Assembly: GCA_031264015.1 (NCBI GenBank)
Contig: JAISET010000118.1
Location: 1-34,751, forward strand
Length of the DNA: 34,751 bases
DNA from: Deltaproteobacteria bacterium
GTDB lineage: Bacteria; Desulfobacterota; Desulfarculia; Adiutricales; Adiutricaceae
Reading direction: 5' to 3'
The notes under the pieces were generated by a model. It had not been told where the DNA came from. It made no database searches and saw only the letters and a list, made by a program, of their open reading frames with translations. Position numbers and translations under genes: made by a program. Shown in pieces: positions 1-34,751 of this stretch. How positions within the stretch are numbered: position 1 is the stretch's first letter; every line of letters begins with the position of its first letter.

Positions 1-687
1 GAGGAGAAGACCGTCTACGGCTCCGACCCGGCCGCCATGGCCGAGAGGTGGGCCGAGGCCGGGGCGGGGCTCATCCACCTGGTGGACCTCGACGGCTCTT
101 TGGGCGACAACGCGGCCAATCACAAGGCCATCCGGGAGATCCGCCGCCGGGTCAAGGCCGCTTTGCAGCTGGGGGGCGGCCTCAAGACCATGGACAGCCT
201 CGCCGCCTGGGTCGACTCCGGGGTGGACCGGCTCATCCTGGGCACGGCCGTCTGCGAGAACCCCGGGCTGGTGGAGGCCGCCGCCGCCAGATGGCCGGGC
301 CGCGTCGCCGCCGCCCTGGACGCCAGCGGCCGGACCCTGAAGACCTGGGGCTGGCGCCGCGAGAGCGGCCTGGACCTTTTGGACGTCGCCCGGACCCTGG
401 GCCCCCTGGGCGCCAGCCTGGTCATCCACACGGACGTCGACCGGGACGGGACCCGCCTGGGCCCCAACCTGGCGATGGCCGCCCGGGTGGCCGAGGCCAG
501 CGGGCTGCCCACCGTCGTCTCCGGGGGAGTGGCCAATCTCGCCGACCTCGAGGCGGCCAGGGACGCCGCCAACCCGCTCTTCCGCGGGGTCGTCTCCGGC
601 AAGGCCCTCTACGAGGGGACCCTGGACTTCGCCGCCGGCGCCGCCGTCCTGGCCGGCCCGGGTGTCGAGTCCGCGTCCTCCGACTAG
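1..687 (+). CDS. hisA: HisA, ProFAR isomerase (5'-truncated by window edge)
   Basis: Phosphoribosylformimino-AICAR ribotide isomerase, a cytoplasmic (beta/alpha)8-barrel enzyme that catalyses the Amadori rearrangement in histidine biosynthesis. The open frame runs from base 1 (beginning EEKTVYGSDPAAMAERW) to the TAG at 685-687, 228 residues. The family is about 240-250 residues, so only the first 15-25 are missing, including the first catalytic Asp. The ATG at 37 is internal and not the start, because family sequence continues upstream of it. Visible signatures are LIHLVDLDGS, the phosphate-binding LGGGLK, the second catalytic Asp in HTDVDRDGT, and VVSGGVANLADL near the C-terminal phosphate site. 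The paralogue HisF lacks this arrangement of motifs. No other his gene follows, so hisA appears to be the last gene of its transcription unit on this side. Confidence 0.95.
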   Translation, partial: EEKTVYGSDPAAMAERWAEAGAGLIHLVDLDGSLGDNAANHKAIREIRRRVKAALQLGGGLKTMDSLAAWVDSGVDRLILGTAVCENPGLVEAAAARWPGRVAAALDASGRTLKTWGWRRESGLDLLDVARTLGPLGASLVIHTDVDRDGTRLGPNLAMAARVAEASGLPTVVSGGVANLADLEAARDAANPLFRGVVSGKALYEGTLDFAAGAAVLAGPGVESASSD

Positions 688-1107
688 GCCGGGCGTCTGA
701 CGGCCGGTCCGACGCCGCCCGCTCACTTCAATTGATCTGCAAAATTACTCCCAAAGACAATATTTTTTATCGCCTCGGGCGATAACCGACATGGCGGACA
801 CCATTGTCTGACGGCTATTTTCACCCGCGCCGGGGAAGGGCTGATCCCTCGGGTCCGGGCGAAATTGTCCTGTCCGCGCCGGGGCCTGCGGCCTGGGCGG
901 AAACTCATAATATTTACGACAGCCCGCCCCTCGCGCCAGTTTTTTTTGTTCCCGTCCCGGCGGATCTTCGGCGGCCCCCGGGCTGTTCCCGGGACCGGAC
1001 CGGGGGCGGCCGCCGGCTCCGGGCGGCTTTCGCGGTCGGTTTCTTGGGGGAGCCCTGCCGACGGACGAAAAAATCACGAAATCTCATGAGGAGGCGGGAC
1101 ATTATCC
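688..1107. other. Intergenic region after hisA, no gene seen
   Basis: GC-rich spacer between hisA and the accessory island. I see no convincing coding region; the open frames are low-complexity Arg/Pro/Gly shadows. A perfect 6-bp hairpin (ATCGCC-tcg-GGCGAT, 769-783) is preceded, not followed, by a T run on the plus strand, so it is not a standard terminator for hisA. Base composition shifts abruptly to AT-rich at about 1100. Confidence 0.5.
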
Positions 1108-1137
1108 TTGACAAGCAGGGTGTCAATGTCTTATACT
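1108..1137 (+). promoter_or_regulatory. Sigma-70 promoter of the Rpn nuclease gene
   Basis: A perfect -35 TTGACA (1108-1113), an 18-bp spacer and TATACT as -10 (1132-1137). The expected transcription start is near 1144, upstream of the ATG at 1180 but only about 15 nt before the alternative TTG at 1159. The copy-2 promoter at 2918 resembles it in spacer length and spacer sequence. Confidence 0.75.
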
Positions 1138-1179
1138 TAAATTAGTGAGAGCGTTGTTTTGAAAGAGGTTTTTAAGTGT

Positions 1180-1956
1180 ATGACGAGGAAAAAAAAAGTT
1201 GACGAAACACCTGTCGGCTCGTCTGGCGGCACATTGGATCTGGCTCCCGATGGCAACCGAGAACACAAAAGCTCTATTTTTGTAGAATTTTTAGATAAGC
1301 CAATTCTATTGCGTGATACTTATAATAATTTATCCGGCACAAATTTTGAAGAGTTGCCCTCAATTCTAAGGCCAAACAATATTCTTGTTTCGGGTGTGCA
1401 AAATGACATCGCCTTTGTAATTGGTAATTCTTTGGTTGTGTTCGTAGAACACCAGTCGACTCCTAGCCAGAATTTACCCTATCGAATGCTACAGTATTCT
1501 ACTCATTTTTACGAGAGACTTTATGATTCGAGAGCAAAGTATTACACGGAATTACTTGAATTTCCTCGTCCCAGCTTTATAGTCTTCTACAATGGTATCA
1601 GTGAATACGATGATATAAAGATACTTCGATTGTCCGATGCTTTTAAAACCGTTCAGGACCAGGATTCTGCATCAGTTAACCCTTTGCTGCTCGGCTCCTT
1701 GGAATTAAAGGTTGTCGTTTATAACATCAATTTTGGTCGCAATTTGCATCTATTTCCTGAAGGATCGGCGGTGTATCAATATTCTAAGTTGATCCAATGG
1801 ATTCGCGACTATCAGACGAAGGAAATGGATCTTTTAAAAGCCATTCAGACTGCTGTGGCAAGATATTTAGGAAATCCTGTTAAGGATGAGATGTGGACTT
1901 TTTTAGATAATCATCGTTTGGATGTAGAAAAATGGTTCTTGCCGAATTTAAATTAG
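1180..1956 (+). CDS. Rpn-family PD-(D/E)XK nuclease, frame-broken at its tail
   Basis: Rpn (recombination-promoting nuclease/putative transposase) proteins are DNA endonucleases of the PD-(D/E)XK fold, linked to RecA-independent recombination and, in E. coli, to antiphage toxicity. The 258-residue frame shows Asp76 in VQNDIAFV and Glu90-x-Gln92 in VFVEHQST, followed by NLPYRMLQYSTHFYERLYD, which matches the Rpn core. I chose ATG 1180 over TTG 1159 because AAAGAGG (1162-1168) lies 11 nt upstream and because the promoter would start transcription at about 1144. The gene is clearly AT-rich against a GC-rich chromosome, so it was probably acquired by transfer. It ends early (WFLPNLN, stop at 1954) because the frame changes at the GAAAAATGG run (about 1927-1935). 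With one more A it would read on into the tail protein at 1932. It is either a broken gene or a genuine two-ORF arrangement. Confidence 0.8.
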   Translation: MTRKKKVDETPVGSSGGTLDLAPDGNREHKSSIFVEFLDKPILLRDTYNNLSGTNFEELPSILRPNNILVSGVQNDIAFVIGNSLVVFVEHQSTPSQNLPYRMLQYSTHFYERLYDSRAKYYTELLEFPRPSFIVFYNGISEYDDIKILRLSDAFKTVQDQDSASVNPLLLGSLELKVVVYNINFGRNLHLFPEGSAVYQYSKLIQWIRDYQTKEMDLLKAIQTAVARYLGNPVKDEMWTFLDNHRLDVEKWFLPNLN

Positions 1957-2141
1957 AGGATTTCAAAGCGGCGAACATAGAAGACGAAAGGGTTCGAGTC
2001 GCAAAAAGAATGATTGCCTTCGACCATCCTGATCATGAGATCATTCGTGCAAGCACTTTACCCTTGGAAAAAATTAAGAGTCTGAGGGTGCGATATCTTG
2101 CCGACAAGAAGAAAGGCGTCAAGCCGGAGGAATATATTTAG
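1932..2141 (+). CDS. Small C-terminal tail protein of Rpn, separate frame (tail copy 1)
   Basis: 69 residues in a different frame from the nuclease, overlapping its last 25 bp. It begins MVLAEFKLEDFKAANIEDE and contains a helical segment AKRMIAFDHPDHEIIRASTL followed by PLEKIKSLR. This is the usual Rpn C-terminal region: an 'EV..M.L.EF' joint and then a short unit like a helix-turn-helix. Inserting one A before ATG 1932 fuses it to the nuclease (NHRLDVEK then MVLAEF), so ancestrally it was one protein. The ATG lacks a strong Shine-Dalgarno sequence; expression, if any, would rely on coupling to the overlapping nuclease frame. E. coli rpn genes encode a short C-terminal protein from an internal start that antagonises the full-length nuclease. 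By analogy this could be a separated antitoxin; that role is inferred. Confidence 0.55.
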   Translation: MVLAEFKLEDFKAANIEDERVRVAKRMIAFDHPDHEIIRASTLPLEKIKSLRVRYLADKKKGVKPEEYI

Positions 2142-2218
2142 GGTTCGCCGCGGGGATGTCCGACAATATCCTGATTGCCGCCGTTTTTCATGAGCGCTTT
2201 TTTCGGATCGGTGGTTTC
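1932..2218 (+). repeat. Duplicated Rpn-tail segment, copy 1
   Basis: About 287 bp closely related to 3056-3345. The similarity covers the 69-codon tail frame and continues roughly 75 bp past the stop, through the phrases cgccgcggggatgtccgac and gccgccgttttt to gagcgcttttttcgga. By hand count 43 of 69 codon positions give the same residue, and many of the rest are D/E, K/R or I/V exchanges. Confidence 0.85.
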
Positions 2219-2917
2219 GGGGAGCCTCGTCCTGCGTCCCGTCTTCCAATGCCGGCGCGTCCCCGCTATTGTCATTTTGCGCCGCGTCCCTTCAAAAACT
2301 TGTCCCGGCTCCTCGTCGGACGTTTGTGGTTTATTGCCGTGCGCCGTTGCCACAAGACTGTCAGAGGCCTAAAGTTCCGTAACATATTGCCCAAGCTGTC
2401 TAAAGTATCCGGGCCGGTCCCAGCCTGTCTTGCGTCCGGCCATTTTGCGGCTTGTTTCCTTTTCAGTCGCCGGTAATATTAGGCGTCATGTCCGAGGCTT
2501 TGACCGCCTGCCTCGAAAGTTCGCCAATTTTGAGCGGTCCCGGGCCGATCAGCCCGCCTCGGTCCCATTGCGGCGGCAACCTTCATCTTCACCATCATAA
2601 CCACCATCGCCATCATCCTTCGCCATCCGCCATCATCATCATCATCATCAGCCATCTGACTGCGACGCCGGACTTTTTTTTTGAAACCCCTTTCTTATGG
2701 TCATAAATAATTTCGATCGTTGTTCCCTGGTCGGTTTCCCGGATTTTTCCCGACGGCTGCGGCTCCGGCCGGAGGCGGGACTTGAAGGCGGCTTGGTTTG
2801 CCGGGCCGGGGCGACGGCTTCCCGCCCGGCCGGCCGGTCATTCCATGACGGGCAGGACCGTCCCGGCCGGGGGAGACAGGGCCGGGATAAAAAGGGCGGC
2901 GGCACGGCAGTTTTTAC
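2142..2917. other. Spacer between the two Rpn-tail copies, no gene seen
   Basis: The first ~75 bp belong to the duplicated segment. The rest has no convincing coding region. At about 2578-2652 lies a CAT/CAC/ATC-rich tract (CATCATCATC...), an imperfect trinucleotide microsatellite that produces a His-rich or Ile-rich shadow ORF (2452-2706). That shadow has no ribosome-binding site and no recognisable domain. Confidence 0.5.
2578..2652. repeat. Imperfect CAT/ATC trinucleotide microsatellite
   Basis: The plus strand runs through catcttcaccatcataacc and related triplets and ends in a nearly pure ATC/CAT array around 2630-2650. It is intergenic, and its function is unknown. Confidence 0.7.
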
Positions 2918-2947
2918 TTGACACGGCGTGTGATGATGTAATATGTA
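2918..2947 (+). promoter_or_regulatory. Candidate promoter of the second Rpn-tail copy
   Basis: A perfect TTGACA (2918-2923), then an 18-bp spacer to TATGTA (2942-2947), or a 15-bp spacer to TAATAT (2939-2944). The spacer (cggcgtgtgatgatgtaa) aligns with that of the promoter at 1108 (agcagggtgtcaatgtct). This suggests that promoter and tail were duplicated together. The -10 is weaker than in copy 1. Confidence 0.5.
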
Positions 2948-3055
2948 ACGAATCAAAAAGTTATTTACTCTTCTGTCTGAAGGTTGGATAAGGGCAGATA
3001 AGAGGGAAACTTATGGGATGATTAAGTTTTCGAGCATCGTCCGGAGGAGGGCGAC

Positions 3056-3265
3056 ATGACCATCGCCGATTTTAATTTCGACGATTTCAGAGCGGCGAAC
3101 ATAGACGACGCAAAGGTTCTAACCGCAAAAAGAATGATTTCCTTCGGCTATCCTGATGACGAGATCGTTCGTCTAACCTCTTTACCCTTGGAAAGAGTCA
3201 AGAGTCTGAGGGTGTGATATCTTGACGACAAGGAGAAAGGCGTCAAGCCGGGGGAATATATTTAG
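3056..3265 (+). pseudogene. Stand-alone Rpn tail, nonsense at codon 54 (tail copy 2)
   Basis: Second copy of the 69-codon Rpn C-terminal protein (begins MTIADFNFDDFRAANIDD), without the nuclease domain. It has its own strong ribosome-binding site (GGAGGAGGG, 3042-3050) and a promoter about 110 bp upstream, so it could be translated on its own. Codon 54 is TGA (3215-3217), where copy 1 has CGA (Arg). After it the frame stays open to the same TAG (3263-3265), which restores exactly 69 codons. A 53-residue product ending at KSLRV would keep the whole putative helical unit. Upstream, HRPEEGD-M aligns in frame with HRLDVEK of copy 1, a trace of the lost nuclease end. It is a decayed remnant or a solitary truncated tail protein. 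Confidence 0.7.
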
Positions 3266-3345
3266 GTGTCGCCGCGGGGGATGTCCGACATTATCCTGAC
3301 CGCCGCCGTTTTTCTCGAGCGCTTTTTTCGGACCGGCGGTTTTCG
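3056..3345 (+). repeat. Duplicated Rpn-tail segment, copy 2
   Basis: Partner of the segment at 1932-2218. Its flanks carry a possible imperfect inverted repeat, AAAAAGGGCGGCGG (2889-2902) against CCGCCGCCGTTTTT (3300-3313), 13 of 14 matching. GC-rich matches of this kind can arise by chance. Confidence 0.7.
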
Positions 3346-3659
3346 AGGGGCCCCGGGCCGGGCCGCCTTGCGGCCGGGACCGCGGCGGGGACCGCAGCAG
3401 GGGGGCTGTCCGGGAGACGGCGAAAATATCCGGCGGCCGGGAGCCCCGGCCGCCGCATCCCTCTTTTCCGCTCGTCCCCCCTCCTTCGTCCCCGTCCCTC
3501 CCTTCCGCCTTTTTCCGCCCCATGTCGCTCCCGCCCCGTTCGGGTCCCGCCCCCGACGGCCGGTTTGCCCCCGGGGCCCCCGGTGCTATAATTGCCTCGC
3601 CCAGGCGGCGGCCGGACCGGTCCGGCCCCGCGCGATTCCGGGGCGCGGACTAGGAGCTT
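3266..3659. other. Intergenic region before mutS2
   Basis: Bases 3266-3345 are the 3' flank of the duplicated Rpn-tail segment. The remainder is GC-rich without a convincing gene and contains the candidate mutS2 promoter at 3565-3592. Confidence 0.5.
3565..3592 (+). promoter_or_regulatory. Candidate promoter of mutS2
   Basis: TTGCCC (3565-3570), a 16-bp spacer and a perfect TATAAT (3587-3592). It lies about 68 bp upstream of the mutS2 ATG in otherwise very GC-rich DNA, where a TATAAT stands out. Confidence 0.6.
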
Positions 3660-6029
3660 ATGCGGCGGAAGGCCTTGGAGGACATAGAGTACGGGCGGGT
3701 CCTGGAGTGGCTGGCGGACGTCGCCCACTCGGAGCCCGGGATGGAGGCGGCCCTGGCCCTGGCCCCCGGGCTGCCCCCGGAGCGGATTTTGGCCGGCTGG
3801 GCCCTGATCGCCGAGGCCAGGGCGGGGCTGGCCGTCAGCGACCGCCCCGACCTGAGGGAGCACCTGGATCTCGCCGACATCCTGGGCGTCCTGGGGCCCG
3901 AGGGCGCCAGGCTGGACATGGAGGAGCTCAAGGCCGTGGCCAGCGAGGCCAGGGCGGCCGCCTGCGCCCGGGGCTGGCTGGCCGGACGGGCGGCGACCTC
4001 GCCGGGGCTGGCGGAAATTTACGGGGAGACGGCGGACTTTTCCGAGCTCTCCCGGGCCTTCGAGACGACTTTGGGGCCGGAGGGGGAGATCCTGGACACG
4101 GCCAGCCCCCGCCTGGCCCGCCTGCGCCAGGAGATCGGCGGGGCCCGGGCGGCCCTCACCCTGCGCCTGGGCGAGCTGATCCGCTCCGAGGAGTACAAGC
4201 CGCTCCTGATGGACGACCTGGTGACCACCAGGAACGACCGCTTCGTCATCCCCGTCAGGGCCTCGGCCACCGGCAAAAACAGGGGCCTGGTCCACGATTG
4301 GTCCAACACGGGCTCCACGGCCTATCTCGAGCCCCTGGAGACGGTGGAGGACAACAACCGGCTGGCTTTGCTCAAGCGCGAGGAAAAGCGCGAGATCGAC
4401 CGCATCCTGGCCCGGCTGGCCGCCATGTGCCGGGAGCGGGTCCCGGACCTGCGCCGGACCGGGGAGGCCCTGACCCGCCTGGACCTTGTCATCGCCGAGG
4501 CCGAGCTGGCCACCTTGTGGCGGGCCCGGCCCCCGGACTACCTGCCCGGCGGCGGCTACAAGCTGGTCATGGCCCGGCACCCGCTTCTGGAGCGGCGCCT
4601 CAACGCCGAGGGCCGCCGCATGGTCCCCCTGGACATCACTTTGGAGCCCGCCCGGCCCCTGGCCGTCGTCTCCGGCGTCAACACCGGCGGCAAGACCGTG
4701 GCCCTGAAAACCCTTGGCCTGGCCGCCGCCCTGGCCTCGGCGGGACTTCTGCCCCCCGTGGGCGAGGGCAGCTCCCTGGACTTTCCCGCCGATTTGATCA
4801 CCGTCATGGGCGACGGCCAGGACCTCTCGGCCGACCTCTCGACCTTCTCCGGCCACGTGGCCGCCCTGGGCGAGGCCCTGGAGCTGGCCCGGCCCGGGGC
4901 CCTGATCCTGGTGGACGAGCTGGGCTCCGGCACCGACCCCGGCGAGGGGGCCGCCCTGGGCCTGGCCGCCCTGGAGAGGCTCTCGCGCAGCGGGGCCCTG
5001 GTCCTGGCCGCCACCCACTTTCATCTGATCAAGAGCTGGGCCGCCCTGACCGAGGGGGTGGAGAGCGTCTCCGTCAACACCCGCGACTCCGGCCGCCCCG
5101 CCTACGGCCTGAGCTACGGGACGCCGGGCTACTCCGGCGGCCTGGACACGGCCCGGCGCCTGGGCCTGCCCGCCGACGTGGTCGACCGGGCCGAGAGTCT
5201 GCTGGACGACGGCCAGAGAAAGTCCATGGAGCTCCTCAGGCGCCTCGACGAGACCAGGGGCGAGCTCGAGCGGGAGAGGGAGGCCTGCTTTCTGGCCAGA
5301 AAGGAGCTCGAGGCGACCGAGAAAAAAACCTCCGAGGCCGCCGCCCGCCAGGCCGCCGAGTACAACAAAAAGGCCTCCCAGCTGGACGCCCAGGTCCGGT
5401 CAGCCCTGGCCAAAAACCGCCGCGAGCAGGAGGACCTCAAGCGCGAGGTGCGCCGGGCCCTGGCCGAGCAGAAAAAGGTCGACCCCGTGGCCGCCGCCCT
5501 GGCCTGGGCCAAGATGGACGACGAGCTCAGGGAGGCCCGTCCCGAGCGCGTCCCCGAGACCCCCGCCGAGCCCGCCCCCGAGGCCGGGCCCGGGGACCTG
5601 GTCCTGGTCTCGTCCCTGGGCAGGCAGGGCAGGGTGGTCTCCGTCAGCGAGAGGGGCGAGTGCTCCGTCGACCTGGGCGGCCTGACCGTCAGGGTGGGGC
5701 GCTCCGAGCTTTTTCAGCCGAGGCCGGGCAAAAAGGACGACCCGCCGTCCGGCCGCGTCACCTTCAACGTCTCGCCCCGGGAGCGCGTCCTCGAGATCAA
5801 CCTGATCGGCCGGACCGTCGAGGAGGCCGAGGCCGTCGTCGACCGCGAGATCGACCGGGCCCTCGTCAACCGCCAGGAGCGCCTGACCATCATCCACGGC
5901 CTGGGCACGGGCCGCCTCCGGCACGGCGTGGTCAGCCACCTGCGCCGCCACCCCGCCGTCAAGGGCTTCTCCAGCCCCGGCATCCCCGGCGGCGCCGGCG
6001 TGACCGAGGTGGAGCTGATCGTCGACTAG
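3660..6029 (+). CDS. mutS2: MutS2, ATPase with C-terminal Smr domain
   Basis: MutS2 proteins bind branched DNA (or, in some bacteria, collided ribosomes) and suppress recombination or rescue ribosomes. They lack the mismatch-reading N-terminus of MutS1. The 789 residues match the family length. In order: a helical core/clamp; a MutS-type ATPase with Walker A GVNTGGKT (about residue 338) and Walker B LILVDELGSGTDPGEG; a Lys/Glu-rich coiled coil (about 515-620); a KOW-like stretch (GDLVLVSSLGRQGRVVS); and a C-terminal Smr domain with HGLGTGRLR. The LDxR motif of many Smr nucleases reads INLIGR here, so cleavage activity is doubtful. The ATG at 3660 is preceded by TAGGAG (3651-3656). The gene stands alone, with its own promoter. 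Confidence 0.95.
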   Translation: MRRKALEDIEYGRVLEWLADVAHSEPGMEAALALAPGLPPERILAGWALIAEARAGLAVSDRPDLREHLDLADILGVLGPEGARLDMEELKAVASEARAAACARGWLAGRAATSPGLAEIYGETADFSELSRAFETTLGPEGEILDTASPRLARLRQEIGGARAALTLRLGELIRSEEYKPLLMDDLVTTRNDRFVIPVRASATGKNRGLVHDWSNTGSTAYLEPLETVEDNNRLALLKREEKREIDRILARLAAMCRERVPDLRRTGEALTRLDLVIAEAELATLWRARPPDYLPGGGYKLVMARHPLLERRLNAEGRRMVPLDITLEPARPLAVVSGVNTGGKTVALKTLGLAAALASAGLLPPVGEGSSLDFPADLITVMGDGQDLSADLSTFSGHVAALGEALELARPGALILVDELGSGTDPGEGAALGLAALERLSRSGALVLAATHFHLIKSWAALTEGVESVSVNTRDSGRPAYGLSYGTPGYSGGLDTARRLGLPADVVDRAESLLDDGQRKSMELLRRLDETRGELEREREACFLARKELEATEKKTSEAAARQAAEYNKKASQLDAQVRSALAKNRREQEDLKREVRRALAEQKKVDPVAAALAWAKMDDELREARPERVPETPAEPAPEAGPGDLVLVSSLGRQGRVVSVSERGECSVDLGGLTVRVGRSELFQPRPGKKDDPPSGRVTFNVSPRERVLEINLIGRTVEEAEAVVDREIDRALVNRQERLTIIHGLGTGRLRHGVVSHLRRHPAVKGFSSPGIPGGAGVTEVELIVD

Positions 6030-6033
6030 CGGT

Positions 6034-6153
6034 GGGAGGAGGGAAGGGAAGAAAAGAAAAGAAGAAAAGAAAAGAAGAAAAGAAGAAAAGAAGGGAAGAA
6101 AAGAAGAAATGAACCAAAGGACGGGAAAGAAAAGAAGAAACGAACGAAAAAAG
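6034..6153 (+). repeat. Purine-only tract (GAAAA/GAAG repeats) after mutS2
   Basis: Almost pure A/G for more than 100 bp on the mutS2 sense strand, made of GAAAA and GAAG units, starting 5 bp after the mutS2 stop. It would give a purine-loaded mRNA 3' end and could form triplex DNA. It lies between convergent genes. Confidence 0.85.
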
Positions 6154-6167
6154 CGGGCCGGAGACAC

Positions 6168-6194
6168 AAAAAAGGACGGCCTCGGGCCGTCCTT
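6168..6194 (-). terminator. Rho-independent terminator (distal) for the minus-strand exported-protein gene
   Basis: A perfect 10-bp stem, AAGGACGGCC (6172-6181) with GGCCGTCCTT (6185-6194) and loop TCG. Read on the minus strand it is followed at once by a T run (plus-strand A's from 6168). On the plus strand no T run follows, so it serves transcription coming from 6270. Confidence 0.8.
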
Positions 6195-6235
6195 CCAGCT
6201 TCTAGACGAACGCAAATCGAGCTTGAGCTTCGGCT

Positions 6236-6262
6236 AAAAAACTTCCCGGCGGGACCCGCCGG
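6236..6262 (-). terminator. Proximal terminator-like hairpin downstream of the exported-protein gene
   Basis: CCGGCGGG (6246-6253), a single base, then CCCGCCGG (6255-6262); on the minus strand a T6 run follows after four bases. It lies 8 bp beyond the stop of the gene at 6270. With the hairpin at 6172 it makes a tandem pair, insulating this gene from convergent mutS2. Confidence 0.6.
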
Positions 6263-6269
6263 AAAAACT

Positions 6270-6863
6270 TCAGTACGACAGGGCCTTCCGCATGGCCTCC
6301 CTCACCTCGTCGATCTCCTCCTTGCGGCTGTTGAAGATCGCCTTCTCCTCCCCGTTCATCAGCACGCCCGGCCCCAGGCCGGCCAGGACCGTCGCCTTTC
6401 TTTCGGGCAGGCCGATGTGCAGCGAGATCTTGGCGGCGATGTAGTTCATGCGGCGCAGGCCGACCCCCAGCTCGTCGGAGAGCCTGATGAAGGCCGCGGG
6501 GTCCACGGACTGCCGCCCGTCGAAAATATGGGCGCACATCCTGAAGAAGGTATCGAAGTCCTCCTCCGTCAGCGGCGGCTCCTCCAGCATCCTGCCCGGC
6601 GTCAGGGCGGAGTCCTCCAGGAGCCGGGCGTTCCTCTCCGTCTGGGTCTGCGTCTCGGCCGCGGGCTCGCCGGGGTCCCCGGCGGGGGCCTGCCCGGCGG
6701 TCGTTTGGTCAGCGGGGGCCTGCCCGGCGGTCGTTTGTCCGGCCGCGGCTTGGTCCGTCGCGGCCGCCTCCTGCGCGGACAGGGGGAGGGAGGACGAGGC
6801 CAGAAAAACCAGCGCGGCGAGCAGCGGTGGCAAGACGGCCTGACGAAGGAATTTTGCGGGCAT
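6270..6863 (-). CDS. Exported protein of unknown function
   Basis: 197 residues from the ATG at 6863, which has GAGGA six bases upstream on the minus strand. Longer frames upstream are low-complexity and lack a ribosome-binding site. Residues 1-31 (MPAKFLRQAVLPPLLAALVF onward) form a signal peptide with a likely cut at LSA|QE. A Gln/Thr/Ala/Pro-rich linker (about 32-75) contains two near-copies of QTTAGQAPA. The C-terminal domain (about 88-197) is charged and probably helical: LTEEDFDTFFRMCAHIFDG, then LSDELGVGLRRMNYIAAKIS and a Lys/Glu-rich end. It is probably periplasmic. I do not recognise the family. It is convergent to mutS2 and followed by two terminators, so it forms a single-gene unit. 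Confidence 0.75.
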   Translation of the reverse strand: MPAKFLRQAVLPPLLAALVFLASSSLPLSAQEAAATDQAAAGQTTAGQAPADQTTAGQAPAGDPGEPAAETQTQTERNARLLEDSALTPGRMLEEPPLTEEDFDTFFRMCAHIFDGRQSVDPAAFIRLSDELGVGLRRMNYIAAKISLHIGLPERKATVLAGLGPGVLMNGEEKAIFNSRKEEIDEVREAMRKALSY

Positions 6864-7391
6864 GCGCGGGTCCTCGGCGGGTGATTGTCGGGAGGGCGGC
6901 AACGACGTCCGTCTTCCCTCGGCGGACCAATGATACACCTCCGAACTTTGCCGGGTCAAGGCTCCCCGCGGCGGCGGGCTCGCGTCCCGCCGGTCCTCGC
7001 GGTCCCGGCTCTCCCCGCCGGCCGGTCCTCCCGGGCGTCGCCGCCGGCCGTCCCCCGCGGCCGTCAAATATTTGTCGTCTATTTGTCGGCGGCGGGCTTT
7101 TTCGGGGGCCGGGGGGCGAAAATCAAGGGCCTCCGGCGGGGGCGGGCGGGGGCGGGATCTTAACTTGACAATATATTTTTAGGAGATTGGGCTTGAAAAT
7201 TTTAAAGTGGATATCTTGGTCCTGCTTTGTTGATGTAAATTTTCTTCAATCTGGTATTATCATATATTTTAGTTATAAAATTTTAATATAAAAATATAAA
7301 TTCTGATTTAACTATGCTTTAGATAAATTATATCTGCTTTTATTGTGTTTCTGGCTTGACGTTATCTGGTCCTTAAGATTAAATTAATGGG
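6864..7391. other. Divergent intergenic region with AT-rich island
   Basis: Bases 6864-7160 are GC-rich with no clear gene and should hold the promoter of the minus-strand exported-protein gene, which I could not pin down. From about 7160 to 7440 the DNA becomes strongly AT-rich (runs such as ttataaaattttaatataaa), without an ORF. Extra -35-like elements occur at 7165-7170 (TTGACA, no good -10) and 7356-7361 (TTGACG, with TTAAAT 17 bp on). The island could act as an UP-element or curved-DNA region for infA. Confidence 0.55.
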
Positions 7392-7420
7392 TTGACACAA
7401 TAGCTCCTTAGGACTATAAT
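7392..7420 (+). promoter_or_regulatory. Consensus sigma-70 promoter of infA
   Basis: TTGACA (7392-7397), exactly 17 bp, and TATAAT (7415-7420): a perfect consensus promoter behind an AT-rich upstream island. This is the strongest promoter by sequence in the window and fits a highly expressed translation factor. Confidence 0.85.
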
Positions 7421-7524
7421 CGTAAGGCTAGCTGACGGCCCCTCCCGGGACCCGGGTGAAGAACTCATAATCTTGTGCGCACATGGTTCGGGCGGCGCCG
7501 CCGTCCCGAAAAAAGGGAGAAAAA

Positions 7525-7743
7525 TTGTCCCGCGAAGATCTCATCAAATTAGAAGGCCGAGTGACCAAAACCCTTGGCGACGGCCACATGGAGGTTGAAA
7601 CGTCCGACGGGGTGAAAATCAGAGCCGTTCTTTCCGGAAAGCTGAAACGGTTCAAGATTCGCGTCCTGATGGGAGACCGCGTCGAAGTGGCAGTTTCACC
7701 CTACGATCCAACCCACGGCATCATCACCTATAGACTGAAATAA
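7525..7743 (+). CDS. infA: Translation initiation factor IF-1 (TTG start)
   Basis: IF-1 is an OB-fold protein that binds the A site of the 30S subunit during initiation. I chose the TTG at 7525 because AAGGGAG (7513-7519) lies five bases upstream and because it gives 72 residues, the canonical IF-1 length. The upstream ATG at 7483 would add 14 non-family residues and has no ribosome-binding site. Family landmarks are EDLIKLEGRVTKTL, VLSGKLKRFKIRVLMGDRVEV and the end SPYDPTHGIITYRLK. The sequence is rather divergent (ETSDGVKIRAVLSGK where LENGHEVLAHVSGK is common), so a second infA elsewhere in the genome is possible. Confidence 0.9.
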   Translation: MSREDLIKLEGRVTKTLGDGHMEVETSDGVKIRAVLSGKLKRFKIRVLMGDRVEVAVSPYDPTHGIITYRLK

Positions 7744-7836
7744 TATCACCCCCCGCGTTCCCGCGACCAAACCATCGACAAGTTCCCGACCGGCTTTCGC
7801 CGGGGGCCGGCCCGGCCGGGCGGCGGCTCCCCGGGG

Positions 7837-7884
7837 CCCCGCGCCGAAGCTTTTCCGGCCCGACGCGGGGGGCGGCGTTTTTTT
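7837..7884 (+). terminator. Possible infA terminator
   Basis: CCCCGCG (7837-7843) can pair with CGCGGGG (7864-7870). A T7 run follows at 7878-7884 after a short GGCGGCG stretch. The 20-base loop and the gap before the T run make it less than ideal. Confidence 0.4.
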
Positions 7885-7916
7885 CGGCCCGCCCCGGAGA
7901 CTACCGGACGGACGGC

Positions 7917-7945
7917 TTGCAGGCGGCGGCGGGGGGGCCTACAAT
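7917..7945 (+). promoter_or_regulatory. Candidate promoter of the ftsH gene block
   Basis: TTGCAG (7917-7922), a 17-bp spacer and TACAAT (7940-7945), in GC-rich DNA 168 bp ahead of ftsH. The -10 form TACAAT recurs before the YYD-repeat gene at 22927. Confidence 0.5.
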
Positions 7946-8112
7946 GTTCCGGCCCGGATATCCGGCGGCGCGGCCGGCCCCCGGGCCCGCCGGGGCCGGA
8001 CCTCCCGGATCAGACCTTTCAGATCGGACCTGTCGGATTAGAGGCGGATTAGAGAGCGTAATTTCACCAGCGGCGGGGACGCGTCAAGGCGGCCCGGCCT
8101 CGGAGACCAAAT

Positions 8113-10176
<2,064 letters not shown>

Positions 10177-10391
10177 CGCCGACGCGGGCGACGACGCCGG
10201 CGCTGACGACGATTATGGCGACGACGCCGGCCATGGCGGCGGACTTCGGCGTCGCCCGCCGGCGTTCGGTTTGACCGCTTTCCAACTGCCTTCTCGCTGC
10301 CTTCGACCGCCTTTTGGCTTCAAACTTGCTTTTATCCCGGCGCGCCACCCTGCCGGCCAGGGGCCGCCGCGGTCTTCCCCGGGAGCGGACC

Positions 10392-11291
10392 ATGAGCACA
10401 TCCCTGCCGTCGCATCTAGCCTGGAGCTCCGGGGGGCGGGACTGGCGCCTGGACTTCGACCGGCCCGCCGTCATGGGCATCGTCAACGTGACGCCCGACT
10501 CCTTCTCCGACGGGGGGCTCTATTTCTCCCCGGAGGCGGCCGTGGCCCGGGCCGAGCGCCATATCGCCGAGGGGGCCGTCGTTGTCGACCTGGGGGCCGA
10601 GACCACCAGGCCGGGCTCCGAGCCCACCTCCGCCGAGGAGGAGTGGCGGCGCCTGGAGCCGGTGCTGGCCGCCCTGGCCGGACATCCGGCCAGGCCGGTC
10701 GTCTCCGTCGACACCTACAAGGCCGAGGTGGCCGAGAAGGCCCTGGACGCCGGGGCCTCCATGATCAACGACATCTACGCCGCCCGCAAGGACCCCAGGA
10801 TCCTGGAGGTGGCCGCCCGCCGCGGGGTCCCCGTCATACTCATGCACATGCTGGGCGAGCCCCGGACCATGCAGGTGGAGCCGCGCTACGACGACGTCGT
10901 CCGGGAGGTGCGCGAGTTTTTGCTGGAGAGGGCCGGGGCCGCCATGGCCGCCGGCGTCCCCAGGGAGCGCGTCATCCTGGACCCGGGCCTGGGCTTCGGC
11001 AAGAACGCCGGCCACAACCTGACTTTGCTGAACCGCTTCCGGGAGGTCATCCCCGAGGGCTTCCACTCTTTGATGGCCCTCTCCCGCAAGAATTTTCTGG
11101 GCCTGATCCTGGGCGACCCCGACCCCATGAGGCGCGACCTGGCCACCGCCGTGGCCTCCGCCATCGCCGTCTCCAAGGGGGCGGAGATGATCCGGGTGCA
11201 CTCGGTGGCCGGCAGCCTGGAGGCCGCCAGGGTCGCCTGGGCCGTCCTCAGGGAGTCCGTGGCGCGGCCCCCCGACGCCCCCGGGGCCTGA
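10392..11291 (+). CDS. folP: Dihydropteroate synthase
   Basis: Condenses p-aminobenzoate with hydroxymethyl-dihydropterin diphosphate in folate synthesis; the target of sulfonamides. It is a cytoplasmic TIM barrel. 299 residues from the ATG at 10392, with GGGAG (10381-10385) six bases upstream; the longer frame from TTG 10314 adds non-family Arg-rich sequence. Motifs are MGIVNVTPDSFSDGG (loop 1), VDLGAETTRPGS (loop 2), SVDTYKAEVAEKAL, INDIYA, LDPGLGFGKN, LSRKNFLG and the C-terminal pterin/phosphate motif IRVHSV. There are 215 bp between ftsH and folP, containing GACGAC triplets and no gene. The gene belongs to the same-strand ftsH-glmM block. Confidence 0.95.
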   Translation: MSTSLPSHLAWSSGGRDWRLDFDRPAVMGIVNVTPDSFSDGGLYFSPEAAVARAERHIAEGAVVVDLGAETTRPGSEPTSAEEEWRRLEPVLAALAGHPARPVVSVDTYKAEVAEKALDAGASMINDIYAARKDPRILEVAARRGVPVILMHMLGEPRTMQVEPRYDDVVREVREFLLERAGAAMAAGVPRERVILDPGLGFGKNAGHNLTLLNRFREVIPEGFHSLMALSRKNFLGLILGDPDPMRRDLATAVASAIAVSKGAEMIRVHSVAGSLEAARVAWAVLRESVARPPDAPGA

Positions 11292-11675
11292 GGCCGGGGC
11301 CGGCGGCGGCGCCCCGCCGGCGCCCGCCGGGAGACAGTCTGTTTGTCCGCTCGAGCGACGGGACGGCGGAGGCGGCGACCGACGACCGACGGGGGATTTT
11401 AGGATGATGAACGGAAGAACGACAGTCGGTCGGCGGGACGGAGGAATAACGGCGGATTTTTGGATTGACGCGACGGAAGAAGAACAACGGAAGATTTTTG
11501 GATTGGCATGGCGGAAAAACAACAGGGGATTTTTGGAATGGAAGATTAGCGGAACGGCATGACGTCATTGCGGCGGCGGGTCGGCGGGACGGCGAAACTT
11601 CGTCGGGAAGGCCGCCCCGCCGTCCATGACCAGGCCCGCCACCTTTTTTTTTGAGGGAAGCCCGAGCGCGAGACG
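11292..11675. other. folP-cdaA spacer with degenerate repeats
   Basis: No convincing gene. It is dominated from 11391 on by imperfect repeats (listed separately). A T run (11644-11652) is followed by TGAGGGAAG just before cdaA. Confidence 0.5.
11391..11560 (+). repeat. Four imperfect ~36-60 bp repeats between folP and cdaA
   Basis: The phrase GGxxGATTTTTGGATTG followed by a purine-rich GGAAGAAxAACAAC segment recurs from about 11391, 11451, 11488 and 11524. The last three units are spaced about 36 bp apart and the first is 60 bp upstream. The repeats are transcribed with the gene block if it is an operon, and their function is unknown. Confidence 0.7.
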
Positions 11676-12491
11676 ATGGCAAATTTCTTGAACATAGAGG
11701 CCGTGGGGTCGACCATCCTGGGCATGAGGCCCAACGACTTCATCGACATCCTGCTGGTGGCCGTCATCATCTACCAGGTCATCAACCTGGTCCGGGGCAC
11801 CAGGAGCGGGCAGGTTTTTCTGGGCCTGGGCTTCCTGGCCGTGGTCTACCTGCTGGCCAACCGGTTCCAGCTCCTGACCCTGAGCTTTCTGATGTCGTCG
11901 CTGCCCTCGAACATCTTTTTGATCATAGTGCTTCTCTTCACCCCGGACATCCGCCGGGGGCTGGCCCGGGCGGGCAGGTTCTACTATCTCCGCTCCAACC
12001 CGGCCTTGAAGGAGGCCATCAGCGAGGTCGTCAGGGCCAGCTTCTTCATGGCCGAGAAGCGCTGCGGGGCCCTGATCGCCTTCGAGCGGCACGTCAGCCT
12101 CGGCGAGTACGTCGAGGCCGGGGCCAAGATCGGGGGCCTCGTCTCCGACCGGCTGCTGCTGGCCATCTTCAACACCCACGCCCCCCTGCACGACGGGGCC
12201 GTCATCATCCAGGACGGCGTGCTGGCCGCGGCCGGCTGCTTCCTGCCGCTGCTGCCCTTCGAGGACAACGTCAGCCGCTTCTTCGGCACCAGGCACAGAG
12301 CGGCCATCGGTCTCTCCCGCGAGTCCGACGCCGTCATCGTCGTCGTCAGCGAGGAGCGGGGCCTGGTCTCCCTGGTCAAGGACGGGGAGGTCGAGGTCAT
12401 GATGGGCACCGCCCGCCTCAAGGAGGCCCTGACCGGCAGCCTGGGCGTCCGGGAGAAGGCCAAGCGCGCGCCCCAGCCGCGCAAGGCCTGA
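11676..12491 (+). CDS. cdaA: CdaA, membrane diadenylate cyclase
   Basis: Makes the second messenger c-di-AMP from two ATP. The 271 residues show three N-terminal membrane helices (about 22-40, 45-61 and 67-90) and a cytoplasmic DAC (DisA_N) domain with its two signature motifs, DGA (Asp173, in PLHDGAVIIQDG) and RHR (206-208, in GTRHRAAIG). These are the catalytic and ATP-binding residues, so the enzyme looks active. The ATG at 11676 has a distant purine run (GAGGGAAG, about 15 bp upstream) and GCGAG closer. ybbR (CdaR) and glmM follow, as in the classical cdaA-cdaR-glmM cluster, linking c-di-AMP to cell-wall precursor supply. Confidence 0.95.
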   Translation: MANFLNIEAVGSTILGMRPNDFIDILLVAVIIYQVINLVRGTRSGQVFLGLGFLAVVYLLANRFQLLTLSFLMSSLPSNIFLIIVLLFTPDIRRGLARAGRFYYLRSNPALKEAISEVVRASFFMAEKRCGALIAFERHVSLGEYVEAGAKIGGLVSDRLLLAIFNTHAPLHDGAVIIQDGVLAAAGCFLPLLPFEDNVSRFFGTRHRAAIGLSRESDAVIVVVSEERGLVSLVKDGEVEVMMGTARLKEALTGSLGVREKAKRAPQPRKA

Positions 12492-12710
12492 CCCGCGCGG
12501 CTTGCGGCCGGCCAGGCGCCCCGGGCGTCCGGCTCCCCGCCCGTTGTTTTTCCAATGTCCGCCGCGCCGGGCCCCGTCCGCGGGCCCGGCGGCCAGGACG
12601 GCCCGAAATAGTTTTTTGTCCCGCTCCGGTTTCTAATTTCGTCCCAAAAGGGCGCTTTTTTGCTAGCCTGAAACACCCTTTGACTACAGTCGGCCGAGGC
12701 CCTGGCAAAA

Positions 12711-13769
12711 GTGTTCAAGAACCCCACCAGAAACAAGATCATCACGGCGCTTTTCTCCCTGGTCCTGTCCTTCACCTTCTGGCTCATGATGACCTCCTCG
12801 GAGACGACGACCCAGGACAAGACGGTCATGCTCGAGGTCGTCCTGCCCGGCGAGGACCTGATGGTCCCGGAGCGGCAGTTCCCCGAGTCGGTGACCATCA
12901 GGGTCGAGGCCACCGGGGGGCAGCTGAAGGTCATCGACTCCCGCCGCCTGCTCCTGCGCTACGACCTCAGCCGCGAGAGCCAGGGCCCCGGCAGCATCGT
13001 CTTCGACCCCGAGGCCATGGCCGCCGCCCTGCAGTTTCCCTGGGGGGCCAGGATCACCAGGGTGCCCGAGCCCATCGACTACACCTTCCACGGCTACGAG
13101 ACCAAGACCGTGCCCGTGGTCCTCTCCCTGGTGGACAACTACGACGACCGCCTCAACGTCCAGGGCCCCATCAAGATCGAGCCCGACGAGGTGACCCTGC
13201 GCGGCCCCTCCAACCTGATGGCGGCCGTCAGGTCGGTCCCCGTCGAGGTCAGCCGGGCCAGCGCCAGCCCCGGCTTCCGCATCGAGGTCAAGCCCAATCT
13301 CGCCGCCATAGGGCCCAGGGTCAGGCTCTTCCCCGACGTCGTCTTCACGGCCACCCCCGACGTGGAGTGGAAGCGCGCCAACCGCACCTTCGCCAGCCCC
13401 GTGGAGCTGGCCCCCGGCCTGGTCGTCCCCGAGGGCCGCGAGCTGGCCGTCAGCCCCGAGACCGTGGCCGTCACCGTCTCCTGGCCGGCCAACTACGTCA
13501 ACGACTCCGACCCCAACGGCGGGGTCCGGACCGTGGTGGCCCCCGACATGGCCGAGCTCGAGAGGGCCGGGGGGCTGCGGGTCGACGTGGGCGACGTCCT
13601 GCCCGACCCCGGGCTGGTCATGGTCAGAATCAACCCCAGCCGTGTCTACGTCTCCCTGCGCCCGAAGCCCGCCGCGGCCCCCGCCGCCGAAACCCCGGCC
13701 GGGACGACGGACGCGGACGGCCCCGACGCCCCCGCCGACGCGGCCGCCTCGAGGCAGCCGCTCCATTAG
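12711..13769 (+). CDS. ybbR: YbbR/CdaR-type regulator of CdaA
   Basis: YbbR-domain proteins sit in the membrane with extracytoplasmic domains and modulate the neighbouring CdaA. 352 residues from a GTG at 12711 (MFKNPTRNKI). There is one N-terminal membrane anchor (about 8-28, KIITALFSLVLSFTFWLMM) and then repeated YbbR-like beta domains (for instance VPVVLSLVDNYDDRLNVQG, then EPDEVTLRGPSNLMAAVRSV). The C-terminal tail, about 40 residues, is Ala/Pro/Asp-rich and probably disordered. The Shine-Dalgarno sequence is weak (GAGG at 12696). The gene is recognised from domain type and from its position between cdaA and glmM. Confidence 0.88.
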   Translation: MFKNPTRNKIITALFSLVLSFTFWLMMTSSETTTQDKTVMLEVVLPGEDLMVPERQFPESVTIRVEATGGQLKVIDSRRLLLRYDLSRESQGPGSIVFDPEAMAAALQFPWGARITRVPEPIDYTFHGYETKTVPVVLSLVDNYDDRLNVQGPIKIEPDEVTLRGPSNLMAAVRSVPVEVSRASASPGFRIEVKPNLAAIGPRVRLFPDVVFTATPDVEWKRANRTFASPVELAPGLVVPEGRELAVSPETVAVTVSWPANYVNDSDPNGGVRTVVAPDMAELERAGGLRVDVGDVLPDPGLVMVRINPSRVYVSLRPKPAAAPAAETPAGTTDADGPDAPADAAASRQPLH

Positions 13770-13901
13770 CGCGGGAAGACGCCCGAAGGCGACGACGACG
13801 ACGACGCCAAAGTGACGCCGCAGACGACGACGGCCCAAAAAAACAAAGACGGGCGCGGGGAGGCGCTGACCGCGCGGACCGGCGCTCAAAGGAGCTGACT
13901 C

Positions 13902-15290
13902 ATGCCCTCCAAAGGAGCCTCCAGGGTGTTGTTCGGGACCGACGGGATCAGGGGGGTGGTCAACCGGCCCCCCATGACCGCGGAGGTGGCCCTGGCCCTG
14001 GGGCGCTCTCTGACCCACCTCCTGCAGACCCGCAAAAAACTGCGCCGCCGCCCCAAGGTGGTGGTGGGGCAGGACACCAGGCTCTCCGGGGACATGCTCT
14101 CCTCGGCCGTGGCGGCCGGGGTCATGAGCCAGGGGGGCGACGTCTTCATCGCCGACGTCCTGCCCACCCCGGGCCTGGCCAACCTGACCGCCAGCACCAG
14201 GGCCGACGCCGGCCTGGTCATCTCCGCCTCCCACAACCCCTTCCAGGACAACGGCCTGAAGATCTTCGACGGCCAGGGCTACAAGCTGCCCGACGAGACC
14301 GAGGCGGAGCTGGAGGCGCTGATGGCCTCCCGGAGCCTTTTGGACTCCGGCGCGGCCGGCCCCGAGACCGTCGGCCGCATCTACCGCATCAACGACGCCG
14401 TGGGCCGCTACGTGGTCTCCCTGAAGGCCACCTTCCCCAGGGCCATGGACCTCGAGGGCTTGAAGATCGTTCTGGACTGCGCCAACGGGGCCGCCTATAA
14501 GTCCGCGCCCGCCGTCTTCGAGGAGCTGGGGGCCGGGGTCCACGTGCTCGGGAACGCCCCCGACGGCTTCAACATCAACCGGGGGGTCGGCTCCCTGCAC
14601 CCCGAGGTCTGCGCCGGGAAGGTCCTCGAGCTCCAGGCCGACCTGGGGGTGGCTCTGGACGGGGACGCCGACCGGGCCATCTTCATCGACCACCGGGGCG
14701 AGGTCGTCGACGGCGACCAGATCATGTTCCTCTGCGCCGCCCACCTGAAAAAGACCGGGGGCCTGGCCAAGGACGCCGTGGCCGCCACCGTCATGAGCAA
14801 CAAGGGCCTCGAGATAGCCCTGGAGCGCGAGGGCATCGCCCTGGAGCGCACCAGGGTGGGCGACCGCTACGTGGCCGAGTGCCTGCGCAAAAACGGCCTC
14901 AACTTCGGCGGCGAGAAGTCCGGGCATCTCATTTTCCTCGACCACGCCACCACCGGCGACGGCACCCTGGCCGCCCTGCAGACCCTGGCCGTCATGAAGA
15001 CGACGGGCCGGACCCTCAGGGACCTGGCCGCCAACGTCTCCCTCCTCCCCCAGGTCTTGCTAAGCGTCCCCGCCGCCAGGCCCGCCGAGCTCTCCGCCTC
15101 CCCCCGGGTGGCCGCCGTCGTCCGCGACGTCGAGGGCCGCCTGGGCCGCCAGGGCCGCGTCCTCCTGCGCCCCTCCGGCACCGAGCCGGTCGTCCGGGTC
15201 ATGGTGGAGGGCGGGGACCTCGACTCCGTCACCGAGCTGGCCCGGGAATGCGCCGAGCGGGTGGCCGGCCTGGGGCTCGCCGAGGAGTGA
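13902..15290 (+). CDS. glmM: Phosphoglucosamine mutase
   Basis: Converts glucosamine-6-phosphate to glucosamine-1-phosphate for UDP-GlcNAc, hence peptidoglycan and LPS. The 462 residues match the family length. Landmarks are LFGTDGIRGVVN at the N-terminus, the phosphorylated Ser110 in ISASHNPF, the metal-binding DGDADR, the sugar-specific GEKSGHLIF and the phosphate-binding RPSGTEPVVRVM. The ATG at 13902 has AAGGAG (13888-13893) eight bases upstream. It is the last gene of the ftsH-glmM block. The 130 bp before it carry (GAC)n triplets. Confidence 0.96.
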   Translation: MPSKGASRVLFGTDGIRGVVNRPPMTAEVALALGRSLTHLLQTRKKLRRRPKVVVGQDTRLSGDMLSSAVAAGVMSQGGDVFIADVLPTPGLANLTASTRADAGLVISASHNPFQDNGLKIFDGQGYKLPDETEAELEALMASRSLLDSGAAGPETVGRIYRINDAVGRYVVSLKATFPRAMDLEGLKIVLDCANGAAYKSAPAVFEELGAGVHVLGNAPDGFNINRGVGSLHPEVCAGKVLELQADLGVALDGDADRAIFIDHRGEVVDGDQIMFLCAAHLKKTGGLAKDAVAATVMSNKGLEIALEREGIALERTRVGDRYVAECLRKNGLNFGGEKSGHLIFLDHATTGDGTLAALQTLAVMKTTGRTLRDLAANVSLLPQVLLSVPAARPAELSASPRVAAVVRDVEGRLGRQGRVLLRPSGTEPVVRVMVEGGDLDSVTELARECAERVAGLGLAEE

Positions 15291-15836
15291 GCCGCCGGAA
15301 CCGTCCCCGCCCCGGGGCCGGGGACAAGCCGGGCGGGACGGCCGTCGTTTTTGTCAAAAAAACCCTCCCCATGTCTTCAGTCCCTGGGTCCCTTTGACGG
15401 GGAGCCTCAATTTGGCCCCCGCCTTCCCCGGCGCCGGCGATTTTTTTCCCTCGAAATAAAATTGTTGAAAATTATTCTCCGAGGGCGCCCGGGGCCGACA
15501 AACTTTCCCGAGGATCCCCGGACATTCTCAGGATTGTCCCCGGGGGTCCCCGGGGGCCCCGGGGGGGGCCGCAGGGCCCGGGGGGCCGCGGGCGGGAAAA
15601 ATATTTTTTTCCGGGGCCCCCGGCTTTGGCAAGCGTTGCTGGAAAGAAATTAGAGCCAGGCGCGACAAAGTTCCACCAAAAGACCCGAACCTGCCAGGAC
15701 CGCTCGGATCAGCAGTTCTAAATTTGACGTTTTGCCAAGCCTGTAGAACGTATTCAAACCATATGCATTAATTTAACCAATAAAATTATCTAATATCAAT
15801 TTAAATTGTTGTTTATTAAAATAATAGAGCTGATAT

Positions 15837-16109
15837 ATGGCACAAATCTATTATGAGCAACTATCTTTAAAAGTGCAGACAGAGTGGGAATATTTTAAAA
15901 ACGCCACAAAAGATGTTATTATGCAAGGGCTATTTTTCGACCGTTTAAAATTTTTGGTCGCCGGAGGAATTTTTGGGCCGCAGGCAGGAGGGGGGAGCAA
16001 ATTTGGCTCGGAGGGCGGCACCCTCTCAAATACTAACTACGCAAAATTATTACCTTTTTGTTTTTGGGTCGGTTGGGCTGGTCTCGCCTGGACAGGAAAA
16101 AGGGGCTGA
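15837..16109 (+). CDS. Doubtful small ORF spanning an AT-rich/GC-rich junction
   Basis: 90 codons. The first ~40 (MAQIYYEQLSLKVQTEWEYF, then KNATKDVIMQGLFFDRLKFL) look protein-like and AT-rich. The rest is Gly/Trp-rich and reads like untranslated GC-rich DNA. Only a weak ribosome-binding site (AGAG, 15826-15829) is seen. It could be the 5' end of a transferred gene cut off by recombination near 15955. I do not recognise the protein. Confidence 0.25.
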   Translation: MAQIYYEQLSLKVQTEWEYFKNATKDVIMQGLFFDRLKFLVAGGIFGPQAGGGSKFGSEGGTLSNTNYAKLLPFCFWVGWAGLAWTGKRG

Positions 16110-16198
16110 GCAGGCCCCGCCGGTCGGCTTTATTGGGTGGAAAAAGGCCGGACGGCCAATCGGGGCGTAACAATCATTCATATTTAGAACTGCTGACC

Positions 16199-16209
16199 GG
16201 GGGGGGGGG
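16199..16209 (+). repeat. G11 homopolymer upstream of topA
   Basis: Eleven consecutive G's, 120 bp before the topA ATG and thus probably in its leader or promoter area. Tracts of this length are prone to slippage. Confidence 0.9.
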
Positions 16210-16329
16210 CCCGATTTGCAACCGCGCTCCCAAATGTGCTATGAAAGCAAAACATCCGCCCGAGCTTGGGGCGGGACCACGGCCGCGGCGGGAATTTTTC
16301 CCCCGTGGCTTTTCCGACAGGCGGGCGTT

Positions 16330-19140
16330 ATGGCCAAAAATCTCCTCATCGTCGAGTCGCCGGCCAAGGCCAAGACCATCGGCAAATACCTGGGGCCCGA
16401 CTTCGAGGTCATGGCCTCGGTGGGCCACATCATCGACCTGCCCAAAAAACGCCTGGGCGTGGACATAGAGAGCGACTTCGCCCCCGAGTACGTGCCCATC
16501 GAGGGCAAGGAAAAGGTCATCAACAGTCTGAAAAAGGCCGCCAAGGGCAAGGAGGTCGTCTACCTGGGGCCCGACCCCGACCGCGAGGGCGAGGCCATCG
16601 CCTGGCACATCGCCGACAGCCTCGGCATGGGCAAGTTCAACTTTAAGAGGGTCCTCTTCCACGAGCTGACCCCCCAGGCGGTGGAGGCGGCCTTGAAGTC
16701 CCCGGTGGACCTCTCCAGGACCCGCTTCGACTCCCAGCAGACCAGGCGCATCCTCGACCGGCTGGTGGGCTACCTCATCTCCCCGGTCCTCTGGGAGAAG
16801 CTCAAAAGGGGCCTCTCGGCCGGCCGGGTCCAGTCGGTGGCCCTCAGGATCCTCGTGGAGAGGGAGAGGGTCATCCAGGCCTTCGCCCCGGAGGAATACT
16901 GGACGGTCTCGGGCTTTTTCAAAAGCGGCGACAAGGTCTTCGAGGCCCAGCTGAACAGGCGCGGGAACGAGAAAATCGACCTCAAAAACGAGGCCGAGGC
17001 CGGCCGGGTCCTCCGGGACCTCGACGGGGCCGGTTACGTCGTCGAGAGCCTGGTCGCCAAGGACCGCAAACGCTCCCCCTCGCCCCCCTTCACCACCTCC
17101 ACCCTGCAGCAGGCCGCCTTCAACCGGCACCGCTTCGACCCCGCCAAGACCATGCGCATCGCCCAGGCCCTCTACGAGGGGGTGGAGCTGCCCGGGGGCA
17201 CGGTGGGTCTGATAACCTACATGAGGACGGACTCCGTCCGGGTCAGCGACCAGGCCTCCCTGGAGGCCCGGGAGCACGCCAGAAAGAACTTCGGGCGCGA
17301 CTACGCGCCGGCCTCCGCCAACCGCTACGCCAACAAGAAAGGCGCCCAGGACGCCCACGAGGCCGTGCGCCCGTCCTCGGTGGAGCGCGCCCCGGACAAG
17401 CTCAGGGGCCAGATGGACCGGGAGCAGTGGCTGCTGTACGATCTCATCTGGCGGCGCTTCGTGGCCAGCCAGATGACCCCGGCCTCCGTCCGCCAGACCA
17501 CGGCCGACATAGCCGCGGGCGAATACCGCTTCCGGGCCACGGGCTCGGTCGTCACCTTCAAAGGCTTTCTGGCCGTCTACGACCCCATGACCGAGGAGGA
17601 CAAGAACACCCTCCCCCGGCTGGAGGAGGGGCAGCGGCTGGCCCTCGAGAAGATCGAGCCCCGCCAGCACTTCACCCAGCCCCCGGCCAGGTTCAACGAG
17701 GCCACCCTGGTCAAGGAGCTCGAGGAGAGGGGCATCGGGCGGCCCAGCACCTACGCCTCCATCATCTCCGTCCTGCGCGCCAAGGAATACGTCGAGGCGA
17801 GACGCGGGCAGCTGCGGCCCAGCGAGATGGGCATGATGGTCAACGACCTCCTGGTGGCCAGCTTTCCCCGGATCATGGACGTGGCCTTCACCGCCGACCT
17901 CGAGGAGGACCTCGACGAGATCGAGGAGGGCGGCGTCGGGCACCTGGAGGTCTTGAAGAAGCTCTACACCCCCCTGGCCGACAACCTCTCCACCGCCAAG
18001 GCCAGCATGCCCAACGTCAAGATCGCCGGGCTGCCCGTCGACGTGGCCTGCCCCGGCTGCGGGCAGAAGGGCGGCGTCTCCATCCGCTACGGCCGCAACG
18101 GCTTCTATCTCTCCTGCGCCGCCTGCGGGCACACGGCCGACTTCAGCCGCGACGAGAAGGGGAACCCCACCCCGGTGCCGCCCATCACCCTCGGGGAGGA
18201 GTGCTTCTGCGACGTCTGCGGCAAGCCCATGGTCCCCAAGAAAGGTCCCTACGGAAGCTTTCTGGCCTGCGCGGGCTACCCCGAGTGCCGCAACACCAAG
18301 CCCCTGACCCGCGACCGGGACGGCAACTATTCAGCCGCCTCCAAGGCCGACGTCCCCCCGCTCCCCGAGGGCATGGACCCCAGCTGCCCCAAGTGCGGCA
18401 GGCCCCTGGCCGTCAAACTCGCCAAAAAAGGCAACTACTTCATCTCCTGCACCGGCTACCCCAAGTGCCGCACGGCCTTCTCCTTCCCCACCGGCTTCAA
18501 GTGCCCCAAGCCCGGCTGCGGCGGGGACCTCTCCGAGAGGCCGTCCCGCAAGGGGGCCTTCTTCGGCTGCTCCAACTACCCGGAATGCCGCGTCATCATC
18601 AGCGGCACGCCCGCGGCCGAGCCCTGCCCCGAGTGCGACTTCCCCTACGTGGTCGTCTCCAACCGCAAGTCCGCCCAAGGCAAGAAGTACTGCCCCAACC
18701 CGGACTGTCCGACCAACTCCTACGAGGACAAGGAGCGCCCCTCCTCCCCCGCCTGGTTCGAGGGCCGGGCCTACGAAAACAAGGCCTCCTCCCCCGCCTC
18801 GAGGACCAGGACGGCCGCGGCCAAGACTTCGGCCGCCGCCAAAAAGACCGCCGTCATGACGGACGCCGACGCCGAGGCCAAGGCCGCCCCCAAAAAGACC
18901 GCCGCGGCCGGGACGACGACCAAAACGGCCGCCTCCAAAAAGACCGCCGCTGCCGGGACGACGACCAAAACGGCCGCGGCCGGAACCAGGACGGCCGCCA
19001 GGACGGCCGCCTCCAAGACCGCCGCCGCCAGGATCAAAAAGAGCCCGGCGGACGAGGACGGCGGGCCCGAGAAGCCCGCCGGGGCCGCGGCCGTCAGGAG
19101 GAGGCTCTCCGCCGTCAAGGGCGCGCCCGAGGACGACTGA
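16330..19140 (+). CDS. topA: DNA topoisomerase I with five zinc fingers and a Lys/Ala-rich tail
   Basis: Type IA topoisomerase that relaxes negative supercoils. 936 residues from ATG 16330 (MAKNLLIVESPAKAKTIGKYL); the upstream in-frame extension is not family-like. The TOPRIM domain has the acidic motif PDPDREGEAIAW, and the catalytic Tyr297 is in LITYMRTDSVR. From about residue 574 come five Cys4 zinc-ribbon modules: CPGCG..CAAC, CDVCG..CAGYPEC, CPKCG..CTGYPKC, CPKPGCG..CSNYPEC and CPECD..CPNPDC. After about residue 820 there is an unusual 110-residue tail of Lys/Ala/Thr (KKTAAAGTTTKTAA twice), like histone H1 C-termini and the basic tails of some actinobacterial TopA proteins. It probably adds nonspecific DNA grip. 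The gene is transcribed alone, with a strong stem-loop just after the stop. Confidence 0.97.
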   Translation: MAKNLLIVESPAKAKTIGKYLGPDFEVMASVGHIIDLPKKRLGVDIESDFAPEYVPIEGKEKVINSLKKAAKGKEVVYLGPDPDREGEAIAWHIADSLGMGKFNFKRVLFHELTPQAVEAALKSPVDLSRTRFDSQQTRRILDRLVGYLISPVLWEKLKRGLSAGRVQSVALRILVERERVIQAFAPEEYWTVSGFFKSGDKVFEAQLNRRGNEKIDLKNEAEAGRVLRDLDGAGYVVESLVAKDRKRSPSPPFTTSTLQQAAFNRHRFDPAKTMRIAQALYEGVELPGGTVGLITYMRTDSVRVSDQASLEAREHARKNFGRDYAPASANRYANKKGAQDAHEAVRPSSVERAPDKLRGQMDREQWLLYDLIWRRFVASQMTPASVRQTTADIAAGEYRFRATGSVVTFKGFLAVYDPMTEEDKNTLPRLEEGQRLALEKIEPRQHFTQPPARFNEATLVKELEERGIGRPSTYASIISVLRAKEYVEARRGQLRPSEMGMMVNDLLVASFPRIMDVAFTADLEEDLDEIEEGGVGHLEVLKKLYTPLADNLSTAKASMPNVKIAGLPVDVACPGCGQKGGVSIRYGRNGFYLSCAACGHTADFSRDEKGNPTPVPPITLGEECFCDVCGKPMVPKKGPYGSFLACAGYPECRNTKPLTRDRDGNYSAASKADVPPLPEGMDPSCPKCGRPLAVKLAKKGNYFISCTGYPKCRTAFSFPTGFKCPKPGCGGDLSERPSRKGAFFGCSNYPECRVIISGTPAAEPCPECDFPYVVVSNRKSAQGKKYCPNPDCPTNSYEDKERPSSPAWFEGRAYENKASSPASRTRTAAAKTSAAAKKTAVMTDADAEAKAAPKKTAAAGTTTKTAASKKTAAAGTTTKTAAAGTRTAARTAASKTAAARIKKSPADEDGGPEKPAGAAAVRRRLSAVKGAPEDD
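18892..18981 (+). repeat. 2 x 45-bp tandem repeat in the topA tail
   Basis: Units 18892-18936 and 18937-18981 are nearly identical and encode KKTAAAGTTTKTAAx. They are in frame, so copy-number change would only lengthen the basic tail. Confidence 0.9.
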
Positions 19141-19141
19141 G

Positions 19142-19173
19142 CCCCCGGCCCCCGCCCGGGCGCGGGCCGGGGG
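19142..19173 (+). terminator. Stem-loop after topA
   Basis: A perfect 10-bp GC stem, CCCCCGGCCC (19142-19151) with GGGCCGGGGG (19164-19173), starts one base after the topA stop. No T run follows, so it may be a Rho-assisted terminator or an mRNA 3' end stabiliser. Confidence 0.5.
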
Positions 19174-19501
19174 AGACCCGCCCGGCGGATAATTTGTTGC
19201 CATCGGCCGGGCAAAATAATATATAATGAGGAAGTCTCAAGGCGAGGCGTCGGGCCTGGACGTGACAAGGACGCTTCCTCGTTCGGTATATTCCCTAATT
19301 GTCCCCCCAAACGCCCCCGTCCCTTCGAGACCGCAACCAACGAATAATTTTACGACCGGCCTCGTCAGTCGAATATAAGGCCTCCCGAACCCGGGCCCGC
19401 CAAGCCCCGGCCCCTCAGGCCCCGGCGCCAAAGCCCCGGCCCCGCCTGACGGGGACGCTTTCGGCGCCTCCGGGACAAGGCGCCTTGTCCGGACCCGCGC
19501 C

Positions 19502-19581
19502 GGCGGCCCGTCCCATTGGCGGCCCGTCCCGTTGGCGGCCCGTCCCATGGGCGGCCCGTCCCATGGGCGGCCTGTCCTCCG
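19502..19581 (+). repeat. 5 x 16-bp tandem repeat
   Basis: The unit GGCGGCCCGTCCCATK is repeated at 19502, 19518, 19534, 19550 and 19566. Units 1-4 differ only in the last four bases; unit 5 is degenerate. The arrangement is phased and gapless. It lies just upstream of the candidate HIT-gene promoter. Confidence 0.9.
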
Positions 19582-19602
19582 ACGGCCTGAACACAACTTT
19601 AA

Positions 19603-19631
19603 TTGCCTTATTTTCTGTTTAGAAATTAAAT
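19603..19631 (+). promoter_or_regulatory. Weak candidate promoter of the HIT gene
   Basis: TTGCCT (19603-19608), 17 bp, TTAAAT (19626-19631), in an AT-rich patch. Each hexamer matches the consensus at four of six positions. Confidence 0.35.
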
Positions 19632-19645
19632 AGAATTAATTTTAT

Positions 19646-19667
19646 CTCTTAAGAGTGCGATTAAGAG
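19646..19667. promoter_or_regulatory. Inverted repeat ahead of the HIT gene, possible operator
   Basis: CTCTTAA (19646-19652), an 8-base gap, TTAAGAG (19661-19667). The first arm also lies in a perfect palindrome CTCTTAAGAG (19646-19655). It falls 15 bp downstream of the candidate -10 and 19 bp before the ATG, where a repressor or an mRNA hairpin could act. Confidence 0.4.
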
Positions 19668-19686
19668 ACTTTGACAGGGCGAACCC

Positions 19687-20106
19687 ATGACCAAGTGCAT
19701 CTTCTGCGAAATAGCCGACGGCCGCATCCCCTCCATCAGGGTCTACGACGACCCCGACTTCATCGTCTTCATGGACATCAACCCCGTCACCGCCGGCCAC
19801 TGCCTTTTGGTGACCAGAAAGCATTACGAGACCATGCTGGACGTGCCCGACGACCTGCTGGCCAGGGCCCTGCCCCTGGCCAGGACCATCGCCGAGGCCG
19901 CCACCCTGGGCGTCGGGGCCAGGGGCTTCAACATCATCAGCAACAACGGCGAGTGCTCCGGCCAGGCGGTGGCCCACTGGCACGTCCACGTCATCCCCAG
20001 GAGCGACATCAAGGAGCTCCCGTTAAAGCAGGGGGACCCGGCGGACCTGACCAGGCTGCCCTTCGTGGCCGACGCCATCAGGAGCAACCTCGAGACGGCC
20101 AAATAG
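19687..20106 (+). CDS. HIT-family (HINT-like) nucleotide hydrolase
   Basis: Histidine-triad proteins of the HINT branch hydrolyse purine nucleoside phosphoramidates and related AMP conjugates in the cytoplasm. 139 residues from ATG 19687, with AGGGCG about 7 bases upstream. Landmarks are the N-terminal CIFCEIADG (two Cys of a zinc site common in this branch), FMDINPVTAGHCLLVTRKHY, FNIISNNGECSGQAVAH and the triad His97-x-His99-x-His101 in HWHVHVIPR; His99 would be the nucleophile. Length is normal for the family. No operon partner: motA starts 413 bp later. Confidence 0.93.
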   Translation: MTKCIFCEIADGRIPSIRVYDDPDFIVFMDINPVTAGHCLLVTRKHYETMLDVPDDLLARALPLARTIAEAATLGVGARGFNIISNNGECSGQAVAHWHVHVIPRSDIKELPLKQGDPADLTRLPFVADAIRSNLETAK

Positions 20107-20519
20107 GCGGCGGGGCCCCGGGCGGCGGTCGGGCGGCCCGCGGCGGCGCGGAGGGCCCGCGGGGAGATTAGGGGCGTTTGACCGCCAAATATAGTGTCGC
20201 GGTAATTTTTTCGGGGCTTTGGAGAACAAATTAGACGAATTCATTTATCCAATTGAACCGGACGGCCGATTAGAATAACAGGCCGGGCCGTTTTCTTCCC
20301 CGGCGCGCCCGGCGAACGTTTGTTTCCCCGGCGGCCCCGGACCCGGCCGCCGCGGCCCCGGCGGCCGTCATGGCCGGTCCGGTCGGACCCGCGCGGTCTT
20401 TCGGCCGCCCGGGCCCGCCCCGGCCTTTGGCCGGCCCGGTCGAACGGGCTTTTCGGTGGCCTTTTCAAGTCTTTCGCTGGATACGGACAGCAAGTCGGGC
20501 AGTGATGGGAGTTTAAGAT
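20107..20519. other. HIT-motA spacer
   Basis: GC-rich except at 20180-20280, which is moderately AT-rich (ccaaatatagtgtcgcggt and onward). A TTGACC at 20178-20183 has no well-spaced -10, and no flagellar sigma-28 or sigma-54 motif is evident. No gene seen. Confidence 0.45.
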
Positions 20520-21374
20520 ATGCCTCCAGTAGGAATAATCGTAGTCATCGGTTGCGTCATCGGCGGCTACATGATGCACCACGGGGTGCTGGGGGTCCTG
20601 TGGCAGCCCAACGAGGTCATCATCATCTGCGGGGCCGCCTTCGGCTCGTTTCTGATCGCCAACCCCATGTCCCTCATCAAGGAGACCTTCGGCTCCATCC
20701 CCAAGATCATCCTGGGCAAGGAGCTGAAAAAAGACGCCTTCGTCGACCTCCTGCTGCTGCTCTACGAGTTTCTGTCCATCGCCCGCCGGGAGGGCATGCT
20801 GGCCCTGGAGGAGCACGCCAACAAGCCCGACTCCTCGGCCATCTTCTCCAAGTACCCCTCGATCTTGAAAAACCACCATCTAAAAGACTTCCTGGCCGAC
20901 AACCTGAAAGTGTTCGTCAGCGGCAACATAGAGCCGACGGAGTTTGAAAACCTGATGGACATCGACACCGACGCCCACGAGCACCACGGGCAGCAGGTGC
21001 CGACCGCCCTGACCACCGTCTCCGACTCGCTGCCGGGCCTGGGCATCGTCGCGGCCGTTCTGGGCATCATCACCACCATGGGGCTCATGAGCGAGCCGCC
21101 GGAAATATTGGGGGCCAGCGTCGGCGCGGCCCTCTGCGGAACTTTTTTGGGCCTGCTGCTGAGCTACGGGTACATGGCCCCCATGGCCAAGACCCTGGAG
21201 AACCAGGCCCACGACTTCGACAACATTCTGAAAGTCGGCAAGGCCGTCCTGGTCGCCTTCGCCAAGGGCCTGCCCCCGGTCATGGCCATCGAGTTCGCCC
21301 GCCGGGCCGTCCCCAGCCACTGTCGCCCCAGCTACGAGGAGATGGAGGAACTTCTGAAGTCGGTTAAGAAATAG
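20520..21374 (+). CDS. motA: MotA flagellar stator proton-channel subunit
   Basis: MotA pentamers surround a MotB dimer and convert ion flow into flagellar rotation at the inner membrane. 284 residues from ATG 20520 (GGGAG about eight bases upstream). Membrane helices lie near residues 3-22, 33-52, about 166-190 and 198-220. The large cytoplasmic loop carries REGMLALEEH, and the third helix region reads PGLGIVAAVLGIITTMG. The motif LPGLGIVAAVLGI and the cytoplasmic Arg/Glu residues are typical of the proton/sodium MotA/PomA family. It is followed 18 bp later by motB, so the two are cotranscribed. Confidence 0.95.
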   Translation: MPPVGIIVVIGCVIGGYMMHHGVLGVLWQPNEVIIICGAAFGSFLIANPMSLIKETFGSIPKIILGKELKKDAFVDLLLLLYEFLSIARREGMLALEEHANKPDSSAIFSKYPSILKNHHLKDFLADNLKVFVSGNIEPTEFENLMDIDTDAHEHHGQQVPTALTTVSDSLPGLGIVAAVLGIITTMGLMSEPPEILGASVGAALCGTFLGLLLSYGYMAPMAKTLENQAHDFDNILKVGKAVLVAFAKGLPPVMAIEFARRAVPSHCRPSYEEMEELLKSVKK

Positions 21375-21392
21375 CCGGATTTAGGCGCCACC

Positions 21393-22733
21393 ATGAGTGC
21401 TGACAAAAAAAGCCTCCCGATCGTCAAGAAGATCATCAAGAAAGGCCACGGCGGCCACCACGGCGGCAGCTGGAAGGTGGCCTACGCCGACTTCGTCACG
21501 GCCATGATGGCCTTCTTCCTGGTCATGTGGCTTTTGGCCATCTCCAGCCAGCAGGGGCGCGAGGCGCTGGCCGAGTACTACCAGAACCTGACCATGACCG
21601 ACGCCGTCTTCAACGGGGGCATGCCCGCCGCCTTCGACCCCTCCGCCGCCAACCCCGGCATCCTGGTGGGCGGCTGCTTCGAGCTGACCGCGAAGGGCGA
21701 GGAGCTCGAGGAGCGCGAGAAGGCCCTGGACGAGCGCGAGAAATCTTTTTCCGACCGCAGCGACGAGCGCCCCGACATGGGGGCGACCAGGCCCGCCGAC
21801 CGGCCCCAGGACCCGAGCCTGACCGACCTGCCCGAGGGCGAGGAGGGCGGCGAGGGCTCCACCCAGACGGGCGTGGCCCCGGGCGAGGGCATCGACTCGA
21901 GCGGAACCGCCCCGGGCGAGGGCCCCGGCTACCAGCCCGCGGCCGTCATCCCCGGCATGGGCTCCGGCACGGCCGAGCAGGCCAGGGCCGCCAAGGCGAG
22001 GCTCGCCCAGGACCTGATCAGCGCCGTGACGGCCAGCCTGGGCGGCGAGGGCCTCGAGGGCCAGTTCACCGTGGAGCAGGTCCAGGGCGGCTTGAGAATC
22101 CAGATCATGGACCGGGAGGGCCGGCCCATGTTCATCTCCGGCCAGCCCCGGCTCACCCCCCTGGCCCAGCTGATCCTGACCTCCGTGGCCGAGCGCCTGG
22201 TGACCATCCCCAACAGGCTGGCCGTCGAGGGCCACACCGACGCCGTGGCCACCTCCAGCCAGGAGCTGACCAACTGGGAGCTCTCCACGGCCCGGGCCTC
22301 CGCCGCCCGGCGCCTGCTGGCCCGCCACGGGGTGGCCGACGACCGCCTGACCATGGTGGCCGGCTACTCCTCCACCCAGCCCCTGCCCGGCACCAACCCC
22401 ACCGACCCCGTCAACCGCCGGGTGGCCGTGATGATCTGGGACGAGCCCTTCAACCCCGACTCCCTGCCCGCCGCCCCCGCGCCGCCGCAGAGACCGGCGA
22501 CCCCGCGGCCCCCCGCGGCCGGCTCCCCCGACCCGCCCGACGCCGCCAGGCCCTCCCCGCCCGCCGCCGCCAGGCCCGCCGCCCCCCCCGCCCGGACGCC
22601 CGCCCAGCCGGCCCGGCCCACCCCCGAGGCCCTGGAGCAGATGCTCCTCGACGAGACCCTCAGGCAGGCGGCCACCCCCGACACCGGCGCCCTGTCGCCC
22701 GCGCGCCCCTCCGACGGGAACGGCGGCCGATGA
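21393..22733 (+). CDS. motB: MotB flagellar stator subunit with long proline-rich tail
   Basis: MotB anchors the stator to peptidoglycan. The 446 residues exceed the usual 250-350. A basic N-terminus (KKGHGGHHGGSWKVAYADF) leads into one membrane helix holding the ion-binding Asp33 (YADFVTAMMAFFLVMWLLAI). A Glu/Asp/Gly-rich linker (about 95-205) follows. The C-terminal OmpA-like peptidoglycan-binding domain (about 215-350) has VEGHTDAV, TNWELSTARASAARRLL and PVNRRVAVMI. After the domain comes an extra ~90-residue Pro/Ala tail. The long linker and tail are the odd features; the core is intact. It follows motA by 18 bp. Confidence 0.94.
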   Translation: MSADKKSLPIVKKIIKKGHGGHHGGSWKVAYADFVTAMMAFFLVMWLLAISSQQGREALAEYYQNLTMTDAVFNGGMPAAFDPSAANPGILVGGCFELTAKGEELEEREKALDEREKSFSDRSDERPDMGATRPADRPQDPSLTDLPEGEEGGEGSTQTGVAPGEGIDSSGTAPGEGPGYQPAAVIPGMGSGTAEQARAAKARLAQDLISAVTASLGGEGLEGQFTVEQVQGGLRIQIMDREGRPMFISGQPRLTPLAQLILTSVAERLVTIPNRLAVEGHTDAVATSSQELTNWELSTARASAARRLLARHGVADDRLTMVAGYSSTQPLPGTNPTDPVNRRVAVMIWDEPFNPDSLPAAPAPPQRPATPRPPAAGSPDPPDAARPSPPAAARPAAPPARTPAQPARPTPEALEQMLLDETLRQAATPDTGALSPARPSDGNGGR

Positions 22734-22857
22734 CGACGGCCGGAGCCGGGGAGCGACGACGACGACAACGGCGACGGTCGGAACCGGACAGGAGGGACAT
22801 GAAAAGGCCGGCCGACGCCGGGCGGGCGTCCCCGCGGAAGCCTCCGGGAAGCCGGCC

Positions 22858-22899
22858 GGAGAAAGCTTGAGGCCGGCTGGAGAAGGCTTGAGGCCGGCA
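22858..22899 (+). repeat. 2 x 21-bp direct repeat before the YYD-repeat gene
   Basis: GGAGAARGCTTGAGGCCGGCW occurs at 22858-22878 and 22879-22899 with two mismatches. It lies just upstream of the extended -10 element and could be a regulator binding region. Confidence 0.8.
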
Positions 22900-22923
22900 G
22901 GCTATGTTTCCGGGAAAATTATG

Positions 22924-22932
22924 TGTTACAAT
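22924..22932 (+). promoter_or_regulatory. Extended -10 promoter of the YYD-repeat gene
   Basis: TG-t-TACAAT (22924-22932) with no good -35, that is, an extended -10 promoter. The predicted start near 22939 places the first RNA bases exactly at the left arm of the leader hairpin. Confidence 0.55.
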
Positions 22933-22941
22933 CGAGGGGTC

Positions 22942-23000
22942 GAGGGCCCCGTCCGGAGTCCCTTTCCGGACCCGGGGGCCCTCGGGGCCCCTTTTTTTTT
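22942..23000 (+). promoter_or_regulatory. Candidate transcription attenuator (alternative stems plus intrinsic terminator)
   Basis: Terminator: GGGGCCC (22975-22981), loop TCG, GGGCCCC (22985-22991), then nine T's (22992-23000). Competing stem: GAGGGCCCC (22942-22950) is perfectly complementary to GGGGCCCTC (22975-22983), with a nested GTCCGGA (22951-22957)/TCCGGAC (22965-22971) hairpin inside. The two structures share 22975-22981 and exclude one another. The T run abuts the Shine-Dalgarno GGAGGCGG (23001-23008). The pairings are read directly from sequence; the switch is inferred. Confidence 0.6.
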
Positions 23001-23010
23001 GGAGGCGGAC

Positions 23011-23523
23011 ATGAGAACGCACCTCTTTCCGACGTCTTTGGTCCTGCTCGCGGCCGTCTGCCTGCTGGCGGCGCCGCTGTATTTTTCCTCCCCGCTCGCG
23101 GCCCAGAAGATCAACTGTCTGGACAAGTCCGGAAGCTCCCCCGACTGCTTCCGGGACGACAAGTCCTCCAGCCGCACCAACTCCCGGACCGGCAGGACCA
23201 ACTATTACGACAAAAACGGGCGCCGCACCGGCCACAGCCAGGAGAGCGGCCGGGCCACCAACTACTACGACAACTCCGGCCGCCGGACCGGGCGCAGCCA
23301 GCAGTCCTCCAACGGCAACACCAGCTACTACGACAACCGGGGCGGCAGGACCGGCCGCAGCCATGAGGACAGCCGGGGCAACACCAGCTACTACGACAAG
23401 AACGGCTCCCGGACGGGCTCCAGCCGCGTCGACTCCAGCGGCCAGACCCGTTACTACGACTCCCGCGGCCGCCTGACCAAGACCTGCCGCACCACCTCCG
23501 GGGGCTCCACCACCTGCAGGTGA
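23011..23523 (+). CDS. Small exported YYD-repeat protein
   Basis: 170 residues from ATG 23011, with an excellent GGAGGCGG three bases upstream. Residues 1-32 form a signal peptide (LLAAVCLLAAPLYF...) with a likely cut at LAA|QK. The mature part has three Cys-containing spots (INCLDKS, PDCF, KTCR..TTCR) around five tandem ~20-residue repeats of the pattern xNYYDxxGRRTGxSxxxSxG. These resemble YD/RHS-like beta-hairpin repeats but are much shorter than RHS toxins. It is probably periplasmic or surface-exposed, and its function is unknown. Expression appears governed by the leader at 22942-23000. A terminator follows the stop. Confidence 0.8.
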   Translation: MRTHLFPTSLVLLAAVCLLAAPLYFSSPLAAQKINCLDKSGSSPDCFRDDKSSSRTNSRTGRTNYYDKNGRRTGHSQESGRATNYYDNSGRRTGRSQQSSNGNTSYYDNRGGRTGRSHEDSRGNTSYYDKNGSRTGSSRVDSSGQTRYYDSRGRLTKTCRTTSGGSTTCR

Positions 23524-23534
23524 GCGCGGGACGC

Positions 23535-23576
23535 GGCGCCGGACGCCGAACGTCGGACGTCGGCGGCGCCTGTTTT
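23535..23576 (+). terminator. Terminator after the YYD-repeat gene
   Basis: GGCGCCG (23535-23541) pairs with CGGCGCC (23564-23570), and an inner GACG/CGTC can extend the structure. TGTTTT follows. It begins 12 bp after the stop codon. Confidence 0.6.
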
Positions 23577-24462
23577 GGCGGACGCCGGCCGGCCTAAATT
23601 TTTGAGAAAAATTACTTTTACTTGCCTAAGTCTATAAGGAACTTTCGGGGCCGCCCGTCCGGCCCCATCCTTTTTCGCGGCGCGGCCGTTCGTCCGCGGC
23701 CCCCCGTCTGTCCGCGCCGGGGGCCCTCCCGCCGGCCCCCGTCCCCGGGCTGTCCGGCGCGTCCGAACAAGCGCCCGCCGGGGGACGCTTTCGAGGCCCC
23801 CCTTTCCGAACTCCCCTTTCCGAACTCCCCCGGCCAGGCTCCCCACGGCCGGACTCCTCTTTCCCGCCCCCGCCCGCCGGCCCGCCCGGCCGACTCCGCG
23901 CCTTAAACGCCAAACCGCATGCTCCGGGCCATGAGCCCCAAACCCAAAGTCCCGAAAGCTGCGCGCTTGTCAGGCGAACGTTCCCGCCGCGCCGGAGCCG
24001 CCGGCCGGGGACGCCGGGCGGGGAAGGCGGGCCTCCTCCCGCCGCCTTCCGCCCTTCGACCAAGCCCGCCGTCGTCGCCGGGGACGGCGCCGGACGGGCC
24101 TCCGGGGACCCGGCGGGCCCGATTCCCGGCCGGGGCGGGCCCGACTTTCCGTCCGGCGGGCCCGGGCGGGCCGGGGGGCGGGTCGAGCCGGCGGGGAAAG
24201 GGGACGGGACCGGGCCTGCCGGGCGGAACGGGAGGGCCCGGGGCGGTTTTTTTCCCCGAAAACGCCGGTCCTCGGGCGCCAGGGTGGACTTGCGCGAAGT
24301 CATGTTGTATTATAAGTTTATAAAATAAGGTGTTGGGCCAGATTTTCTTGTCCCAAAACCTCCGGGTCGCGCTCCTTTTCGTCTCCCCGGGCCGCGGCGC
24401 CAAGCGGCCTTCAGCCGGGGCCGCGCCGGCCGCGGACATGCAATATCCAGAGGCTAATGAAC
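23577..24462. other. GC-rich spacer before the DHH phosphoesterase, no gene seen
   Basis: Nearly 900 bp of very GC-rich DNA. The open frames on both strands are Pro/Arg/Gly-rich and lack ribosome-binding sites, so I treat them as noise. A direct repeat CTTTCCGAACTCCC occurs twice near 23801-23828. An AT-rich patch at 24300-24330 (tgtattataagtttataaaa) probably holds the promoter of the next gene, for instance TTGCGC (24290-24295) with TATAAG (24311-24316), though the spacing is short. Confidence 0.5.
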
Positions 24463-25389
24463 ATGCGTTTGGTAACCAGATCAGATTTTGACGGACTTGC
24501 CTGCGGCGCCCTCCTCAAGGAGGCGGGGCTGATCGACAGCTACCAGTTTGTCCACCCCAAGGACATCCAGGACGGGCTCATCCAGGTCGGCCCCAACGAC
24601 ATCCTGGCCAACGTGCCCTACGCCGCGGGAGTGGGCATGTGGTTCGACCACCACACCAGCGAGGGGGAGCGGCTGGGCTCCATCTCCTACCGGGGCATGT
24701 CCCGCGTCGCCCCCTCCTGCGCCAGGGTCATCTACGACTTCCTGGGGGGCCCGTCGCGGTACTCCCCCCACTGGGACCCCATGATGGAGGCCGTCGACAA
24801 GGTCGACAGCGCCAACCTGACCATAAGCGAGATCGAGTACCCCGCCGGCTGGATCCTCATCGGCTTTCTGATGGACCCGCGCACCGGCCTGGGCCGCTTC
24901 CACAACTTCCGCATCTCCAACTACAAGCTCATGGAGAGCATGATGGAGATGTGCCGCTCCATGAAGGCCGACCAGATGCTGGCCGACCCCGACGTCAAGG
25001 AGAGGAGCGACCTCTATTTCAGCCAGGCCGGCTACTACGTCAACATGCTGAAAGGGTGCTCCAGGCTGGTGGGCCAGGTGCTCATCATCGACCTCCGGGA
25101 GCAGGCCACCATCTACCCCGGCAACCGCTTCCTGCCGTACACCATGTACCCAGACTGCAAGGTCAGCATCCACGTCACCTGGGGGCGGGAGGCCAACAAC
25201 GTCGCCCTGGCCATGGGCAACAGCATCATCAACCGCGACAGCCAGGCCAACCTGGGCTCCATCGCCCTGCACTTTGGCGGCGGCGGCCACGAGTCGGTGG
25301 CCACCTGCCAGATCGACAACGGCACCATCGACGAGACGCTCAACACCATCATCAGCTACATCCATGAGGAAAACGGCTACGCCGGCTGA
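24463..25389 (+). CDS. DHH/DHHA1-family phosphoesterase (exopolyphosphatase-like)
   Basis: DHH proteins use two Mn ions to hydrolyse phosphodiesters or phosphoanhydrides. 308 residues from the second ATG (24463), because AGAGG (24449-24453) is nine bases from it but only three from the ATG at 24457. Motif I is RSDFDGLACGALL (Asp8, Asp10). The name-giving motif is MWFDHHTSEGE (Asp62, His63, His64). The C-terminal DHHA1 substrate-binding motif is HFGGGGHESVA. Automatic annotation often calls such proteins exopolyphosphatases. Substrates could also be oligoribonucleotides or cyclic dinucleotides: the neighbourhood makes c-di-AMP and lacks a GdpP, so c-di-AMP or pApA turnover is worth testing. 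The family is certain, the substrate is not. Confidence 0.85.
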   Translation: MRLVTRSDFDGLACGALLKEAGLIDSYQFVHPKDIQDGLIQVGPNDILANVPYAAGVGMWFDHHTSEGERLGSISYRGMSRVAPSCARVIYDFLGGPSRYSPHWDPMMEAVDKVDSANLTISEIEYPAGWILIGFLMDPRTGLGRFHNFRISNYKLMESMMEMCRSMKADQMLADPDVKERSDLYFSQAGYYVNMLKGCSRLVGQVLIIDLREQATIYPGNRFLPYTMYPDCKVSIHVTWGREANNVALAMGNSIINRDSQANLGSIALHFGGGGHESVATCQIDNGTIDETLNTIISYIHEENGYAG

Positions 25390-25673
25390 TTTCCTCCTTG
25401 ACAAATCTAGTCGAACAACGTATGTTTATTTGTCTTTGAAGAAAAAAGCACCAAATTTAACCGTTTTCTAAGTCTAAGAGCCTTAAACTTCAGTTAATTA
25501 CCAGTCTCCCCCTCGTATGCGTTCACTGGCTGAAGCGAATACCTGAGGCGACACCGGGGGCGCGGACCTGGACACTGTCCCGAAGCCTCTTTCTTCGCCG
25601 CCCCTCGGGCTTGACAATCAAAATTCCGCGCCGCCAACGGCCGGGCCGCGAAAGAGAATCCGATGATTTTCCG
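25390..25673. other. Spacer before the second Rpn gene, no gene seen
   Basis: AT-rich at 25400-25500, then mixed. TTGACA at 25611-25616 lacks a matching -10 at normal spacing. No hairpin with a T run is obvious after the DHH gene. Confidence 0.4.
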
Positions 25674-25702
25674 CTGACAACGACAGCCATTCATGCTATC
25701 AT
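25674..25702 (+). promoter_or_regulatory. Promoter of the second Rpn gene
   Basis: CTGACA (25674-25679), a 17-bp spacer and TATCAT (25697-25702), each hexamer five of six to consensus. The start near 25709 excludes the upstream ATG at 25693 and supports ATG 25738. Confidence 0.6.
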
Positions 25703-25737
25703 GCCAATATGTCAGTATGGCAAGGAGGACGCATGCT

Positions 25738-26547
25738 ATGAATGTTCCACCAGACGGCGGACCGACGACGGGCCCGCCGGATCCGATCCAGCCGGATCCA
25801 TTGGCCGATCCGGTCATCACCGCCCTTTTCGACGACGCGGCCCGCATAGGCGAGGCCACCCTGAGCCTCGCGAACGCCGTGCTGGCCGACGCGGGCCGCG
25901 AGCCGGTCCGGAAGATACTTCGGGTGACGCCCCAAAGGACACACCCGGCCGCCGATCCGGACGGGCGGCCCTTCCTCATTGACGTCGAGGCGGTCTCGGG
26001 CGCCGGCGAGTTCGCCCACATCGAGATCCGGCTGAAGACGTTCCATAGGATGACGGAACTGAACCTGCCGCGCAGCTTCGCCAATCTTTACGGCAACGCC
26101 AGGCGCGGCGGCGTGCTTTCCGACGTCGTCAAAAGGATGCCGAGGGTGATCGCGATCGACATCCTCGATTTCGTCTCGCGGCCCTCGCCGGCCGACTTTC
26201 ACCAGCTCGCGGGGTTCCTGTTCCTCAAAGAACCCGTCGAGTGGGCCTCTGACAGGCTGGAAATCCACATGATCCAGCTGCCGCTGTTCAAGGCCATGGC
26301 GCCTGATTTCAAAAATCCGCTGCATTGCTGGCTGACGGCGATTGCCCGGGCGCGCGACCAGGGCAAGTCGCTGAAGGAGGTCGTCGAGATGGACACCGCC
26401 CTGAAAGAATTCCGCGAGGCCGATCCCGGCTTCGCCCAGTTCGTTGACCGCTACGGCATAGTGGCGTCGACGCCCGAGATGCTCAAGGCGTATAATGACT
26501 GGCAGATAGCCCAGACGGCGTGGGGGGGAGGAAATCGCTTGGGTTGA
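25738..26547 (+). CDS. Rpn/PDDEXK_2-family nuclease, frame-broken before its tail
   Basis: 269 residues. ATG 25738 has AAGGAGG (25722-25728) nine bases upstream. It belongs to the Rpn/transposase-31-like PD-(D/E)XK group but is a different branch from the protein at 1180. The core reads PVITALFDDAARIGEATLSL, then DGRPFLIDVEA (Asp82) and HIEIRLK (Glu96-x-Arg98, where Gln or Lys is usual), VIAIDILDF, GFLFLKE and LEIHMIQLPLFK. Arg in place of Gln/Lys could weaken catalysis. The frame ends NRLG-stop right after a G7 run (26522-26528). Removing one G gives AWGEEIAWVEAEGIAETQ and opens the frame to 26803. GC content is slightly lower than in neighbouring genes and codon use differs, in keeping with an acquired gene. 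Confidence 0.75.
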   Translation: MNVPPDGGPTTGPPDPIQPDPLADPVITALFDDAARIGEATLSLANAVLADAGREPVRKILRVTPQRTHPAADPDGRPFLIDVEAVSGAGEFAHIEIRLKTFHRMTELNLPRSFANLYGNARRGGVLSDVVKRMPRVIAIDILDFVSRPSPADFHQLAGFLFLKEPVEWASDRLEIHMIQLPLFKAMAPDFKNPLHCWLTAIARARDQGKSLKEVVEMDTALKEFREADPGFAQFVDRYGIVASTPEMLKAYNDWQIAQTAWGGGNRLG

Positions 26548-26803
26548 GGCCGAGGGCATAGCCGAGACTCAATTGAATATCGCGCTTGTGCTTTTTCGCG
26601 CCGTGAAACCTGGCGATGATTCACGGGACGCCATCAAGACGGCGAGAGACTATGGAATTTCGGAAGACATTATCCGGGCCGCCAAGGGGCGGGCGGAGGC
26701 CGAGCGCGTCTGGGGACGCTCAAAGCGGAACCGCTCGACTCTTAGGCTGAGGAATTTGTCCTCGCGGAAAGTCTGGCGATTCCATATTTTTTCAGGCCCG
26801 TGA
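26528..26803 (+). pseudogene. C-terminal tail of the second Rpn protein, out of frame
   Basis: Reading from GAG 26528 gives EEIAWVEAEGIAETQLNIAL, then a helical unit (DAIKTARDYGISEDIIRAAKG) typical of Rpn C-termini, and a short basic end to the TGA at 26801. A possible TTG start at 26573 has no ribosome-binding site. It is either the lost end of a frameshifted gene or the distal half of a slippage-controlled gene. Confidence 0.6.
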
Positions 26804-26821
26804 ACGGATACCGCGCCAGTT

Positions 26822-26851
26822 TGACGAAAAGTCGTCATAAGAGAGACTTTT
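26822..26851 (+). terminator. Possible terminator region with alternative stems after the Rpn gene
   Basis: TGACGA (26822-26827) pairs with TCGTCA (26832-26837). Alternatively AAAAGTC (26827-26833) pairs with GACTTTT (26845-26851), ending in T's. The two overlap, and which one forms is unknown. Confidence 0.35.
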
Positions 26852-26977
26852 CATTTGACATGAGACTGTGTTATTAAAAAAGAAGATTGCCTGACTCTAA
26901 GTGGCCATAAAATTAACAAACCAGACCTGTTCTGACTAGCGGCAATTCTTTTCAGGGTCCGCCACCGGCCGGATTTT

Positions 26978-27009
26978 GTCATGGCCGGACGCCGTCATGG
27001 CCGGACGCC
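26978..27009 (+). repeat. 2 x 16-bp tandem repeat before the helicase gene
   Basis: GTCATGGCCGGACGCC occurs twice without a gap (26978-26993, 26994-27009). It is noncoding in my annotation, because the helicase starts at 27066. Confidence 0.85.
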
Positions 27010-27065
27010 CCCGGCCCTGTTCCGTCCGCGGCCGGCGCCGCCTGAAAAACACTTGGAAACCGAAT

Positions 27066-28622
27066 ATGCATCACGCCTCAGAGATCAGGTTGACCGACGA
27101 GCAGCGCGCGGTGGTCGAGTCGACCGAAGACATCATGGCCGTCACGGCCTTCGCCGGGACGGGGAAAACCTCCACCCTGAGGGCCTTCGCGGCCTCGCGC
27201 CCCCGGGAGAGGATACTCTACGTCGCCTTCAACCGCTCCCTGGCCGACGAGTCCAAGGTCGCCTTCGCCTCCTGCCGCAACGTGGAGGTCCGCACCATCC
27301 ACAGCCTGGCCTGGTCCCAGGTCGGGCGCAGGTACCAGGGCGGCCTGGGCGAGCTCAAGGCCTTCGACCTGGTGCCCTTTCTGGGGCTGAAGAAGTTCTC
27401 GCCCAACGACCGCCCCTACGAGCTGGCCCGGATCGCCCAGGAGGTCCTGCACGAGTGGATGATCAGCTCCAAGCGCACCCTGCCGGAGTTTTTTAAGGAG
27501 CGCAAGCGCTGGGTCTCCTCGAAGCTGGCCGGGCACAAGGCGACCAACGGCGCTTTGGCCAAGATCGTCGGCAGGATCTGGGAGGACATGGTGGCCGGCA
27601 AGTTCACCATGCCCCACAACGGCTACCTGAAACTTTTTCAATTGGACAACGGAGGCAGGCTGGGCTGGTACGACCGCATTCTGGTTGACGAGGCCCAGGA
27701 CCTCAACGACTGCATGATCAGCCTGCTGCTCGGCAACGACAGCAAAAAGATTTTCGTCGGCGACCCCTACCAGCAGATCTACGCCTTCAACGGGGCCGTC
27801 GACGCCCTGGGCAAGGCCAGGGCGGAGGGGGCGGCCCCCTATTATCTGACCCAGTCCTTCCGCTGCCCCGACGACGTGGCCGAGAAGGCCAACCAGTACC
27901 TGAAGCTTTTGGGCTCCGAAAAAACCTTCCGGGGGCTCCCCAAGCCCAGGCCCGCCAACCGGAGCTGCCAGAAGCTGGTGGTCGCCAGGACCAACGCCGG
28001 GCTCTTCGACCACATCTCCAAAAATCTCGGCGAGACCAAATACTTTTACAACGGCGGCTTCGAGGGCTACAGGTTCGACATAATTTTGGACATCGTCAAC
28101 CTGATCGTCGACAGGCCGAGGCTGGTCAACGACTCTTTTTTAAAGAAGTTCAAAAACATCTCGGAGGTGGAGGACTACGCCATCGACGCCAACGACACCG
28201 TGACCACCACCAGGATCAAGATCGCCAGGCGCCACATGGAGAAGGCCTTCCAGATATATTCCGACATGCAGCGCACCAGGGCGGCCGAGAAGGACGCCGA
28301 CTGGACGGCCACCACGGCCCATAAGATCAAGGGCCAGGAGTTCCAGAACGTCCTGCTGCTGGACGACTATTCCTCGCTGGAGGACGTGGTCAGGCAGGCC
28401 AGGCGCCTCAAGCTGGCCGGCAAGAAGGCGGGCAAGGCCTCCGGCCAGGACAACTGCCTGGTCTCGCTGGAGGAGTTCCGGCTGCTCTACGTGGCCATGA
28501 CCAGGTCCCGCATGGCCCTGGAGGCGCCCCGGAGCTACCTGATCCAGGACGCCCTGATCAACGAGTTTAAAGACCTGGTCAGCGAGGGCTTCATCGTCAC
28601 CACCGACGATGTCTTCAAGTAG
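27066..28622 (+). CDS. UvrD/Rep-type SF1A helicase resembling FBH1
   Basis: A 3'-to-5' DNA helicase of superfamily 1A. 518 residues from ATG 27066 (MHHASEIRLTDEQRAVV); the longer frame from 26976 is Arg-rich and not family-like. Motif I is VTAFAGTGKTSTLRAFA, Ia RILYVAFNRSLADES, II ILVDEAQDLND, III GDPYQQIYAFNGA, IV LTQSFRCPDDVAE, V TAHKIKGQEFQNVLLLDD and VI LLYVAMTRSRMAL. The compact form without large 1B/2B insertions and the stretch RTIHSLAWSQVGRRYQG resemble the helicase core of eukaryotic FBH1, an anti-recombinase. There is no nuclease or F-box part. The Shine-Dalgarno sequence is weak. It follows the second Rpn gene by 260 bp in an accessory patch, so a role in defence or recombination control is possible. 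Confidence 0.88.
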   Translation: MHHASEIRLTDEQRAVVESTEDIMAVTAFAGTGKTSTLRAFAASRPRERILYVAFNRSLADESKVAFASCRNVEVRTIHSLAWSQVGRRYQGGLGELKAFDLVPFLGLKKFSPNDRPYELARIAQEVLHEWMISSKRTLPEFFKERKRWVSSKLAGHKATNGALAKIVGRIWEDMVAGKFTMPHNGYLKLFQLDNGGRLGWYDRILVDEAQDLNDCMISLLLGNDSKKIFVGDPYQQIYAFNGAVDALGKARAEGAAPYYLTQSFRCPDDVAEKANQYLKLLGSEKTFRGLPKPRPANRSCQKLVVARTNAGLFDHISKNLGETKYFYNGGFEGYRFDIILDIVNLIVDRPRLVNDSFLKKFKNISEVEDYAIDANDTVTTTRIKIARRHMEKAFQIYSDMQRTRAAEKDADWTATTAHKIKGQEFQNVLLLDDYSSLEDVVRQARRLKLAGKKAGKASGQDNCLVSLEEFRLLYVAMTRSRMALEAPRSYLIQDALINEFKDLVSEGFIVTTDDVFK

Positions 28623-28694
28623 CCCGCCGCGATCCCGGTAAAGCGGCTTTCCGCGGTGGCCTCGAAAAAATCTCGGCCCGCCGAATAGACCCGG

Positions 28695-29720
28695 TTAATA
28701 CTCTATTCCGGTGAAAAAGGACGGCGCCCCCGACCTGCCCCCGGACCTGAGGCGGGCCAGGTTGTCCCTGGCGGGCTGGTAGCCCCTGGCGGCGCCGGCG
28801 GCGTACCAGCGGGCGGCCTCCGCGAGATCCTGGGTCACGGCCCGCCCCTCCTCGTAGAAGACCCCCAGGTCGTTGTAAACCCTGGGCGTGTTCGGAGTCT
28901 TGTCGGCGGCGGCCCTGGCCCAGCTGGAGGCCTGGAAAGGCTCGGCGTCGACGCCTATGCCCATGCGGTAGAGAAAGCTCAGATTGCCCATGGCCAGGGC
29001 GTCCCCCGCCGCCGCCATCCGCGAGGTCAGCTCGAAGGCGTCGGAGCGCCCGCCTCTGCCCGAGTCGGCGAGGGGCGAGAGCAGGATTGCGGCGAGCAGG
29101 TTCCTGGCGGGTCCGAAGCCGCCGTCGGAGGACTTGCGGGCCAGCTCGGCGGCCAGGGCCATGTTCCTTTCCACCCCGGCCTCGCCCCGCAGATAAAGCA
29201 TGGCCAGGGCGGCTTCATAGACGGGCCGGTCGGCGACGGGCCCCCTGTCGGCGAGACCCTGGAGGACGTCCTTGGACGCGGCCAGGAGGGCCACGAACCG
29301 CGAGGCCAGGGCGGGGTCCGGGGCCGTCCCGTCCAGCCCGTTCTCGACGATTACCCTGAGCATGTAGACCGCCCTCAGGCTGCCGCCCCGCCCGGCGTTG
29401 GTCAGAAGCGGTCTGGCGGCGGCGTATTCCCCCTTGAGGAACTCGTCCTCGCCCGCCGGCTTGATCTCGCCCAGCACCGCCCCCTCGGGAGGGAGCCCCC
29501 GCCAGGAAGGCCCGCTTTCGCCGCCGCCTCCGAAGGGCCGGGCGGAGCAGCCGACCGCGGCCAGCAGCAGGCCCAGGCAGGGGAGCAGGATCAGGAGAGA
29601 CGCGATCCCCGGAAAAGAGAACGCCGACGTTGAACTCGCTCCCGCGGCCGCCCGAGTCCGCGCGCTCCCGGAGCCGGCCGGGGTTTTTTCCCGTCCGAGT
29701 CGCCCGTTAAATTTTTTCAT
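28695..29720 (-). CDS. Sel1-repeat lipoprotein
   Basis: 341 residues. The ATG at 29720 has AGGGGGACGAG upstream on the minus strand. A long basic N-terminus precedes a hydrophobic segment (about 37-58) ending in the lipobox LAAVGC (Cys near residue 59), so it is probably a lipoprotein. Then come Sel1-like TPR-type helical pairs: PVYEAALAMLYLRGEAG, DALAMGNLSFLYRMGIGVDA and RVYNDLGVFYEEGRAVTQD, the last with the canonical AARWYAAGAARGYQPA. Sel1 proteins act as scaffolds for protein contacts at the envelope or in signalling. The ligand is unknown. It lies 273 bp downstream of the Crp/Fnr gene on the same strand, separated by a minisatellite. Confidence 0.82.
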   Translation of the reverse strand: MKKFNGRLGREKTPAGSGSARTRAAAGASSTSAFSFPGIASLLILLPCLGLLLAAVGCSARPFGGGGESGPSWRGLPPEGAVLGEIKPAGEDEFLKGEYAAARPLLTNAGRGGSLRAVYMLRVIVENGLDGTAPDPALASRFVALLAASKDVLQGLADRGPVADRPVYEAALAMLYLRGEAGVERNMALAAELARKSSDGGFGPARNLLAAILLSPLADSGRGGRSDAFELTSRMAAAGDALAMGNLSFLYRMGIGVDAEPFQASSWARAAADKTPNTPRVYNDLGVFYEEGRAVTQDLAEAARWYAAGAARGYQPARDNLARLRSGGRSGAPSFFTGIEY

Positions 29721-29784
29721 TTGCTCGTCCCCCTTAAGCAGTTCGTTCCAGCTTACTTGTTGTTTTTAGCCTTTAGCTTGTCTA

Positions 29785-29892
29785 TTTTTTCCCCGTCCGC
29801 GTTTGTTCTTGATTTTTCCCCGTCCGCTTTGTTCTTGATTTTTTCCCGTCCGCGTTTGTTCTTGATTTTTCCCCGTCCGCCTTTTCTCTTGA
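29785..29892 (-). repeat. 4 x ~27-bp minisatellite, polypyrimidine on plus strand
   Basis: The unit TTTTTCCCCGTCCGCGTTTG + TTCTTGA occurs at 29785-29812, 29813-29838, 29839-29865 and 29866-29892, followed by a degenerate fifth copy and T/C-rich DNA to about 29980. On the minus strand, the sense strand of both neighbours, it is purine-rich, like the tract after mutS2. Confidence 0.9.
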
Positions 29893-29993
29893 ACTTTTCC
29901 CGCCTGTCTTTTTCTTCTTCTCATTCTTATTCTCATTCTTATTATTCTTCTGTCACTTTTTCCGCTGTCTTTTTTTGTTCTTGTCGTTCTCCG

Positions 29994-31028
29994 TCAACCG
30001 GCCTCGCCGTCGGCCAGGGCGCGCATTTTTGTCTCCGAGACGATGACCAGCCGGCCGCCCGTCTCCTCCACCAGCCCCTCGTCCTTGAGCTTTCTCATGG
30101 CCCGGGACAGGCCCTCCGGCGTGGTCCCAAGCAGGAGGGCCAGCTGCGTTCTTCTGGCCGGGAGCCTGACACCTTGGCCGTCGTCCCTGGGGAGGGTCAG
30201 CAGGTAGCCCGCCAGGCGCCCCAGGGGGCCCAAAGAGGCCGAGACGGCGATCTCCCGGAAATGGTTGACCATTTTGGCCAGCATGGCGATGACGGCCAGG
30301 GCCAGCCCGCCCCGGCTCTCCAGAAGATTTTGCAGGGCGCCCCCGGGCAGCAGGACTATCTCCGAGTCCTCCAAAGCTTCGGCGAAAGCCGGGCAGCCTC
30401 CCGGAGTGAAGAGGGCCGCCTCCCCGAAGACGGAGCCCGGCCCGCAGAGGCGCAGGATCCTCTCCTTGCCGGAGGGCAGCAGATTGTAAATTTTAACGAG
30501 CCCTTGGGCCACCAGATGGAATCCCCGGGCCGGGTCGCCCTGCCGGAAAACCACCGTCCCCCCGGCGACCGAGCGGGTCTCGGAGATCGAAGCCAGCTCG
30601 GCTAAAAGTTCCGGGGGCAGGTCTTGAAAAAGGGAGTTTTTGAGGGCCAGGCGGGCCCGGTCTTTTTTGACGGCGTCGCGGGCGGGGGCGGGGCCGCGGT
30701 CATGACCATGCCCATGGTTGTCGGCGCGGTTGTTTTTGAGGTCTTTGGGGTTTTTGCGGTTGTCGCGGGCGTTGAGGTCTTTGCTATCTTTACTGACTTT
30801 ACTGACTTTGCTGACTTTGCCGTCTTTGCCGTCATTGCCGCCATTACCGTCTTTGCCGTTGTCGCTTTGGCGGGGGGAGGATTGTCCGGCCGCGGGAGAG
30901 GCCCCGGCGCATGGCACAGGGGAGACGGCGCCCCCGGCGCCGGGCGCTCCGACGCCGGGAGTCTCGTCCCCGGCCGCGGGAGTCGTCCGCCGCGGCCTGG
31001 GTCCGGTCTCAGCGGTCCGGGCCGCCAT
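29994..31028 (-). CDS. Crp/Fnr-family regulator with long low-complexity N-terminus
   Basis: 344 residues from the ATG at 31028. A cNMP-binding-type beta-roll (about 130-250; VVFRQGDPARGFHLVAQGLV, GSVFGEAALFTPGG), a dimerisation helix (LAMLAKMVNHFREIA region) and a C-terminal winged helix (about 290-340). The recognition helix TTPEGLSRAMRKL keeps the E--SR pattern of FNR-type proteins, which predicts TTGAT-like half sites. The cAMP-contact Arg of Crp is not evident, and no 4-Cys FeS pattern is seen, so the signal is unknown. The first ~120 residues are disordered and Lys/Asp/Ser/Asn-rich (KVSKVSKVSKDSKD). I find no in-frame downstream ATG, and the ATG used overlaps the upstream gene's stop by 20 bp without a Shine-Dalgarno sequence, suggesting translational coupling. 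Confidence 0.8.
   Translation of the reverse strand: MAARTAETGPRPRRTTPAAGDETPGVGAPGAGGAVSPVPCAGASPAAGQSSPRQSDNGKDGNGGNDGKDGKVSKVSKVSKDSKDLNARDNRKNPKDLKNNRADNHGHGHDRGPAPARDAVKKDRARLALKNSLFQDLPPELLAELASISETRSVAGGTVVFRQGDPARGFHLVAQGLVKIYNLLPSGKERILRLCGPGSVFGEAALFTPGGCPAFAEALEDSEIVLLPGGALQNLLESRGGLALAVIAMLAKMVNHFREIAVSASLGPLGRLAGYLLTLPRDDGQGVRLPARRTQLALLLGTTPEGLSRAMRKLKDEGLVEETGGRLVIVSETKMRALADGEAG
30778..30857 (-). repeat. Triplet-phased microsatellite inside the crp-like gene
   Basis: On the plus strand CTTTACTGA and GTCTTTGCC nonamers recur (ctttactgactttactgac, then ctttgccgtctttgccgtc). In frame they encode KVS/KDS/KDG repeats in the disordered N-terminus. Confidence 0.75.
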
Positions 31029-32988
31029 GCCGGGCGTCGCCGGGGGGGGAGGACCCGGGGACGTGGGCCTCCCTCTGGGGGTAGAGGTCCAGGTAGCGGT
31101 AGACGTTCAGGCTCTCCATGTACTCCCGGGCCAGGGCCAGCTCCTCCCGGCCGGCCCGGCGGTAGCCCCCGCGCTCGGAATAATGGGCGATCTCCTCCGG
31201 GAGCAGAAAGTCGGCGGCGCCGAGGACGCGCATGGACTCCCCGATGTCGAGGTCGCGGCCCAGCCTTTTGAACTCCAGAGAGACCAGGGAGCATAGCAGA
31301 TATGAGAGCATGTAGCACAGGCTGTGGACGCGCATGTGGAAGGTGCTGAAGGCCTCGGAGGGCCTGAAGGGCAGGTGCCTGATCTTCCTGAGGGCCCCGA
31401 AGCCCCTCTCGGCCTCTACGGGGGCCCGGTAGGCCGAGTAGATCTCCAGGTCGCTCAAATCGGGACGGTTGGTGCAGACGCAGAACTTTCCGAACCTGGT
31501 CCGCCTGATCTCCGCGAGCCTGGCCTCGTCGACCCGGTAGTCGAGGCTCATGGCCCCGTTTTCGGCCACGACGATCGTGATGTCGAGCGCGCCCTCGAGG
31601 CTCGGCTGCCGGGACGCGGCCGCGAGCTTCTCGAGGGCCGCCGTCTGGGGCCTGGCGGGCCAGTTGTCCCCGCGGGTCGGCCCGCGCAGCGCGGCGGGGT
31701 CGAAGTCCGCCAGTCTCACCGAGACCTCCCCCCGGGCGCCGCCGCCGGGGGAGTCGAAGGATCTGGGGTTCCAGGAGCCGGGCTTGTTTTTCAGGCGCTC
31801 CAGCATGGCCAGGGCAAGTTTCAGGTGCTCGGCCTGGACGGCGGCGTGCCTCTCGAGGAGCTCGTCGTCGCGGACGGCCAGGACGGCCAGTTTTTGGCCG
31901 CCGATCTCCAGCCCGGCCCTGCCTACCAGCGCGCCCGGGTAGGCCCCGTCCGGCAGGGGCGAGAAGGCCTCGTCGGGCAGCGAGAGAAACTCGGGGCGGG
32001 AGTCGATGTCCAGAAAACTTATGAAATCCCCCCGCGCGAGCCCCGGCGTCCCCAGGATGTTCAGAGGGATCTTCTTGCGGCTGACCCTGCAGTCCACCAG
32101 GATGTTCCCGGCCTCCGGCAGGCCCGAGAGGAGATCGCGGAAGACGGCGGGGTAGTCGGGGTCGTCCCTCAGGGGGAAGAGCGCGTAGGCCAGGGGGATC
32201 TTTTCCGAGCGGCTCTCGGCCACGGCCACCCCGTAGTCCTCCGCGGTGTCGAACTTGCTGACCGTGTTCTTGGTGACCAGCCCCTTGCGCTGGCTGACGT
32301 CGAAGCGGATGAAGTCGGACTTGGTGAAGGCCAGGGTCCCGGGCGAGAGTCCGTAGTGTCCGGCGGCGTTGGCGGCGGCCTCCCGGAAAATGTTCCCGGC
32401 CGTCTCCTCGCCGACGCCGCGCATGTTGTGCCAGAAAACCTTTCTGGAGAAGAGGTCGGCTTTCAATACCGGGAACAATTTGCCCAGGACCGAGCGGATG
32501 AACCATCTGTAGGTGGTGGTCTTCTTGGCCTGCTGGACGGCGAAGTTCATGGCGGTGGCCATGATGAGCAGGGAGGGGCGAACGTCGCCGGGCGGCGGGG
32601 CCGGGACGTGTTTTTCCAAAACGTCCATGAGGCCGATTTTTTCGGCCACGTCGTAGATTGAGGCCAGGGAGGCGAACTGGACCGGCCTGGGCCGCTTGTT
32701 GTTGATCTTGGGCGCCCCCCGCCTCCTGGTCGGCGCCGGGATCTCGACGACCCTCTCCGAGCCTCCCCGGCCCTTGGCCGGCTTGTCGGGGAAGTCCTCG
32801 CCGTCGTCGTCCTCGTCGTCGGCGTAGAAGTCGTCCGTCTCGACGTTGTAGTCCTCGTCCGAGTCGTCGTCGTCCCCGCCGCGTCCCAGGCGGCCAGGGG
32901 AGTCAGAAAACTCGTCGGGGCCGCCCGCGTCGAAAGCGGCCGCGCCTCCCTCCGGCCCGGCGTCGTAATTGTGCTCTGTCATCGCCAT
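31009..32988 (-). CDS. IS1634/IS4-type transposase-like protein with acidic N-terminus
   Basis: 659 residues from ATG 32988; the TTG at 33069 lacks a ribosome-binding site and ATG 32982 is two codons on. Residues about 30-80 are extremely acidic (DDDDSDEDYNVETDDFYADD and onward), which is unusual for a DNA-binding transposase. The rest follows IS1634-group DDE transposases: KRPRPVQFASLASIYDVAEK, TKSDFIRFD (candidate first Asp), NILVDCRVSRKKIP (candidate second Asp) and the C-terminal signature YRAPVEAERGFGALRK (candidate Glu), then HMRVHSLCYMLSYLLCSL. I see no terminal inverted repeats or target duplication in the window, and the GC and codon style match the chromosome. It is either an old resident IS or a domesticated copy. 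A consensus promoter lies upstream, and a Crp/Fnr gene overlaps its end. Confidence 0.72.
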   Translation of the reverse strand: MAMTEHNYDAGPEGGAAAFDAGGPDEFSDSPGRLGRGGDDDDSDEDYNVETDDFYADDEDDDGEDFPDKPAKGRGGSERVVEIPAPTRRRGAPKINNKRPRPVQFASLASIYDVAEKIGLMDVLEKHVPAPPPGDVRPSLLIMATAMNFAVQQAKKTTTYRWFIRSVLGKLFPVLKADLFSRKVFWHNMRGVGEETAGNIFREAAANAAGHYGLSPGTLAFTKSDFIRFDVSQRKGLVTKNTVSKFDTAEDYGVAVAESRSEKIPLAYALFPLRDDPDYPAVFRDLLSGLPEAGNILVDCRVSRKKIPLNILGTPGLARGDFISFLDIDSRPEFLSLPDEAFSPLPDGAYPGALVGRAGLEIGGQKLAVLAVRDDELLERHAAVQAEHLKLALAMLERLKNKPGSWNPRSFDSPGGGARGEVSVRLADFDPAALRGPTRGDNWPARPQTAALEKLAAASRQPSLEGALDITIVVAENGAMSLDYRVDEARLAEIRRTRFGKFCVCTNRPDLSDLEIYSAYRAPVEAERGFGALRKIRHLPFRPSEAFSTFHMRVHSLCYMLSYLLCSLVSLEFKRLGRDLDIGESMRVLGAADFLLPEEIAHYSERGGYRRAGREELALAREYMESLNVYRYLDLYPQREAHVPGSSPPGDARHGGPDR

Positions 32989-33252
32989 CCAGCCAGCGTA
33001 TTCCCGGCGGGTCGTTCGTCGGGGGGCCGCCTCGTTTTCCGCGGAGGAAAATCTCCGGATCGTCCCCAAAAAACAGCGCCGCCGCGTTTGATGAAAAATT
33101 TGTCGGCGTCAAAAAAAACCGACCCCTCCGGCTCGTCCGCGCCTCGCGTCTCGTCTGGAATATACTCTATTTTCGGCCTGGTGTCAAAAGAACGACGCGG
33201 TTTGTCGGTCTTTTGTCGGTCTTTCGAGGCGCCTCAGCCGCGCCGGGGATCG
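32989..33252. other. truA-transposase spacer
   Basis: Contains the minus-strand promoter at 33159-33187, a ~160-nt leader for the transposase-like gene and, just after truA, a 5-bp stem (GGCGC/GCGCC on the minus strand) followed by the direct repeat AAAGACCGACA x2. A T8 run (plus-strand A8 near 33111-33118) follows a weak CCG..CGG stem within the leader. No gene seen. Confidence 0.45.
33159..33187 (-). promoter_or_regulatory. Sigma-70 promoter of the transposase-crp unit
   Basis: On the minus strand TTGACA (33187-33182), exactly 17 bp, and TATATT (33164-33159). It is downstream of the truA stop and points toward the transposase-like gene, giving a leader of about 160 nt. Confidence 0.75.
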
Positions 33253-34131
33253 TCAGTAATAGACTTTTTCCAGGTAGAGGCCCTGGGGCGGGGCGACGGG
33301 GCCGGCCTTGGAGCGGTCCCTGGACGCGATGACGTCCCCGACGGCCTCGGGGGGCATCTTGCCGCGGCCCACCAGCCACAGCGTCCCGGCCGCGGTCCTG
33401 ACCATGTGGCGCAGAAAGCCCGAGCCGGTCAGCCGCACCGCGGTCAGGTGGTTGTCGCCGTGGGAGAGGCTGGCCTCCGTCATGGTCCTGACCGGGGAGA
33501 GGGTCTCGCTGCCGACGCTTTGGAAGGCGGAGAAGTCCTGCTCCCCCAGCAGAAACGGCAGCGCCGCCCCGACGGCCTCCCAGTCTATTTTCGGCCCCAC
33601 CCGCCAGGCCCGGTTGAGGGAGAAGGGGTCCCGGAGGGGGGAGGTGGAGAAAACGTAGGCGTAGGTCTTGCCCTTGGCGGAGAAGCGGGCGTTGAAGTCC
33701 GGGGGGACCTCCTCGGCCGCGAGAACGACGACGGCCGGGGGCAGCAGGGAGTTGCCGCCGGCGGCGATCTCTTTGGCGGTCCTGCGCGACCGGGTCAGGA
33801 AGCTGGCCGTCTGGGCCCTGGCGTGGACGCCCGCGTCGGTGCGGCCGCTCCCGTGGACGGTGACCCGGTGCCCGCAGACCCGGGCCAGGGCCTCCTCCAG
33901 AAGCCCCTGGACGGTCGTCCCCGCCCCGGCCGACTGCCTCTGCCAGCCCCTGAGCCCCGTGCCGTCGTAGGCCAGGGTCAGCTTGATGTTGCGGGGGGCG
34001 GTCAGGCCGTCTTCGGGGGGGCCGTCTTCGATCAGGACGGCTTCGTGGGGGCCGTCTTCGATCGGGACGGCTCCCGGGGGATCGTTTCCCGGGCCGGGGG
34101 GCCGGAAGGGGGGCTTATTGTCCGCGCTCAT
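33253..34131 (-). CDS. truA: tRNA pseudouridine(38-40) synthase TruA
   Basis: Isomerises uridines 38-40 in the anticodon arm of many tRNAs. 292 residues from ATG 34131. The core starts at NIKLTLAYDGTGLRGWQRQ, so a ~48-residue N-terminal extension precedes it, containing the repeated IEDGP (AVPIEDGPHEAVLIEDGPPE). Catalytic Asp99 is in GSGRTDAGVHARAQ. Other landmarks are FNARFSAKGKTYAYVF, FQSVGSETLSPVRTM, GSGFLRHMVRT and the C-terminal APPQGLYLEKVYY. There is no later Met, so the extension is probably real. The start overlaps the end of the upstream gene by 17 bp, so the two are likely translationally coupled. Confidence 0.93.
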   Translation of the reverse strand: MSADNKPPFRPPGPGNDPPGAVPIEDGPHEAVLIEDGPPEDGLTAPRNIKLTLAYDGTGLRGWQRQSAGAGTTVQGLLEEALARVCGHRVTVHGSGRTDAGVHARAQTASFLTRSRRTAKEIAAGGNSLLPPAVVVLAAEEVPPDFNARFSAKGKTYAYVFSTSPLRDPFSLNRAWRVGPKIDWEAVGAALPFLLGEQDFSAFQSVGSETLSPVRTMTEASLSHGDNHLTAVRLTGSGFLRHMVRTAAGTLWLVGRGKMPPEAVGDVIASRDRSKAGPVAPPQGLYLEKVYY

Positions 34132-34751
34132 GGAAGTAGATGCCCTTCTCGGGCTCCGTCCTCGGCCTCTCCGGCTCGGGAGGGGCACCCCGGTCGTGGG
34201 GCTTGGCAAAGCGGTCCGACTCCCACTTCAGCGGCAGGAGCTTGAACTGGGCCATGAGCCCGGCGCAGGAGTGCCCGTTGATGCTGGTCACGGTGAGGAC
34301 GTCCAGGGCCAGGGGGTCCTCGACGCTGGCGTGGCAGGTCAGGCAGTCGGCGAAGGTCGGGGCGATGACAGCCAGGTCCTCCACGGCCAGGCGGTCTTTG
34401 ACCGTGTCCGCCGTGACGAAGTCCAGGACGGTCACCTCGGGGAAATAGTCCTTGAGGTCGGCCCTGATCAGGTCGTCGGTCGACGAGACCAGAAAAATGA
34501 CCAGATCCAAAAACGTCTCGTGGGGCAGCTCGACCGAGTTGGCGGGCCCGTAGGTCTGGCGGCTGCGGCAGATGGTCAGGAGCTGCCAGCCCTTGAGCAT
34601 GGGGAAGATCTTGTAGACGACGGGGGCCTCGTTGAGCCCGAAGAGGGTCAGGGCATTGTCCCCGTGCACCTGGACCCAGCGGCCCTGCTCGTCGGGCGCC
34701 GTGTAGCCGGCCCTGCCCTGGCTGTGCGCCTCCAGCAGGGCCCTGCGCGTC
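34115..34751 (-). CDS. Unknown protein, 5' end beyond the window
   Basis: At least 211 residues, open to the window edge (reading TRRALLEAHSQGRAGYTAPD at the visible N-terminal end). Seen: a mixed alpha/beta composition (VVYKIFPMLKGWQLLTICRS, ETFLDLVIFLVSSTDDLIRA), then CLTCHASVEDPLAL with a CxxCH sequence, then CAGLMAQFKLLPLKWE and a Pro/Glu-rich end. CxxCH is the c-heme motif, but one copy without a visible signal peptide proves nothing. I do not recognise the family. Its stop codon lies inside the start of truA, so they share a transcript. Confidence 0.7.
   Translation of the reverse strand, partial: TRRALLEAHSQGRAGYTAPDEQGRWVQVHGDNALTLFGLNEAPVVYKIFPMLKGWQLLTICRSRQTYGPANSVELPHETFLDLVIFLVSSTDDLIRADLKDYFPEVTVLDFVTADTVKDRLAVEDLAVIAPTFADCLTCHASVEDPLALDVLTVTSINGHSCAGLMAQFKLLPLKWESDRFAKPHDRGAPPEPERPRTEPEKGIYFHERGQ

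Follow-up and report, generated by a model that had tools for sequence, protein, structure and literature searches.

In the window, by which is meant the whole 34,751-nt stretch that was analyzed (contig JAISET010000118.1 of a Deltaproteobacteria bacterium, assembly GCA_031264015.1), a one-base change has probably, and recently, disrupted an rpn gene that belongs with the RpnL/RpnS gene-within-a-gene toxin-antitoxin systems. The break is best explained if one base was lost between the RpnS ATG and the internal ribosome-binding site that precedes it. The upstream promoter would then drive production of a nuclease that terminates at the border with the tail and, for want of this dimerising part, would be weak or inactive; RpnS itself would still be made, less efficiently, by reinitiation or from the original internal start, and the locus would be on its way to decay, as are other rpn copies in the clade. 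A decay mutation, which the original prediction had offered as the simple alternative, thus fits best, given the unique layout, the weakened ribosome-binding site and the lack of purifying selection on the tails. What counts against the break is that open frames and intact catalytic residues are also expected of a working split pair.

Two overlapping frames at the nuclease/tail border

The frames predicted to overlap by 25 bp in different registers were verified, their coordinates and the A5 run at the border bearing the claim out: the nuclease frame extends from ATG 1180 to the stop at 1956 (258 codons, with TTG 1159 as an alternative start), and the tail frame from ATG 1932 to the stop at 2141 (69 codons), one base out of register at GAAAAATGG. 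The tail is in the -1 frame relative to the nuclease, and the run in question is A1928–A1932. The nuclease frame ends in ...DVEK-WFLPNLN, its last 7 residues (WFLPNLN) being out-of-frame, and the tail frame is translated into a protein of 69 aa, MVLAEFKLEDF...PEEYI. One added A gives a normal Rpn protein, as predicted: the joined reading aligns at the border to intact relatives (EVENM..EF/EW), which also places the break exactly where nuclease and tail meet. Apart from this one base, both frames are fully open.

An independent indication that one base is missing comes from the shared CATCGT-to-ATG spacer, which is 14 nt long in the window tail (tail A) vs 15 nt in two solo tail copies, B and C, of the same genome. 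The missing base most likely sits between the internal ribosome-binding site and ATG 1932, since the window GGATG stands 7 nt from the start codon vs 8 nt for the site in most relatives. The overlap of the two frames does not look designed. A longer run, A9 at 1189–1197, lies in frame two codons after the nuclease ATG and is a likelier place for slippage than the border A5; the A5 run is therefore not unusual in this gene. The features of the locus are collected in Table 1.

Table 1. Features of the rpn locus and its solo tail copy, in window coordinates.
Feature	Position	Strand	Basis
Sigma-70-like promoter of the rpn gene (predicted)	1108..1137	+	TTGACA, 18 nt, TATACT; 11/12 consensus matches
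Rpn (YhgA-like, PD-(D/E)XK) nuclease frame	1180..1956	+	PF04754; 35–40% identity to intact relatives; D76/E90/Q92
Proposed catalytic motif D76...E90-x-Q92	1405..1455	+	invariant in alignment A1
Degraded internal RpnS ribosome-binding site GGATG (predicted)	1920..1924	+	7 nt before ATG, 8 in most relatives (GGAGG or GAGG)
A5 run where the frame changes	1928..1932	+	frame comparison; 14 vs 15 nt in solo copies
Tail A, RpnS-like C-terminal frame, 69 aa, open	1932..2141	+	ancestral Met start; three-helix model
Downstream repeat region X	2142..2950	+	also on C265 and C268, partly after tail B; pieces 80–92% identical
Ribosome-binding site GGAGG of solo tail B (predicted)	3043..3047	+	8 nt before tail B ATG
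Tail B, solo RpnS-like copy	3056..3265	+	in-frame TGA 3215–3217, 53 aa before TGA

The nuclease

The nuclease frame matches PF04754 just above the cut-off (21.3 bits vs 21) and falls below that of TIGR01784 (20.1 vs 52.1); the relatives in alignment A1 score better on both. It retains D76, E90 and Q92, which are invariant in that alignment (seven relatives), along with 27 of the 37 positions that are invariant in the other six nucleases, some of the changes being non-conservative. A structure model of low confidence (pLDDT 61) gave no significant fold match, and neither a sequence search of solved structures nor PADLOC returned a match. When 45 tail residues are removed from RpnD, its activity drops strongly but is not abolished (PMC5350276), and by that analogy the truncated window nuclease is probably crippled.

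The predicted promoter falls within a 51-bp stretch that is 82% identical to the DNA upstream of an intact rpn gene on contig C265. The rpn gene is AT-rich (39% GC) in a window of 66% GC, and it is flanked by genes of 73–75% GC: mutS2, assigned by Pfam, and a neighbor that, from its sequence, we take to be hisA-like. Such a composition is as expected of a horizontally acquired gene.

An ancestral Met at a proposed internal start with a weakened ribosome-binding site

The Met that heads the tail, pointed out in the original prediction, is present and ancestral, not a coincidence created by the break. A Met occupies the position of ATG 1932 in the C265 rpn gene, in three genes of one Fibrimonadales genome (L013–L015) and in genomes G004 and G009, and it lies one residue off in G012. 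EVEN-M is typical of the tail border in most intact relatives; because these have Met at the same place, the tail ATG is an old feature. In six of the seven intact or nearly intact relatives examined, GGAGG or GAGG stands exactly 8 nt before this Met; the exception is L019 of G009, which lacks the site and has a Shine-Dalgarno duplex energy of -2.8 kcal/mol. Relatives with the site range from -9.5 to -13.1 kcal/mol vs -4.1 in the window, so that most intact relatives have a stronger internal ribosome-binding site. In a control, resampling of synonymous codons yielded GAGG upstream of the Met in 32–62% of draws per gene, so the conservation of the site is only modest evidence for an internal start.

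E. coli makes RpnS, a small C-terminal inhibitor, from an internal start (Zhong et al., 2023; PMC10327210). The proposed link to that start gains support from the conserved Met, from the Shine-Dalgarno sequence embedded at 8 nt in most relatives and from a predicted three-helix tail that resembles solved RpnA-S. The window RpnS frame is open and perhaps weakly translated from the ancestral start.

Tail A and its solo copies

Tail A is modeled as a long first helix followed by two shorter ones (pLDDT 81). Solved RpnA-S (7th0) superposes on the model with a TM-score of 0.82 on the RpnA-S length but an E-value of 6.8, which is support, not proof, for tail A as an RpnS. Of the two solo copies, tail B lies in the window and tail C at C265:11553–11762 on the minus strand, and both keep the 8-nt ribosome-binding site spacer.

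No purifying selection was seen among tails A, B and C. Their differences are spread about evenly over codon positions, with dN/dS of 0.8–2.0 (small numbers), and tail DNA is 81–86% identical vs 84–90% for the flanks; the tails, being no better conserved than what surrounds them, thus show no visible constraint. Selection on them may be relaxed, or they may be diversifying, as Rpn tails are known to do. Downstream, region X holds a 106-codon frame (window 2156–2476; L010 on C265; L011 on C268) that is open in all three copies with dN/dS of 0.42–0.55 and could be either a small gene or nothing more than repeat DNA. Short CATCAT/CACCAT simple repeats occur at window 2590–2650.

State of rpn genes in the clade

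Homologues with the same two-frame layout were sought and found neither in the 63 class genomes and 395 phylum genomes searched nor in a scan of GTDB contigs, where four relatives are all in one frame or run off the contig. Viral contigs yielded neither a protein relative nor DNA matching the junction, and plasmids no relative; among phages, three unannotated gut records have nuclease matches at 33–36% identity.

Broken rpn genes are common nearby, as copies in G004 and G012 illustrate. In the congener G004, the rpn gene (L018, G004:C309) carries a TAG exactly where the ExQ motif has its catalytic Glu codon (1708–1713), the frame otherwise being open. In G012, the second copy of a tandem (L044, G012:C178, about 1321–2040) has a nuclease with 8 stops, many indels and AT-biased changes. 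Its tail is open, the first 55 codons showing four differences from the intact G012 copy, all at third positions, and conservation is also good over about 110 bp ahead of it. The pairing of a decayed nuclease with a conserved tail points to selection on the solo tail or to gene conversion, the latter likely playing a part given the very high synonymous identity. In G017, a second rpn copy is rearranged, again with an open tail.

Alternative explanations

The break might instead have been kept, the nuclease and the RpnS tail now forming an overlapping two-gene toxin-antitoxin pair that would work by translational coupling or internal initiation. Both frames are open, the nuclease motif is intact, the tail begins at the ancestral RpnS Met, and solo tails exist elsewhere, as rpnS genes in E. 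coli (PMC10327210) and as the open G012 tail beside a decayed nuclease. A working pair is nevertheless unlikely, since the layout is unique to the window locus, its ribosome-binding site is weaker than in most relatives, the tail copies lack purifying selection, and tail-less RpnD is strongly reduced; the "two genes" arrangement of the original prediction finds no support here, as no relative shares it. We hold it to be quite unlikely that the rpn toxin and its internal antitoxin were separated into overlapping frames yet work as a pair, with copy C (perhaps B) as a spare inhibitor. If true, a one-base change would have turned a gene-within-a-gene into a conventional two-gene toxin-antitoxin operon. 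On the main reading, the locus looks like an ordinary broken gene of a known kind, not a new mechanism. Improbable, too, is an error of sequencing, assembly or strain mixing in the A run that would conceal a real gene in one frame: the joined reading is a normal Rpn protein and the source genome is a fragmented draft (282 contigs), but A5 is short for homopolymer error with common short-read methods, the longer A9 run in the same gene stays in frame, and so do seven large window genes with Pfam matches.

Recombination could have placed a solo unit, made up of a tail and region X, behind the window nuclease, the frame break dating from then. Such a swap, which we consider very unlikely, would suit three observations: tail A resembles tails B and C more closely than it does the tail of the intact rpn gene on C265; DNA similarity to tail B sets in at about the start of the tail (window 1941); and in E. 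coli an rpn N-terminal domain is reported to have fused with an rpnS region. In B and C, however, the leaders also look like an in-frame rpn border (FEHRxExGDM) with 15-nt spacing, and rpn genes of the window type are therefore the probable source of the solo copies; similarity further upstream of the tails is weak, being reached by 16 and 60 of 500 shuffles, and this leaves room for a swap. It is highly improbable that programmed -1 frameshifting or slippage on the A run yields a full-length fusion. Although the tail lies in the -1 frame and AAAA allows a single tRNA-Lys to re-pair, A GAA AAA does not fit the X XXY YYZ pattern of a canonical slippery heptamer, five A's make a short run for RNA polymerase to slip on, RNA folding around the run is no better than in shuffles (z-scores -0.4 and +0.3), and intact relatives, being in one frame, need no slip. 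On these grounds (no slippery heptamer, no unusual downstream structure, a layout not found in relatives) programmed -1 frameshifting was rejected, and the -1 slip of the original prediction goes unsupported.

Relation to known systems

The closest known system is the RpnL/RpnS toxin-antitoxin (COG5464, PF04754; E. coli RpnA–RpnE; PMC10327210). As in that system, a PD-(D/E)XK-type nuclease domain is followed by a variable small tail, predicted to be helical and headed by the Met of a putative internal start; unlike in it, nuclease and tail are not in one frame in the window and the internal ribosome-binding site is degraded. E. coli also has solo rpnS genes downstream of rpn, namely ypaA (rpnE-S) and rpnC-S (PMC10327210). 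Tails B and C are similarly RpnS-like, each with its own predicted ribosome-binding site and located ~1 kb downstream of an rpn gene. They depart from the E. coli solo genes in that tail C differs from the tail of the rpn gene it adjoins, tail B has an in-frame TGA, and neither matches DUF4351, a candidate family for the solo tails that had no match in six genomes.

As a probable recent break, the locus illustrates a point at which an rpn gene can be interrupted such that the nuclease is parted from its tail and the inhibitor frame survives from its own internal start. The surviving tail frame and the solo rpnS copies found around it suggest that the inhibitor part can persist longer than the nuclease in the window lineage; what was described in E. 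coli would then hold for a distant group as well. Two further Rpn-like genes (PF12784) are present in the same genome, at G000:C9:33301–33480 and G000:C258:3822–4532, one of them cut by a contig end.
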